Shown: positions 1-64,000 of the stretch, piece after piece
How positions within the stretch are numbered: position 1 is the first letter of the stretch
How the letters are laid out: each line of letters starts with the position of its first letter
NCBI RefSeq assembly: GCF_000018205.1
Contig: NC_009881.1
Coordinates: forward strand, 1,167,061-1,231,060
DNA: 64,000 nucleotides
Source of the DNA: Rickettsia akari str. Hartford
GTDB lineage: Bacteria > Pseudomonadota > Alphaproteobacteria > Rickettsiales > Rickettsiaceae
Reading direction: 5' to 3'
Position numbers and translations under genes: made by a program
Notes under the pieces: model-generated
The model's input: the letters and a program-made list of their open reading frames with translations, nothing else
Databases searched by the model: none
Told to the model about the DNA's origin: nothing

Positions 1-2
1 AT

Positions 3-491
3 GTTAATAGCGAGTATAAAGGACATGCTATTAAGTCAGCGACAAGAAGCGATATCGATGTAGAGCAAACTACTTCACAATCTGAAGATAAAAATACACA
101 TAGTAAAAAATCCGATGATGAATATAAATTGCTAACAGATTATTTTAAAGAAACACTTGGGAAATTAGTAAAAGAAGTTAAGATCTCTAAAAAACTTACT
201 TCAAGCCCTGCTTGTCTTGCCGTTAGCGACTCTGCTATGGATATTCGTATGGAGAGATTTTTGATTGAGCAGAAACAAATAACTGCTGCATCCGCTAAAA
301 ATTTAGAGCTCAATCCTAAAAATAAAATCATAGAAAAAATCTTTAACGACTTAAAAGCAAATAATAAAAATAATGAAGAATTGGTTAATCTAATATTTGA
401 TCAAGCCTGTATTTTAGAGGGTGAACCGGTTGCCGATACAGGTGCATTTTCAAAGAGATTAAACGATATTGTACAAAAAGCTATATTATAA
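3..491 (+). CDS. htpG: Chaperone HtpG (Hsp90), C-terminal part only
   Basis: The reading frame is open from the first bases of the window, so this is the 3' end of a gene that begins outside it. About 160 residues are visible. They match the Hsp90 C-terminal dimerisation domain: SPACLAV, then the RMER segment, then the LELNPKN and [10 protein letters not shown] stretches close to the end. HtpG is a cytosolic ATP-dependent chaperone; its ATPase domain lies upstream of the window. The acidic, repeat-poor segment before residue 45 of the visible part is the variable linker. The gene ends about 40 bases before a palindromic repeat that separates it from hemA. Confidence 0.9.
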
Positions 492-533
492 CTTTAAACT
501 TTTTTAATTTTAATGTAGAATAGTTGCACTCCG

Positions 534-626
534 TTGTCATCCCGCGGCTTGATCGCTTGATCCAGTAGAAATACTAGTATTTTTTATTGTTTTTATGGAT
601 CCCATGGTCAAGCCACGGGATGACAC
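534..626. repeat. Palindromic repeat, type B, between htpG and hemA
   Basis: An inverted repeat whose arms read gtcatcccgcggcttgatcg on the left and tggtcaagccacgggatgac on the right, around an AT-rich centre. I call this arm sequence type B; it recurs many times in the window. Its right arm runs into an open frame that continues into hemA, which produces a false upstream extension of that gene. Confidence 0.8.
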
Positions 627-675
627 AGTATATTTTACAATTCACATAAAAAACTTCAAACAAATAATAGTTCTA

Positions 676-1920
676 ATGTCTTATTACGATACTATATTTA
701 GCAAACATATAGACAAAATTAAGGGCGAAGGAAGGTATCGAGAATTTAAAGCCTTAAAAAGACAAGCCGATAATTTTCCTTTTGCAGAACATGCTAATAA
801 ACAAATAGTTATGTGGTGCATTAATGACTATTTAGGTATGAGTAAACATGCAAAAGTAATGCAAGCTTCTATAGAGACATTGCTAAAATACGGTGTTGGA
901 TCAGGCGGAACTCGCAATATCGGCGGCAATAATATTGCCATTCTTGAGCTTGAAAAAGAACTTGCAGATTTACACAAAAAGCAAGCAGCTTTAGTTTTTA
1001 CATCTGGTTTTGTTGCAAATGATACAACGCTTGCAAGTCTTGCTAAAATCATGCCGGATATAGTATTTTTCTCCGATGAGCTAAATCATGCATCAATCAT
1101 TGCAGGAATTACAAGTTCAAGAGCCGAGAAATATATATATAGACATTTAGATGTTAAACATCTAGAAGAGCTTTTGCAATCAATCGATATTAATAGGCCG
1201 AAAATTATTGTTTTTGAATCGGCTTACTCTATGGACGGTTTCTTCTCACCTATCAAAGATATAATCAACTTAGCCAAAAAATATAATGCTTTAACCTTTA
1301 TCGACGAAGTCCATACGGTCGGTTTGTACGGTAAACAAGGCGGCGGTATGGCTGAGCTTCTTAATTGTAGCGATCAAATCGATATTATTCAAGGAACGCT
1401 TGCCAAAGCATACGGCACTATCGGCGGTTATATCACTAGCACCCATAATTTAGTCAATGCTATAAGATTAACCGCTCCAGGATTTATTTTCACTACTTCA
1501 TTACCGCCGGTAATTTCTACCGCTGCAACGCATAGTATTAGACATCTTAAAGAATCAAATGAAGAACGAATAACACATCAAGAAGTAGTGATAAAACTTA
1601 AAAACTCTTTTGAAAATTTTAATATACCTTATTTGAAAAATGAAAGTCATATAGTGCCAATAATTATTGGTGATCCGATTAAAGCGGCGAGAGCCTCAAA
1701 TATGCTCCTTAATGAGTACAGTATTTACGTTCAACATATCAATTTTCCAACCGTACCGAGAGGTACGGAACGCCTCCGAATCATACCAACCCCTGCCCAT
1801 ACCAATAAAATGATCAATGATTTGTCTATAGCCTTAGTGCATATATTTGCCGAACTTGATATAGAATTATCTTCTACAAAAGAACTAAACGAAGAAGTAC
1901 GTTTGAATCTTATTGCATAA
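676..1920 (+). CDS. hemA: 5-aminolevulinate synthase
   Basis: This enzyme condenses glycine and succinyl-CoA to 5-aminolevulinate, the first step of haem synthesis by the C4 (Shemin) route used by alphaproteobacteria. It is PLP-dependent, with the Schiff-base lysine in GTLAKAYG at about residue 244 and FIDEVH about 35 residues before it. The frame stays open back to 595, but those first 27 codons translate repeat sequence (MDPMVKPRDD). The ATG at 676 starts MSYYDTIF and gives 414 residues, the usual family length. The final haem genes hemJ, hemH and hemE lie at the other end of this window, so the pathway is not clustered. Confidence 0.95.
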   Translation: MSYYDTIFSKHIDKIKGEGRYREFKALKRQADNFPFAEHANKQIVMWCINDYLGMSKHAKVMQASIETLLKYGVGSGGTRNIGGNNIAILELEKELADLHKKQAALVFTSGFVANDTTLASLAKIMPDIVFFSDELNHASIIAGITSSRAEKYIYRHLDVKHLEELLQSIDINRPKIIVFESAYSMDGFFSPIKDIINLAKKYNALTFIDEVHTVGLYGKQGGGMAELLNCSDQIDIIQGTLAKAYGTIGGYITSTHNLVNAIRLTAPGFIFTTSLPPVISTAATHSIRHLKESNEERITHQEVVIKLKNSFENFNIPYLKNESHIVPIIIGDPIKAARASNMLLNEYSIYVQHINFPTVPRGTERLRIIPTPAHTNKMINDLSIALVHIFAELDIELSSTKELNEEVRLNLIA

Positions 1921-1921
1921 A

Positions 1922-2040
1922 GTCATTGTGAGGGAAATTACGAAGTAATTGACAAAGCAAGTAAGAAAAAAAATTCTGATTTACCGAATTTTTTTAATTA
2001 TTTTCTGGATTGCCACGTCGCTTTGCTCCTCGCAATGACG
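1922..2040. repeat. Palindromic repeat, type A
   Basis: The element starts gtcattgtgag and ends cctcgcaatgac, with an internal ttctggattgccacgtcgc segment. I call this arm pattern type A. It fills most of the gap between hemA and the next gene. Confidence 0.8.
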
Positions 2041-2180
2041 ATTTTGCCTCCACACAACCACACATTCACACGTAGGCGGGAATGATATAATATCCATGCA
2101 GCAATACTTTTGGTTGTTTAGCTTGTGATAATATCTATCTTTAATTTAGCAATGTCTAAAAAATAATATAATTAACTAAT

Positions 2181-2636
2181 ATGTCTTTTTTTGACCGCAA
2201 AACTGCAATTATTAAACTCCTCAAAGCCCATCCAAGTAAAGAGTTTACTGCTATGAAAATAGCAACTTGGCGAGTTGATAATGATCCTGAAGAACCAAAG
2301 AAAAAAGAGGAAGCAAGCAATGATGAACGATTACTTAATGCTAAAAGCAAAGTAAGCAAGAGACAAATTATTATCATGATTTATAGAAATGAATTAAATA
2401 GGCTATTGTGTACCACTATACCGAAAATAGAACAAAAAATTAAAATAACCAAAAAAGGACGCTGGTTTATATATTATTATGTTAACAATATTGATAACAT
2501 AGTCAATCATGATAATAGATGCTATGAGATATTTGATCTTAAATCCGCAACTATTAAGTTTCGTAAGATTAATACCGAAAAAGAATTTACTGCTTCCCAA
2601 ATAGCCGTATGGATAGCTGAACAATATTCTCAATAA
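2181..2636 (+). CDS. Hypothetical protein with an internally repeated motif; 5' part of a decayed longer gene
   Basis: I do not recognise a named family. The protein has 151 residues and is basic. A motif near the N-terminus (KTAIIKLL, then KEFTAMKIATW) returns near the C-terminus (KSATIKF, then KEFTASQIAVW), about 105 residues apart. The repeated TAxxIAxW block looks like a small helical, possibly winged-helix, DNA-binding unit, but this is only inference. Between the motifs lies TTIPK followed by KGRWFIYYYVNN. The sequence after the stop at 2636 encodes degraded copies of the same unit, so this frame is probably the surviving 5' part of a longer repeat gene. It may still be expressed as a short protein. 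Confidence 0.55.
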   Translation: MSFFDRKTAIIKLLKAHPSKEFTAMKIATWRVDNDPEEPKKKEEASNDERLLNAKSKVSKRQIIIMIYRNELNRLLCTTIPKIEQKIKITKKGRWFIYYYVNNIDNIVNHDNRCYEIFDLKSATIKFRKINTEKEFTASQIAVWIAEQYSQ

Positions 2637-2965
2637 GCACAAGTAACGATAAGCTATTGATGAGCGTTAACAAGATGAGTGACAAAAAAGAAATAGCTGT
2701 ACTTTTTTATCAAAAGGAAATACGTTATTACGTATAACAATACCAAAAGAACCGAACATTAAGATAATAAAAAAGGGGAGCTGAACTAGATATTGTTATA
2801 TTAATAATATCAATCCGATATTTGATACATCCAAATTTATTAAAGCCCCTAAAAATCATAAGAAAATTATTAAAGCCCTTGAAAATTATAAGAAGCAAGT
2901 TACTTACTGCTACAGAAATTACTCAATTGCTGTTAAGTGCTAACGCTAAATAGTTAGTAATTGCA
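2637..2965 (+). pseudogene. Decayed downstream repeat units of the same hypothetical gene
   Basis: Conceptual translation across stops and a frameshift gives KEIAVLFYQKEIRYYV, then TIPKEPNIKIIKKGS followed by a TGA where the upstream copy has a Trp codon, then RYCYINNIN. These align with the second half of the intact repeat unit. Further on LLTATEITQLL resembles the TAxxIAxW motif. No start codon or long frame remains, so this is a remnant. Confidence 0.6.
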
Positions 2966-3120
2966 AAAATAGACGACTATATGCCAGCAAATGTGAGTTT
3001 TGCACAACTCACAGTTAGCAATTCCTAATCCTCATGGGATTTTACAAAAGCTATTGCATATTTCGGCTCATTAGTTTATTTTGATTAGCAGACTATGCAC
3101 AGAATTAATGGATTATTAAA

Positions 3121-4458
3121 ATGGGAATTACCGTATTAAAAAATGAAGGATTGGATTTTCATGCAAGAATCTCTACTCCTTTAAGTGAGATAGATGACGA
3201 TATTCAAAAAGAATTACTTGATTTAACCAAAAAAGTTAAGATAGCAGGTTTTAGAGCTGGTAAAGTACCGGTTTCAATTGTTAAGCAAAAATACGGTACT
3301 TCCGTCAGGAATGATGTAATAGAAAGAAGAATTAACCATTCGGTAAATCACGTTATTAAAAAACATAATCTAAGTATAATCGGTAGACCAAAAATTGAAG
3401 CATTGCAAAACGAACCCGATAAAGCTTTAGCATTTACCGTAAAAATAGAGCTATTACCTAAAGTTACTATTCCAGATTTAAAGAAAATCTCACTGGATCG
3501 TCCAAAATTAGAAGTAAATGCTAAAGATGTTGAAGAACAACTAGAAAAACTTGCCGCATTAACAAAAAGCTATACTAAAGAAAGTAAAGCAAAAATAAAA
3601 GATGGAGATCAGGTGACTATTGATGCAATCGGGTACATCAAGGACGAAGCTTTTGAAGGCGGTCAATTAAATGATTTAAAGGTAGTAATAGGTAGTAATG
3701 CACTTATTCCAAGTTTTGAGAAGCAATTAATAGGTTCTAAAACAGGTAGTGAAGTAGATGTTAATGTTACTTTTCCTGAAAATTACCATTCTAAAGATTT
3801 AGCAGGTAAAGAGGCTCGTTTTGCAGTACAAATTAAAGCAGTACATACTGCAGAACCTACCGTTATTGATGATGAGTTTGCTAAAAAATTCCAAAGTAAT
3901 AGCCTTGAAGAATTGCGTACACATTTTGCTAAACAAATAGAAAACGAATCGGAAGAAGCTATTAATACTATAATGAAAATGAACTTATTTGATCAGTTAG
4001 AAAAATTGTTAGATTTTGACGTACCGGCATCTTTATTAGAGCAAGAAAAAAATATTCTAAAGTCCGAAACCGATAAAAATAACCAAGATGAATCATTATT
4101 AAAAGATAAATCCCCTAAAGAAATAACAGAATATTATAATAAAGTAGCCCTACGCCGTGTGCGAATAGGCTTATTACTTGCTGAATACGCAAAATCTAAA
4201 AATTTGCAATTAGAGCCTGATGATTTAAGAAAAGTTATTATGCAACGAGCACGTAATTTTCCTGGGCAAGAAAATATGATATTTGATTTTTATAAAAATA
4301 ATCCTAGCGCCATTGAAGGGCTTAAAGGTCCTGCCTTAGAAGATAAAGCTGTACAATATATATTTAATAACGAAATAAAGCTTAAAGAAAAGAAATATAC
4401 TAAGGAAGAGCTAGAGAAATATCTAGAAGCAGAAGAACAACGTATTACCTTGATTTGA
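3121..4458 (+). CDS. tig: Trigger factor, ribosome-associated chaperone and prolyl isomerase
   Basis: A 445-residue protein, close to the family norm. The N-terminal ribosome-binding domain carries the signature GFRAGKVP near residue 45 (usual form GFRxGxxP). A FKBP-type prolyl isomerase domain follows at roughly residues 150-240 ([13 protein letters not shown], then [15 protein letters not shown]). The long helical C-terminal chaperone arms complete it. It binds near the ribosomal exit tunnel and shields nascent chains. It is a single gene with palindromic repeat sequence downstream. The ATG at 3121 is the natural start. Confidence 0.95.
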
Positions 4459-4470
4459 AGTTTATTAGTT

Positions 4471-4623
4471 GTCATTGTGAGCAGTTCGTAGCACTTGCGT
4501 GAACCAAAAAACTACTCGATACATTCCCGCATATGTGGGAATCTAGCATAAAGCGAGCTTTTAATTTTGAAAATTTGCTGTACTTATACTTTTTTTTGGA
4601 TTCATGCTTTTGCAGGAATGACA
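4471..4623. repeat. Palindromic repeat, mixed A/C type
   Basis: It begins gtcattgtgagcag and ends ggattcatgcttttgcaggaatgac, with an internal cattcccgcatatgtgggaat hairpin. The left arm looks like type A and the right arm like type C (arms gtcattcctgcg / cgcaggaatgac), so it is either a composite or a diverged copy. It lies between the convergent tig and obgE genes. Confidence 0.65.
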
Positions 4624-4671
4624 TCGGTATCCACGCGGGCAATGCACGTCTTTCTTAGCTCCGGCAATATA

Positions 4672-5664
4672 TTACTCCTGATTTTTTATAATCTTTAAAG
4701 CTAGTTTAACTATTTTATTTACCCCTAGATTAGTGTATGTAGAGATAGAAAAAACTTCTTTATTAGTAGCTTGTTGTAACTTATTTATTTTTTCTTGTAT
4801 TTCCTCATCGGTAAGAACATCACATTTATTAAGACATATGATTTCGATTTTATGTTCTAGATGGTCGGAATATGACCCAAGTTCAAGACGTACCGTGTTA
4901 TAATCTACCACTACATCATTACTAGAGCCGTCTATTAAATGTATTAATACATTACATCTTTCTATATGCTTTAAGAATTTATCGCCAAGTCCGTGTCCTT
5001 GATGAGCTCCTTCAATCAAACCTGGAATATCAGCTATTACGAACTCTTCGTCATCAACATACACCACTCCAAGATGCGGCACTAAAGTAGTAAAAGGATA
5101 ATCGGCAATTTTAGGCTTGGCGGCCGTTACAACCGATAAAAAAGTAGATTTACCGGCATTTGGGAGACCCACAAGCCCAACATCAGAGAGAAGCTTTAAG
5201 CTTAAATGAATCCACATTTCTTCGGCAATTTCCCCTTCCGTACGCTTCCTCGGAGCTTGATTAACCGACGTTTTGAAATGGCTGTTACCAAGACCACCGC
5301 TTCCTCCTTTAATTATTTCAAAGCTTTGGTCATCTTCAGTGAAGTCATGCAATAATATATTGCCGTCCTCGGAAAAGATTTGAGTACCGATGGGAACATC
5401 AAGAACTAATGATTTTCCTGATTTGCCGCTTCTATTTGAACCTTTACCATTTTCGCCGTTTTCTGCGGTAAAATGCTGTTTATATCGATAATTTACTAGC
5501 GTATTAAGATGGTGATTACTCCTAAATATAACACTACCGCCACGCCCACCGTCCCCACCGTCCGGTCCGCCTCTGTCAATAAATTTCTCACGATGGAAAC
5601 TAACGCAACCATTACCGCCGTTCCCGCCTTTTATATATATTTTAACTTCATCAATAAAATTCAT
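4672..5664 (-). CDS. obgE: Obg GTPase, ribosome assembly and stress control
   Basis: A 330-residue GTPase. The glycine-rich Obg fold occupies the N-terminus ([18 protein letters not shown]). The P-loop is GLPNAGKS near residue 167, then switch [11 protein letters not shown], and NKCD for guanine specificity. It binds the 50S subunit and couples its late assembly to GTP level. The frame is open upstream to 5919, but that extension crosses a palindromic repeat and the end of glt[15 protein letters not shown] at 5664 is the conserved N-terminus, so I start there. It lacks a long C-terminal extension. It follows gltA in the same direction across the repeat. Confidence 0.93.
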
Positions 5665-5716
5665 ATGATTTATATTTTCAACGTCATTGCAAAGGAGTGC
5701 GTGGAGCCGGTTTTCT

Positions 5717-5839
5717 GTCATTGCGAGGCCATTGCATAGCAATTGACGAATCAATCCAGTAAAAAATTCTAATTTACCGAATTTATTTTTTAAATTATTT
5801 TCTAGATTGCCACGTCGCCTATGGCTCCTCGCAATGACG
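5717..5839. repeat. Palindromic repeat, type A, between gltA and obgE
   Basis: Arms gtcattgcgagg and cctcgcaatgac with the internal gattgccacgtcgcc segment. On the minus strand it adds about 40 meaningless codons to the open frame upstream of obgE. Confidence 0.8.
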
Positions 5840-5881
5840 GATTTGGTGTCCACACAACGCAATACCCGCTCACGATAATGT

Positions 5882-7189
5882 TTACCTTTCCCCGATACCC
5901 GTATACTCTCTATGTACATAACCGGTATAAAGCTGTCTAGGTCTGCTGATTTTTTGTCCAGGGTCTTCGTGCATTTCTTTCCATTGTGCCATCCAGCCTA
6001 CGGTTCTTGCTATTGCAAAAAGTACCGTGAACATTTGCGACGGTATACCCATAGCTTTATAGATAATACCTGAATAAAAATCAACATTTGGATATAATTT
6101 TCTCTCAATAAAATATTCATCTTTAAGAGCGATAGCTTCAAGTTCTATTGCTATTTGTAAAAGTGGATTATTTTCTAGCTGCCCAAGTTCCTTTAATACT
6201 TCTTTGCACGTTTCTTTAAGTACTGAGGCACGTGGGTCATAGTTTTTATATACACGATGACCGAAACCCATTAACCTAAACGGATCACTTTTATCCTTAG
6301 CTTTAGCTATATATTTAGGTATATTCTCAGAACTACCGATTTCTTTAAGCATGTTTATTACCGCTTCATTAGCTCCGCCGTGAGCAGGTCCCCAAAGTGA
6401 TGCAATACCAGTGCTAATACACGCAAAAGCATTAGCTCCAGATGAACCAGCTATTCGGACTGTTGAAGTAGAAGCATTCTGCTCATGGTCTGCATGTAGG
6501 ATAAATATCTTATTAAGCGCATTTTTTATTATTGGATTTACTTTGTATTTTGTACAAGGCGTTGCAAACATCATATGCAGAAAATTTTCAGTAAAATCTA
6601 ACGAATTATCAGGATAAACAAACGGTTGTCCTATAGAATATTTATAAGACATTGCGGCGATAGTTGGTATCTTAGCAATCATTCTAATAGCGGTAAGTTC
6701 GTAGTCTGCTTCTTTAAAATTCAGTAAATCAGGATAAAATGCCGACAGAGAACCAATAGCCGCAAGCATAATAGCCATAGGATGAGAAGAGCTACAAAAG
6801 GTTTGAAATAAATAGTGTAATCTTTCATTCACTAATGAATGATGAGCAACCTGTTTAGTGAAATTATTATACTGCTCGATGCTTGGTAATTCTCCATAGA
6901 TTAGCAAATATGCCACTTCCAAAAAATCGCTCTTCTCGGCTAAATCTTTAATATTATATCCTCGATGCCGCAAGATTCCTTTATCACCGTCTATATAAGT
7001 GATAGTAGACTTACAAGAAGCAGTAGACATAAAACCCGGGTCATAAGTAAAACAATTGACTTCCGCAGATACCCTGCTTATGTCGATTACATCCTCACCT
7101 ATACTTGCTTTAAGTATAGGTAATTGAAATATTTTTCCTCTGATTTTTAATTCGGCAAATTCTGAATCAGAATCATTGTCATTGGTCAT
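5882..7189 (-). CDS. gltA: Citrate synthase
   Basis: A type II (hexameric, NADH-class) citrate synthase of 435 residues that condenses acetyl-CoA and oxaloacetate at the entry to the TCA cycle. Visible active-site blocks are [10 protein letters not shown] (catalytic His), [12 protein letters not shown] and [14 protein letters not shown]; the catalytic Asp lies in NVDFYSG. This is the standard Rickettsia typing gene. The ATG at 7189 is followed by [18 protein letters not shown]. The 110 bases upstream are AT-rich and must hold the promoter, but I could not assign unambiguous -10/-35 boxes. Confidence 0.96.
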
Positions 7190-7299
7190 AATGGATATAC
7201 CCTATTTTTATACATCAGTAAATATAACCCTAATTTAATGAAATTAGAAATGAATTAGTATTTATGAGGCTTTAAAAATTTTCTATATTCGATACAAAC

Positions 7300-7560
7300 T
7301 TATAATACGTAAAATTTGTAAAGGGCTGGTATCAGGAGCGCAAATAATATAATAATTATATACAATCCAAAAGCGCAAGTGTTATTTGTTAAATCTTCAC
7401 GTTCACTTCCAATGTTAGGATTATGAGCTAATTTATCAAAAGCTTGTTCCAAACATTCTAGTACGTCATCAGCTGCTCTAATACTATCATTTGTTATATA
7501 AAGCCAAATATCTTTGATATCTTGTTCAGCATGGCTAGTTAAAATAAATTGATTTTTAAC
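7300..7560 (-). pseudogene. ParE-like toxin frame without a usable start codon
   Basis: The minus-strand frame reads VKNQFILTSHAEQDIKDIW and continues through AADDVLECLEQAFDKLAHNP, the pattern of ParE/RelE-fold toxins (xAExDIxxIW; LexAFxxLAxxP). It runs without a stop to 7300. No ATG, GTG or TTG lies at the proper start: an ATA precedes GTT-AAA-AAT. The C-terminal part is replaced by a hydrophobic run (IIIILFALLI), so the end is also altered. It overlaps the last codon of the antitoxin frame, as is normal for such pairs. It is probably not translated. Confidence 0.6.
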
Positions 7561-7837
7561 TATTGTTTTCTAAATACGCTTTACGAAAATCACGCATATC
7601 TTGTAACGCTTTTTCTCCTGGAATTAATTTATATTCAGCAGCTTGATCTAAACCAATCTGTATTTCGTGATTAAGCCATGTTTTATAATTTTCAAACTGA
7701 GCATTTTGAGAAATATTTTCAGATTTGACCATTAAACGTAACACTGCTCTTATAACTTCACTTGAAGAATGGTAAAAGCCACTTTCTACCTGTCTATTTA
7801 CATACTTTTCAAATTCAGGAGTTAAATAAATACTTAC
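7556..7837 (-). pseudogene. ParD-like antitoxin frame, original start lost
   Basis: The minus-strand frame reads SIYLTPEFEKYVNRQVESG, then SSSEVIRAVLRLM and the C-terminal toxin-binding segment ending RKAYLENNS. This is a ParD/CC2985-type ribbon-helix-helix antitoxin. The expected initiator before Ser-Ile-Tyr is a GTA codon, not a start. An internal GTG at 7744 could initiate a 62-residue protein lacking the RHH strand, which would not bind DNA normally. Coordinates cover the full ancestral frame. Confidence 0.65.
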
Positions 7838-7928
7838 AATACTCCCTTTAAAATAACAATAATTGATATTAGCATAACATTATATGTTGTTTCAAGAAGA
7901 TTTAAGCTGAAAGTTTTTCTTAAATTTT

Positions 7929-8864
7929 TTAGTTAACGAGCAAACCCGTATTCACTAAATACTCCTTAATTTTGAGTAAATCATACCAAGAGGTACGTTT
8001 TTGCATAGGTTGGCGAAGTAAATAGGCAGGGTGGAAGATTGCAGTAGTTTGAATAGGAGCTGATAGATATTTATTGGTATAAAAATAATATTCTTGTCTA
8101 ATTTTAGTAATGCCTGAATTTTTTCCGAGTAAGCTAGTTGCAGCCGTGCTACCGACTAGAATAATTAGCGTCGGGCTAATAAGCGCAATATGTTTCTCAA
8201 CAAATGGTTTACAAATATCGACTTCTTCAAGCGTTGGCTGTCTATTAGCGGGAGGACGCCAAAATACCGTATTAGTAATATAAGCGTTATTTTTTCGTGA
8301 AATTCCGATAGCATGTAGCATATTATCGAGTAAATTGCCGCTTTCGCCGCAAAAAGGTATTCCTTTCAAATCCTCAGTAATCCCAGGAGCTTCGCCTATT
8401 AACATAATTTTAGCTTCCAAATTACCATCACCGAAAACCGTATTAGTAGCAAATTTCTTAAGTGCACAACCATTAAAATTTAGTAGAGATTCTTTTAATT
8501 CTGCGATATTATTAGCTTTATCTGCAAGAGATCTTGCTAGGGTTATATTATCATGAACTTTATCATTAGAAAGCTTTCCAAACCCTACTGCTAGAGGTAG
8601 TTTAGATGTCGATCCTAACCCCTCAACCTCACATACGCTTGTGTACGCTGAGGTTCGATGTGAAGTGTCTCCTTTAAATTCCTCTCTATAAGGAAATTTT
8701 GAAAGATTTCTATTCGTATTGAATACAGTTTTTTTTGTAGACATAAGTTTTACTTGTGACTTTTCAGTTAGTTCAGTATTATTACATACCTTTAATTTCG
8801 GTGGGTGCTCAGAGCAGTAATATTCAACACCGATTGCACTTAACCATTTAAGCGTATTACTCAT
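7929..8864 (-). CDS. Family 4-type uracil-DNA glycosylase with an in-frame RPE-1 insertion
   Basis: A 311-residue protein of the family 4 / SPO1-polymerase-related uracil-DNA glycosylases, which remove uracil from DNA. The motif-A region is GEAPGITEDLKG, followed by PFCGESG and GNLLDNML; the C-terminal motif is HPAYLLRQ. Thermophilic family members hold a 4Fe-4S cluster with four cysteines. Here only NGCAL and DICKPF keep theirs; TVFWRPP has Trp where those members have Cys. Residues about 48-101 are a translated palindromic element (YREEFKGDT to GSTSKLPL), inserted in the variable N-terminal part. I start at 8864 (MSNTLKWLSAIGVEYY); the longer frame reaches back over rluD. Confidence 0.85.
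   Translation of the reverse strand: MSNTLKWLSAIGVEYYCSEHPPKLKVCNNTELTEKSQVKLMSTKKTVFNTNRNLSKFPYREEFKGDTSHRTSAYTSVCEVEGLGSTSKLPLAVGFGKLSNDKVHDNITLARSLADKANNIAELKESLLNFNGCALKKFATNTVFGDGNLEAKIMLIGEAPGITEDLKGIPFCGESGNLLDNMLHAIGISRKNNAYITNTVFWRPPANRQPTLEEVDICKPFVEKHIALISPTLIILVGSTAATSLLGKNSGITKIRQEYYFYTNKYLSAPIQTTAIFHPAYLLRQPMQKRTSWYDLLKIKEYLVNTGLLVN
8562..8717. repeat. RPE-1 palindromic element inside a coding gene
   Basis: In the minus-strand frame it encodes YREEFKGDTSHRTSAYT, then GSTSKLPLAVGFGKLS, the recognisable peptide of the rickettsial RPE-1 family described in many protein genes. A palindromic core lies around cctcaacctcacatacg and gtgtacgctgaggttcg. The glycosylase frame passes through uninterrupted. 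Confidence 0.85.
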
Positions 8865-8880
8865 TATCTTAAAATAAAAT

Positions 8881-9870
8881 ATGTTAACATATAATGTACC
8901 AAACGAACTAAATAACATACGACTCGATAAAGCTTTGTCACAACTTCTTGAAAAGATTTCTAGAAACCAAATCCAAAAAGCTATTAAAAATTCGCAAGTA
9001 CTAGTTAATGATGTAATTATTTCTGATCCTGATGTTTTGGTCAAGGAGAATGATGTTATACTATTTGCTTTTAAAGAACCTGAAGAGCTAAAAATTGCAG
9101 CAGTAAATATAGCACTTGATATAATTTATGAAGATGATGATTTGATAGTAATTAACAAAGCTGCAGGTATGACAGTACACCCAGGGGCAGGACATCATGA
9201 CGATACGCTTGTTAATGCATTACTTTATCATACGAAGAATCTATCGGATATAGGTTCAGCAGCAAGACCTGGGATAGTGCATCGTTTGGATAAGGATACT
9301 ACGGGCTTAATGGTAGTTGCTAAAAATAATAAAGCACATATGTTGCTTGCAAATCAGATAGAGCAAAGGCAGGTAATACGGAAATATAAAGCGTTAGTGT
9401 GGGGAGTAATTAATCCGCTAGCAGGAGTCATTAAGAATAATATAGGTCGTAGCCGAGTAGAGCGTCAAAAAATGAGCATATTAAAATATGGCGGTAAAGA
9501 AGCTGTTACGCATTACAAGACTTTAGAGCTGTTTTACGGCGGCACTATTAGTATGGTGGAATGCAGACTTAATACCGGTAGAACTCATCAAATCAGAGTG
9601 CAGCTAAGCCATGTAAAGCATTCGGTGGTCGGCGATCAAACTTACGGCAATAACGACCGAAAAATTGCTCATTCTTCTCCTGCACTAAAAGCAAAATTAA
9701 TCGATTTTAAACGCCAAGCCCTGCATTCTTGGTATTTAAGCTTTACACATCCGACTAGTAATAAGATTATGGAATTTTCTTGTGAGCTGCCAAGGGATAT
9801 GGAAGCTATTATAGCCACCGATGTATTGCACAAATTTACCGAGCTTAAGAAAACAAGATCCTTTTGGTAG
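8881..9870 (+). CDS. rluD: 23S rRNA pseudouridine synthase, RluD family
   Basis: A 329-residue RluA-family enzyme. An S4 RNA-binding domain occupies about residues 13-60 (RLDKALSQL, then KNSQVLVND). The catalytic block is HRLDKDTTGLMVVAK with the nucleophilic Asp near residue 140. The GRTHQIRVQ motif follows. RluD forms pseudouridines in helix 69 of 23S rRNA. RluC is a close relative, so the exact target site is inference. The gene is divergent from the glycosylase gene, with only 16 bases between the two start codons, so promoters must overlap. Confidence 0.9.
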   Translation: MLTYNVPNELNNIRLDKALSQLLEKISRNQIQKAIKNSQVLVNDVIISDPDVLVKENDVILFAFKEPEELKIAAVNIALDIIYEDDDLIVINKAAGMTVHPGAGHHDDTLVNALLYHTKNLSDIGSAARPGIVHRLDKDTTGLMVVAKNNKAHMLLANQIEQRQVIRKYKALVWGVINPLAGVIKNNIGRSRVERQKMSILKYGGKEAVTHYKTLELFYGGTISMVECRLNTGRTHQIRVQLSHVKHSVVGDQTYGNNDRKIAHSSPALKAKLIDFKRQALHSWYLSFTHPTSNKIMEFSCELPRDMEAIIATDVLHKFTELKKTRSFW

Positions 9871-9979
9871 TGTAGAAGATATTTTAGAGATGAAAATATA
9901 GGTAGAAAATGAGGGTACTGCAAAATCAAGATTGATAAGAGATAAAAATAAGATACTCTATTAAGAAAAAGGAAAGCTA

Positions 9980-10670
9980 ATGGAATATTGTAAATGGTGC
10001 GGTAATAAGAGTTGAGTAAAGAATGGTCGGACGTCAAAAATGGTACAAAGATACAAGTGTAAAAGCTGCAAAGGGACATATCGTATAGGCGATAAACGTA
10101 TAAAATATGGATTAGAAAAAAGAATAAAAGTAATAAAGATGTATCGTGGAGGCATTGGGATAAGATCAATAGAAAGATTAGAAAAAGTGTCGAGCACATT
10201 GATAATATATTGAATTCGTCATTTTACAGAATTAATACGCAAAGAACTAAGAAATGTAAATATACCGGAGAAATTAGAGGATATTGAAATATTAGAAATA
10301 GACGAATTATTTACGTATTATAAAAAAGAAAAATCGAGCCTATGTCTGGCGTGCTGTTGACAGAAAGCGGAATAAAATTATTGATATCGAAGTAAGTGAA
10401 ACTAGAGATTTTTATTGTTATTTAGGTATTGTTACTCGTATATAGAAATTGTATAACATTAATATATTGTGCACTGATGCGTATGATGTGTACGGCAAAT
10501 ATAAGTTGGCTTTACAACACGTTGTAACTAAAGTGGAAACCGCTTTGGTAGAGTCCAAAAATTCTTTAATCAGACACTATCTTGCTCGCTTTAATAGGAA
10601 AACTAAACGATATAATAAAGCTCTTGATATGATTGAGAACTCATTACTACTTCTTTTTAATAAAAATTAA
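9980..10670 (+). pseudogene. IS1-family transposase remnant
   Basis: Translation gives a zinc-finger-like N-terminus (CKWCGNKS with a TGA soon after, then RYKCKSCKGTY), the InsA type of IS1. It is followed by an InsB-like catalytic part (EIDELFTYY, WRAVDRKRNKI) with frameshifts, and finally VESKNSLIRHYLARFNRKTK, the conserved IS1 C-terminus. At least two stops and several shifts break it. I did not find clear terminal inverted repeats. Confidence 0.8.
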
Positions 10671-10769
10671 TTACTATCATTCTTTACTGAGCAATGCCAA
10701 AATGAGAACTTGACATAAATTGTATTACAATTATAATTACACTATGTGTGTGCTTATAATTAGTAATAC

Positions 10770-11008
10770 TTAAGAGTTATATCTGCACTTACTGTAAGAT
10801 TACACGATGATTTAGCCAAGGAAGTAGCTAAAATGGCTAAAAACTTCATATTTCACGTAGTCAGAGAGGATCTATTGAGACTATGAATAAAAGCCTATAT
10901 GAGCAGGAAAGGAAAGAAAAATTATTTGCAATTAGTATGCGTACAAGAAAAGAAAGCATGAAAATAAATTCCGAATTTTCGAATATGGAGCATGATCCTG
11001 AATGTTAA
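10770..11008 (+). pseudogene. Ribbon-helix-helix antitoxin remnant of a mazEF-type pair
   Basis: The sequence encodes SALTVRLHDDLAKEVAKMAK and, after a one-base frameshift near 10840, KLHISRSQRGSIETMNKSL running to a stop at 11008. This is the layout of a CopG/RHH antitoxin: N-terminal strand and helices, then a charged tail (YEQERKEK). A small intact frame starts at the ATG at 10883 (41 codons) but lacks the DNA-binding part. The position immediately before a MazF frame supports the assignment. Confidence 0.55.
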
Positions 11009-11369
11009 CCTCGGAGAAATTTGGCTTGCCGATTTAAATCCTAGAGTCTATAGTGAGCTTGGTAAAATAAAACCTGTATTGATTATCCAAAATTAAGTAC
11101 TATTGGACCCAGATCATCCGTCTACTTTAATCATCCCTCTAACAACTAATTTAATAGATGAGGCTTTACCTTTACGAATTCGTATTAAAGCTCATAATAA
11201 ATTAGAAAGCGATTCAGATCTTTTAATAGACCAAATACGTAGTATAGATAATAAACGCTTAATTTTGTGGCATATTATAGCTACTGTTAGCCCCATGATT
11301 ATGAAAACAATATATAAAGCAATATTAGAAATTATAGGAGTTGGACCTGTTCCGTGCAATATTCTATAA
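11004..11369 (+). pseudogene. MazF/PemK-type toxin frame broken by one in-frame stop
   Basis: The frame reads VNLGEIWLADLNPRVYSELG, then KIKPVLIIQN, a TAA at 11094, and then continues in the same frame through STLIIPLTTN and DQIRSIDNKRLI to 11369. These are MazF landmarks: GEIWLADLNP, the PVLIIQN strand and the DQIRSIDxxRL block. MazF is an mRNA endoribonuclease. No normal start codon precedes it, and the TAA likely replaced a CAA or GAA. The end overlaps the GTG start of prmC by 16 bases. Confidence 0.7.
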
Positions 11370-12922
11370 AACAAGCCTTGAGTACAGCATCAGATAAATT
11401 AAATAAAATAGGTATCAGTCCGCCGCAATTAGAAGCACGAATTTTACTTCAGCATGTCATACATAAACCTATTGAGTATTTGCTTATTAATCTTGATGAA
11501 CAGTTAAGTGAAGCTGAGATAAAAGCTTTTGAAAAATTGTTAGAGAGAAGACTAAAGCATGAACCTATAACATATATTACAGGCGTTAAAGAATTCTACT
11601 CACGTGAATTTATTGTCAATAAACATGTGTTAATTCCTAGAAGTGATACTGAAATTTTGGTGGATGTTGTATTGCAGCGTTATTCCCATAGCACTCAAGG
11701 TCATTCTACCGAAAGCGGGAAACCAGAAACAAAGAAGCTGGATTCTGTGGTCAACCCACGGAACGACAGCATACTAGAACTCGGTACAGGTAGCGGCTGC
11801 GTTGCTATCAGTCTATTATGTGAGTTACCGAATGCTAATATAATTGCAACCGATATAAGCATTGAAGCAATAGAAGTTGCTAAAAGTAATGCCATAAAAC
11901 ATCATGTAACGGATCGCATTCAGATTATTCACAGTGATTGGTTTGAAAATTTAGGAAAGCAAAAATTTGATGTTATAGTTAGCAACCCACCATATATATC
12001 ACACAGCGAAAAATCAGAGATGGCACTTGAGACACTGAACCACGAACCGCATTTTGCATTATTTGCTGAAGAGGACGGCTTGCAAGCTTATCGTATAATT
12101 GCTAAAAATGCCAAACCATTCTTAAAACCAAACGGTAAGATTATATTAGAGATAGGGTTTAACCAAGCAGAAAAAGTTAGCAAAATCTTTTTGAATTACG
12201 GCTATAATATCGACAATATTTATAAAGATTTGCAGTCACATAATAGAGTAATAGAAATATCGTCTATTACTCTCAATCGGTCATACGCAAGGCGAGTCGG
12301 CAAAAGCTTATCAGGAGTACAACAGAATTTATTAGATAACGAACTACTAAAATATTTATTTTCCAAAGCAAAACTTGAAAGCGAAAAGCGTAAAGTATTT
12401 CTTGAGATAGGTTTTGGTATGGGTGAGCATTTCATTAACCAAGCAAAAATGAATCCTGATACACTTTTTATTGGTGTAGAGGTATATTTAAACGGAGTTG
12501 CAAATGTTTTAAAACTTGCTGCTGAGCAGAATATCAAGAATTTTTTATTATTTCCGAATAATTTGGACTTAATATTAAACGATTTACCAAATAATAGTTT
12601 AGATGGAATTTATATTTTATTTCCTGATCCATGGATAAAAAATAAGCAAAAAAAGAAACGTATTTTCAATAAAGAGCGTCTTAAGGTTTTACAAGATAAG
12701 CTAAAAGATAACGGTAATTTAGTATTTGCTTCTGATATCGAAAATTATTTTTATGAAGCAATTGAACTAATAAAACAGCACGGTAATTTTGAAATTATGA
12801 ATAACGATGATTATCTAACCTCACATGATAATTATGTAATGACCAAATATCATCAAAAAGCTATTAAGGAGAATAGAACGCCGAAATTTATGATTTTGCG
12901 GCACGTTTTAGGCGATCATTAA
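11354..12922 (+). CDS. prmC-trmB: Fused PrmC release-factor methyltransferase and TrmB tRNA m7G46 methyltransferase
   Basis: A single 522-residue frame. The N-terminal 300 residues are PrmC/HemK: SAM-binding ELGTGSGCVAISL and the catalytic SNPPYISHSE, which methylates the Gln of the GGQ motif in RF1/RF2. From about residue 325 comes TrmB: FLEIGFGMGEHF, then FPDPWIKNKQKKKR, which makes 7-methylguanosine-46 in tRNA. The fusion is known in Rickettsia. Residues around 115-138 (HSTESGKPET, then VVNPRND) do not belong to PrmC and match a palindromic repeat. It starts with GTG inside the end of the mazF remnant; its last 35 bases overlap the convergent sua5 gene. Confidence 0.92.
   Translation: MQYSIKQALSTASDKLNKIGISPPQLEARILLQHVIHKPIEYLLINLDEQLSEAEIKAFEKLLERRLKHEPITYITGVKEFYSREFIVNKHVLIPRSDTEILVDVVLQRYSHSTQGHSTESGKPETKKLDSVVNPRNDSILELGTGSGCVAISLLCELPNANIIATDISIEAIEVAKSNAIKHHVTDRIQIIHSDWFENLGKQKFDVIVSNPPYISHSEKSEMALETLNHEPHFALFAEEDGLQAYRIIAKNAKPFLKPNGKIILEIGFNQAEKVSKIFLNYGYNIDNIYKDLQSHNRVIEISSITLNRSYARRVGKSLSGVQQNLLDNELLKYLFSKAKLESEKRKVFLEIGFGMGEHFINQAKMNPDTLFIGVEVYLNGVANVLKLAAEQNIKNFLLFPNNLDLILNDLPNNSLDGIYILFPDPWIKNKQKKKRIFNKERLKVLQDKLKDNGNLVFASDIENYFYEAIELIKQHGNFEIMNNDDYLTSHDNYVMTKYHQKAIKENRTPKFMILRHVLGDH
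11700..11768. repeat. Short palindromic repeat in frame inside prmC
   Basis: The DNA reads gtcattctaccgaaagcggg at the left end and gtggtcaacccacggaacgac at the right, resembling the type C left arm and type B right arm of the intergenic repeats. It interrupts PrmC just before its SAM-binding motif but keeps the frame. Confidence 0.65.
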
Positions 12923-13826
12923 TTGCAGCACCAATATTTTCTTGAGGTATAGGCGCAACTGCTATACCGCTTACATCATGAGCTGCAGCATAGTCGTCAA
13001 GAATTCTTAAATACGCATAAAGATTTGCAGCAGCTTCTATAAGATTGCCCTTGGTACTGAGATTTAATGAAAATCTTCCCGTAAGATTGCTATTACCAAA
13101 ATTGACGCTGATTTCGTTATACTCTAAATTTATAGCATTTAGCCTGATCGGTACTTTTGGTGAATAGTGTTTCGCAAGCATGCCTGGAGCTTTTATAGCA
13201 CTTGTTTCTGATGCTTTTAACACTTTTACCCTAAGTACTTCTTCTAAAATTTCAACAGTTATAAACCCTTCTCTAAGAATAGTAGGAGTAGCGGTTGTAG
13301 TATCAATTATCGTTGACTCTAGACCATATTCAGATTGATAGATTTCAGGTGCTAAAATAAAAATTTCCTGATTATCCTTAAAATGTTTTGTGACATGCTC
13401 AGCGTTAGTCGGACTAATATAGTTTGAAGGGTTAGCACTTGGGGCGGCTATAGGCACGCCTGATTGTCTGATAAGCTCTAATGCTACAGGGTAAGACGGT
13501 ATCCGAAGTGCTATGGTATTTAGTCCTGCAGCTGCACTAGGGGCAATATTGGCATTCTCTTTTAAAGGGACAACTATAGATAATGGTCCAGACCAAAATT
13601 TTTCTGCTATTTTTATAGCTAAATCATTAAACTCGCCTATTTCTTTTGCTTGCTCTATGGAGAAGACATGCACAATAAGCGGATTACTAGCAGGACGATT
13701 TTTAAACTGAAAAATCTTTAAACAAGCTTCATTATTAGTAGCATCCGCTCCGATTCCATACACTGTTTCGGTTGGGAATACTACTACTTTACCTGATTTT
13801 ATAAATTGAACTGCTTTACTAACCAT
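12888..13826 (-). CDS. sua5: Threonylcarbamoyl-AMP synthase, long (Sua5) form
   Basis: It makes threonylcarbamoyl-AMP from threonine, bicarbonate and ATP for the t6A37 modification of ANN-decoding tRNAs. The YrdC fold spans about residues 1-200 (VFPTETVYGIGADA, KNRPASNPL, PSANPSNYISPT, TPTILREG). A C-terminal Sua5 domain follows the linker KAPGMLAKHYSPKVP. At 312 residues it is the two-domain form rather than short TsaC. The ATG at 13826 is clear. It converges on trmB and overlaps it by 35 bases. Confidence 0.92.
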   Translation of the reverse strand: MVSKAVQFIKSGKVVVFPTETVYGIGADATNNEACLKIFQFKNRPASNPLIVHVFSIEQAKEIGEFNDLAIKIAEKFWSGPLSIVVPLKENANIAPSAAAGLNTIALRIPSYPVALELIRQSGVPIAAPSANPSNYISPTNAEHVTKHFKDNQEIFILAPEIYQSEYGLESTIIDTTTATPTILREGFITVEILEEVLRVKVLKASETSAIKAPGMLAKHYSPKVPIRLNAINLEYNEISVNFGNSNLTGRFSLNLSTKGNLIEAAANLYAYLRILDDYAAAHDVSGIAVAPIPQENIGAAINDRLKRAAKS

Positions 13827-13904
13827 TATTTAGTTATTTTGGTTTTGTTATATATCTGCTTAATGGATTCCCGCTGTCGCGTGAATTACATAAGAAAGTT
13901 TCAG

Positions 13905-15893
13905 TCATAAGCGGTTAAACTTAGCAATTTTATTTAATAACTCGCAAATATTTTGTAATAGCGATAAACGATTTTGAGCGATTTTTGGATCAGGATCATT
14001 AACTAATACATTATCAAAAAAGCTAGTAATAGGAGTTAATAGAAACGATAATAAATTTAAGGCTCTCTTATAATCTTTATCAGCTATACTATCTATAATC
14101 TGTGGAGAAATTTTTTGGACTACTTCAAATAAGTCTTTTTCAGGCTGTGTACTAAAGAGACTAGCATCAACTAGGCCGGTAATTTTCTGATCACCGATTA
14201 TATTGCTCGCTCGTTTATAAGCATTTAATAACTGCTTGCCTGCGTCTTCTATTAAAAATTCTTTTAGCGTCTCAAGCTTAAATTGTGTATCTACTAAATT
14301 TAAATCAAGAACAGCATTAATTAATAAAATATCATATTTATTTTTAAAGTAAAATTTTGCTCTTTCTTCAAAGAAAGATGTTATTAAATCTTTATCTGCT
14401 GAATTTCCATATAACTTTAAGGAAAAAATAATTAAATCATTTAAATTTAGTTCTAATTTATTTTCAAGTATTATTCTTATTATACCAAGAGCTTGACGTC
14501 TCAATGCATATGGGTCACCTGAACCTGTTGGAGCTTCGCCTGCTATCATCAAACCTACTAGACTATCTAGCTTATCGGCTAAAGCAAGCAATGCCGCATT
14601 TCCGCTTGCTACATTGTCACTCAAACCTTGCGGTTTATAATGGTCTCTAATTGCAGCGGCTATTTCTTCATTTAGCCCTTCATATTTTGCATAATAATAA
14701 CCCATAATACCTTGCAGATCAGGAAATTCTCCAACCATCTCAGAAACAAGGTCACTTTTGCAAAGCTTTGCTGCCGTAATTAAATCTTTATTATTTGGAG
14801 CTATATAATTACAAATATCGGTTATGTGTTCAATTTTTTCTCTTAAGTTACCAAGTTTTGCATGAAATGTTACAGCTTCTAATTTACCTAATCTTGATTC
14901 TAAAGTTTTAGCTATATCTTGTTTATAAAAATATAAAGCATCGGAAAGTCTTGCCGATAGTACTTTTTCATTACCTTGAATAACGAGTTCAGCATTTGCA
15001 AATCTACCATTACTAACAAAGAGAAAATATGGTGCAAAATTTCCTGTTTTGTCAAATAAACAAAAATATTTCTGATGCGTACGCATCGAAGCAATAAGTA
15101 CTTCTTTAGGTAGCTCTAAGAATTTCTGCGCTATTTTCCCAAGCAATACGACAGGAAATTCGCTAAGTCCTGCTACTTCTTCTATTAAACGCGCATCTTC
15201 TTTTATATTTAGATTTTGAGAATTTGCTAGCTCTAATAAGCCGGTCTTAATTATTTCTTCTCTCTTTATTCTTTCTAAAACAACGTTATTTTCTAAAAGC
15301 TTATTTCTATAATCTTTAAAATCTGTTACTTCTAATTTTTTATTATCAGTAAGACGATGCCCGTACGTAATATTATTAGCGGTTAAATGCCCAAATTGCA
15401 GTGGTAGTACTTCACCATCAAATATACATAAAATATTTCGCAAAGGTCTGATCCATTTTATTTTGTAATCACCCCAAAACATCGATTTTGCCCAGCTATA
15501 TTTATTAATAGCCTCTATAATAATCTTAGGCAAAATCTCTTTTATTTCTCTTTCTTTTGTCTTTTTGACAAAGAAATAATATAGCTGATTGTTAATTAAT
15601 TTAGTAGAAAGCTCTAATTTACTAACATTATGAGCACTGCAAAAGCCGTTAATAGCGGCTTCCGGAGATTCTATGCTTGGTCCTTTAATTTCTTCCTCTT
15701 GTGGCAAAGTGACCTTTGGCAAATGGGTAGCATACAGCGTTATCCTACGAGGTCCTACAAATACTTGTACTTTTGCAAATATTGCGCTTTCTGCAAAAAT
15801 TTGTGTGAATATATTTAAATACCCCTCTTCAGCGTTTTTTTGCATAAATGCAGGTATTTCTTCACTAAATAGCTCTAATAATAATTCACTCAC
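13905..15893 (-). CDS. glyS: Glycyl-tRNA synthetase beta subunit
   Basis: A 662-residue beta chain of the alpha2beta2 bacterial enzyme, somewhat shorter than the roughly 690 residues common elsewhere. It starts [15 protein letters not shown], typical of GlyS, and has the central [15 protein letters not shown] block and MRTHQKYF. The beta chain binds tRNA-Gly. Its start is a GTG and overlaps the end of glyQ by eight bases, so the two are translationally coupled. The C-terminus carries the anticodon-binding-like helical region ([12 protein letters not shown]). Confidence 0.95.
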
Positions 15894-16755
15894 CGCTTAA
15901 CTCCAACCATTTCATACAACAAATTCTAGCTAAATGACGCACTCTTAAAACATAAGAAGCACGCTCCGTTACACTAATTACACCTAACGCATTTAATTGA
16001 TTAAAGTAATGACTTGCTTTAAGGCATTCATCATAAGCCGGCATAGGTAAGTTTGCCTTCACTAGCCTCTCGCATTGTTCTTCACTATCTTTAAAATGTC
16101 TTAGCAACATCTTGCTATCGGCAAGCTCTAAATTATATTTCGAAAATTGCCGCTCAGCCTCGAAATCTACTTCACCGTATTTTAAAGCTTTTTCACCTAT
16201 TTGTCCGTTCCAATCAAGTGCTTTGACTACATCAACGCCTTGGATGTATAACGCAAGCCTTTCTAAGCCATAAGTGATCTCACACGCAACGGGACGACAT
16301 TCAATCCCACCGATTTGCTGCATATAAGTAAATTGTGATACTTCCATACCATCGCACCATACTTCCCAACCGAGCCCTGAGGCTCCGAGCGTCGGTGACT
16401 CCCAATCATCTTCAACAAATCTGATATCATGGTTTTTTAAATCTATCCCCAAACATTCCAAATTTTTAAGATATAAATCTTGAATATCATCTGGCGACGG
16501 TTTTAAGATAACTTGAAACTGGTAATAATGCTGCATTCTATTGGGGTGCATACCGTATCTGCTATCGCCTGGTCTTCTTGATGGTTGAACATATGCAACA
16601 GACCAAGGTTTAGTACCAAGGCATCTAAGCACCGTTGCAGGGTGAAACGTACCGGCTCCGACATGGGCATCGTAAGGCTGTAATATGCCGCAACCATAAT
16701 CCTGCCAATAATTTTGTAATGTCAGAATAATTTGTTGAAATGATAGTTTTTTCAT
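15886..16755 (-). CDS. glyQ: Glycyl-tRNA synthetase alpha subunit
   Basis: A 289-residue class II catalytic subunit, the usual length. It begins [17 protein letters not shown] and shows [22 protein letters not shown] and [15 protein letters not shown]. It charges tRNA-Gly together with the beta subunit encoded immediately downstream. No palindromic repeat separates the pair, in contrast to most neighbours. Confidence 0.96.
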
Positions 16756-16786
16756 AAAAAGTTATTAGTGAGGAATAAAATTTTTA

Positions 16787-17127
16787 TCAGTCAAAAGGAT
16801 TAAATATTTTAATGTTAAATATATTATAATGTTTGGTATTTCTAGTAACTAATATCATATTATTTTGTTTTGCTTGTGCTGCTATTAAAACATCAATTGC
16901 ATTAATACCGTCTATGATCATTAATTCATCCCATTCTTCACATATTGCTTTGTCAATATCAAGAATTCTCTCATTATAATCTATCAGTTATTTATAGTCT
17001 TTTATACTCATAATGACAACTGCGTCTTCACCTCTTTTTGTCATACACTGAGAGGAGTGCCATGCATGGCAATATCAATAATATTACTTAACTTATTCTT
17101 TGCTTCGTATAACTGCCATTTATTCAT
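16787..17127 (-). pseudogene. Phd-VapC toxin-antitoxin remnant collapsed by a deletion
   Basis: From the ATG at 17127 the minus strand encodes MNKWQLYEAKNKLSNIIDIA and, after a stop and a frameshift, TKRGEDAVVIMSIKDYK, a Phd/YefM antitoxin. The following sequence, after a TAA, is the C-terminal half of a PIN-domain toxin: EWDELMIIDGINAIDVLIAA, then LVTRNTKHYNIFNI and NPFD. The N-terminal half of VapC is absent, so an internal deletion joined the two genes. The remaining IDVLIAA and TRN correspond to the acidic and Asn-containing motifs of PIN nucleases. Confidence 0.65.
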
Positions 17128-17206
17128 AATAAACCCTAATATAGCTAGATTGTCTAGATTATTATAATATAAAGATTTAAAAAATATTTTTTATTAATTT
17201 AAGAGA

Positions 17207-17839
17207 CTAATAATACTCCTTGCCGATCTCGATCTTAGGGCGATCATTTGCTACTCGCCAATCGTTAGTATCACGGAAAGAATAAACACAACCGCAAAAT
17301 TCTTGCTTATAAAAATGCTCTTCTTTAGCGATTTCATACATACGACTAGCACCACCGTCTTTACGCCAATTATAAGTCCAATAGGTTATCCCTGCATAAT
17401 GAGATGCCGCCCTAGTTCCTGATTCATTAATTTGGTTCATATCTTTCCATCTAGAAATACCAAGCGAGCTAGTTATAACTTTAAAGCCGTTCTCATAAGC
17501 ATATAAAGCCGTACGCTCGAAACGCATATCAAAACACATTGTACAGCGTATACCTCTCTCAGGCTCAAATTCCATCCCTTTAGCTCTTCTAAACCAATTT
17601 TGTGGATCATAATCTGCGTCGATAAATTCTATATTATGCTTCTCGGCAAACTTAATATTTTCGTTCTTACGAAGCTCATATTCTTTTTTAGGGTGAATAT
17701 TAGGATTGTAAAAAAAAAGTGTATATTTAATGTCGCTCTCTATCATTTTTTCCATTAAAGGACCAACGCAAGGAGCACAACAACAATGTAGTAAAACTTT
17801 GCTTTCACCGTTTGGTATTTCAAAAACTGCGCTCATCAT
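17207..17839 (-). CDS. queH: Epoxyqueuosine reductase QueH
   Basis: A 210-residue protein of the former DUF208 family, which reduces epoxyqueuosine to queuosine in the wobble position of GUN tRNAs, replacing QueG. The sequence has the paired cysteines [12 protein letters not shown] near the N-terminus, CTMCFDMR in the middle and FCGCVYSF near the C-terminus, as expected for an iron-sulphur enzyme. Two adjacent ATG codons begin the frame (17839 and 17836). It lies just downstream of the proP remnant and could share its transcript. Confidence 0.88.
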
Positions 17840-17844
17840 AGAAC

Positions 17845-19091
17845 CTAATTTACCAAATTCTTTTTATAAGTTTCTTTGTAGAATTTTAGAAGAATAGAAG
17901 ACAATAATGCAAGTGCAATTAAATAATATGCAATAGCATAATTGTCTCCGGTCACTTTCGTTAATATCATTGCTAACATTGGAGCAGCACCACCAAATAC
18001 AGCAGCTGCAAGGTTGTATGAAAGTGCAATGCCGGTAAATCTTACACTAGTCGGGAATATCTCTACTAAAACTTTTGGAATGGGTCCCATATAAATAGCG
18101 ATAATTCCAGCAAATATTACTTGAGATATTATAGCTAAAGTAAAATTCATTGACCCTAAGGCTACAAAAATAGGATAGACTGATAAAATTAACAAGATAA
18201 TCCAACATATTAGTACAGGACGCCTCCCAACCTTATCCGAAACATACGTAGATATAGGAAATACTGTCATCATTACGATTAATACTATACTACTAACAAT
18301 TGTGCTTTGCTGATTAGTATAACCAAGCATTTGCATAAAATTACCGATAAAACCGTAGAAGTATAAAAAGGCGCAGTTACAGTAATATAAAGACCAAGTG
18401 CGATAATGAGTTCTTTTGGAGATTTAGTTAATGTTTCACACAAAGGAAAACGTGTTAACATGCCGTTCTCTTTAGCTTTTTTATAAATAGGGCTTGCTGC
18501 TAAATTTTTTCTGATATATAGACCTATAGAGCCAATAAATAATCCTGCGATAAAAGGTATTCTCCAACCCCATTCAAATAGCATATCGGCAGGCATAAAA
18601 TAAGAAAAACCGGCAGAAGTTAGTAGCCCAAGAAGCATACCGCCACACATACTAACAAACGAGGCACTTCCTGCAATCCCTCTTTGCTCAAACGAAGCAT
18701 GCTCTACTATATAAGAAATACAGCCGCTAAACTCACCTCCTAGAGAAAAACCTTGTATAAGCCTAATAATAGTCAAAATGATGGGGGCAGCAATTCCAAT
18801 AGTGTGATAACTAGGGAGTAGCCCTATTCCTGTAGTCGGCACCGTCATAGTTATAATACCAATAACTAAAGCAGTGCGTCTACCGAATCTATCTCCGATA
18901 TTACCGAAAATAATACCTCCGAGTGGACGCACTATAAAACCCGCAGCAAATACAGCAAACGTTAATGTATCACGCATTTCAGAATCAGGAAAAAAATGCT
19001 GCCCTATAATATAAGCAAATTGTGCATATAACGCATAATCAAACCACTCAGCAGCATTACCGATCATTCCCGGTATTATTACTTTTCTCAT
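17845..19091 (-). pseudogene. proP: Proline/betaine-type MFS transporter split by a frameshift
   Basis: Two overlapping frames together encode one ProP-like transporter. The first (19091 to 18285) has GNAAEWFDYALYAQFAYIIG and NIGDRFGRRTALVIG; the second (18336 to 17845) continues with FYGFIGNFMQMLGYTNQQS and the C-terminal helices. The reading changes phase near 18358 between PFYT and FYGF, so a single small indel broke the gene. Without it, about 415 residues and twelve membrane helices would result. An intact paralogue lies at 57573. Sequencing error or slippage cannot be excluded. Confidence 0.8.
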
Positions 19092-19188
19092 TAAGTTATT
19101 TTATTGATTTTAAAACAAGATAATAAAAGGAATATTGTACATTCTCAAGTAAAAATAACTTTATAGCTTCATTGTACAGCTCATTTAT

Positions 19189-19398
19189 GTCATTCCTGCG
19201 AAAGTGGGGCGTTGTTGCGTGGACACCACCTCCGTCACTGCGAGCGGTCGAAGACCGTGCGTCAATCCAGTAAAAATAATTAAAAAAATGCTAAAAATTA
19301 GCATTTTTAACTGAATTGCTTCGTCACAACTTACAGTTTTTCCTCGCAATGACGAAAAAACTATCCATGGAATAACGCCAATGCCTCGCAGGAATGAC
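19189..19398. repeat. Nested palindromic repeats (type A inside type C)
   Basis: The outer element begins gtcattcctgcgaaag and ends cgcaggaatgac (type C arms). Inside it at about 19233-19353 sits a type A element starting cgtcactgcgagcgg and ending cctcgcaatgac, itself with a central hairpin (aaaatgctaaaaa / agcattttt). The 367 bases between proP and the next gene hold little else. Confidence 0.7.
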
Positions 19399-19458
19399 AT
19401 CGAGTAAGTCTTTCGAACCATACGGGCAACATCTACAGTCACTCGCAATTACGATACC

Positions 19459-20412
19459 CTATCTATATTTTTCATTAATCACTTTCTTAGTTAATTGAGC
19501 ATTTATTTGAGAAGGAGAAACTTTAATATTTTGTTTAATGTTTTTTGTTTTTTCTTGAGATAGAAGACTTTCTTTATCATTTTGTAATGTTTTCATAAAC
19601 TTATCTATATTGCTTTGTTCTAGTTTTATTGCATTATCATTATTTAAAATTAACCCTCCAATTTTTTCCCCAAGTTCGGGTGCATATCTGACAGCAAAAA
19701 TTGATGCCGGTACAACTATGATAGAAAAAGCCGCTCCCGCAGTCGCAACACTAATTGCTCCGACTAGTAAAGCACAAACAGCACCGGCAATTTTTCCGGT
19801 TGCTTGTTTAAACATATTACTTTTTTGTGTAAATGCTAAAGACATTTCGAATATTTTATTAAATTCTTTCTTTATATAGATTGTTGCTTCATCAATATTA
19901 TTATATTTCTTCATTGCATACATTACAGAAGCCTTAAATAATTTTTTATTAGATTCCGCATAGTTTATTATTTTGTCACAATTCTTCTCTTTTAAAAGAG
20001 TTTTAAATATATTTTTAACTTTTTCTTTTTCGGTACTATTTATTTTTTTATCTCCAAAATAAACCTCTACAAGATTTTCTGCTATTATATCTTGTGATTG
20101 CTGTAAAATATTATTCTTATTTTGCTCATTTTCATTTTCAGAAGTAATCATTATTGCAAATAACTCCAATGCTACGGAAAAATTATCATCATTAATAACC
20201 CGCATACCTAAATAATTTTTGAGTCTAGAAATACATTTATTAATATATTTTTCAGCTTCCGGCTTAGAATTAAGCCTTAGCGTATAATCTATAGCCAGCA
20301 TATTTGCAATAGTAGAGCAAGTAGATTGCGTAAGATTATTGACAAAATTATTAACAATATCTTTTTTAAATAAATTAGTATTTATGTTATTAAGTACTAT
20401 TGCATTATTCAT
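19459..20412 (-). CDS. Hypothetical protein with one hydrophobic segment
   Basis: I do not recognise a family. The 317 residues are mostly helical and polar (many Asn, Lys, Glu). A glycine/alanine-rich hydrophobic stretch is near residues 213-245 (GAVCALLVGAISVATAGAAF, then IIVVPASIFAV), enough for one hairpin or membrane segment. The tail is basic. It starts ten bases after the preceding gene ends, so it is probably cotranscribed with the two upstream genes. No signal peptide is evident. A secreted or membrane-associated role is possible but unproven. Confidence 0.6.
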   Translation of the reverse strand: MNNAIVLNNINTNLFKKDIVNNFVNNLTQSTCSTIANMLAIDYTLRLNSKPEAEKYINKCISRLKNYLGMRVINDDNFSVALELFAIMITSENENEQNKNNILQQSQDIIAENLVEVYFGDKKINSTEKEKVKNIFKTLLKEKNCDKIINYAESNKKLFKASVMYAMKKYNNIDEATIYIKKEFNKIFEMSLAFTQKSNMFKQATGKIAGAVCALLVGAISVATAGAAFSIIVVPASIFAVRYAPELGEKIGGLILNNDNAIKLEQSNIDKFMKTLQNDKESLLSQEKTKNIKQNIKVSPSQINAQLTKKVINEKYR

Positions 20413-20421
20413 TTTAGTAAT

Positions 20422-21060
20422 TTATTTTGAGGCTAATTCTCTGATATATAATATCAATTTAGCATAAATAAGATTAGGAGCATGATTCACTGAAAGTTTA
20501 TATATATTCTTGGGCGTTAACACTTCTTCATTACGCACTCGTACAAAAGATATAAGAGTATTAGGAGGCATATAAGAATAAATTTCAGAAAATATTTTTA
20601 AAAAAGTTACAAAATCTGCACATGCATATTTGATATTTATGCTATAATTATTTAGATGAATCGCTTCACCCTCTCCTCCTTCAATCGCTTGAACATTATT
20701 TTTAAAAAATACTGAACTTATAGATACGTCTATAGGTTCTACTAAATCATATTTAGTGCTTAAGCTTTTTATTTTAGGAATTAGTTTTTCATAATTTAAG
20801 CAACTCACATCACTTGGAAGGCTTAAATCTACATATTTTTTGTAAGATTCTAATATTTCTTCTTTAGAGTTAATTACAGAATAAAGCTTTAAAACTGCCT
20901 CTGTTAGATTTTCTTGTGAAACTTGTTTATCAAGAATAGATTTACTGTATTCTTGTTGGCAATTTTTTATTATCCAAATAGTTAAGGAAATAAAGAAGAA
21001 ATATATAATAAATTGAAAGAATATAAGATTCTTTAAATACATAATATATTTTTCAAACAT
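20422..21060 (-). CDS. Hypothetical bitopic membrane protein, PilO/GspM-like topology
   Basis: A 212-residue protein with a short cytoplasmic N-terminus, a membrane helix at about residues 11-32 (FFQFIIYFFFISLTIWII), a likely coiled coil (LDKQVSQENLTEAVLKLYSV) and a globular C-terminal part presumably in the periplasm. This is the size and layout of PilO or GspM assembly-platform proteins. I see no family signature strong enough to name it. The larger gene upstream has the matching PilM/N or GspL layout, which is the main reason for the suggestion. Confidence 0.5.
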   Translation of the reverse strand: MFEKYIMYLKNLIFFQFIIYFFFISLTIWIIKNCQQEYSKSILDKQVSQENLTEAVLKLYSVINSKEEILESYKKYVDLSLPSDVSCLNYEKLIPKIKSLSTKYDLVEPIDVSISSVFFKNNVQAIEGGEGEAIHLNNYSINIKYACADFVTFLKIFSEIYSYMPPNTLISFVRVRNEEVLTPKNIYKLSVNHAPNLIYAKLILYIRELASK

Positions 21061-21100
21061 TATCTTTACCTTGGGTTATGAATGCTGTTGCATGACTTAT

Positions 21101-21304
21101 GTCATGCCCGCATGGCATTGCCTGAGTTGTTCGGTTTTCCGTCATTGCGATAAGAACTACGTAGTAATGCAACGAAGCAATCCAGTAAAAAATTCTGATT
21201 TACAGAATTTTTGATTATTTTTTCTGGATTACCGCGTCGCTTCGCTCCTCGCAATGACGATGAGATATCCACACAACAATGCCTTCCCGCTTCCGCAGGA
21301 ATGA
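21101..21304. repeat. Nested palindromic repeats (type A inside type C)
   Basis: The outer element begins gtcatgcccgcatgg and ends cttccgcaggaatgac. A complete type A element at 21141-21258 (gtcattgcgataag to cctcgcaatgac) lies inside it. The composite occupies nearly all of the 253 bases between the two membrane-protein genes. Confidence 0.75.
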
Positions 21305-21313
21305 CCTAGAATA

Positions 21314-22885
21314 CTAGGTCTTATTGTCAACTATATTAACCGATAAAGGAATTACTACCTTACCGAATATATCAAGTATTTTATCCTTATATATAACATA
21401 ATCTATCTGCAAATTAGATAATTGATTTTTTACGTTTTGCATATGATCATCTAGCAGCTTTAGAGATTCATCTATCGACAGATTATTAGTATAATATTTA
21501 AGTATTAATTTGATTATTAATTGTCTCTTAGAAACTAATAAAACATTATCTATATTTGTTAATTCCCATTTAATTTCTTCTAATTTAAAAGCCGGATTTA
21601 AAGTAATTATAAGTCTGTTAAGCAAATCAAAGGGTAGCGGTACAGGTGTTTCTAGTAATTTTCCTATTACATATAAATCAGCGATGCTAGTAGTATTTTT
21701 AATATAAGGATATTTATATTTGATACTATCATATTCTTGGTTTGTTGCATAATATTTTTCATTAATAGAGTTTATATCTTTGTAATTCTGGTTTGTATTA
21801 TATTTAATAATACAAACCACTAATATTAATATTATAAGTAATGCATTATATAATTTAAATGTCAGATCTTTTATAGTAACTAGTTTTTTTATTGATTTTA
21901 AATTATTATTATAAGCAGGAAAACTCTTATATTCTAGAAACAGCCTACTAATATTCGTATCTATAAATCTTTCTTTTTCTAGAGCTTGCGTGTTTAGTAT
22001 ATTATCAACCGGTATAAAGATTACAGGGCAATCTTCAAAATTTGTTGATTCTAATAAAGATTTTAACTCTTCATCTACTATAAGAATTATACAGGCTCTG
22101 TGGTCAAGATTACTTATATAGTTTTTAAATAATATAAAGCAATCATTAATTTCTTGTTCTATAATACCTTGAACATAGCCGGTTGTTTTATCAAATGGAT
22201 ACTCAAGATTTCTAATTGTTATTATATTATTTTTATGTTTGATAATAAATTTTATACCGCTAGCTTGTGATGCATATACACAAATTTGGAAATAATCATT
22301 ATATTTATCATTTTCTATATTCTGAACTATTTTATTTATAATAACTTTTAGCTCTAACGTTAAAAAGTAAATGTCTTTTAAATCAAGCGATCTTTGATCT
22401 ATAATGCATGAAATTATATCACTTAAAAGTGTTTCAAATGGACACGACATAATTAAAGTCGACCAAATTTCACTTGGTGTAGTAGTAATTTCGTAAACAC
22501 AATGTGCTATAATATCTTCTTTATTAAAATAACCTTCGATAAATTGTTCAATAGGATCAAGTTTAACTATCGACTGTAATACAGGTATTTGATCGTGCCG
22601 TGTCTTACATTCGCTACCGTCAAGTAAAAAATAAATATCGCTTTTTGGAAATTTACTAAAAAAGTTTTTATAAGGATTTAAGTCTATCTGTTCCTGAGTA
22701 GGGATAAATAATTTATCTAATAATTTATTATCAAGAAAAGTACTAAGAAATACACCTTGATTACCTAGTAACAGCACGATCTTTTTTCTTTTGAAAGAAA
22801 ATATCTTTAATTTTGTTAAAAAATTAACAAAATCTAATTTGCTCGAATCAAAAATATTTTTCATAAATAAATTTATTTTAATCAT
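21314..22885 (-). CDS. Hypothetical membrane protein, PilM-PilN/GspL-like architecture
   Basis: A 523-residue protein. The first 330 residues look soluble and cytoplasmic, with a block at residues 80-110 ([19 protein letters not shown]) that resembles the corresponding region of BfpC/PilM-type pilus proteins. One membrane helix follows near residues 345-362 ([15 protein letters not shown]). About 160 residues then lie outside, beginning with a likely coiled coil and ending in an alpha/beta domain. The arrangement equals GspL or a PilM-PilN fusion. An internal ATG at 22864 is an alternative start. Divergent from alaS. The function is inference only. Confidence 0.5.
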
Positions 22886-22954
22886 AATTCAGTGTATTTT
22901 ACTATATGCAAAGTCAGACCTGCGTAACATTGTTGCGTGGACTGATTTTCTGTT

Positions 22955-23047
22955 GTCATCCCGCGACTTGATCGCGAGATCCAACTTTAAAAAATACATA
23001 ATAATACTAATATTTTTATGGACCCCGTGGTCAAGCCACGTGCTGAT
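22955..23047. repeat. Palindromic repeat, type B
   Basis: Left arm gtcatcccgcgacttgatcg, right arm ccccgtggtcaagccacg; the right end has diverged (tgctgatac). It separates the divergent alaS and platform-like gene and leaves only about 55 bases for the alaS promoter. Confidence 0.75.
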
Positions 23048-23105
23048 ACGGTGGATTTTACCGATCCACAAAGGAATGACATAATATTAAATAATATATC
23101 GTACC

Positions 23106-25742
23106 ATGACTAAATTTACCACCGAAGAAGTTAGAAGTAAATTCATAACTTACTTTAAAACAAATAATCATACACATGTACCGGCTAGCTCGTTAATTCC
23201 ACACAATGACCCTAGCTTAATGTTTGTTAATTCCGGAATGGTACAATTTAAAAATGTTTTTACTGGACAAACAAAAAGACCTTATCACACAGCAGTAACT
23301 AGTCAAAAATCTGTTAGAGCCGGCGGTAAACATAACGACCTTGAGAATGTCGGTTATACAGCAAGACATCATACATTTTTTGAAATGCTAGGTAATTTTT
23401 CATTCGGTGACTATTTTAAAGAACAAGCAATATATTACGCCTGGAATTTATTGACTAAAGAATTTGAACTCCCAAAAGACAAGCTGTATGCAACAATTTA
23501 TCATACTGATGACGAAGCGGCTTCTTGTTGGAAAAAAATAGCAGGTTTTGGGGATGATCGCATAATAAAGATTAAAACAAACGATAATTTTTGGTCTATG
23601 GGAGATACTGGTCCTTGTGGTCCTTGCTCTGAAATTTTTTATGACCACGGAGAACAAATATACGGCGGGCTACCTGGCACTAAGTACGAAGACGGTGACA
23701 GATTTATCGAAATTTGGAATATGGTATTTATGCAATATGAACAAATCGATAAAGATACTAGAATAGAGTTACCGCAAAAATCTATCGATACCGGTATGGG
23801 TCTTGAGCGTATGACTGCAGTATTACAGCATGTTAGCAACAATTATGACATAGATTTATTTCAGGAAATAATTAATTTTACCGAAAATATAGTAAAAGTG
23901 AAAATTGAGGGAGAAGCTAAATTTTCTTACCGAGTTATTGCCGACCACTTACGAGCAAGTAGCTTTTTAATAGCTGACGGCGTTATTCCTTCAAATGAGG
24001 GGCGTGGTTACGTACTTCGACGTATTATGAGGCGAGCCATGAGGCATGCCCATATGCTCGGATCACAAGAGCCGTTAATGTATAAATTACTGCCAAAACT
24101 TGTTGATTTAATGGGGAGTGTTTATCCTGAACTTAAGAGAGCAGAAAGCTTTATCAGCAGAATCTTAGAACAAGAAGAAATTAGGTTTAAAACTACTTTA
24201 GAACGTGGATTAAAGCTACTGACCGAAGAAACAGAAACGCTAAAGAAAGGTAATGAATTATCAGGAGAAATAGCGTTTAAACTATATGATACTTACGGAT
24301 TTCCGCTTGATTTAACCGAAGATATTCTAAAAAACCGTGATATCTCCATCGATCATAAGGGGTTTGAAGAGCAAATGCTCGCACAAAAAGAACGTGCTAG
24401 AAAAGCTTGGCTTGGCTCCGGTGAATCAAAAACCGATCAGTTGTGGTTTGACATCAAAGAGCAGCATGGTAGCACGGAGTTTTTAGGATATACGCTTAAT
24501 GAAGCAGAATGTAAAATAATTGCATTAATTAAAGATAATAATTTAGTTAATGATATAAAAAAGATAGATACGCAATTTCTGCTAATCAGCAACCAAACAC
24601 CTTTTTACGGTGAGTCCGGCGGTCAGATGGGTGACATTGGAACGATATTTGCAAAAGATTCTGATATAGAAGTAATAGATACTTTAAAATATTTAGGCTC
24701 TATTATAGCCCATAAATGTATTTTGAAAAAGGGCCAGATTAACGTAGGTGATAGTGCTAATTTTAGTATAGACATCAAATATAGACAAAATTTAAGGATT
24801 CACCACTCGGCCACGCATATATTACATGCAGTACTACATGAGGTACTTGGTCAACATGTTACACAAAAAGGTTCGTTAGTCGCTCCGACTTATTTACGTT
24901 TTGATATTAGCCATTCTAAAGCTGTGACTCATGAAGAAATCACTTCAATCGAAGATAAGGTAAATGAGATTATTAGAGATAATCATGAAGTAAATACTAC
25001 ATTAATGACAACTGAAGATGCAGTTAAACAAGGAGTTATGGCACTTTTTGGTGAGAAGTACGACTCTGAGGTAAGAGTAGTTAAGATGGGTGAGACTTCT
25101 TTAGAATTATGTGGCGGTACGCATGTTAGACGTACCGGTGATATCGGATCTTTTAAAATTACAAGCGAAAGTGCTATAGCAGCAGGTGTTCGTAGAATTG
25201 AAGCAGTTTGCGGTGAATTCGTAATTAAATTAATTAGAGAAAAGGATAGTTTACTTAAATCTATAGAAAACAGTTTAAAGACTAACAAAAACGAACTTGT
25301 TACTAAGGTTAATAATACCCTAGAGCGTAATAAGGAACTTGAGAAAGAGTTAGAAAAAACTCATTTAGCTCGTTTAGATTTAAGTATAGAGCAAATTGAA
25401 AAGCAAGCTGAGGATATAAAAGGAGTTAAGTTAATTTATCGACATATAGAGAATTTAGACAATAAAGTATTGCGTCAGGCTGCAGCAAATTTAACGAACA
25501 AAGTAGAAGATTTAATAGTAGTATATATTACGGGTAATAACGATAAATTATCTATTACGGTTGCGGTGAGTAAAGCTATAACAGACAAATACAATGCATG
25601 TATAATTGCAAAAGAACTCTCTTTATTCTTGGGGGGCAGCGGCGGAGGTGGACAAGCAAGCCTTGCTCAAGCCGGAGGAAGCGATATAGGCAAGTTAACT
25701 AACATCCATGAAAAATTATACAGTTTTATAACAGCGTCGTAA
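23106..25742 (+). CDS. alaS: Alanyl-tRNA synthetase
   Basis: An 878-residue class II synthetase of standard bacterial length. The aminoacylation domain begins FITYFKTNNHTHVPASSL and includes MFVNSGMVQFKNVF. The editing domain carries HHSATHILHAVL with its zinc-binding histidines and CGGTHVRRTGDIG. The C-terminal region holds a coiled coil (NNTLERNKELEKELEK) and the glycine-rich GGSGGGGQASLAQAGG of the C-Ala domain. It charges tRNA-Ala and clears mis-charged Ser or Gly. Confidence 0.97.
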   Translation: MTKFTTEEVRSKFITYFKTNNHTHVPASSLIPHNDPSLMFVNSGMVQFKNVFTGQTKRPYHTAVTSQKSVRAGGKHNDLENVGYTARHHTFFEMLGNFSFGDYFKEQAIYYAWNLLTKEFELPKDKLYATIYHTDDEAASCWKKIAGFGDDRIIKIKTNDNFWSMGDTGPCGPCSEIFYDHGEQIYGGLPGTKYEDGDRFIEIWNMVFMQYEQIDKDTRIELPQKSIDTGMGLERMTAVLQHVSNNYDIDLFQEIINFTENIVKVKIEGEAKFSYRVIADHLRASSFLIADGVIPSNEGRGYVLRRIMRRAMRHAHMLGSQEPLMYKLLPKLVDLMGSVYPELKRAESFISRILEQEEIRFKTTLERGLKLLTEETETLKKGNELSGEIAFKLYDTYGFPLDLTEDILKNRDISIDHKGFEEQMLAQKERARKAWLGSGESKTDQLWFDIKEQHGSTEFLGYTLNEAECKIIALIKDNNLVNDIKKIDTQFLLISNQTPFYGESGGQMGDIGTIFAKDSDIEVIDTLKYLGSIIAHKCILKKGQINVGDSANFSIDIKYRQNLRIHHSATHILHAVLHEVLGQHVTQKGSLVAPTYLRFDISHSKAVTHEEITSIEDKVNEIIRDNHEVNTTLMTTEDAVKQGVMALFGEKYDSEVRVVKMGETSLELCGGTHVRRTGDIGSFKITSESAIAAGVRRIEAVCGEFVIKLIREKDSLLKSIENSLKTNKNELVTKVNNTLERNKELEKELEKTHLARLDLSIEQIEKQAEDIKGVKLIYRHIENLDNKVLRQAAANLTNKVEDLIVVYITGNNDKLSITVAVSKAITDKYNACIIAKELSLFLGGSGGGGQASLAQAGGSDIGKLTNIHEKLYSFITAS

Positions 25743-25801
25743 TATACTAATTTAGGATGTGGTTGCGAGCAGTGGTATCGTTGTTGCATAACACATTTTA
25801 T

Positions 25802-25906
25802 GTCATTCTCGCGTCGGCTGGAATCCAGAAAAAAGTATAAATACAGCAAATTTTTGAAATTAAAATCTTGCTTTATGCCATTGATTCCCGCCTCCGTAGG
25901 AATGAC
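25802..25906. repeat. Palindromic repeat, type C
   Basis: Arms gtcattctcgcgtcggctgg and cgcctccgtaggaatgac, with the internal tataaatacagcaaattttt segment shared with the copies at 51488 and 51762. Confidence 0.75.
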
Positions 25907-25935
25907 ATCTAGGACTTTTTAAAATTGTCCGGTAC

Positions 25936-26001
25936 TATGGACTTGATCGCAGGATTCACACTTGTTTTCTTATGGATACCGTGGTCAAACCACGGGATGA
26001 C
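25936..26001. repeat. Truncated palindromic repeat, type B
   Basis: Right arm accgtggtcaaaccacgggatgac is intact; the left side (gatcgcaggattcac) is degraded. It is followed by type C-like debris (cttcgcaggaatgac) at about 26030. Confidence 0.55.
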
Positions 26002-26069
26002 AGAGGTAAAATTGATCCACACTGGCAATGCTTCGCAGGAATGACATCGGTACCCACACAACCGTATAT

Positions 26070-28073
26070 TATCGTTAAATATCCAAGTACTTCTACTAAT
26101 TTATGGTTATTAGCAAAATTTCCTGCCTCATCATGATTGCCGTAATGATCAAAATTTATTAATATCTCTTCTTGAGAATTTTTATAAATTAGATTTGTAA
26201 ATAAACACATGTCACGGTCAAATTTAGCTTCTACTGCTTTATTTTGTAAAAATTTAATTCCATTGATGCTTGTTTTAGACAATATGTAATACCTTTTTCT
26301 ATAGCTTGAGTAAAAGAATCAATTAAATTAATATCTAATGTTTTCTTGATGTCTTCAGAAATTTTTGCAAAGCAATTTAAACCTTTATATTTGCCTACAA
26401 AATAAGACTCATCTTTTTTAATGTTCTGTTTATTAACATTCCAATTACTAACAATTTGGTTATTAGTGATTTTTTAGCTCATTTCAAAAAGTTTTTGTTG
26501 TTTTAGCCGTTGATATTTCTTTTGCATCATATTGCTCAATAAGCTCGTCTATATTTTCTGCTTTGTTATCTGTAGAGTAATTTGCAGAAATTTCTTGCTG
26601 TTTTTCTTCGGTTAATTGATTTGCATATTCTTGGGCTTTTTCTTTATTAAATAATAATAAAGAAAAAGCTATACCTATTTCTAAAGTTTCTTCATTTTTT
26701 TTGGTCATATTTTAAAAGGTTGTCTACCTTTTCAGGAATAGAGTTAAATTCTTAATTAGCAATTAAAACAGTACTCGAGATATTAATTAAATCAGCAGCT
26801 TCTTTTCCATCTAGATGATTGCTATCAATAATAATTTGTGAAACTTCAATATCCTCTTCTAATCCAAATAAAGCTTTAAATTGCCATAAATATTTATTTT
26901 GGAATTATTGTGCATTAGGGCTTTTTTTTTACAATATCAAATTGTTTAGTGTAGAGAGCTTGAAAACAATGATGTATTATCACTACAATCATTAATAAGT
27001 TTGTTCAGAACCTTAGCTTCATCAGCCTTAAAAAACTTACCTTCATTAAATTTAGCTACATATTCTAAACTTTTAATTAGAGAATTGAAGCATGTAGGTA
27101 TTGCAATTTTATTAATTGATGCTAATCCTTTTGTAGAAACAGTAGGAAGATCTTGAGATATCTTTAATAAGTGTTTTAAATCTTTATATGTTAAGTAATT
27201 TATAGAAAAGCAGCTCAATAGTATTTTTTGCAGATTGATAATCTGCTTTATTGAAATATGCGATTCCAAGGTTATGATAACAATTACCTATATCTGTATA
27301 TATATTTTTGTTTGCTAAATCCTCATTATCCATATTCACTAATTTACTTTTTAGCAACTTTATTACTTGATCAGCATCGTTTTTTGATAACAAAGCATCT
27401 GAAAAGTTTAACAATGCACAAAAATTTTGTTGACAGTGTGTTTCTAATAAAAGATACTAAGTTGGTAATGATTCAGATAGCTTCGTTATATTTAGGGCAT
27501 TGATTAAAAAAAAAGCTAAGTTTACATCAGCAGTTTTTAATACATCTTTTATTAATTCTTCAGCTAGTTGGTCATGATTATTTTTTATGGCAATATTTAT
27601 AGCATCACGCATAGCTTCGATTTTTAGAAATATAACTCTCCCGACATCTAAATTACTAATTTTTTTAGGTTACAGTTCGCATGTATAAAATTTCTTCTCT
27701 ATTTTATACACAAAAATTTTTTTCAGATAATTTTTTAATCTGATATTTATCAAGTAGTGTATTACATTTTACACCCTAATACCGACGATTAATAAATAAT
27801 TTTGTCATAACATTTTGTATAATAAGTTATTGCGTTATATTTAGATGTATCATTAATTAAGTAATTAACAACTTCTACCGTAATTTTAATATTTTTTACG
27901 AAGTCAATAGAATCCTGTAATGCCATAGCATAAAATTCGTCTGCTTGTAACATTTGTGTAAATTGTTTAAAATTACTACTATTACTACTATCTAAAAGAA
28001 TTGATTTATTTTCAGAAAAAGTAATAGCTTGGAGATGATTTGGTGTAGATTGGAGAGTTTCTTGGTTCATCAT
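26070..28073 (-). pseudogene. Decayed TPR-like protein gene
   Basis: Five minus-strand fragments lie in one direction and are separated by stops and shifts. From the start at 28073 (MMNQETLQSTPNHLQAITF) the translation passes DAINIAIKNNHDQLAEELI, then TDIGNCYHNLGIAYFNKADY, which has the spacing of a tetratricopeptide repeat (GxxYxxxxxYxxA). Fragments at 27269-26946, 26708-26484 and 26282 follow. The intact gene could have encoded over 600 residues. I cannot name it. The 28073 fragment (94 residues) has its own start and could still be made. Confidence 0.5.
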
Positions 28074-28221
28074 AATTGATAATTGCTTGGAGGATTATAT
28101 ACTAATTTTGATTTTTTGTAAAGAACGTTAATATTCAAGTTCCCACTGTGAAATGAAGACTATCGTTGTTAAGAGCTATTACAAGTAGATCAGAGTTATT
28201 ATATAACACTCATAATAGTTA

Positions 28222-28959
28222 TTAATACTCTGTTTTCACAAAATAAAGTCCATAGGCAGGGGCGGTAAGACCAGCAGCTTTTCTATCTTTAGCTTCTAGA
28301 ACATCTTTAATATGCTCTGCTTGCCAAATATTCTTACCAACAAGCACTAAACTACCAACAATGTTACGCACCATATGATGTAAAAATGATGGGGCTGAAA
28401 GATATAATTTTATTTCTTCGTCTCCTTTAACAATGTTAAGTTCAGTTAAAGTTTTAATCGGTGATTTTGATTGACATGAGCTAGCCCTAAATGAAGTAAA
28501 ATCATGTTTGCCTAATAGATAAGCTGCAGCTTTTTGCATAGCTAGAACATCTAGAGGTGAACTAATCCACCATGCTCTATTTAAATCAATTACCGATGGA
28601 TAAGGTCTATTAATAATTCTATATATATAATGACGAGAGGTGGCTGAAAATCTTGCATGAAAATCATTTAGGACTATTGCACAATGCCATACCACTACTG
28701 CATAAGGTCTTGCAAAATAGTTAATAGCCGTAATAATTTTGTGAGGTTCTAAATATTTTGAAAGATCAAAATGTGCTACTTGACCTATAGCATGAACACC
28801 GGCATCTGTTCTTCCTGACCCAAATAATATTACCTGTTCACCAGAAAATTTATAAATCGCTTCTTCTAATATCTGCTGTACCGACATTACTCCTGCTTGT
28901 CTTTGCCAACCTGCAAGATTCGTGCCTAAATATTCAATGGTGATCTTATATCGATACAT
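28222..28959 (-). CDS. truA: tRNA pseudouridine(38-40) synthase
   Basis: A 245-residue enzyme with the catalytic block [19 protein letters not shown] (nucleophile Asp near residue 54) and [26 protein letters not shown] near the end. It isomerises uridines in the anticodon stem-loop of many tRNAs. The frame opens at 28980, but [19 protein letters not shown] at 28959 is the conserved N-terminus; the extra seven codons are not. Confidence 0.93.
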
Positions 28960-29003
28960 AAAGAAGATTGTTATTGTCATTCCTATGGAAGGATACCTAA
29001 GCC

Positions 29004-29121
29004 GTCATTGCGAGAAGAATTACGCAGTAATTTGACAATGCAATCCAGCAAAAAAATCTGTAAATTAGAATTATTTTATTATTTTTCTGGATTGCCACGT
29101 CGGTTCGCTCCTCGCAATGAC
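29004..29121. repeat. Palindromic repeat, type A
   Basis: Arms gtcattgcgagaag and ctcctcgcaatgac with the ctggattgccacgtcgg segment. It lies between rpoD and truA, both on the minus strand. Confidence 0.8.
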
Positions 29122-29167
29122 GATTTGGTATCCATGCAAAAAACCACAGGATGACATACAAGTATTA

Positions 29168-31075
29168 TCATGCCTCTAGTAAATCTGATGGATTACCTTC
29201 ACCACGCTTTCCACCGCTTCTAAAGCTATTAAGTTTTTTGGATCTAATAGGATGTTGTAACTTTCTTAAAGCTTTTGACTCGATTTGTCTTATACGTTCT
29301 CTAGTTACCTTAAATTGCTGCCCTACTTCTTCTAATGTATGGTCAGTATTCATACCTATACCGAAACGCATTCTAAGCACTCTTTCTTCACGAGGCGTAA
29401 GGGTTGCAAGTACTCTAGTGGTAACTTCTCGTAAATTTGACTGAATCGCTGCATCAATCGGTGCTATTGCATTCTTATCTTCGATAAAATCGCCTAATTG
29501 ACCGCCGTCACTATCATCACCTACTGGATTCTCAAGACTTATAGGTTCTTTAGCTATTTTCATAACTTTACGCACTTTATCAAGCGGCATTGAAAGACGA
29601 TTAGCGATTTCCGTTGCCGTTGGTTCGTATCCAAGTTCATTAAGCATTTGTCTTGAAGTACGCAGTATCTTATTAATTGTTTCAATCATATGCACAGGAA
29701 TACGTATAGTCCTTGCTTGATCTGCAATAGCTCTTGTTATAGCCTGTCTAATCCACCAAGTAGCATAGGTAGAGAATTTATAACCACGGCGATATTCAAA
29801 TTTATCCACCGCTTTCATAAGTCCTATATTACCCTCTTGAATTAAATCTAAAAACTGCAACCCTCTATTAGCATATTTTTTAGCGATAGATATAACTAAA
29901 CGTAAATTCGCTTCTATCATATCCTTTTTTGCTTGCAGTGTTTGTCTCTCACTTTTTTGTATAGTATTCACTAGTTTTTTAAAATCATTAACTAAAAGAC
30001 CGGTATTAGATTCTATAACCGATAATTCAGCAATCATTTGATCTATATAATCCGATTCTTTAGTAATTAACTCTTTCCAAGCGACTTTTTTATTTTTCAG
30101 CATTTTTTCTTTCCATGCTGCATTGATAACCGATCCTATATATTCATCGAGGAAATTTTGGCGCGTTACTCCATATTTTTCAGCAAGTTTTAAAAAAGCT
30201 GTTTCTTTATTAATTAAATCACGATTTATTCCATACATCTTACCTAAAATTTCTTCCGTTCTTTTAGAATTAAAATGTATTTCCGAAACTTCATGTAATA
30301 ATAATTCCAAATTATTATTATATTTTTTGCTATTTTGTAAAACTTTAGGTTCAAAAGATTTTTCATAACATTTTTTAGCTTCAATGAGTAGCTCTTCGCA
30401 GATAAAAGAAATCTTTTTCATACGCTCTATGATATTAGGTAATATCTGCGTTTCTACTCTAGACATAGATAGGTGATTATCATCATGCTCTTCTCCTTCG
30501 GTCTCACTACTATGTTCTTCATCATTTTCGGGTGTTTCGTCATGTAAAATGTTAGCTTCTAAATCTATCAGGTCACGTAGTAACATTTTTTCATTAACTA
30601 AATCTTCATACCATACTATAAAACAACGCATAGCAATAGGGCTTCTGCATAAGGAAGCAGTCATTGTTTTGCGTCCTTCCTCAATCCTTTTTGCGATTTC
30701 TACTTCGTGTTCACGAGTTAAAAGATCGACTCCTCCCATATCCTTAAGATATAATCTTACAGGATCATCGGTAGTACCTATATTTTCTTCTTCTGCTTCA
30801 TCTTCAGGTTCATTATCAATATTGGTAGATAGCTTAAATTCTTCATCCATTCCGATATCAAGCTTAATATCATCATCTTCGTTAGATTCTAAAATATCTA
30901 CTCCCGCATCGGAAAATTTTAATATAGCTTCTTCTAATTGTCTTATTGAAGGATTTTCATTAAGAGGAAGAGCTTTGTTTATATCATCATAAGTGACAGG
31001 TATCTTTTTAGATTTAGCTTTTTTAAGTAAACTATCTATTTGATCTAGATCATTGTCTATATTGCTATTGCTCAT
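29168..31075 (-). CDS. rpoD: RNA polymerase primary sigma factor, sigma-70
   Basis: A 635-residue sigma factor. Region 1.1 and an acidic non-conserved region lie in the first 360 residues ([21 protein letters not shown] marks region 1.2). Regions 2.1-2.4 include [19 protein letters not shown] and [14 protein letters not shown] for -10 recognition. Region 4.2 is [20 protein letters not shown] for -35 binding. It directs transcription of most genes. It follows dnaG by 43 bases, the dnaG-rpoD order found in many bacteria. Confidence 0.97.
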
Positions 31076-31118
31076 TAAATACCTATATGCTTTTTCTTTT
31101 ACAAGAAGTTTGAAATAA

Positions 31119-32906
31119 TTAATTTATCGTGTGATTAATAAAAGATTCGTTTAAAACTTGAAGTTCATTTGCAATCTTCAGAATTTCTTTTTTATATACT
31201 AAAACTTTTTCAAAGTCGTGATTGTCTGTACTGTTTATGGTAATAGCGTATTCTTGTTGTAAATTTATTAGATAATATTTCTTATGTAGCCACTGCCATA
31301 ATAAATCCAGTCTGATATTATTTTTATTAAATGAGATATCTAAAAACAAATTATCCGTTTTTGATAATAATAAAAAAATATCAAAAAAGCTAGTTTTTTC
31401 TACAATTGCAGTAATTTCACTTGCTTCTACATTATTATCTATAATCTCGTTTAAATACCAGTTACGAAATTCTTCAAGCGATTTATTATTAAAATTTAAA
31501 TTTAAGATGAAATCTCTAATATCTTTTTCTTCAAGCATTATAGGAAATTTAACCAACAAAGCACAAAAAGCGTGTTCTAGTATTTCAAGCTCCGAATAGC
31601 CGTGACTTGAAACTATAGGCGCTAAATTTGAGCTTTTAGTTATAATTTTCTTCTGCTTTGTGACTAAATTTTGCCATATTTGATCTTTAAAAAACCTGTA
31701 ATAACTTGCTTTTAAATTACTATCTGATATTTTATTGCAGTAATCTTTTAAATTTTTCTCTAAATTAGCTTTTTCTTCTGCGGTTTTAAAATTCTTGCCG
31801 CTATATTCAATATGCCAAATCATTTCTGATAGACTTATTCTTTGATCTATAAGCTTTGCAACAAAATCAGCACCATGTTTATTTACTGCATCGTCTGGAT
31901 CAAGTCCTCTTGGTAACCTAATAAAAGAAATTTTCTTTTCACTATTAATAAGCGGTAATGCTAAGTTAATAGTTCTTATGCTAGCTTTTATGCCTGCATT
32001 ATCTCCATCAAGACATAATATAATTTCATCGCCGGCACGCCATAATTTATGTAAGTGATTCTCGGTAACGCTAGTACCGAGACTCGCAACCGCTTCACTA
32101 AAGCCTGCTTGATGTAGTGCTATAACATCAAAATAACCTTCTACTAAAATCGAATGATTTTTTTTATAGCTACTGCTTATCGCTTTATGCTCACCGTATA
32201 GAGTTTCACTTTTTTGAAATACTGTAGTTTCAGGTGAATTTAAGTATTTAGGTAGCCCTTCCCCAAGTACCCTACCGCCAAAGCCTACAATTTTATTGTA
32301 AATATTTCTAATTGGAATAGTAATACGGTTAGAAAATAAATTATATATTTCACCGTTTTCTCGTTTACCTATTAAGCCGGCTTTGCCGAGTTTTATAATA
32401 TCTATATTTTTATCACGAAAAAATTTTTCAAATTTATTATTTCTTGGAGCAAAACCTATTGAGAATTCTTTTATTGTCGTTTCGGTAATATTTCTTTGGT
32501 GTAGATAATTTAATATTTCAGGCGTTAATTGCTTTATAAAAAATTTATTAGCAAGCTCTAAAATATTTAAAATTTCATCGGATTCTTCATAAAATTCTTT
32601 CTGTTTCGTAGTTAATTTCGGTATCTCTATACCGTAATCGGTTGCAAGCTTTATAGCAGATTCATTATAGGATAGACCGCTAATATTAGAAGTAAATTTT
32701 ATAACGTCACCAGCTGCTTTACAGCCAAAACAATAGAAAAATCTCTTACTATCACTAACTGTAAAAGATGGGGTCTTTTCTTGATGGAAAGGACATAAAC
32801 CGACATAGTTACCGGATTTTCTGGTTAAAACTACTTTTTGCCGCACTACATCAAATATGTTAATACGGTTTCTTAAGAACTCATAAAATTCCGGTGCAAC
32901 TCTCAT
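31119..32906 (-). CDS. dnaG: DNA primase
   Basis: A 595-residue primase that makes RNA primers for the replication fork. The N-terminal zinc ribbon is visible ([12 protein letters not shown] and [11 protein letters not shown]). The Toprim catalytic core contains [14 protein letters not shown] and CLDGDNAG, whose Glu and Asp residues bind the metals. The C-terminal helicase-binding part is weakly conserved. It lies between a SEC59-like gene, which it follows by four bases, and rpoD. Confidence 0.96.
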
Positions 32907-32910
32907 TATA

Positions 32911-33525
32911 TTACAATATGTAGGAAAGCATAGCTGTAGAAAAACAATAAGAAAGTGGTATAGACAAATTATCGTTAATTCTTAAATCTTTTGAATAAAA
33001 TTCAGTTGCCGTAGCCCCTATACAACTTATTATAATAATAATAAAACTTGTATTATATCCTAAATAGAAATACACTAATACACTTATAAAAATTGCAGAA
33101 GCTAAGAAGGTAACAGAACCTGCTATAGATTTACCGTTACCTAAGCTATTTCCTATTTTAACGCCGACAAGAGCCGCTAAACAATCTGAAATAATTAAAA
33201 TCAACCACGAACAAATCACTAAATTTTTGGGAAAAAGAAGAGCAGTTAAGAAAAGACCAAGCATCATAAAGCTAATGCCGCTTAAAGTACAATAACCATT
33301 ATTTTCTTCGAACCTTATAACTTTTGAGAAAAATTTAGTTACAAATTCACTAATTTTTGCATTATTATGACGTGATACATCTAAATATAATGTAACAGCC
33401 GTTATTATGAATAATAACAACGTAATAACGGTTCTTGGAATAAATAAATAAAGCAGAGGAAATATTATAGCCGATAAGTGAAAAATTTTACGGTTTTTCT
33501 CAAAGTCAAAATCTTTAATTTCCAT
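32911..33525 (-). CDS. SEC59/DGK1/VTE5-family membrane protein (putative lipid or polyprenol kinase)
   Basis: A 204-residue polytopic protein with about six membrane helices. The conserved family positions are visible: EIKDFDFEKNRKIFHLSA, where the RKxFH block is typical; DCLAALVGVKIGNSLG; KSIAGSVTFLAS. Eukaryotic relatives are CTP-dependent kinases of dolichol, diacylglycerol or phytol. The bacterial substrate is unknown, so a function in polyprenol or lipid phosphate recycling is inference. It is probably the first gene of an operon with dnaG and rpoD. Confidence 0.75.
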   Translation of the reverse strand: MEIKDFDFEKNRKIFHLSAIIFPLLYLFIPRTVITLLLFIITAVTLYLDVSRHNNAKISEFVTKFFSKVIRFEENNGYCTLSGISFMMLGLFLTALLFPKNLVICSWLILIISDCLAALVGVKIGNSLGNGKSIAGSVTFLASAIFISVLVYFYLGYNTSFIIIIISCIGATATEFYSKDLRINDNLSIPLSYCFSTAMLSYIL

Positions 33526-33627
33526 AGGATTACTAATTTGTTGCTATTGTTTATGAAAAATAATACCTACGTCATTACAAGCAAGAATTGATATTGTTGC
33601 ATAACTCAAAAAAACGCGTTCGATACA

Positions 33628-33765
33628 ATCCCCGCGTAGACGTGGATCCAGAATAAATAACTTTAATACTAATATAGCAAGTTACATATTTGATAAAATA
33701 AGCATATAAAAACTTGTTTTTATATGCTTTACTGGATTCCTGCCTTCGCGTGAATGACATCTAAA
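33628..33765. repeat. Palindromic repeat, type C-like, degraded
   Basis: The right part (tactggattcctgccttcgcg and tgaatgac) matches type C, the left (gcgtagacgtggatccag) is diverged. A perfect central hairpin, gcatataaaaac-ttg-gtttttatatgc (33700-33727), is present and could act as a terminator-like stem although no U-tract follows. Confidence 0.55.
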
Positions 33766-33904
33766 TTTAAAACTCACTGTTTTCAGGCAGTGCCAAACAA
33801 TTAAAAAGGCTTATTTGACAAATTTAACTATTACAAATATACTTGTTGAAATCTATATTATTGAAAATAGTATACTAAAATTACTAAATCTATACAATAT
33901 AATT

Positions 33905-34393
33905 ATGAATACAAAATTTCCTATCACCGCTAAAGGTTTTGAAAAATTAGAACACGAGCTTAAACATTTAAAACATGTAGAGCGTAAAAAAATTAGTGAA
34001 GATATATCCGAAGCGCGAGAACACGGCGATTTATCAGAGAATGCAGAATATGAAGCGGCACGTGAGAAACAAGCATTTATAGAAGGGCGTATTAAAGAGC
34101 TTGAAGATATGACGGCAAGAGCAGAAATTATTGATATTGGTAAATTATCAGGAGATAACATAAAATTCGGAGCTACGGTTACTTTGATTGACGACGATAC
34201 TGAAGAAGAAGTAACATATATTATTGTAGGAGAATATGAAGCCGATATAACTAGAAAGAGAGTTTCAATCGCTTCTCCTATAGCAAAAGCTTTGATTGGA
34301 AAATCGGTAGGTGATTTTGTAGAAGTTACAACACCGAGAGGATCTAAATCATACGAAGTAGTTACCGTTGAATATAAAGAACTGGAGTTGTAA
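33905..34393 (+). CDS. greA: Transcript cleavage factor GreA
   Basis: A 162-residue factor. The N-terminal coiled coil carries the acidic tip [18 protein letters not shown], whose Asp/Glu act in the RNA polymerase secondary channel to cleave backtracked RNA. The C-terminal FKBP-like domain ends with [11 protein letters not shown]. The frame is open back to 33815; [19 protein letters not shown] at 33905 is the conserved start, preceded by AT-rich non-coding sequence. Confidence 0.95.
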
Positions 34394-34405
34394 TTTGACT
34401 TGTTC

Positions 34406-34519
34406 GTCATTGCGAGGAAAAGCTGTAAGTTGTGACGAAGCAATCCAGTTAAAAATTCTGATTTACAGAATTTTTTTGTTTTTCTGGATTGCCACGTCGA
34501 TTTGATCCTCGTAATGACG
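34406..34519. repeat. Palindromic repeat, type A
   Basis: Arms gtcattgcgaggaaaag and cctcgtaatgac; internal ttctggattgccacgtcg. Between convergent greA and pntA part 2. Confidence 0.8.
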
Positions 34520-34559
34520 GTTCTGATATCCACGCAACAACGCAAATATTACATTATAA

Positions 34560-34958
34560 TTACTTCTTTTTAAACATCTCGAGCATTCTTTTTGTTACTA
34601 TAAATCCGCCGAAGATATTTATAGAAGCAATCAGCGTTGCAAAATACCCAAGTAAACCGTGAAACCCAAAAGCAGGGCTACTTGCGGCAATCATAGAACT
34701 AAGAACTATAATACCTGAAATAGCGTTAGTAATAGACATAAGCGGAGTATGTAGTGCAGGCGTTACTTTCCACACAACATAATAGCCTACAAAAGAAGCT
34801 AATACAAAAACAGTTATAGCAAATACTAGAGGATCTATAGTACTTGTGTTTGTTTGCCAACTAGTATCTATTACCAAATCTTTTAATTTATTTGATAATT
34901 CTTGGGTATTATGGGCAATTTCAGCAGCCTGTTTAGCCATTATCGGTAATTGATTCAT
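34560..34958 (-). CDS. pntA2: NAD(P) transhydrogenase alpha chain, membrane part
   Basis: A 132-residue polypeptide with three or four membrane helices ([20 protein letters not shown], then [17 protein letters not shown]). It corresponds to the C-terminal membrane domain of E. coli PntA, encoded separately in many alphaproteobacteria. With the NAD-binding part encoded just upstream and PntB (not in this window), it couples hydride transfer between NADH and NADP to proton flow. Confidence 0.9.
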
Positions 34959-35034
34959 ACTTTTCTCTTGGTTATTTTTTCATTTTCATTGCGAGGAGAT
35001 GCACCAGCATCGACGCGGCAATCCAGTTAAATAA

Positions 35035-36156
35035 TTACTTAACCTTCTCACTCACAATTTTGCCGTCTTTAGTAATCAACATATCACGTACTAACCCATC
35101 ATCCATATTAAATTTACCGTCTTGCAACGCATAGGTTAGAAAATTATACAAATTCTTAGCATATAATTTTGAGCTGTCTGTAGCAATTTTAGTAGCAAGG
35201 TTTGATAAACCTATTATTGTAACTCCGTGCTTATTAACGATCTTATCCGGTTCTGAACCTTCTACGTTTCCGCCTGTACTAGTCGATATATCAACAATCA
35301 CTGAGCCATACTTCATAGATTCTAACATTTTTTCTGTAACAAGCAGAGGGGCTTTTTTGCCTGGAATTTGTGCAGTAGTAATAACTATATCATATCCTTT
35401 AATAATTTTTGCTAGAAACTCTGCTTGTTTCGCCTTATAATCTCCCGAACTCTCATTAGCATAACCTGATTTATCTTGTAAATCTTCTTGTAGTTCCAGT
35501 GAAACAAACTTAGCTCCTAAGCTTTCTACCTGCTCTTTGGTAGCAGCCCTTACATCATATCCTGCAACAATACTACCGAGTCTTTTTGCCGTTGCAATAG
35601 CTTGGAGTCCTGCAACACCGATACCAAGCACCAAAGTTTTGCACGGTGAAATCGTACCTGCTGCCGTCATCATCATAGGAAAAGCCCTTGTATAATGATA
35701 GCTTGCTTCAATTACGGCTCTATAACCAACTAAGTTACTTTGAGAAGACAAAGCATCCATATTTTGAGCTTTAGTAATTCTCGGCACAAATTCCATAGCA
35801 AAAGTCGTAAGATTTTTTTTAGCTGCCGCTTTTATATATTCATGATTTAAATAAGGCGATAATAATCCTACAATAATTGCTCCTTTTTTTGCGAATTCAA
35901 GCTCACTATATTTATCCGTAACGGATGAAGGTTGTACCTTTAATATAATATCGGCATCAGAAATAATCTCGAGTGGTACCGAAGATATTTTAGCACCTCG
36001 AGCAATATACTCTTCATCAAGAAAACCGGCATGAAGACCTATATCTTTTTCTACCGTAACTGCATAACCTTTTTTGACTAGTAACTCCGCTACTTCAGGC
36101 GTTATGGCGGCACGCGATTCATGCTTGGCTTTTTCTTTTAAAGCAACGATTTTCAT
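35035..36156 (-). CDS. pntA1: NAD(P) transhydrogenase alpha chain, NAD-binding part
   Basis: A 373-residue soluble domain I homologous to the N-terminal part of PntA and to alanine dehydrogenase. Conserved blocks are ESRAAITPEVAELLVKKGY near the N-terminus, MDALSSQSNLVGYRAV, and the Rossmann VLGIGVAGLQAIATAKRLG near residue 175. MKIVALKEKAKHESR at 36156 is the conserved start; seven extra codons upstream are not. It lies 76 bases before pntA2, with only a short repeat-like patch between them. Confidence 0.93.
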   Translation of the reverse strand: MKIVALKEKAKHESRAAITPEVAELLVKKGYAVTVEKDIGLHAGFLDEEYIARGAKISSVPLEIISDADIILKVQPSSVTDKYSELEFAKKGAIIVGLLSPYLNHEYIKAAAKKNLTTFAMEFVPRITKAQNMDALSSQSNLVGYRAVIEASYHYTRAFPMMMTAAGTISPCKTLVLGIGVAGLQAIATAKRLGSIVAGYDVRAATKEQVESLGAKFVSLELQEDLQDKSGYANESSGDYKAKQAEFLAKIIKGYDIVITTAQIPGKKAPLLVTEKMLESMKYGSVIVDISTSTGGNVEGSEPDKIVNKHGVTIIGLSNLATKIATDSSKLYAKNLYNFLTYALQDGKFNMDDGLVRDMLITKDGKIVSEKVK

Positions 36157-36224
36157 AAATATCATTTGTTTTAACAAAATAACTAAGGTATTTTAAACAT
36201 AATTTAAAATATAAAACAATAAAA

Positions 36225-36863
36225 ATGAAAAAAATATTCTTAGTTATTATTTGTGTTTTTATAAATTCAGTCGTAGCGTTTGGAGGAGCGGATGATAAAA
36301 CAACTATTTCAGAGCTAAAAACTTATTTACGTACTATAAAATCAATTGCGATAGATTTTACTCAAGAAGATTCGTACGGTAAAATAGTTGAAGGAAAATT
36401 GTTAATCCACAAACCTTATAATTTTAGATGTAATTATTATCCTCCTTTCCCTTTAGTTATAATAGGTACTAAAAATTTCGTATCGATGTATGATTATGAT
36501 ATGGAGCAAGTAAGCCGTATTAATAGAAGCGAAAATGCATTGAATTTTTTATTAGAAGATAATAAGCATTTTGACAAGGATTTTGTTTTTGAATCAGTAA
36601 TTAACGAAAGAAATATTTCTAAAATTACTATCTATCATACTCTAACGGAAAAACGTAGCGAAATTACTTTTAATAAAGCTACTAAACAAATTGAAGCATT
36701 AAAAATATTTGCAGATAATAATATAGTCACTATTACTTTTGATAAAATAGCTAAAGTACAAAAATTTTCCGATGATTTGTTTAAATTAAAAAACCCTGCG
36801 ATATTTGGTCCTCCTGAAAGATTAACAAAATCGGAAATAGAAAAAAAATATATTGTTTCTTGA
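36225..36863 (+). CDS. lolA: LolA-like outer-membrane lipoprotein carrier
   Basis: A 212-residue protein with a signal peptide (MKKIFLVIICVFINSVVAFG) and the LolA pattern: LKTYLRTIKSIAIDFTQEDS, GKLLIHKPYNFRCNYYPP. In other bacteria LolA shuttles lipoproteins across the periplasm from the inner-membrane Lol complex to the outer membrane. Rickettsia has the outer membrane to need it. The gene is divergent from pntA1. Confidence 0.85.
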   Translation: MKKIFLVIICVFINSVVAFGGADDKTTISELKTYLRTIKSIAIDFTQEDSYGKIVEGKLLIHKPYNFRCNYYPPFPLVIIGTKNFVSMYDYDMEQVSRINRSENALNFLLEDNKHFDKDFVFESVINERNISKITIYHTLTEKRSEITFNKATKQIEALKIFADNNIVTITFDKIAKVQKFSDDLFKLKNPAIFGPPERLTKSEIEKKYIVS

Positions 36864-36877
36864 AAATAAACAGACTA

Positions 36878-36972
36878 TGTTAGTAATGCTGGTAGTGGGC
36901 GTTGTGCCTGCTTAGTCGGTCAGGTCTGAAAGGAAGCAGCCGGAGTGGGATGCGGTGGGTCATTACTAGCAC
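36878..36972 (+). ncRNA. ffs: Signal recognition particle RNA (4.5S, small bacterial type)
   Basis: The diagnostic SRP domain IV loop is present: ggtcaggtctgaaaggaagc with its GGAA/GNRA-type apical and symmetric internal loops. The ends pair over tagtaatg at 36881 and cattacta at 36961. The length near 95 bases fits the bacterial short form without Alu domain. It binds Ffh to deliver membrane proteins. It begins about 15 bases after lolA; ends are estimated from pairing. Confidence 0.92.
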
Positions 36973-36987
36973 TATTCTAATTTCGAT

Positions 36988-37170
36988 GTCATTCCCGCGC
37001 AGTTCAGTAAAACACACTGTGTTACCACATAGCTTGACCACGTGGTCCATAAAAACAATTCAAAATACTAATGCTTTTGGTATTTTTAACTGGATCCTGT
37101 GGTCAAGCCACGGGATGTGAAGACAGAGGTGGAATTGATCCACGCAACAACGCACGAAAGCGGGAATGAC
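36988..37170. repeat. Nested palindromic repeats (type B inside type C)
   Basis: Outer arms gtcattcccgcgcag and cgcacgaaagcgggaatgac; the inner element has the type B marks cacgtggtccataaaaacaa and tgtggtcaagccacgggatg. The stretch between ffs and dnaX is almost wholly repeat. Confidence 0.7.
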
Positions 37171-37233
37171 ATAGAGAATTACACAATAACACCGGTTTTT
37201 AGCTAGAATGCCATAAAAAGTCTTATAACAATC

Positions 37234-38763
37234 GTGCTATATATAAATTCATCAAATCAATATATTCCTTTTGCAAGGAAATATCGTCCTAGTAACTTTG
37301 CCGAGCTTCAGGGGCAAGAGGTATTAGTCAAAGTTTTAAGCTATACTATTTTAAACGATAGGCTAGCCGGAGGCTATCTTTTAACGGGTATTAGAGGAGT
37401 CGGTAAAACTACTTCCGCCCGAATTATTGCTAAAGCCGTAAACTGTTCTGCTTTAATTACAGAAAATACGACTATTAAAACATGCGAAGAATGTACAAAT
37501 TGTATCAGCTTTAATAATCATAATCACCCTGATATAATCGAAATTGACGCAGCAAGTAAAACTAGCGTAGATGATATACGTAGAATTATAGAATCTGCTG
37601 AATATAAACCTCTACAAGGTAAACATAAAATCTTCATCATTGATGAGGTGCATATGCTCTCTAAGGGAGCGTTTAATGCACTTCTTAAGACTTTAGAAGA
37701 ACCGCCGCCTCATATAATATTTATCTTTGCAACAACGGAAGTACAAAAGATACCTGCAACTATCATCTCAAGATGTCAACGTTATGATTTAAGGCGGTTG
37801 AATTTTGAAGAAATTTTTAAGCTACTTGAATATATAGCTAAGCAAGAAAACTTAAAAACCGATATAGAATCTTTAAGAATTATAGCTTATAAGTCTGAAG
37901 GATCGGCACGTGATGCAGTATCTATTTTAGATCAAGCAGCTAGTATGTCGGCGAAATCTGATAATATCATTAGCCCTCAAGTAATTAATCAAATACTTGG
38001 GCTTGTTGATACTTCGGTTATAATAGAATTTGTGGAGTATATAATTCATAGAGAGACGGAAAAAGCTATAAATTTAATAAATAAACTTTACGGTTTTTCT
38101 GTTAATCTTGAGATTTTTATAGAATCGGTAGCAGATTTTATTGCTTATCTTAACAAAGCAAAAATGTTACATAATTATAGTTTACCGATATATGAATCAT
38201 TTAACGATAGGACTAACAGCATATTAGATACAATCAGCTTGCCACATCTATCAATCTTATGGCAAATATATAATAAGGGAGTAGTGGAAATAAAAAGTTC
38301 CTATAATCAACTAACAGAAACGGAAATGTTAGTTATAAAATCTATATATTCGACGTCGCTGCCGCTGCTTGACGATTCTGATGGTAATAATCAAAATTTA
38401 AATCAATCAATTAATCCGGAAATAAAAAAAAATTTTGAAATTGTAGATTTTCTTAAATATCTATATAAAAATAATGAGATAGATATATATTATTTCCTAC
38501 TCAATCATGCGGAGCTTAAAAATCTCAGTGATAATAGATTAGAGTTCTGCAGTCTTGAAATTAAAAGTAAATTAAAGAAACAAATAGAAGATTTGTTAGC
38601 TGATTTTACTAAAGAAAAGTGTAAATTTATAGTAATAAAAGAGCAGAACAAGCAAACCTTAAAGAGCCAGTTAATAGATAAGATTGCAGCAAGTAATGAT
38701 TTTGGTTTAATTAAAAAACATTTCCCGAATGCGGAAATTTCAGATATATTACTTAAAAATTAA
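37234..38763 (+). CDS. dnaX: DNA polymerase III clamp-loader subunit gamma/tau
   Basis: A 509-residue AAA+ protein. Walker A is GIRGVGKTTSARIIAK, the zinc cysteines lie in CEECTNC, Walker B region IDEVHMLSKGAFNALLKTLEEPP, sensor 1 FATTEVQKIP and the SRC arginine-finger motif follow. Tau organises the replisome and loads the beta clamp. The start is GTG at 37234. The sequence has a run of nine A at 38424-38432, after the conserved domains, where slippage would give an early stop in either other frame. ybaB follows at 11 bases. Confidence 0.93.
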   Translation: MLYINSSNQYIPFARKYRPSNFAELQGQEVLVKVLSYTILNDRLAGGYLLTGIRGVGKTTSARIIAKAVNCSALITENTTIKTCEECTNCISFNNHNHPDIIEIDAASKTSVDDIRRIIESAEYKPLQGKHKIFIIDEVHMLSKGAFNALLKTLEEPPPHIIFIFATTEVQKIPATIISRCQRYDLRRLNFEEIFKLLEYIAKQENLKTDIESLRIIAYKSEGSARDAVSILDQAASMSAKSDNIISPQVINQILGLVDTSVIIEFVEYIIHRETEKAINLINKLYGFSVNLEIFIESVADFIAYLNKAKMLHNYSLPIYESFNDRTNSILDTISLPHLSILWQIYNKGVVEIKSSYNQLTETEMLVIKSIYSTSLPLLDDSDGNNQNLNQSINPEIKKNFEIVDFLKYLYKNNEIDIYYFLLNHAELKNLSDNRLEFCSLEIKSKLKKQIEDLLADFTKEKCKFIVIKEQNKQTLKSQLIDKIAASNDFGLIKKHFPNAEISDILLKN

Positions 38764-38774
38764 AGGATAGAATT

Positions 38775-39098
38775 ATGGTAAATTTTAATCAGTTTTTAAA
38801 GCAAGCCCAATCAATGCAAAAAAAAATGCAAGAAGCACAAGAGCAAATGGCAAATGCAAGGTATACCGGTAAAGCAGGTGGCGGGCTTGTTGAAATTATT
38901 ATCACCGGTAAAGGGGAAGTTGCAAAGATTTCAATTGATGAATCTTTATTAAAATCAGAAGAAAAAGAAATGCTTGAGGATTTAATTAAAGTTGCCTTTA
39001 ACGATGCTAAACAAAAATGTGATGAAGATTCTCAAAATTCTTTATCAGGAGCTTTAAACGGTATGAGCTTACCGCCCGGTTTCAAAATGCCATTTTAA
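38775..39098 (+). CDS. ybaB: YbaB/EbfC nucleoid-associated protein
   Basis: A 107-residue DNA-binding protein with the family's MQKKMQEAQEQMAN helix and TGKAGGGLVEIIITGKGEV strands. A clear ribosome-binding site aaagga precedes the ATG. The dnaX-ybaB order is conserved in bacteria, usually followed by recR, which is not here. Confidence 0.92.
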   Translation: MVNFNQFLKQAQSMQKKMQEAQEQMANARYTGKAGGGLVEIIITGKGEVAKISIDESLLKSEEKEMLEDLIKVAFNDAKQKCDEDSQNSLSGALNGMSLPPGFKMPF

Positions 39099-39111
39099 TA
39101 CGGCGTTTTGC

Positions 39112-39256
39112 GTCATTCCAGTAAAGCATTGTTGCATGGATCGGTAAAAAATCCACCGTGTTACCCCGTAGCTTGCCACGTGGTCCATAAAAACAATAAC
39201 AATACTAATAATTTTAGTATTGTTAACTGGATCCAGTGGTCAAGCCACGGGATGAC
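39112..39256. repeat. Palindromic repeat, type B
   Basis: Contains cacgtggtccataaaaacaa, a central hairpin (caatactaataa / ttttagtattg) and ccagtggtcaagccacgg ending gatgac. The gap to the protease gene is filled by this and related debris. Confidence 0.75.
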
Positions 39257-39352
39257 GTCTCTCTTAATGTGACACAAATGCGGCATGACATGGATGGAAT
39301 CAAGCCACGCAACAACACTTTCTAAGTGCTATAAACTTCCTTGAAAAGAAGT

Positions 39353-40048
39353 CTAATAATTCAGAATTAATAAATCCTTATCAATCCTGAAACTTTTAAA
39401 ACGCTCGAGTAGCGACATACCAAGCAGTGAGATATAAAGTTCACCAAGGCCTACATGTCCTTTGATATTCTTAAATTCCGTACCGATTACTACACTATTT
39501 AAGGTTATAGGTGCGGCTTTATTTTCACCGTTAGCTGTCAGATAAGTTCTGGTATATTTTAATTTAGTTAAGTCAAAGCCTAATTTTTGGGCATCTTCTT
39601 TAGTCAAAGCGATATCACTTGCACCGGTATCTATCATAAATTTTATTTTAACGTTATTTACAAAAGCATTGATATAAAAATGCCCGTCTCCGCTGCGGGC
39701 TATAATAATTTCTCCGACTTCAGTAGACCATTTATATGATGGAATTAAAGCAGACATTACCCTATGATAAGCATAGTGCAGCTCAAACCTAAAAGCATAA
39801 CCGGTGATTATAACTAAAAAAATTGCTGCCCACATTGCTAATTGCAAACAAAATCTGCGTATTGCATTTTGGCTAATAGTACTGTAGATTATACTAAATA
39901 ATATTAATAACGACGCACAAAAACTCCATATATTTTGTAGTTCTTTAAAAAATTTTGGATAATGCTGATTGATATATTTGTATAACAAACCGGTTACAAT
40001 TACGGTGCTGCAAATTATAAAAATAAGTTTTATAAGTTTTTTATTCAT
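39353..40048 (-). CDS. Retropepsin-like aspartic protease (APRc type)
   Basis: A 231-residue protein with two or three N-terminal membrane helices (LIFIICSTVIVTGLLY and CASLLILFSIIYS, LQLAMWAAIFLVIITG) and a C-terminal soluble protease domain. The active-site motif is DTGAS with the catalytic Asp at residue 140. Length, topology and motif equal the described R. conorii APRc (RC1339), a retroviral-type dimeric protease proposed to process surface proteins. Only one Asp motif is present, as in retropepsins. Confidence 0.88.
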   Translation of the reverse strand: MNKKLIKLIFIICSTVIVTGLLYKYINQHYPKFFKELQNIWSFCASLLILFSIIYSTISQNAIRRFCLQLAMWAAIFLVIITGYAFRFELHYAYHRVMSALIPSYKWSTEVGEIIIARSGDGHFYINAFVNNVKIKFMIDTGASDIALTKEDAQKLGFDLTKLKYTRTYLTANGENKAAPITLNSVVIGTEFKNIKGHVGLGELYISLLGMSLLERFKSFRIDKDLLILNY

Positions 40049-40049
40049 A

Positions 40050-40584
40050 TAAAATAATTTTTAACCTATATAATCAAACCAAAGTACCAGCCCATTTTTA
40101 GGTGGGAAACTACCTTTTTGGGTCACTAGAATAATAATTCCAAGTGCTTCTGATGATTTTTTACAATTTAAAGCTTCTTCAAGTATACTAAAACGATATT
40201 ACCATATCTATAACATTGCACTGGTTTACAACTAGCTTGTTGTTTTTTTAACAAGGTTAAAAACTCATCCCTTGCTCAATTTCAATATTTCCTGAGAATT
40301 GACAACCTGTTGTGTGTCTTCAAAAGACTAATAATATTTTTTAAGTATGGTAATTTGAATTTTTCATCAAAATCTAAACTTCCGTGATCTACCATTAATG
40401 CAATTGCCGTTGCCAAAACAGATTTTGAAACCGATGCTAACAGAAATAAAGTTTTATCCGTAATAACTCCACTCTTAACTCTCTGATTTCCAAACATTGT
40501 TTTATAAATAATCTCATCTTTGTATAAAATTGCAATTGCTCCTCCTTGTAATGCGTCTTTTTGCAATTCGAGCTTTTTATTCAT
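40050..40584 (-). pseudogene. Beta-lactamase-fold serine hydrolase remnant
   Basis: The N-terminal 100 residues are readable from the ATG at 40584: GGAIAILYKDEIIYKTMFG, then LASVSKSVLATAIALMVDHG, where SVSK is the SxxK nucleophile motif of class C beta-lactamase-like hydrolases. The frame ends after LPYLKNII. At 40050-40130 the minus strand encodes GIIILVTQKGSFPPKNG, which may be the original C-terminus. The middle, including YxN and the third motif, is gone. Confidence 0.6.
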
Positions 40585-40625
40585 ATAGCGATATTATTTT
40601 GATTTACAGATATGACACTAAGAAA

Positions 40626-41140
40626 TTAAATACGGGAAAATAATTTATTATACACTTCATTCCGATTTCTTTTCCCAATAGCAAGTACTCTTATCATCTA
40701 CTTCATACACTAGTCGGTAACCGACTGTGACCTCAACTTTATTTTATATAAGTTATTTCCACCGTTTACTGCATCTTTGGTACGTGTGGTGATTTAAGTC
40801 TCTCTGATAACTTCTTTTTAAACTGTTCTTTTATTGTAAAACCTAACTTATTCAATTCTTTATTTGGCAATAGGGATAAATTATAGACTATAAGTCATTT
40901 ATATCAACCTTGATCGCTGCCTTTTTATCTTTTAATCTAATTTAAGAAAGCTCTAATAAATAATTATCATCTAAAGCTTCAATGATTCTTGCGTATAATT
41001 TAGCTGAAATTAAATAAGCAGTCGGTTCATTATTATTTAATAAGGCTATAGGCTCTCACCGCTTGCCTTATCCAATAATGCAGTAGGGCTTTTTTAAATT
41101 CTGAGATACTAACTGTTAGATTTGCATAAATATGTTCCAT
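40626..41140 (-). pseudogene. Phd-RelE toxin-antitoxin remnant
   Basis: From the ATG at 41140 the frame gives MEHIYANLTVSISEFKK, then across shifts LLDKASGEPIALLNNNEPTA and YLISAKLYARIIEALDDN, a Phd/YefM antitoxin ending at 40888. The toxin start overlaps that end (MTYSL, then a stop where Glu is expected). It continues as KKELNKLGFTIKEQFKKKL, GGNNLYKIKLRS, YRLVYEVDD and VLAIGKRNRNEVYNKL to 40626, a complete RelE/ParE layout. At least five lesions are present, so both genes are dead. Confidence 0.75.
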
Positions 41141-41174
41141 TATTAGACCTATAATTTTATCGTTGTCAAGAAAA

Positions 41175-41897
41175 TCACATCAAATCACCGATATTCTCTA
41201 AAAATAACCTAGCTCGATGCGATGCCGGTTTCTTAAAAAACTCCTCCGCAGGCTGATTTGCTAAAATCTGTCCTTGATCCATAAAAATAATACGATCTGC
41301 TATTAATTTTGCAAATTTCAAATGGTGCGTAACCACTACCATGCTCATTTGATCTTTTAATAAATTTATATTCTCTATAACATCTTTAATATTTTCAGGA
41401 TCAAGTGACGAAGTCGGTTCGTCGAATAACAAAATTTCCGGCTTCATCATTAAAGCCCTTGCTATCGCTATTCGCTGCTTTTGTCCTCCTGATAGGCTTG
41501 CCGGATATGAGTCAAATTTTTGCGTTAGTTTAAATTTTGCAAGTAATTCCTTTGCCATAGCAATTGCTTGTTCTTTCGGCAATTTTAAAACATTTACCGG
41601 TGTATAAATTAGGTTTGCTCCTACAGTTAAATGAGGAAAGAGATTAAAATTTTGAAAAACCATACCGACTTTTAAACAAAGCTTTCTTCTATCTTTTGGC
41701 AGTAACTTCTTCTCGTCTACCAAACAAGTACCGCTACTTGGTTCTGCTAAATTATTTAAAATTCTAAGCAGAGTAGTTTTACCGCTTCCCGAAGGTCCAA
41801 TTATTACAGTAGTCTCCTTGGTAGTAAAACTTAAATTAATATTCTTAATTGCATAATTCTTGCCGTAACGCTTACAAACTTTTTCTAAAATAATCAT
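41175..41897 (-). CDS. glnQ: Amino-acid ABC transporter ATP-binding protein (GlnQ type)
   Basis: A 240-residue ATPase. Walker A is GPSGSGKTTLLRIL near residue 35, the signature LSGGQKQRIAIARALMM, Walker B ILLFDEPTSSLDPE and the switch His VVVTHHLKFA. The sequence belongs to the polar amino-acid family. It supplies energy for import of glutamine or related amino acids. The permease and binding protein are not in this window. Its start lies three bases after the end of the MBL gene, so they form one transcript. Confidence 0.88.
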   Translation of the reverse strand: MIILEKVCKRYGKNYAIKNINLSFTTKETTVIIGPSGSGKTTLLRILNNLAEPSSGTCLVDEKKLLPKDRRKLCLKVGMVFQNFNLFPHLTVGANLIYTPVNVLKLPKEQAIAMAKELLAKFKLTQKFDSYPASLSGGQKQRIAIARALMMKPEILLFDEPTSSLDPENIKDVIENINLLKDQMSMVVVTHHLKFAKLIADRIIFMDQGQILANQPAEEFFKKPASHRARLFLENIGDLM

Positions 41898-41900
41898 AAA

Positions 41901-42665
41901 CTAAACCGTAAATCTATAACCGTCATAAAGCGGTTTAACGTTATTTGGAAGCATTTTCGTAATTTCATGATAATCTATTGTATGTCTCATATTAGTTAAT
42001 AATATCTGCTCAGGTTGATATTTTTCACGCCATTCTAGAACTTTATCAAGCCCTGCATGATTCAGATTTGATTTATAATCCATACAATCTAATATCCATA
42101 TTTTTATATCTTTTAAAAATTTTTCCGATTCAGGCGGAAAATCGATTACATCGGGCGAATAAACAAAATCACCTATACGCAAGCCCAAACTATCTATAGG
42201 ACCATGATGTTGTCTAAAAAATTGTATTTCGATAGTATTAATCTTAATTTTATCAAAAAAACTAACAGATTGCGTTGTGAACAGTCGCCCAAGCTTAAAT
42301 AACTTATTAGTAAATAGATAATCAAATTTTGTATAGAGATTTGCCGTACTATCGTGATCTGTATAGATTTTAAATGGCTTACCTTGCATAAAAGTAAACA
42401 CCCGTAAGTCATCTATACCGTTAACGTGATCGGAATGATAATGTGTTAATATAGCACAATCAAGCTTATTGATCTTTTCTCGTAATAGTTGATTTCTAAT
42501 ATCAAAACCGAAATCAACTAATATTTGACTATTTTCATCGTTAATATATATTGCTGATCTAGTCCTTTTATTATACTTTGAATGAGATGCACAAATACTG
42601 CAATCACACCCGATCACCGGTACGCCTATAGATGCTCCACACCCGAGTACTACGACTTGTAACAT
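41901..42665 (-). CDS. MBL-fold metallohydrolase, PhnP-like
   Basis: A 254-residue metallo-beta-lactamase-fold protein. The N-terminus VVLGCGASIGVPVIGCDCSIC is typical of PhnP-like phosphodiesterases, including its cysteine pair. The metal-binding motif is THYHSDHVNGIDDLR near residue 78, and FRQHHGPIDSLGLR gives a further His. Exact substrate is unknown; PhnP cleaves cyclic ribose phosphates, but most relatives are uncharacterised. It is divergent from the PAP2 gene with 11 bases between starts. Confidence 0.82.
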   Translation of the reverse strand: MLQVVVLGCGASIGVPVIGCDCSICASHSKYNKRTRSAIYINDENSQILVDFGFDIRNQLLREKINKLDCAILTHYHSDHVNGIDDLRVFTFMQGKPFKIYTDHDSTANLYTKFDYLFTNKLFKLGRLFTTQSVSFFDKIKINTIEIQFFRQHHGPIDSLGLRIGDFVYSPDVIDFPPESEKFLKDIKIWILDCMDYKSNLNHAGLDKVLEWREKYQPEQILLTNMRHTIDYHEITKMLPNNVKPLYDGYRFTV

Positions 42666-42676
42666 AAATATTTAAA

Positions 42677-43351
42677 ATGATGTTTGAAGTTTTTTATAAT
42701 TTTTACGGCTTAAATCAAGAAATATTCTTATTTTTGAATAAAATTACTAATATCGGCTCTATACCTTATTTTTTAAAAATAATTTCGTTTTGTTTTAATA
42801 TCGCTAATTTCGCCTTAATATATATTTTATACTGTATATATTTTTATATTCAATTAAAGAAAATTAAAAATGATAATGAACGACAAAATAAATTTTGGCA
42901 CGGTTATAATAAATTAGTTGAAATCGGTATAATATACGGGGTATTCGGTTTAATTTTTACCGCTCTTAAATTTTTAGTTAATTTTCCTCGCCCTTATTGC
43001 AGTCTTCCTGCGGATAGTGTCATGACCATAATAAATACTGCAAATGAAAGATGCTTTTCAAGCTTTCCAAGCAGCCACGCAGCTCTTAGCGTTTTAGTAA
43101 TATATTTTATTTTGGATTATATTAAATTACCATTAAAAATCTTAATGATTTGTGTTATTATGCTCGTATCTTTATCTCGCATAAGCCTTGCCATGCATTA
43201 CCCAAGTGATATAATTTACGGCATTGCTATTGCATTTATAACAATACTAATAGGTAAATTAATTTATCGCATCTTTGCAAATAATATAATAAGAAAGGTT
43301 GGTGTAATGCTTACTATTATCATTCCACGACTTGATCGCGGAATCCGTTAA
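42677..43351 (+). CDS. PAP2-family membrane phosphatase with a repeat-derived C-terminus
   Basis: A 224-residue protein with about six membrane helices and the three acid-phosphatase motifs: KFLVNFPRPYC, SFPSSHAALS and SRISLAMHYPSDIIYG, with the catalytic His in the last. Members dephosphorylate undecaprenyl pyrophosphate, phosphatidate or similar lipids in the membrane. The final residues (TIIIPRLDRGIR) are encoded by the first arm of a palindromic repeat, which also supplies the stop codon. Confidence 0.82.
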   Translation: MMFEVFYNFYGLNQEIFLFLNKITNIGSIPYFLKIISFCFNIANFALIYILYCIYFYIQLKKIKNDNERQNKFWHGYNKLVEIGIIYGVFGLIFTALKFLVNFPRPYCSLPADSVMTIINTANERCFSSFPSSHAALSVLVIYFILDYIKLPLKILMICVIMLVSLSRISLAMHYPSDIIYGIAIAFITILIGKLIYRIFANNIIRKVGVMLTIIIPRLDRGIR

Positions 43352-43406
43352 AAATATTAGTATTTTTTATTATTTTTATTGGTACCGTGGTCAAGCCACG
43401 GTATGA
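43319..43406. repeat. Palindromic repeat, type B, overlapping the PAP2 gene end
   Basis: Left arm attccacgacttgatcgcgg, right arm accgtggtcaagccacgg ending tatgac. The left arm is translated as the end of the PAP2 protein. lptF begins 19 bases after the repeat. Confidence 0.8.
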
Positions 43407-43424
43407 CAAATTTGGAACAAATCT

Positions 43425-44507
43425 ATGCTGCTATATCGAAAATACTTTATAAAAAATATCTTACCGCTGCTTATAGTAGTTACTTTTTCATTGACTAGTA
43501 TAGTATGGATAACACAAATATTAAAACTTTTATACTTATTTGATAAAGGTATAAAAGTTATGGATTTCTTCAATTTAATAGTTCTAGTGCTTCCTACTTT
43601 ATTATTTATTCTGTTACCAGTAATAACGGTTATTGCAATCATCTATATCTATAATAATTTAAAAGTCGAGCGACAATTAATTATATTACAAGCTTCGGGA
43701 GTTAATAATGTACAGTTAGCATTGCCTGCTTTATATGTCGCATTAATAGTTATGCTACTTGCTTATTATATATCTTCTACCATCATGCCGTTATCTCATA
43801 TAAACTTAAAATCACATTTAAACTTTATAAAGAATAATTATATCTCAAGTATGATTGAAGAGAAAACTTTTAATAAAGTAACGAAAGATATCACTGTTTT
43901 TATAGATAAAAAATCAGCAGGAAATATTATGAACGGAGTAATAATATTTGATAATCGCAATGCTGATAATCCATCAGTAGTATTTGCTGGTTCAGGTACT
44001 CTTAATATATATGATAACAACCCGATTTTTGAACTTAATAAAGGTCTAAGACAAGAATATGACGTAAACGGTAATTTAACTCAACTAACTTTTGATTCTT
44101 TAATGATAAAGCTACAAAATGATAATCATTTAGCATCACAAAGAACTCAACATAATAAAGAAGCAAACGAATATTATATAAGCGAATTACTCGCCCCTAC
44201 TCATGATTTAGTTATTACTAAAAAAATTAAATTAATTGCTGAAGCACATCAAAGAATAATTTGGCCTTTATATAATTTTGTATTACCTTTTTTAGCACTT
44301 GCAGTTTTTCTAAGATATCCTTATAGCAAAAAAACAACTTTTATGCCAGTATTATTTTCTACCTTAACAGTATTGCTAGTTACTTCAATTCATTTTATAT
44401 TGCAAAATTTTGCTTCAAAAAATCTAGATTTTATTTTTGCTTGTTACTCCAATTTGGTTATTGCTTTAACGATCGGATTATATTTATTTGTACGTAAAAG
44501 AATATAA
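43425..44507 (+). CDS. lptF: LPS export permease LptF
   Basis: A 360-residue YjgP/YjgQ-family protein. It has three N-terminal and three C-terminal membrane helices around a periplasmic beta-jellyroll (about residues 120-270). The N-terminus (YRKYFIKNILPLLIVVTFSL) and ERQLIILQASGVNNVQ are family marks. With LptG and LptB it extracts LPS from the inner membrane. LptF and LptG are hard to tell apart by eye, so LptG is the alternative. It converges with holC, the stops two bases apart. Confidence 0.85.
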   Translation: MLLYRKYFIKNILPLLIVVTFSLTSIVWITQILKLLYLFDKGIKVMDFFNLIVLVLPTLLFILLPVITVIAIIYIYNNLKVERQLIILQASGVNNVQLALPALYVALIVMLLAYYISSTIMPLSHINLKSHLNFIKNNYISSMIEEKTFNKVTKDITVFIDKKSAGNIMNGVIIFDNRNADNPSVVFAGSGTLNIYDNNPIFELNKGLRQEYDVNGNLTQLTFDSLMIKLQNDNHLASQRTQHNKEANEYYISELLAPTHDLVITKKIKLIAEAHQRIIWPLYNFVLPFLALAVFLRYPYSKKTTFMPVLFSTLTVLLVTSIHFILQNFASKNLDFIFACYSNLVIALTIGLYLFVRKRI

Positions 44508-44509
44508 AT

Positions 44510-44974
44510 CTATTCTACCTTATTCCACGTTCCACGAAGATTTTGAGTAAAACAATCGATTTTATTTTCCTGCTCGGTAAATTTATTTATTTTAACTGTT
44601 AATTCTTTTAAATCTTCCGGTGAATCGGTTATTATAATTATTCTTTTAAACACTTCTACATAGTCCTTAATTTGTAAAATTTTTTCTATAGCTGTAGGTG
44701 AAATAATGATAAGCACACTAGCATTATTAGGATTTTGTAACTCATCGGTAATATAAATCGGCTGTTTTTCAGGCTGCGGATCAAGTTTACTACCATGAGG
44801 TATAAATTGCTTACGTGAATAAGTCCAAAGATGTTTATTGAGCATCTCTTGTTGATCTGCATCTGTAGTTAATATCACACTTTTAAGATCATAGTGATAG
44901 CATTTTTCTATCAGAAGCAATATCGATTTTAAAAGCAATTCATCGCTTGTTTGATAAATACTAAATTGCTGCAT
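44510..44974 (-). CDS. holC: DNA polymerase III chi subunit
   Basis: A 154-residue chi protein: LLIEKCYHYDLKSVILTTDA, LNKHLWTYSRKQFIPHGS, YITDELQNPNNASVLIII and RIIIITDSPED. It links the clamp loader to single-strand binding protein at the lagging strand. The order LWTYS-FIPHG is diagnostic of the family. Confidence 0.88.
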   Translation of the reverse strand: MQQFSIYQTSDELLLKSILLLIEKCYHYDLKSVILTTDADQQEMLNKHLWTYSRKQFIPHGSKLDPQPEKQPIYITDELQNPNNASVLIIISPTAIEKILQIKDYVEVFKRIIIITDSPEDLKELTVKINKFTEQENKIDCFTQNLRGTWNKVE

Positions 44975-45340
44975 GGAATTTTATAATTAATTGTTTATTC
45001 AGTTCTATTAATGTATATCAGTATTGTCTGCTCCTTGGACTAACACTTAATAATTTGCTACACTTGTTTTATTGACTATAAATCTCACAAGATTTTCATT
45101 TAAATAATTTAGCGTTTCCCCAGTTATATTATTATGTATAACATTTATTGGGAAGTAGTGGTTTGAGAAGAAACTTCTGTCACTTCACTTTCTTCAGTAT
45201 TGTTGCTGAAAGTAGAACGCATAGCTGTACTCTTATTAAATTAAAAAATTATCTAAAATATTAAGCCGTTTATTTAATATACAAGTAACTTCAAGGTAAT
45301 TAATAGACTATGAAATTAAATAATTACAAAATTAGAGAAA
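44975..45340 (-). other. 365-base gap with only short decayed frames
   Basis: Nothing convincing. On the minus strand an ATG at 45222 opens 25 Ser/Thr/Glu-rich codons (starting MRSTFSNNTEES), and another frame gives NNITGETLNYLNENLVRFIV up to about 45055. They may be pieces of one decayed small gene but resemble nothing I can name. Confidence 0.3.
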
Positions 45341-45425
45341 TGGTACGGATGAAGGGACTTGAACCCCCACGCCTCGCGGCACAAGAACCTAAATCTTGCA
45401 TGTCTACCAGTTTCATCACATCCGC
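45341..45425 (-). tRNA. tRNA-Leu(UAG)
   Basis: Minus-strand transcript starts GCGGATGTGATGAAACTGG and ends CATCCGTACCA, with encoded CCA. The anticodon stem CAAGA/TCTTG encloses TTTAGGT, giving anticodon UAG (codons CUN, chiefly CUA). A short variable arm (TGCCGCGAGGCG) makes it a class II tRNA. The first acceptor pair is G-U. 85 bases. Confidence 0.92.
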
Positions 45426-45448
45426 ATATGGAAATGTCGTTACCGTAA

Positions 45449-45576
45449 GTCATTGTTGCGTGGATCGGTTTTTGTGTCTAAGCTACGCAAATTGCATAGC
45501 AATTGTACGTCCGCAATCTCAGGAATTTGTTATTATTTTTGAGATTGCCGCACAGCCTACGGCTGCTCGCAATGAC
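45449..45576. repeat. Palindromic repeat, type A variant
   Basis: Begins gtcattgttgcgtgg and ends ggctgctcgcaatgac, with internal arms caatctcaggaa / tttgagattg. Similar to the variant at 54708. Confidence 0.7.
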
Positions 45577-45602
45577 ATTTTCTGATCCACACAACAATGA
45601 CA

Positions 45603-46748
45603 TCAAAGTATTTTAATCAAAAAATTATAATACACATCATATAATTTTTGTAAATCGCTAATTTTTGTGTATTCGTTTATTTTATGTGCCGTTTCGGATA
45701 ATAAACCGAATTCTACTAACGGACAATAATTTTTGACGAATCTTGCATCTGACGTACCGCCGCTTGTAGAGAATTTAGGTTTTATTTTAAGAGTATGCTC
45801 TACTACTTTAGCAAATTCTTTTATTTTAGCACTAGGATTCTGAATAAAACTTCCAGCAAAACTACTATATTCTAACTTATAATCTACCTTATATTCTTTG
45901 CAATATCGTTTAATAATTTCTTCTACCTGTTTTGCTAAAGTTTCTGCACTATGTAAATTATTAAAACGTATATTGAAAGATGCTTCAGTACTTGCCGGAA
46001 TTACATTTGAGGTCTCATTACCAACATCAATATTCGTTACTTCAAGATTTGAATTTTGAAAAAATTCAGTACCTTCATCAAGTCTTATATTCGTTAACTC
46101 ATGCAATATTTTTATTAAGCAAGGCAACGGATTATTTGCTTTATGAGGATAAGCTACATGCCCTGCTAAACCGTCTATATTTAATTTAAAGTTAACACTT
46201 CCTCTTCGGCCGATCTTAATTGTATCGCCTATTTCTTTTTCACAAGTAGGTTCACCGACAATAGCAAAATCTACCTTATATCCCTGGTCATAAATATATT
46301 GCAGCATTTCTTTAGTGCCATGCTTTGCTTTCCCCTCTTCATCACTAGTAAGTAAGAAACTAATAGAACCTTTAAAACCGGCATTATTTTTTATAAAATC
46401 TAAGCTAGCTGCTAGAAAGCACGCTATAGCCCCTTTCATATCCACCGCACCTCTGCCATATATCTTACCATCTTGCTTGCTAGCCTTAAATGGACTCGAA
46501 TTATGCCAAAGCGCATGATTATCTACCGGCACTACATCTACATGACCAACAAAGCAAATATTAGGCTCATTTCTACCAAAAATAGCATAAAGGTTAGTGA
46601 CTTGCTCGCTTTTAAAATCGCCGAATATTTTTATTTCGGTCTTAAAGCCGTGCTGTTTAAGCAAATCATCAATATACTCAATAGCACCATCGTTTTCAGG
46701 AGTTACAGACTTAAAACCAATCAAATCTTTTAAGTAGTGAATGTACAT
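45603..46748 (-). CDS. dapE: Succinyl-diaminopimelate desuccinylase
   Basis: A 381-residue M20-family zinc enzyme. It hydrolyses N-succinyl-LL-diaminopimelate in the lysine/peptidoglycan precursor pathway. The metal-site blocks are CFVGHVDVVPVDN, YGRGAVDMKGAIACF and LTSDEEGKAKHGT; GGTSDARFVKNYCPLVEFG follows near the end. I use the ATG at 46748; a TTG lies one codon upstream. It abuts the RM remnant, whose stop is at 46752. Confidence 0.93.
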   Translation of the reverse strand: MYIHYLKDLIGFKSVTPENDGAIEYIDDLLKQHGFKTEIKIFGDFKSEQVTNLYAIFGRNEPNICFVGHVDVVPVDNHALWHNSSPFKASKQDGKIYGRGAVDMKGAIACFLAASLDFIKNNAGFKGSISFLLTSDEEGKAKHGTKEMLQYIYDQGYKVDFAIVGEPTCEKEIGDTIKIGRRGSVNFKLNIDGLAGHVAYPHKANNPLPCLIKILHELTNIRLDEGTEFFQNSNLEVTNIDVGNETSNVIPASTEASFNIRFNNLHSAETLAKQVEEIIKRYCKEYKVDYKLEYSSFAGSFIQNPSAKIKEFAKVVEHTLKIKPKFSTSGGTSDARFVKNYCPLVEFGLLSETAHKINEYTKISDLQKLYDVYYNFLIKIL

Positions 46749-46751
46749 CAA

Positions 46752-47906
46752 TCATTGCCAAAGTGAATTTAATTTAGCTTCATTATTAGTATAAAATAAA
46801 AACAACTCATCTACTCTTAGTGTATCTATTTGCTGGATTTCACTATGTCCATCATAACATTGTAAAACAGTGTTCATCTTTGCGATTCTAGTAGTTTTAG
46901 TTAGCTCTCGTCCATATAATGTATTAAACATTAACTTTTCTAAATCTTCTTCAGTGTTAATTATATTATTTTCTTTTATATAATTAACAACTTCAGTTAA
47001 AACACCACCTGCACCACAAAAATGATCATAAACAGTTTCTCCAAACTTTGGATCAATTAGGGTAATAATTGTTTTGATTATATTTCTCGGTGTAGAATAT
47101 CCACCAAAATTATTTTCAATCAAAATAATTTTTCTAGGAAACACTCAAATGCATCACATTTTATATCAGTATCAATTGTAGATAAAATGAGAGGATCGAT
47201 TGCATCAATAATATGACGAAGAGTATTATTACTTAGAGAAATAGGCGTAAGAACATCACCACCGTATTTATTCTATAACATAGCTATTAATGTAACCGAT
47301 AATATTATCGTTTGATTGTGCTTTGATATTATTCCACCAAGATTTTTTGTTATTTTCGCTTAATAACTTTAAGAATAATATATTTGCAAATTCGCTAAAT
47401 CTTTCTATTCCTGCTCGGAGTCCTTCACTTCTTAAAAGATTATTCAAGTTTTTAAATATCGATATTAATTCTTCACGTGATACTTTAACTGCTTTCTGTA
47501 TATTCCAAACTTCATTACTGTTTGCTTCTAAAAAAACTAATAATTCTTTTTCACGCAGTAATTCCATTACTTCATCACTTTAATATAAGCTCTTTATTAT
47601 TAGCAACAAAAGCTCAGTTCATTGCAAACACTATAGGTACATCAAGCAATGTTGCATATTCCATTGCTTGATCCAAAGCTCGCCTTAAATCTGCTCATGT
47701 TTTTTTGCTTCTATTATTACAATAGGTTTATCATTATTACTTTCATATAAGATATAATCCGGTCTTTTTCCGTTTAATATTGTATGTTCTGTTTTTGATT
47801 TTGATTTTTGGAAATAAACATTCTTTTTAGTATCATTATCTATATGCAAGCCCTTATTTACAATGTTATTACTGATAATCCATTCAGTTTTCTGTTCTGC
47901 TAACAT
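46752..47906 (-). pseudogene. Decayed fused restriction-methylation gene (type I/IIG-like)
   Basis: Reading the minus strand from 47906 gives first a nuclease part (LNGKRPDYILYE, then PIVIIEAKKHE, the D-(I/V)xExK pattern of PD-(D/E)xK enzymes) and RRALDQAMEYATLLDVP. Next comes the HsdM N-terminal helical domain (NLLRSEGLRAGIERFSEFAN). Last is the N6-adenine methylase domain: GGYSTPRNIIKTII and YDHFCGAGGVLTEVV (SAM motif I), YGRELTKTTRIAKMN. Frameshifts separate these parts, and the NPPF/Y catalytic motif is absent, so the 3' part has been deleted. Nuclease before methylase in one gene suggests a single-chain RM enzyme. Confidence 0.65.
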
Positions 47907-48135
47907 AAGAATTGCTTAGATATTTTTATTTTGTAATTAATAATTATATCTTCTTACACTTATTATATAAGATTATAAAAGTACAAAAACAACTTTTTAG
48001 CTCACTAAAAAATAAATTATCACTATGGATTGACATAGATTTCTGACTTTCTTAATGAGTTTAAATAACTTATTATTATGAGCTTGTTATAACTAATATT
48101 AAAATCATTGGTATAAATAATCAATTAAAAAATTA
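47907..48135. other. Gap between divergent remnants
   Basis: About 230 AT-rich bases between the RM remnant and nhaA. I see no gene, no palindromic repeat and no RNA; it presumably held promoters for the two now-dead genes. Confidence 0.4.
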
Positions 48136-49263
48136 ATGAAATCTGGTACTTTTGCCGGTATATTATTAAAATTATTGCTTTTACTTTAGCAATAATTGTC
48201 AGCAATAATATTTTGCTAGAAAAATATTATTCTTCTTTTATTTAAATGTAAGTTTACAAACAACTTTTATAGAGTTCGTTAATGACTGTCCCATGACATT
48301 CTTCTTTTTATTAATAGGTTTAGAAATGAAATTTCACCTAGTAGAATGTGAATATAAAAATAAAAAAACTATTATTACGTTAGGCAACAGCCATTGGATG
48401 TGTGGTAGTTCATGCCTTAATATACATATTTTTTAATTATGATAAACCTGGATTAATAAAAGGATGGGCTGTTCCTATAGCAACCGATACTGCTTTTGTC
48501 CTTGGTATTGTATCTTTTTTCAGTCGACATATATCTTTAGAATTACGAACTTTTATTATAGGTTTCTCATTAATTGACGATGCTTTTGCGCCAATTATAC
48601 TATCCTGATTTTATACTAAAACAATCAATACTCCAGCATTATTAATTTCCTCTGTAATTATATTCATCTTGTTTATATTGAATTATAGACAAGTTAAACA
48701 ATTATTGTATTCTATAGCTGTAGGTTTATTATTATGGATTAGTATGATGGAGTCAGGTATTCACGGTACTTTATGCTGAGCTGTTATAACACTTTTTATA
48801 CATGTTAATATAAAGGGAGAATGTAACACTTCTTTTAAAAAACTTGACAACTTAACTCGTCCTTTTGTAAATTACATTATTTTACAGCTTTTTGTATTTA
48901 TGAATTACGGTATCCTTTTAGAAAATTTTGTATTTAAAGGCACCCGTTCCAACTCAATACTTGCTTTAATTTATGGGATAATATTTGGTTTATTTGTAAT
49001 GTAAGCAATTAGTTATTATGCTATTTTCATATCCACTTGTAAAATTTAAACTCTGTAATTTATCAAGTGATACCTCATGGTTAAAATTTTACTCTATATC
49101 TATACTTGGAGGAATTGGATTTACCCTAAGTTCATTTATAGGTAGTATTACGTTTGATAGTAGTTGTCCTTCAAACTCTATGAGAGCTGCAGTAATAATA
49201 GGCTCTTTAATTTCTGCATTATTTGGCGTATCCGTTCTAAAATATTGTACTAGAAAAGAGTAA
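48136..49263 (+). pseudogene. nhaA: Na+/H+ antiporter NhaA pseudogene
   Basis: Pieces in order: MKSGTFAGILL, then shifted AFTLAIIVSNN, MTFFFLLIGLEMKFHLVE, and KGWAVPIATDTAFVLGIVSF, the NhaA signature, then FSLIDDAFAPIIL with the ion-binding Asp pair. Later come SGIHGTL, RPFVNYIILQLFVF and the final GGIGFTLSSFIGSI. At least four stops (e.g. after FAPIILS, HGTLC and GLFVM) and two shifts interrupt it. The normal length near 380 residues is retained, so it was lost by point lesions rather than large deletion. Confidence 0.85.
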
Positions 49264-49361
49264 AGAACCTAAGAAGCTCTACCTTGAGTAACATACCCAT
49301 TTTCTGACAAGCGTGAGGATCGAAGTCTATAACTAATAGACAAGCCGACGAACAACGAAGA

Positions 49362-49466
49362 AATTGTTGCGTGGACCGATGAAATCCAAGGGGTCCATAA
49401 AAACAATAAAAATACTAATAATTTTAGATTTTTAACTGGATCCCGTGGTCAAGCCACGGGGATGAC
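49362..49466. repeat. Palindromic repeat, type B
   Basis: Contains ggtccataaaaacaataaaa and tcccgtggtcaagccacggg ending gatgac. Upstream, 49290-49360, is unassigned debris. Confidence 0.75.
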
Positions 49467-49519
49467 AGAGATGAAACTGATCCTCACAACAATGCTAATA
49501 ACGAAGCACAAAGTGGGGA

Positions 49520-50044
49520 TCAGTTTACTATACTCATTAAATAACGATTATAGGATTTTAATAACACATCATATTTTTGTTTGAAAAAAACAGGATATTG
49601 TACTATATAGATATTATTGGAAGAAGGAATCTCTTTTTCAAGCTTATTTAGCATAAAAGGCATATTATAATTATATTCTACTAAAATTACTGAAGCAAGA
49701 TTGTAAGTTACAATAAAATCAACCGCTTTCTTAATATTATCTTCTTCAGACATTATTTTATTCGGAGCAAGTATTACCTGCTGTTCTATAACATTACGTT
49801 CCTTTAACAAATTTCTTAATTGCTCTGTAGATTCTATACCGATAATAAATAATATAGGTGCATAGCCTGCTTTGAGCAAAGCAATACCGGTTTCAATTTT
49901 ATGTCCTCCTCCTGCAAATACTATTATTGCATTAGTGGTATTACTATTGAACTTATAAGAATTTATTAAATATAAAAAATAACCAATACCACCGACCCAA
50001 AGAGCAAAAATTGCTAAAATTGTGAGTAAAAATTTTCTGATCAT
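49520..50044 (-). CDS. YdcF/SanA-like DUF218 membrane protein
   Basis: A 174-residue protein with one N-terminal membrane helix ([21 protein letters not shown]) and a DUF218 domain: [22 protein letters not shown] near residue 42, [26 protein letters not shown] and [14 protein letters not shown]. Relatives (SanA, YdcF, ElyC) act in envelope integrity; biochemical role is not settled. Its ATG overlaps the lipB stop by four bases. Confidence 0.75.
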
Positions 50045-50670
50045 TTAAATATTTTATTAAATTCATTTTGAATAATTTTATCAAATTCAGACATTTCAAT
50101 ATGAATTCCTAACTGATTTAAAGATGTTACTAAAGAATTTTCAAGTCCACAAGGAATAATCCCTCTAAACTTACTTAAATCTGTTGAAATATTTATAGAT
50201 ACACCGTGATATGTAACCCATTTTCTTACTCTGACACCTATTGCAGCAATTTTAGCAAATTCATCTTTTCTTACTTTTACCCAAATTCCTACTTTATCTT
50301 TAATAAGATATGCTTTAATTCCAAAATAATTTAAGCTATTTATAATCCATTCTTCAAGCATTCTTATATATAGCTTTAAATCTTTGTGTCGATTTGGTGA
50401 AGCTAAATTAAGAATTGGATAAATAACACGCTGACCCGGTCCATGAAAAGTAAATTTACCGCCACGTCCTGTGTAAATTACAGGAATATCACCGTAATTT
50501 AATAATTCTTCTTGTTTATAATTAGTACCGGCTGTATATACTTCCGAATGTTCAACTAAATAAACAACTTCCAGCTCATTATCACTAATTACTTTATTAA
50601 CGTAATCTTCCATTAATTTCAAAGTAACCCGATAATCCATAAGATTCGGTATAGTTATAAATTGTAGCAT
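50041..50670 (-). CDS. lipB: Octanoyltransferase LipB
   Basis: A 209-residue enzyme transferring octanoate from acyl carrier protein to lipoyl domains of 2-oxo-acid dehydrogenases. Family marks: [63 protein letters not shown] with the catalytic Lys replaced position near RVRKW, and [15 protein letters not shown] with the acyl-binding Cys. Middle gene of a three-gene operon. Confidence 0.92.
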
Positions 50671-50687
50671 ATTATAAATGTGTCATA

Positions 50688-51434
50688 TTAATTACTTAAC
50701 TCAGATTTATATTTCAATATTAATGCATCTAAAATTGCTATGGTTTCAGCATCCAAATCGCCGGAAAAATTACTAGGACGAAAATGCATTTGAAACGAAA
50801 TTATAACATCTTTCATTTTAGAATCTAAAATTCCAGTAGCTTCAAGCTTATAACCGTATGTAATAAATTTTTGCTGAATTGCTGCAATATTGGTTATGTC
50901 GATTTGCGGCAATAGATCGTTAAACACTTGTTCATCATACCATGCTCCAATATCGTTATTATATAATAGTTTCCAAGGAAATAGCGGACCAGGATCCTGT
51001 TTTCTACCTGGAGCAATATCAGAATGCCCGACCACTCTAGTAGGTTTAATATCATATTTAGCGATAATCTGTTTACACAAACTTATGACACTATTAATTT
51101 GCCTTTCCGCATATGGTATCCAAACTATATTATTATTTTTTGTATTTATTTCAAATGCAGGATTTACGATTTCAATACCAATTGATGTATCATTAATACG
51201 CTCATGACCTTGCCAGTAACTTACTCCAGCATGCCATGCTCTATCATGCTCTTCTACTAATTGAAATATATGTTCAGGGTTTTCATTGTTTATTAAATAA
51301 TGGCTACTTAACTTTTCACCGGTTAGAAAATCTAAAGACTGCTTAAAATCACACTGTGTATAATGTAGCACTAGGAATTTAATACGTTTATCAAACCCCA
51401 CAGATCTATAAGATATTTTATCGATTACGATCAT
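50688..51434 (-). CDS. ampD: AmpD-like N-acetylmuramoyl-L-alanine amidase with a peptidoglycan-binding tail
   Basis: A 248-residue amidase_2 zinc enzyme. Zinc ligands and active site lie in LVLHYTQCDF, RAWHAGVSYW and GHSDIAPGRKQDPGPLFPW. The C-terminal 60 residues (QQKFITYGYKLEATGILDS) form a PG_binding_1 domain, so it resembles AmiD more than cytosolic AmpD. I see no signal peptide. It may recycle muropeptides or act on the murein; symbol used loosely. Confidence 0.82.
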   Translation of the reverse strand: MIVIDKISYRSVGFDKRIKFLVLHYTQCDFKQSLDFLTGEKLSSHYLINNENPEHIFQLVEEHDRAWHAGVSYWQGHERINDTSIGIEIVNPAFEINTKNNNIVWIPYAERQINSVISLCKQIIAKYDIKPTRVVGHSDIAPGRKQDPGPLFPWKLLYNNDIGAWYDEQVFNDLLPQIDITNIAAIQQKFITYGYKLEATGILDSKMKDVIISFQMHFRPSNFSGDLDAETIAILDALILKYKSELSN

Positions 51435-51487
51435 AGTTTAAAAGATGTTAATCTTAGTGAAAAACGGCTTTATTGCATTGCTCTTAT

Positions 51488-51603
51488 GTCATTCCTAGCT
51501 AGAAGCAGGAATCTAGAAAAAAATATAAATACAGCAAATTTTTGAAATTAAAAGCTTAGGTTATCTTGCTTTATGATGGATTCTGCTTCTAGCTAGGAAT
51601 GAC
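51488..51603. repeat. Palindromic repeat, type C
   Basis: Arms gtcattcctagctagaagca and tgcttctagctaggaatgac are perfect inverted copies; the centre carries tataaatacagcaaattttt and tatcttgctttatgatgga. Confidence 0.85.
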
Positions 51604-51638
51604 ATAAAATGATCCCCGGTATAACAAAAAAATCTTGA

Positions 51639-51713
51639 TGGTGCCGGATATCGGATTTGAACTGATGACCTACCGCTTACAAGGCGGTTGCTCTACCACT
51701 GAGCTAATCCGGC
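51639..51713 (-). tRNA. tRNA-Thr(UGU)
   Basis: Minus-strand transcript starts GCCGGATTAGCTCAGTGG and ends ATATCCGGCACCA with encoded CCA. Anticodon stem ACCGC/GCGGT closes the loop CTTGTAA, anticodon UGU (Thr, ACA). The T arm is CATCAGTTCAAATCCGATA, with a mismatch at its base. 75 bases; it lies between two type C repeats. Confidence 0.93.
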
Positions 51714-51761
51714 ATATTAATATGACTACAAAAGAAAAGATGTGTGCAAAAATGCCCTGAT

Positions 51762-51870
51762 GTCACTCCTGCGAAGCAGGAATCCAAAAAAGGCATAAAT
51801 ATAGCAAATTTTGAAATTAAAAGCCCGATTTATCTCGCTTTACACTAGATTCCCGCTTTTGCAGGAATGA
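51762..51870. repeat. Palindromic repeat, type C
   Basis: Arms gtcactcctgcgaagcagga and tcccgcttttgcaggaatgac; same internal segment as the copy on the other side of tRNA-Thr. Confidence 0.85.
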
Positions 51871-51922
51871 CATCAAGTAGGTCTTCAATCCGCGTAACAC
51901 GCAAGCATCATGTAGCAATAAA

Positions 51923-52258
51923 CTAAGCTTCTTTAGCTTCCTGTTTACTTGATCTAGCTTTGCGGTTTTTTGCTTTAACATCCATTTCTTTTTTAACTTT
52001 CTCAGGAAGAGTAAGACCAGCTTGCTCAATAAATTTTGCGACTCGTTCAGTTGGTTTAGCACCGGTGCCAAGCCAATATTCTATACGATCTTTTTTTAAA
52101 ACCACACGCTCACTATTATCTGAAGCAAGCATCGGATTATAAGTTCCGACTTTTTCTAAAAAGTCACCGTCACGAGGTGCTGCTGCGTTAGCTATTACTA
52201 CACGGTAAAAAGGACGCTTTTTAGCACCGCCTCTAGCTAAACGAATTTTTACTGCCAT
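51923..52258 (-). CDS. rpsP: 30S ribosomal protein S16
   Basis: A 111-residue protein beginning [21 protein letters not shown], the universal S16 N-terminus, then [30 protein letters not shown]. The C-terminal tail ([16 protein letters not shown]) is lysine-rich and lineage-specific. S16 stabilises the 30S body. rpmG lies 13 bases upstream on the same strand. Confidence 0.96.
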
Positions 52259-52271
52259 ATATTACTTACAA

Positions 52272-52442
52272 TTATTTTATTTTTTCTTCTTTAAAAAGAA
52301 CATGTTTTCTAACTACTTTATCATACTTACGAAAAGAAAGCTTCTCGGTTTGGGTTTTTGGATTACGTTTTTTTACCCAAAAAACACCTGTTCCAGCAGT
52401 ACTTACTAGCCTTACCAAAACATTTTTATTCTTCTTTGCCAT
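52272..52442 (-). CDS. rpmG: 50S ribosomal protein L33
   Basis: Only 56 residues, so easily missed. It begins [19 protein letters not shown] and includes [16 protein letters not shown] and [18 protein letters not shown], the standard bacterial L33. It lacks the zinc-binding CxxC pairs of the C+ form, so it is the cysteine-free type. Confidence 0.95.
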
Positions 52443-52553
52443 TAGCTGACACCTTAAATCAAGATATTATTTTATTATTAAGGAAGGCAGAATAAAACGA
52501 AATTGAAAAATAGTCAAGTAAAATGAAATAATTTAACCTGCATTGCCTAAAAT

Positions 52554-52585
52554 GATATCATTTCCGCAAAAGCGGGAATGATATC
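52554..52585. repeat. Short perfect inverted repeat downstream of mutL
   Basis: gatatcatttccgc and gcgggaatgatatc pair around aaaa. It is a solitary type C arm pair or a transcription terminator stem for mutL on the minus strand; no strong U-tract follows in that direction. Confidence 0.5.
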
Positions 52586-52619
52586 AAAACGTTATGCTCC
52601 CCTAGGCAATACCTATTCA

Positions 52620-54449
52620 CTACCGTCCAAATAAGCGTTCGATATCCTTAAGCTTCAACTCAATATAAGTAGGTCTGCCGTGATTACATTGACCTGAAAA
52701 CGGCGTATTTTCCATTTGACGCAGTAAAGCATTCATTTCATCTGCCGACAATTTTCGTCCTGCTCTAATAGAGTAATGACAGGCATAAGTTTCTGTCACA
52801 TGCTCTATTAACTCCGTCAAAGCTATATTCTCACCGAAATCCGATAAATGATCAGCGAGATCATGAATTAATTTTTGTACGTTGACATCTCCAAGGATAT
52901 TTGGAATTTCAGTCACTATAATAGATTTCTCACCGAATTTTTCTAGAGTTAAACCAAGTTTATATAGTTTTTCTCTATTTTCATATAAAGAATCTGCGTT
53001 TCTTTCATTTGGCAGTTCTACTATCTCAGGAATAAGCAAACGCTGTCTTATTAACTCTTCCGTTTTAAGGTAATCTTTTATTTTTTCATATCCTAAACGT
53101 TCATGTGCTGCATGCTGGTCGGTAATTACTATACTATCTTCGGTTTGTGAAATAATGTAAGTAGTATGAAGTTGTGCTTTAGCTGCACCAAGTTTATATT
53201 GTTTATGGGCTTGCTGCTCACGTTCTATACGCCTTTCTACTTCTTGTTCTATTTTAGCGTGCGGTAATGTATCGATTAGTTTTTGACAATCAGTATTTGG
53301 CGTAGATTTAAAACTAGGCGACATAGCAGGTCTATAATCTGTAGGTTTGCTATTCACGCTTACAGCTTTACTTACTGATGGTTGTTTGTTAACTAAATGA
53401 TTTTTAAATAACTGAAGAGCATCAGAGGCGATAGTAGTAGAAGTAACATGGCTTGTATTTGTTAAAGCATTTTTAATCGCTTCTATTAATAAGTTTCGTA
53501 CATAATTCGGGTCATGAAATCTAACCTCTGCTTTTGCCGGATGTACGTTAACGTCAACAAGCTGCGGATCGATTTGTAAGAATATAGCACACAGCGGATA
53601 ACGATCACGAGCTAAATAATCCTGATATGCTACCCTTAAAGCTACTTGTAGCAACTTATCTTTTACCGGTCTATTATTGATAAATAAAAACTGATCTTCA
53701 CTTGAAGCTCTATTATATGTCGGGATACTAGTATAGCCGCAAATAGAGAAATCAGGAGTTTTGAAATCTATATAAGCAGCATTTTTTATAAAATCATCAC
53801 CTATTACATCAATTATACGCTGTTTTAGGTTAGTTTCTACATCTTTATTGTGTCCTTTAAACTTTAACAGATTTCTGTCATCATGCGTTAAGCTAAAAGA
53901 AATTTTAGGATGTGCTAGAGCGATTTTCTTAACCACGTCTACTGTTGCTACAAGCTCAGTTTTGTCGGATCTAAGAAATTTTAAACGTGCAGGTGTTGCG
54001 AAAAATAAATCACGTATCTCTATTTTAGTACCTTCATTATGAACAGAAATAGTAACTTGTTTTTCATTACCACCGATTAACTTAATCTGAAATGCTTTGT
54101 CATACCCTTGTTTCTTAGAAGTAATTAGCATTTTGCTAATGGCAGCAATAGACGGCAATGCTTCACCTCGAAAACCGAAAGTATGAATATTTAGGAAATC
54201 GCTTTCATCAAGCTTAGAAGTTGTGTGACGTTCAACGGCAATTTCTAATTCCTTATCAGTCATACCGATACCGTCATCGGAAATAATGATTAGATTTTTA
54301 CCGGCACGTTCTAAAATAATATCTATTTTTGTACTACCAGCATCAACAGCATTTTCAACTAATTCCTTTACTACCGATGCGGGTCTTTCTATAACCTCAC
54401 CGGCAGCAATTCGGTTTATAGTATTTTCTGAAAGAAATTTGATAGTCAT
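52620..54449 (-). CDS. mutL: DNA mismatch repair protein MutL
   Basis: A 609-residue GHKL ATPase. N-terminal motifs: ELVENAVDAGSTKIDI, DDGIGMTDKELE, HTFGFRGEALPSIA, then GTKIEIRDLFFATPARLKFL. The C-terminal dimerisation domain ends TPFSGQCNHGRPTYIEL. There is no DQHAx2Ex4E at full form, but TDQHAAHERLGYEK is present near residue 447, so endonuclease capability is plausible. It links MutS to downstream repair. The preceding zinc-finger gene overlaps its ATG (ATGA). Confidence 0.95.
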   Translation of the reverse strand: MTIKFLSENTINRIAAGEVIERPASVVKELVENAVDAGSTKIDIILERAGKNLIIISDDGIGMTDKELEIAVERHTTSKLDESDFLNIHTFGFRGEALPSIAAISKMLITSKKQGYDKAFQIKLIGGNEKQVTISVHNEGTKIEIRDLFFATPARLKFLRSDKTELVATVDVVKKIALAHPKISFSLTHDDRNLLKFKGHNKDVETNLKQRIIDVIGDDFIKNAAYIDFKTPDFSICGYTSIPTYNRASSEDQFLFINNRPVKDKLLQVALRVAYQDYLARDRYPLCAIFLQIDPQLVDVNVHPAKAEVRFHDPNYVRNLLIEAIKNALTNTSHVTSTTIASDALQLFKNHLVNKQPSVSKAVSVNSKPTDYRPAMSPSFKSTPNTDCQKLIDTLPHAKIEQEVERRIEREQQAHKQYKLGAAKAQLHTTYIISQTEDSIVITDQHAAHERLGYEKIKDYLKTEELIRQRLLIPEIVELPNERNADSLYENREKLYKLGLTLEKFGEKSIIVTEIPNILGDVNVQKLIHDLADHLSDFGENIALTELIEHVTETYACHYSIRAGRKLSADEMNALLRQMENTPFSGQCNHGRPTYIELKLKDIERLFGR

Positions 54450-54598
54450 TTTGTTACTAATTTAAATTTCTTACTACAATATGGGCAGATAACTTCCTTT
54501 TTTTCCTTATCTATCTCTAAATAAATTTTTGGATGGTCATATGGAGGTTCTTTGCCATGGCAAGATACAGATACATCAACGCTATTAACAATTTCCAT
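54446..54598 (-). CDS. Small zinc-finger protein (NDUFS6-type CHCC)
   Basis: A 50-residue protein read MEIVNSVDVSVSCHGKEPP, then DHPKIYLEIDKEKKEVICPY and CSKKFKLVTK. The C-x-G...DHP..Y and CPYC pattern is that of the zinc-finger domain of mitochondrial complex I subunit NDUFS6 and its alphaproteobacterial relatives. A role as complex I assembly or accessory factor is family inference. It overlaps mutL by four bases (ATGA). Confidence 0.8.
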   Translation of the reverse strand: MEIVNSVDVSVSCHGKEPPYDHPKIYLEIDKEKKEVICPYCSKKFKLVTK

Positions 54599-54678
54599 AG
54601 ATTTATACATTATTTCTTTAAGTAAAATCTAATATAAGTTACTTTTAAATAAAAGACAAATACTACTTGATTAACTAT

Positions 54679-54836
54679 GTCATGCCGTGGTTTGTACCGG
54701 CTAAATCGTCATTGCAAGCAGCCGTAGGTTGCGTGGCAATCTCATGAAATAATAACAAAACTCCTGAGATTGCTTCGTCAATTGCTACGCAATTCCCTCG
54801 CAATGACGGTTTAGCTTACAAGTCACAGAATGACAC
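54679..54836. repeat. Nested palindromic repeat (type A variant inside a degraded one)
   Basis: The inner element 54708-54808 has arms gtcattgcaagcagcc and ccctcgcaatgac plus a second pair (caatctcatgaaa / tcctgagattg). Outer gtcatgccgtggtttg and aagtcacagaatgac are remnants of another copy. It lies just before the dehydrogenase remnant. Confidence 0.65.
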
Positions 54837-54851
54837 ACGACAGGAGGTAAA

Positions 54852-55676
54852 ATGAAAGACAAAGTAGCAGTAATTACCGGTTCTACTAGCGGTATCGGGC
54901 TTGAGATAGCAAAACATTTTGCAAAACTTGAGTCTAAAATAGTTATTAACGGTTTTGAAAAAAAATGAAGTAGCCAAAATTTTAGCAGAATTGAAAAAGC
55001 TTGGTACAAGTAGCGCATTTTATCAAGGAATAAATTTGGTAAAACCTGAAGAAATACGTTCTATGTTTGAGAAAATAATAAAAGAATTCGGTAAAATAGA
55101 CATATTAGTAAATAATGCCGATATTCAGATCGATAGGAGCAACATGCTGAATACCGGCATTATTTACTAATATGTCTCATGTTGCTCCTATCGATGAATT
55201 TCCTGAAGATAAATGGGAGCAAATTTTGCGTATAGATTTAATATCCTCTTTCTATACTACAAAATATGCAATACCGATTATGAAAAAAATGGCTTTGGAC
55301 GAATTGTTAACATTGCTTCCGCTCATGCATATGTCGCATCACCTTTAAGTCGACATATGTAGCAGCAAAGCATGGTATCATTGGGCTTACCAAAACCGTT
55401 GCTTTAGAAGTGACTGAGAATAATATTACAGTTAATGCTATCTGTCCCGGTTACGTCAACACACCGCTCGTGCAGAATCAAATAGCAGATACTGCTAAAG
55501 CTAGGCATATCAGTGAAGAATCAGCGTTAATGGATGTAATCCTTAAATCCCAAGCTACGAAAAAATTTGTAGAAGCTGATGAAATAGCAAACTTAGTAAT
55601 ATTCTTATGTGATGAAAAAGCATCATCAATAACAGGTAGTGGACTCTTGATAGATGGCGGCTGGACGGCGCAGTAG
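54852..55676 (+). pseudogene. 3-hydroxybutyrate dehydrogenase-type SDR pseudogene
   Basis: After a strong aggagg site, the frame gives MKDKVAVITGSTSGIGLEIA, the NAD-binding TGxxxGIG of short-chain dehydrogenases. An extra A in an A8 run at 54958 shifts it. It resumes as NEVAKILAELKKLG to IDILVNNADIQ, where an inverted 49-base copy interrupts it. It continues as HVAPIDEFPEDKWEQIL, GRIVNIASAHAYVASP (one base lost), then CPGYVNTPLVQNQIA and GSGLLIDGGWTAQ. The catalytic Ser and YxxxK region is shifted. The C-terminus fits BdhA better than PhbB. Confidence 0.8.
55098..55195. repeat. Inverted duplication inside the dehydrogenase pseudogene
   Basis: Segment A (55098-55128, agacatattag to gatattcag) is followed by 49 bases (55129-55177) that are the reverse complement of A plus B, then by B (55178-55195, catgttgctcctatcgat). 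A-B joined directly restores the expected coding sequence. The inverted copy differs from A at one base. Confidence 0.85.
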
Positions 55677-55795
55677 TTTTTAATTCCTAGTATTTGTTAG
55701 TTATTGAGAAATAACTAACAATAAAAACTTATTGCAAGAATTTAATTTACCCCTTTACACTTGAAATAAATCAAAATTTATTCAAGGAGGAATTT

Positions 55796-56400
55796 ATGCA
55801 AAAAAAAAACATCTACATTTTCAAACTGAAGAAATTACATAGAGTAAAAAATACCAAATTAATTTATTTTAAAGATGAACTTGGTAGACCCATAGATGGG
55901 CAGTTAGTTATATGATAAGTTAAAGAAGTAAAAGAAAAAGAATTTTGTAGATCCATAGAAGTTGACGTATATGATCTTAATGCTACAAATTGGAGAGGTA
56001 GGTGATTTTGGAAAAGTAGTATTAGATGAGAATATTAAGCTTGATGAAACTATTCTTCAAAAAAATGGTAAATTCTTAGATGTTAGAAGGCAAAGCTTTA
56101 CAAAATCAAAATCAGTTTATACAAAAAAGTATCGGAGTTTATCATTTAAGTACTTCTACATACATAAAATATTTTGATAGAAGATATTAAGACTTCAAGA
56201 GGTGTTATGAATCTTAACACAAAGCACGTAAAAAGTGCTCTTAAAGATATCAGAGAAGCTGCAAAAATATGAGAAAAACTACGAAAACAACAAGAAGAAT
56301 AGAAATTTATGGGAATTAAAAAACCAAAAGGTGCTAAGCTTACAAAAAGTAAGAATTCCGGTAGTTCACACTAGAGGATAACTAGATTATAAGTGCTTGA
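55796..56400 (+). pseudogene. Unidentified decayed gene
   Basis: Frames on the plus strand in order: YIFKLKKLHRVKNTKLIYF and DELGRPIDGQLVI up to two stops, EVDVYDLNATNW, then GEVGDFGKVVLDENIKLDET and LDVRRQSFTKSKSVYTKKY, and later MNLNTKHVKSALKDIREAAK. The pieces join with one shift at 55995. A ribosome-binding site (aaggagg, 55784) precedes the ATG at 55797. I recognise no family. Confidence 0.4.
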
Positions 56401-56464
56401 CCATTATAACGTATATATTATACGACCAAATTAATATGCACGTTATAATAGTCATAATAAATAT

Positions 56465-57497
56465 ATGAAAAGGATTTATGAATTAGTAATTAAAAAATCA
56501 CTTGCAAGAAAATAGGTAAATTGTTTTTATAGAATGAGCCTCTCAAGTCGGTAAAACTACTTTAGCTAAAAAAGTAATAGATAAAAATTACTACTTAAAT
56601 ATAACCCTATCGTGACTTTTGATGAGCTACATAAATTCTCAAACTTGCAAACTTTTTAAAAGAATTTAACGATGTTTATGCAGAACAAGCTTACATTATA
56701 GTTACCAGCAGCTCAAAGCTTGGAGTATATAAAAAAGGCGGTGATAGTATGATGGGAAGATATTTTCCATATCGTATACACCATTTGACACTAGCTTAAG
56801 TAATAGAAAAATTTAATAGTCTAACCAAAAAAATATCTGAAGAACAATTGGAATCCTTATTTAAATTTGGTGGTTTTCCTAATCCTTATCTTAAGAATTC
56901 TTCCAAATTTTGGCATGTATGGAAGAACAAGTAAAAATACTCAGCTTTTTAAAGAAGATATTAGAGAGTTAACACAAATACAAGGATTATCTCAAATGGA
57001 AGTCTTAGGAAGCTTTTTGATTTCCTCTATAGGAGGATAAGCATCTTATATCTCTCTTGCAAATAAAATTAAAGTATCGATTCCAACCATTACAAGATGG
57101 CTTGAGTAATTTGAGTCGTTTTTTTATAGTTATCGTATTTATCTATATTCCTAGAAGTTTAATAAAAGAGCCAAAATTAATATCTATGGAACTGGTCGCT
57201 TATAGAAGATATGGGAGCAAGACATGAAAATTTTATTGCAAATCATTTATTAAAATTCTGTCATTTTTAGAGTGATTTAGGATTAGTAAAAAAAATAACA
57301 AACCATGGATGTTAGTTAAAGCTAAAACTTCTTCAAATCAATAATTAAACTCAAATTTAAAATATTTTCAAGAACTTTAAAATTGCCATTTTGCCTTTCA
57401 AGTAGTACTTAACATGGAATATAAGGAAATTGATTGCTTCAGTTATAATTATCCTGTAATAGTTCATGCAAAAACTTTCTTATCACAATTAGTTTAA
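56465..57497 (+). pseudogene. AAA ATPase with DUF4143, decayed
   Basis: Pieces in order: ASQVGKTTLAKKVIDKNYY (Walker A), AYIIVTSSSKLGVYKKGG, then MMGRYFPYRIHHLTL, a hallmark of this family, FKEDIRELTQIQGLSQMEVL, SIPTITRWLE and PWMLVKAKTSSNQ, the C-terminal nuclease-like strand with its Lys. More than ten stops and shifts occur. Intact relatives are about 380 residues, often mobile accessory genes with unknown role. Confidence 0.75.
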
Positions 57498-57572
57498 ACT
57501 TTACACTTTATAAATGATGTAACTTGTCTATAATAACTAATTAGTAATAGTAATTAAGTTATTTAAAGCTCG

Positions 57573-58844
57573 ATGAATAGGTCTAAGTTCATTTTTTTAT
57601 CTGCTATTTCAGGTAATGTACTCGAATATTATGATTTTACGGTATATTCAGTTTTTTCGCTGATTATTGGACAAGTTTTTTTTCCAGGTGAATCAGAATT
57701 CATTAAAACTATTCTAAGCCTTGGAGTATTTGCAGTCGGCTTTCTAACAAGACCGATGGGAGGTATATTATTCGGTTATATCGGCGATAGATACGGTAGA
57801 CGTATCGCTTTAATAATCTCGATGCTAGGTATGACTATTCCGACCTTTATCATGGGTCTCATACCCTCATATGCAAGTATTGGGATTTATGCCCCTATAA
57901 CTTTAGTTATAATGAGGCTTATTCAAGGTTTATGTATTAGTGGTGAAGGAACGGGAGCGGCTATTTTTATCCTTGAACATAGTCAAAACTTAAGAGCCGG
58001 TTTTACGGCAGGGTTAGTACATGGTTCAAATATTGCCGGTACGTTAATTGCCACATTTATCGGTATTATAATTGAACGTTATTTTTCTCATATAGATTTT
58101 GCTTGGCGTTTTGCTTTTCTGCTTGGCGGATTTATGGGTCTTGCCGGATTTTACTTGCGATTGCGTGTATCGGAAACACCGATTTTTAAAATGCTTGAGA
58201 AAAAGAAACAAGTTATTAAAGCACCTTTTTCTAATGTAATTAGAACTGCTTGGAGATCAATGTTTTTAACTATGTGTATAGGTGCTATCGCTAGTAGTGT
58301 TATGTATTTAGTAAAAACTTACATAAATGTTTTCTATTATAATGTAATGCATCTTAGTAATACTATTGCTTTATCATATCTAGCGTATAGTTCATTTATT
58401 GCGATGATAGCGATGCCGCTTTCCGGCGGTACTGCCGATATTATCGGAAAATTTAAAATGGCAACGCTTGTTGGTGTTGCTATCTTGATATTAATTTTAC
58501 CGACCATGTTACTCATGTCAGCAGAAGAGATGTGGCAACAAATCATAGCTCTTACAATGCTTGGTATGCTCGCAGGAAGTATAGCAGGTACGGCTTATAT
58601 ATTCGTTATATCCTTGTTTACGGCAGAACAAAGATTTACTGGTGTTGCTTTCAGCTACAATTTTGCAATAGCAATATTCGGCGGAACTTCACCTATTATT
58701 TCCCGTTGGATTGTAGAGCATACAGGCTTATTTTATGCTCCGGCTTTTTATATTATGATCATTGCTGCCGTATTTTTAGTGATTATGTATATGATGAGGA
58801 AAGTAATTAAATCCTTGCTTAATAATTATGAAAATAGAAAATAA
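57573..58844 (+). CDS. proP: MFS transporter, ProP type
   Basis: A 423-residue transporter with twelve membrane helices. The N-terminal signature FLSAISGNVLEYYDFTVYSV and the MFS loop GYIGDRYGRRIALIISMLG after helix 2 are clear; RLIQGLCISGEGTGAAIF marks helix 4. E. coli ProP imports proline and glycine betaine with protons. Rickettsia carry several paralogues whose substrates are mostly untested. Unlike the copy at 17.8-19.1 kb, it is intact. Its end overlaps hemF by 17 bases. Confidence 0.87.
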   Translation: MNRSKFIFLSAISGNVLEYYDFTVYSVFSLIIGQVFFPGESEFIKTILSLGVFAVGFLTRPMGGILFGYIGDRYGRRIALIISMLGMTIPTFIMGLIPSYASIGIYAPITLVIMRLIQGLCISGEGTGAAIFILEHSQNLRAGFTAGLVHGSNIAGTLIATFIGIIIERYFSHIDFAWRFAFLLGGFMGLAGFYLRLRVSETPIFKMLEKKKQVIKAPFSNVIRTAWRSMFLTMCIGAIASSVMYLVKTYINVFYYNVMHLSNTIALSYLAYSSFIAMIAMPLSGGTADIIGKFKMATLVGVAILILILPTMLLMSAEEMWQQIIALTMLGMLAGSIAGTAYIFVISLFTAEQRFTGVAFSYNFAIAIFGGTSPIISRWIVEHTGLFYAPAFYIMIIAAVFLVIMYMMRKVIKSLLNNYENRK

Positions 58845-59667
58845 AGAAATAACAAGTAATTGGTTTACTAATTTACGTGATTTATTGTGCAAAGAATTTG
58901 AAAAAATCGAGGAAGAATATGCACAGACAAAATGTTTAAAACCGGCTAAGTTTGTACGTACAAGCTGGCAACGTAACGGCGGTGGTGGCGGTATCATGTC
59001 TCTCATGAAAGGAGAAGTATTTGAAAAAGTTGGAGTTAATATATCTACCGTATTCGGTGAATTTTCTCCCGAATTCCGCAGCGAAATTCCAGGAGCAGAG
59101 CTAGACGGGAAATTCTCTGCAACAGGTATTTCATTAGTCGCACATCTTAAATCACCTCTAATTCCCGCTATGCATTTTAATACTCGTTATATAGAAACTT
59201 CTAAAAGTTGGTTTGGCGGCGGTGGCGATTTAACACCTTTCTATCCGGAAGAAAACGAAACTGAAAAGTTTCATGCAGCTTTTAAAGAAGCGTGCGATAA
59301 GTATGATTCTGGTTATTATCCTAAATTCAAAAAGCAATGTGACGAATATTTTTATCTAAAGCATCGAAAAGAGCCGAGAGGAGTAGGCGGAATATTCTAT
59401 GATTACTTAAATAGCGGTAATTTTGAGCAAGATTTTTCTTTTACGCAGGATGTAGGTATGGCTTTATTATCGGTATATCCTGAAATCGTTAGAAGTAAGT
59501 TATTTTTACCTTGGACAGCTGAGCAGAAAGAATACCAACTTATAAGGCGAGGTAGATATGTAGAATTTAATTTGCTATATGACCGCGGTACTAAATTCGG
59601 CTTAATGACCGATGGAAATGTTGAAGCAATATTAATGTCGCTACCACCTGAAGTAAAGTTTAATTGA
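58828..59667 (+). CDS. hemF: Coproporphyrinogen III oxidase, oxygen-dependent
   Basis: A 279-residue HemF that converts coproporphyrinogen III to protoporphyrinogen IX using oxygen. The family signature is present: SLVAHLKSPLIPAMHFNTRY, WFGGGGDLTPFYP, HRKEPRGVGGIFYDYL and RRGRYVEFNLLYDRGTKFG. It depends on O2, so haem synthesis here is aerobic unless HemN is elsewhere. It shares a transcript with proP through a 17-base overlap. Confidence 0.95.
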   Translation: MKIENKEITSNWFTNLRDLLCKEFEKIEEEYAQTKCLKPAKFVRTSWQRNGGGGGIMSLMKGEVFEKVGVNISTVFGEFSPEFRSEIPGAELDGKFSATGISLVAHLKSPLIPAMHFNTRYIETSKSWFGGGGDLTPFYPEENETEKFHAAFKEACDKYDSGYYPKFKKQCDEYFYLKHRKEPRGVGGIFYDYLNSGNFEQDFSFTQDVGMALLSVYPEIVRSKLFLPWTAEQKEYQLIRRGRYVEFNLLYDRGTKFGLMTDGNVEAILMSLPPEVKFN

Positions 59668-59782
59668 CTTTTTGGAAGTTATATATAGAACCATAACCGA
59701 AATATCAAAACGCTATTTCGGTATGTCGAAGCATATGTTAAAAGTGAGAGTATTTTTCACAAAACTGGATCAATTTCACCTT

Positions 59783-59881
59783 TGTCATCCAGTGGCTTGA
59801 CCACAGGATCAAGTTAAAATACTAAAATTATTAGTATTTTTTATTATTTTTCTGGACATAGTTAGCAAGACACGGAGTGAC
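59783..59881. repeat. Palindromic repeat, type B, partly degraded
   Basis: Left gtcatccagtggcttgacca, right tagcaagacacggagtgac. A further half element (tgccttgcgagcagcag to ggcaatctag) follows up to about 59965. Confidence 0.65.
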
Positions 59882-59983
59882 ACAGTGGATTTTATCGGTC
59901 CATGCAACAATGCCTTGCGAGCAGCAGTAAGGCTGTGTGGCAATCTAGAAAACAACTAAAAACATTCTGTAAATCAGAATTTT

Positions 59984-60722
59984 TTACTTTGTAAGTTTAT
60001 GCAATAAATAATTTTCTGTTGAGATTACTTTTTTACCGGCTTTATTTTCCAAGGCCGTTTTATCGTTTTTAGCTATATTTCTTCCTATGTTCTTTTCTTC
60101 CATTCCTGTTGTATTATTAGTTTCTGCTACATGACGAGTAATAATTCAGCAAAAGCAGTAAAATTACTTCGTTTATGTAATCACGTAAATTTTGATTTTT
60201 TAAGCCATTAATATTTTTGTGTTCTTTAATGATTATACATGTCAATTCTTGATGAATAATATTAGTTAATATAACAAATTCACTCTCTTTTGTTATTTCA
60301 ATGATTTTTCCAAGTAGTCAGTTAATTTATTTCGTGTTTCATGCATCATCATACGTTGCTGAATCCACTTCTCACTACACCCGTATCTTTTCCAATTATC
60401 TCTTACTCTATCAATGGACTTTTCTGGATCAGAGATTTACTGCATTCTTTCATAACCAACTTTAGCAAGATATTGTTTAAATGGTTCTGCTTTTGGAGAC
60501 GGAATAGATTGTATAATACGAAGTAATGATTATGTATTTGCACAGTCTGTTTGATAATGTTTACCATTTAACTGAGATAGCAAAATACTATTTTGGGTCG
60601 TAAGAGAACCTCTCAATCAACTTGATATCTGTGTCGACCATAAAATGACTCTATCCTCTGCTTTATTTTGGTCGGGGTTAGTAATATAGTTATGTCCAAG
60701 GTTTTTAAAGTCTATACTTTAA
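59984..60722 (-). pseudogene. BRO/DinD-like phage antirepressor remnant
   Basis: On the minus strand pieces read FKNLGHNYITNPDQ, DRVILWSTQ, then PKAEPFKQYLAKVGYERMQ, SDPEKSIDRVRDNWKRYG and CSEKWIQQRMMMHETRNKL. Further on comes the tail ETNNTTGMEEKNIGRNIA and KAGKKVISTENYLL. The PKAEPFKxWLAxVGYER core and the VSxENYL tail are typical of BRO-N/DinD-type antirepressors of prophage or plasmid origin. Many stops and shifts interrupt it. It is the clearest prophage-like trace in the window. Confidence 0.65.
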
Positions 60723-61121
60723 ACATAAAGGCTATTATGGCTATCGTTTATGGTTTTCTTACTTCCAAAAAAACCACCAAGTGTTTATTTCTCTTCGGTG
60801 GTTAAAACTTGAGCAATTTAAGTTTGTGTCCATATGTTCAACCAAAATACCAAAACCCTATCTGAACTCGTAACAGGGTTTACTTCAAAAGAAAATTTAT
60901 AAATTCTAAAATTGAGATAGGAGAGCTGTTAGAAAGACTCTTGAAAAAGAGAGATATCGACGCAATGGAGAAACGCTTAGAAGAACTAAAAGCAATATTT
61001 GGTATTGCCAAAATATATATGAACAGGCATTGCTTTCATTTATATCATTATTACTATTTAATATTTTAAGTTGTATTTATAGATACTGTGGTCAATCTAT
61101 GGCGACAGAACAGAATAAGTA
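60723..61121. other. 400-base gap, no confident gene
   Basis: AT-rich debris. On the plus strand EIGELLERLLKKRDIDAMEK and RLEELKAIFGIAK are readable at about 60912-61015, a charged helix-rich piece with no start, which may derive from a lost accessory gene. No palindromic repeat was seen. Confidence 0.3.
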
Positions 61122-61559
61122 TTAATCAAATGGTTTCACTATAACCATTATTACTGCAATAACCATACAAATAGCTGGAATTTCATTAACTATACGGTAA
61201 AATTTTTCTGAATGGATATTTTTGCCGTTTGCAAAACATTTCCGCCATCTTACAAGTAAACCGTGAAATATCACTAAAATTAACACTGCAAACATTTTAA
61301 TGTGAAACCAAGTATCAAGAGCAACAAACCCATAAATATGAGCATTTATTAAACCGAATACAAATGTGCTAATCATTGCCGGATTCATAATAAATCTGAG
61401 TAATTTTAGCTCCATTACTTGTAAAGTACTATCCAGTTCACTACCTGTTTTAGCTTTGGTATGATAAACATATATTCTAGGCAAATAAAGAAGTCCTGCC
61501 ATCCAACATATAGCAGATATCAGATGTACTGACTTAAACCATAGATAGTAACTTGCCAT
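61122..61559 (-). CDS. hemJ: Protoporphyrinogen IX oxidase HemJ
   Basis: A 145-residue membrane protein with four helices. Conserved residues: KSVHLISAICWMAGLLYLPR (the His in HxxxxxxW), YVYHTKA, and FHIKMFAVLILVIFHG with His and Lys. HemJ oxidises protoporphyrinogen IX to protoporphyrin IX in alphaproteobacteria lacking HemG/HemY. It lies 11 bases after hemH in the same direction; hemE-hemH-hemJ cover three of the last haem steps. Confidence 0.9.
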   Translation of the reverse strand: MASYYLWFKSVHLISAICWMAGLLYLPRIYVYHTKAKTGSELDSTLQVMELKLLRFIMNPAMISTFVFGLINAHIYGFVALDTWFHIKMFAVLILVIFHGLLVRWRKCFANGKNIHSEKFYRIVNEIPAICMVIAVIMVIVKPFD

Positions 61560-61570
61560 TCTTTTCCTTA

Positions 61571-62605
61571 TTAATTTGTTAATTTACATAAACATTTAGT
61601 AAATTCGCTTGGACATATTCTTGTACTAGAACTACTCGTGACTAAATTAGTATCAACCTTATTGATAAATCGTAGCAATATATTTGTCAAACTATTAATA
61701 AAAATTTTATTTGTTCCAAGTGTCGGAATTCGAGTATATTGAATTTCATATTTATCTGCGATTAATTTATATTCAATATCAAGTTCTACTAGTGTTTCAA
61801 CATGCTCGGATACAAATGATATAGGTACGATAATTATGTTTTTTTTTAACTTTCCTGCTAGCTCTATTTCATTTTCCGTATTTGGTTTTAACCACTCTAT
61901 ATGTCCTACTCTACTTTGGTAAGTTATCTTATAATCTAGATCTTTTATATTTAATTCTTTGACTATTGCTTTTACAGTTTCTTTTATCTGAAAACTATAA
62001 GGGTCACCTGCTTTTATTATTTTTTCTGGTAACCCGTGAGCAGAAAATAATACACGAAAATTTTTATCGTTGAGTTTTTCATTAATCAATGAAACATGGG
62101 TTTTTATAAAATGTTCTTCTGTAGGATAACAACAAATTGTTTTAATTGGAATATCAATATCAAGGTTTTGTAAAAAATTTTTAACCGATGATCCTGTCGT
62201 AGTACTTGAAAATTGAGGATATAGAGGCAATAATATTATTTCACTCGGATTATATATTTTTATTTGACCTATTACTTCTTTAGCAAACGGTGCTGAATAT
62301 CTCATATTTATAAAAATAGCAAAATCTTCTTTTATAAGTTGTTTTAACTTTTCGGTTAGTGCTAATTTCTGCTCCTCTGTTTCCTGAAGTAAAGAAGATT
62401 TACCACCGATTAAAGAATAAATTTTTTGAGATTTTTTCTCTCTAGTGATAGAAATTATTTTTGCAATAATATATCGTAATGGATTCGGTAGATTAATTAT
62501 AGCTTTGTCATAGAACAGATTAAACAGAAAATACTTCACTGATTTAAGGTCTTTTGGACCTCCTAAATTAAAAAGTACTATTGCTATTTTTCTTCTTTTA
62601 TTCAC
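61571..62605 (-). CDS. hemH: Ferrochelatase
   Basis: A 344-residue enzyme that inserts ferrous iron into protoporphyrin IX. Blocks: [15 protein letters not shown] near the start, [35 protein letters not shown] with the metal-binding His, and [16 protein letters not shown] with the catalytic His-Glu. The C-terminus has three cysteines ([13 protein letters not shown]) that could bind a [2Fe-2S] cluster, as in some bacterial ferrochelatases. Its start overlaps hemE by eight bases. Confidence 0.95.
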
Positions 62606-63614
62606 AAGACCTAATACACTCTGTTAAAAATTCTACATTTTCCGGAGGTGTTTTAGGCAAAATACCATGTCCTAAATTAAAGATAAAATTCTTTCCTTTC
62701 ATTTCCTGAATAATTTTATAAGCTTTTTCTTTGATAATTTCTTTATTAGTTAATAATACAACAGGATCTAAATTACCTTGTACTATTACCTTGTCACTCC
62801 ACTTTTTCATTTTTTCAAGAGGGACCATTTGATCTACAGCTAAAATATCTACTGGTACTTCTTTTATAAATTTTTCGTACAATAATCCAGCTCCTTTAGG
62901 AAAAGCAATCATAGGAATTTTTGGAAAAACTTCTTTTACTTTCAGTATAATCTTTTTTGTCGGCTCTATTACAAATTTAGTAAACTCATCTTCTGGAAGT
63001 ACTCCTGACCATGAATCGAAAAGCTTTAAGACATCTGCCCCAGATTTTGCCTGATTTATAAGATGATCAGCTGTTTTTTCCGTAATAAAATTTAATAATT
63101 CTTTAGCAAGTATTTTATTTTCATATATAAATTTTTTGCTCGTTTTAAAATCATGTTTTCCTTTTCCTTCTAGCATATAACTCATAACTGTCCAAGGACT
63201 ACCTGCAAATCCTATTAAAGAAGTGGTGGAAGTTAAGTCTGCTTTTACTTTTTTTATTATTTCGTAAACTTTCCCTAATTTATTATTCGGATTGCTTTGT
63301 AGATATTTAAAATCTTCTTGTGATTTAAACTGCTTTAATATAGGTCCTATATTTTCTTTAAAATCTATTTCCCATCCAAAAGCATGAGGTAAAACTAATA
63401 TATCAGAAAAAATAATAGCTGCATCGAATCCATAACGTTTTATCGGTTGTAATGTTACTTCCGTTGCTTTGTTAACATCATAACAAAAATCTAGAAAATT
63501 TTTTGTTGTTTCTCTTACTTTTTTATATTCTGACAGATATCTGCCTGCTTGACGCATAAACCAAATAGGTATTTTATTATTATTTCCTTTCAACGGATTT
63601 GAAATTTGATTCAT
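62598..63614 (-). CDS. hemE: Uroporphyrinogen decarboxylase
   Basis: A 338-residue enzyme that decarboxylates uroporphyrinogen III to coproporphyrinogen III. The signature [17 protein letters not shown], the catalytic Asp region [26 protein letters not shown] and [13 protein letters not shown] are present. It is the first gene of hemE-hemH-hemJ, transcribed away from the adjoining replication-origin segment. Confidence 0.96.
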
Positions 63615-64000
63615 ACTAAATACTAAAATAATAAATATATTTATTATTGTTGTGTATGTAAACAGAATTATGTAAGTTAAATGTTTTAAACAGAGTTATC
63701 AACAAAATTTTTATTAAAATATTCTTAAAAATATAGGTATTTTAATTATTATTCACATAAGTTTATAATGAATTTATACAAGTGGATAATTAAGTGTAAA
63801 ATTCATTTATATCTTGGAAAAGACTATTTTTTCAAAGAAAAATGATATTTATTCACAATTTTATCCACAAACTATTTATTTAAAAGAAAGCACACTAGAT
63901 TTACTTGATTTAATAAGGATTTGAGGAAATTTTTTAATAGATTTTAATAGTAAAAATAATAAGTTATTAAAAAATTTATCCACAATTACATGTGTAAAGT
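63615..64000. other. oriC: Chromosomal replication origin (oriC), at least in part
   Basis: A gene-free, extremely AT-rich segment directly upstream of hemE. Two perfect DnaA boxes TTATCCACA lie at 63861-63869 and 63976-63984; two TTATTCACA (TTATNCACA) at 63749-63757 and 63849-63857; near matches at 63696-63704 (TTATCAACA) and 63781-63789 (reverse TTATCCACT). TTAA pairs spaced by five or six bases occur at 63677-63689 and 63934-63947, near the CtrA pattern TTAA-N7-TTAA but not exact. In Caulobacter and R. prowazekii oriC is next to hemE. It likely extends past the window edge. Confidence 0.8.

What the first reader, a model, noticed from the sequence alone, without database searches (positions are those of the whole stretch)
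63615..64000. Replication origin next to hemE with clustered DnaA boxes
Seen: six DnaA-box-like 9-mers in 300 bases, two perfect, in a gene-free AT-rich block. Known: oriC adjoins hemE in Caulobacter and R. prowazekii, where CtrA sites also occur. The TTAA pairs here have five or six, not seven, bases between them, so CtrA control may be altered or lost.
Basis: partly seen in the sequence, partly recalled or inferred. Interest (0 to 1): 0.7.

Follow-up and report, generated by a model that had tools for sequence, protein, structure and literature searches.

The report
Rickettsia chromosome origin beside hemE
This gene-free stretch is almost certainly where a Rickettsia chromosome starts copying itself; its binding sites for the starter protein DnaA, several of them in evenly spaced pairs, are kept across relatives, whereas sites for the regulator CtrA are no more common than chance predicts.

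Summary
Window 63615-64000 is exactly the 386-bp gap (17% GC) between hemE and ppsR (COG1806), which starts at base 1 of the same contig. It holds the densest DnaA-box cluster found: six boxes with at most one mismatch, four exact TTATNCACA. It lies in the GC-skew minimum plateau. The gap, its flanking genes and most boxes recur in the 22 of 23 Rickettsia genomes that have hemE.

It carries little weight: 10 of 22 species keep it in place, and CtrA-motif counts do not exceed composition-matched shuffles in any of the 22. The CtrA gene is present. CtrA control is therefore neither shown nor excluded.

Beyond the finding: four of six boxes have a same-direction partner exactly 12 bp to the 5' side (0 of 1000 shuffles). 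Two of these pairs recur in most of 22 loci checked from other genera. I infer head-to-tail DnaA dimers that help build the opening complex.

The origin type is known (Ioannidis 2007, citing Brassinga 2002). The pairing rule and the composition control are modest additions.

The parts
62598..63614 (-). hemE, uroporphyrinogen decarboxylase, left flank of the origin
   Evidence: TIGR01464, 424 bits against cut-off 303
63615..64000 (.). Replication origin: the whole hemE-ppsR gap; ppsR (COG1806) continues at contig base 1
   Evidence: recurs in 22 of 23 Rickettsia genomes searched
63684..63692 (+). Weak DnaA box A, TTTTAAACA, 12 bp 5' of box B
   Evidence: Two mismatches; TTTTNNACA in 22 of 22 species; at most one mismatch in 9 of 14 loci of other genera
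63696..63704 (+). DnaA box B, TTATCAACA
   Evidence: identical in 21 of 22
63710..63752 (.). AT-rich segment, candidate for unwinding (inferred)
   Evidence: Least stable 40-bp windows of this gap, but not of most relatives
63714..63728 (.). TTAA-N7-TTAA, CtrA-like motif, not above chance
   Evidence: in place in 10 of 22 species
63749..63757 (+). DnaA box C, TTATTCACA
   Evidence: exact in 14 of 22
63781..63789 (-). DnaA box D, TTATCCACT
   Evidence: identical in 21 of 22
63793..63801 (-). Weak DnaA box D', TTTTACACT, 12 bp 5' of box D on its strand
   Evidence: At most two mismatches in 12 of 22 Rickettsia species; a better match in G083, G084 and G032
63849..63857 (+). DnaA box E, TTATTCACA, 12 bp 5' of box F
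   Evidence: identical in 22 of 22
63861..63869 (+). DnaA box F, TTATCCACA
   Evidence: identical in 22 of 22
63930..63973 (.). AT-rich segment with a run of NAN triplets, second candidate for unwinding (inferred)
63964..63972 (+). Weak box G partner, TTATTAAAA, 12 bp 5' of box G
   Evidence: Two mismatches in 22 of 22 Rickettsia; no equivalent pair listed in other genera
63976..63984 (+). DnaA box G, TTATCCACA, 16 bp before ppsR
   Evidence: (identical in 22 of 22)
63991..63999 (-). Possible weak box opposite to G, CTTTACACA
   Evidence: Two mismatches; a box with at most one mismatch on this strand lies 14-16 bp after box G in G031, G032, G042, G043, G045 and G059, 6 of 14 loci

Best explanation
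It is the chromosomal replication origin of a Rickettsia, most likely R. akari (inferred). DnaA binds conserved boxes (B, D, E, F, G) and from several of them extends to a same-direction neighbour 12 bp away, forming head-to-tail dimers. The dimers join into one complex on a scaffold of nearly constant length and melt an AT-rich segment, where the helicase is loaded. Shown by sequence: location, boxes, pairing register, conservation, GC-skew minimum plateau. Inferred: DnaA binding, dimers, which segment opens. CtrA regulation here is undecided. The confidence given is for 'replication origin'; for the dimer step I would say 0.6.
For: Gap between hemE and ppsR, as in the published Rickettsia origins. 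Densest DnaA-box cluster, far above shuffles. Best skew split puts the origin at 1.22 Mb to 50 kb, a plateau holding the gap, and the terminus near 730 kb. Boxes E, F, G identical in 22 of 22 species, B and D in 21; box columns invariant at 49 of 54 against 121 of 332 elsewhere. Inter-box distances vary by at most two bases. Pairing: 4 of 6 boxes, 0 of 1000 shuffles; offset 12 seen 12 times and the next offset three times in 8 non-Rickettsia loci. dnaA is encoded (555 bits against cut-off 344).
Against: No functional data. The skew minimum is a broad plateau with its lowest block at 40 kb; 30% of the genome was not sampled, and reversed blocks exist. The pairing test was devised after seeing the pattern, and E/F were themselves fixed boxes. 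Three partners are weak: A and G' (two mismatches each) and D', which reaches two mismatches in only 12 of 22 species. G004 has 13 bp between E and F. No exact IHF site in this gap. The segment of lowest stability differs between species and lies at the hemE end in 18 of 22.
Confidence: 0.9

Rival explanations
1. A Caulobacter-type origin that CtrA represses through TTAA-N7-TTAA sites near or over DnaA boxes.
For: CtrA orthologue encoded (399 bits against cut-off 350). An exact N7 site at 63714 and three candidates under the published loose rule. CtrA sites are reported for R. prowazekii and other Rickettsia (PMC1914354).
Against: Candidate counts do not exceed shuffles in any of 22 Rickettsia gaps (P 0.12-1.00) or 19 gaps of other genera (P 0.13-1.00). 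The exact site is in place in 10 of 22 species; its 8 defining columns are no better conserved (0.86) than the average outside boxes (0.87). N7 is not a favoured spacing in the scanned genome.
Confidence: 0.25
2. The origin is here, but only the strong boxes act; the 12-bp partners are chance AT-rich matches.
For: Three partners match loosely. No G pair is listed in other genera, and D' varies.
Against: 0 of 1000 shuffles reach four at a common offset. Partner A has at most one mismatch in 9 of 14 loci of other genera. Offset 12 stands out in 8 non-Rickettsia loci.
Confidence: 0.2
3. An ordinary two-way promoter region with DnaA acting as a transcription regulator; replication starts elsewhere.
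For: hemE and ppsR diverge from the gap; 9 promoter-like sites against 4.9 (sd 2.3) in shuffles, one towards hemE matching 10 of 12.
Against: Six boxes at nearly fixed distances, no other such cluster in the scanned 70% of the genome, skew plateau.
Confidence: 0.04

Closest known systems
Rickettsia origins of Ioannidis 2007 (PMC1914354), after Brassinga 2002
   Same: Gap between hemE and COG1806, high AT, DnaA boxes, a few CtrA-like motifs.
   Different: R. akari is not named in that main text. There CtrA-like motifs are counted as sites; here they do not exceed shuffles. Paired boxes are not mentioned in the parts I saw (sections 6 and 10 and passages).
Caulobacter crescentus origin (Cori)
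   Same: Flanked by hemE and COG1806; DnaA boxes, with CtrA and IHF encoded in the genome or related proteins present (PMC1914354).
   Different: Cori has five footprinted CtrA sites and an IHF site. Here there is one exact CtrA motif at chance level and no exact IHF motif.
Basal unwinding system (BUS) of Bacillus subtilis
   Same: Tandem DnaA boxes with up to 3 bp between them (PMC8287927 passages) resemble the 3-bp-spaced pairs; a run of six NAN triplets lies 13 nt 5' of box G in 17 of 22 species.
   Different: The run is on the side of the box that does not fit the E. coli geometry (orientation partly recalled). On the fitting side no run is clearly longer than in shuffles.

Membership tests
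hemE-type origin of Rickettsia | Flanked by hemE and COG1806 (ppsR) | tested here: met
hemE-type origin of Rickettsia | Cluster of DnaA boxes above chance | tested here: met
hemE-type origin of Rickettsia | Higher AT than the genome | tested here: met
   17.4% against 32.0% GC in the window
hemE-type origin of Rickettsia | GC-skew switch | tested here: met
   Broad plateau 1.22 Mb to 50 kb; 70% of genome sampled
hemE-type origin of Rickettsia | IHF site WATCAN5WTR | tested here: not met
   No exact match in this gap; matches in 7 of 22 species
hemE-type origin of Rickettsia | Replication starts here in cells | not testable with these tools
   No read data
CtrA-controlled origin of the Caulobacter kind | CtrA sites above chance | tested here: not met
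   One exact, three loose; shuffle means 0.39 and 3.00
CtrA-controlled origin of the Caulobacter kind | CtrA protein encoded | tested here: met
   NF045991
CtrA-controlled origin of the Caulobacter kind | CtrA binds and represses | not testable with these tools
   Needs footprints
BUS | Tandem DnaA boxes with short gap | tested here: met
BUS | DnaA-trio array 0-16 nt from a box in the right orientation | tested here: inconclusive
   3'-side runs not clearly longer than shuffled (P 0.43-1.00); 5'-side run of six at box G, P 0.09

The most novel reading that the evidence does not exclude
Rickettsiaceae origins follow a shared layout: DnaA boxes in head-to-tail pairs 12 bp apart, within Rickettsia on a scaffold of nearly constant length. 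The CtrA sites counted in such AT-rich origins would be base-composition artefacts, so these intracellular bacteria would have dropped direct CtrA repression of initiation while keeping the CtrA gene for other targets.
Probability: 0.4. Interest if true: 0.5.

Novelty: new member of a known kind. Interest (0 to 1): 0.33.

Why it matters
It points to one 386-bp gap as the origin of this chromosome. It shows that the spacing argument about CtrA, for or against, has no weight at this base composition. It also gives a concrete layout of DnaA pairs that footprinting can test. The suggested link between CtrA-site number and host association (PMC1914354) would need a composition control.

Tried and rejected
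Canonical DnaA-trio array: inconclusive. Single unwinding segment by stability: species differ, and 18 of 22 have their minimum at the hemE end. dif site as support for the terminus: one match with 5 mismatches at C1:757418 in the scanned 70%, but 18% of 60 permuted motifs also have such a match, so not used. IHF: no exact match. Palindrome 63627-63648: in a region that varies between species. Two searches aimed at paired boxes gave one unrelated listing and none; broader searches were seen as listings, and the 2002 paper is not held. I therefore do not claim that the pairing is unpublished.

Full report
Identity and place. The window is bases 1,167,061-1,231,060 of a single 1,231,060-bp contig, so the finding sits at the contig's very end. 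The first base of the contig is the ATG of a 273-aa protein that matches the PPDK/PEP-synthase regulator family (NF003742, 302 bits against cut-off 225). I take it to be the COG1806/DUF299 gene of the literature (equivalence recalled). If the chromosome is circular, window 63615-64000 is the complete hemE-ppsR gap. Of 12 named loci found, the closest is R. australis (hemE 96%; the tool may leave out the window's own record). This kinship and the genome length point to R. akari str. Hartford; the length match is recalled and comes from no call.

Observation. Six DnaA-box-like 9-mers and the AT-rich, gene-free character are confirmed and lie above chance. The whole genome has 59 exact TTATNCACA; four fall in this gap, and in that list no other two lie within 300 bp. 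With one mismatch allowed, no other 290-bp stretch of the scanned 70% reaches five.

Origin evidence. Sampled GC skew (864,000 of 1,231,060 bases, missing blocks interpolated) is mostly positive from about 50 to 730 kb and mostly negative after that. The best two-way split puts the origin between 1.22 Mb and 50 kb, a plateau that includes this gap, and the terminus near 730 kb. The lowest block of the cumulative curve is at 40 kb, and reversed blocks exist at 200-250 kb and 1.02-1.10 Mb. dnaA is encoded far away, at C1:846770-848095.

Comparison within the genus. Of 23 Rickettsia genomes searched, the window's own included, 22 have hemE; G018 (270 contigs) gave no match and was left out. In 12 of the 22 ppsR is seen next to the gap; in the other 10 it lies at the far end of a contig linearised in or beside the gap. 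Gap lengths are 386-396 bp. Boxes E, F and G are identical in 22 of 22, B and D in 21, and C is exact in 14. Columns in the six boxes are invariant at 49 of 54 against 121 of 332 elsewhere (neighbouring columns and related species are not independent). D-E is 68 bp in 22 of 22, E-F 12 in 21 (13 in G004), C-D 31-32, B-C 53-55, F-G 113-115, whereas hemE-B varies from 81 to 91. Alignment columns with gaps number 31 of 95 on the hemE side and 9 of 308 from box B on.

Pairing. Four of the six boxes have a same-direction match (at most two mismatches) exactly 12 bp to their 5' side. None of 1000 shuffles that keep the six boxes fixed reach four at any of 44 offsets. The pattern was seen before it was tested, and E/F were themselves fixed boxes. 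As a check I looked at 22 loci of other genera: 8 returned and 14 that I chose, out of 46 non-Rickettsia genomes with a hemE match among the 85 genomes. An A/B pair is found in 17 of 22 and a pair at the E/F place in 20 of 22, for two of which (G062, G063) the place is assigned by order only; 21 of 22 have at least one 12-bp pair and G031 has none. In 8 of these loci, taken as representatives, offset 12 among boxes with at most one mismatch occurs 12 times and the next offset (9) three times. The loci are related, so this shows conservation, not independent origin. Partner A has at most one mismatch in 9 of the 14 loci. No G pair is listed outside Rickettsia, and a D pair is listed only in G083, G084 and G032.

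CtrA and IHF. The genome encodes a CtrA orthologue (NF045991) and three HU/IHF-family proteins, none of which reaches the NCBIfam cut-offs for IHF subunits. With the loose rule of PMC1914354 (methods passage) the gap has three candidate CtrA sites; its shuffles have 3.00 on average. The other 21 Rickettsia gaps behave alike (P 0.12-1.00 over the 22), as do 19 gaps of other genera (P 0.13-1.00; L117, L118 and L123 were left out because ppsR was not in reach). In the scanned genome N7 is not a favoured spacing: 124 against 156 for N6 and 218 for N8. The exact site at 63714 is in place in 10 species. No excess does not mean no binding: Brassinga 2002 is cited for R. prowazekii sites, and I could not read that paper. 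An exact IHF motif is absent here and present in 7 of 22 species.

Mechanism. I propose that DnaA sits on the invariant boxes, recruits a second DnaA to the 12-bp neighbour head to tail, and that the dimers combine to open an AT-rich segment. Candidates are 63710-63752 (3' of pair A/B, least stable in this genome), 63930-63973 (before box G, with a run of six NAN triplets at spacer 13 in 17 of 22 species) and the hemE end (lowest average stability, and the species' own minimum in 18 of 22). The E. coli geometry (trio over TTATT, PMC10797057 passage; orientation of box R1 recalled) would place trios on the other side of box G, so the trio reading stays open. All steps after the sequence facts are inference.

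Papers seen: PMC1914354 (abstract and outline, sections 6 and 10, passages), PMC8287927, PMC10721633, PMC10797057, PMC4468827, PMC4426382 and PMC2635572 (passages only). Others only as search listings.

Noticed in passing
63627-63648: Perfect 22-bp AT-only palindrome just upstream of hemE; the region varies in the other species and similar AT-rich matches occur elsewhere in the genome.
   Followed up: partly
63618-63626 in the alignment: This genome lacks about 9 bases just upstream of the hemE start that the aligned relatives mostly have.
   Followed up: no
L044 (G004), box E-F spacer: One species has a one-base insertion that makes the otherwise constant 12-bp register 13 bp.
   Followed up: no
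63903-63920 and 63667-63683: Two blocks conserved at about 0.95-0.99 that are not DnaA boxes; possibly promoter parts, untested.
   Followed up: no
54955-55676: Short open frames that look like pieces of one short-chain dehydrogenase gene, possibly a decayed gene (by eye only).
   Followed up: no
L117 and L118 (genomes G062, G063), upstream of hemE: ppsR is not found in the 1.65-kb stretch fetched, yet DnaA-box pairs remain, one of them two perfect boxes 12 bp apart.
   Followed up: no
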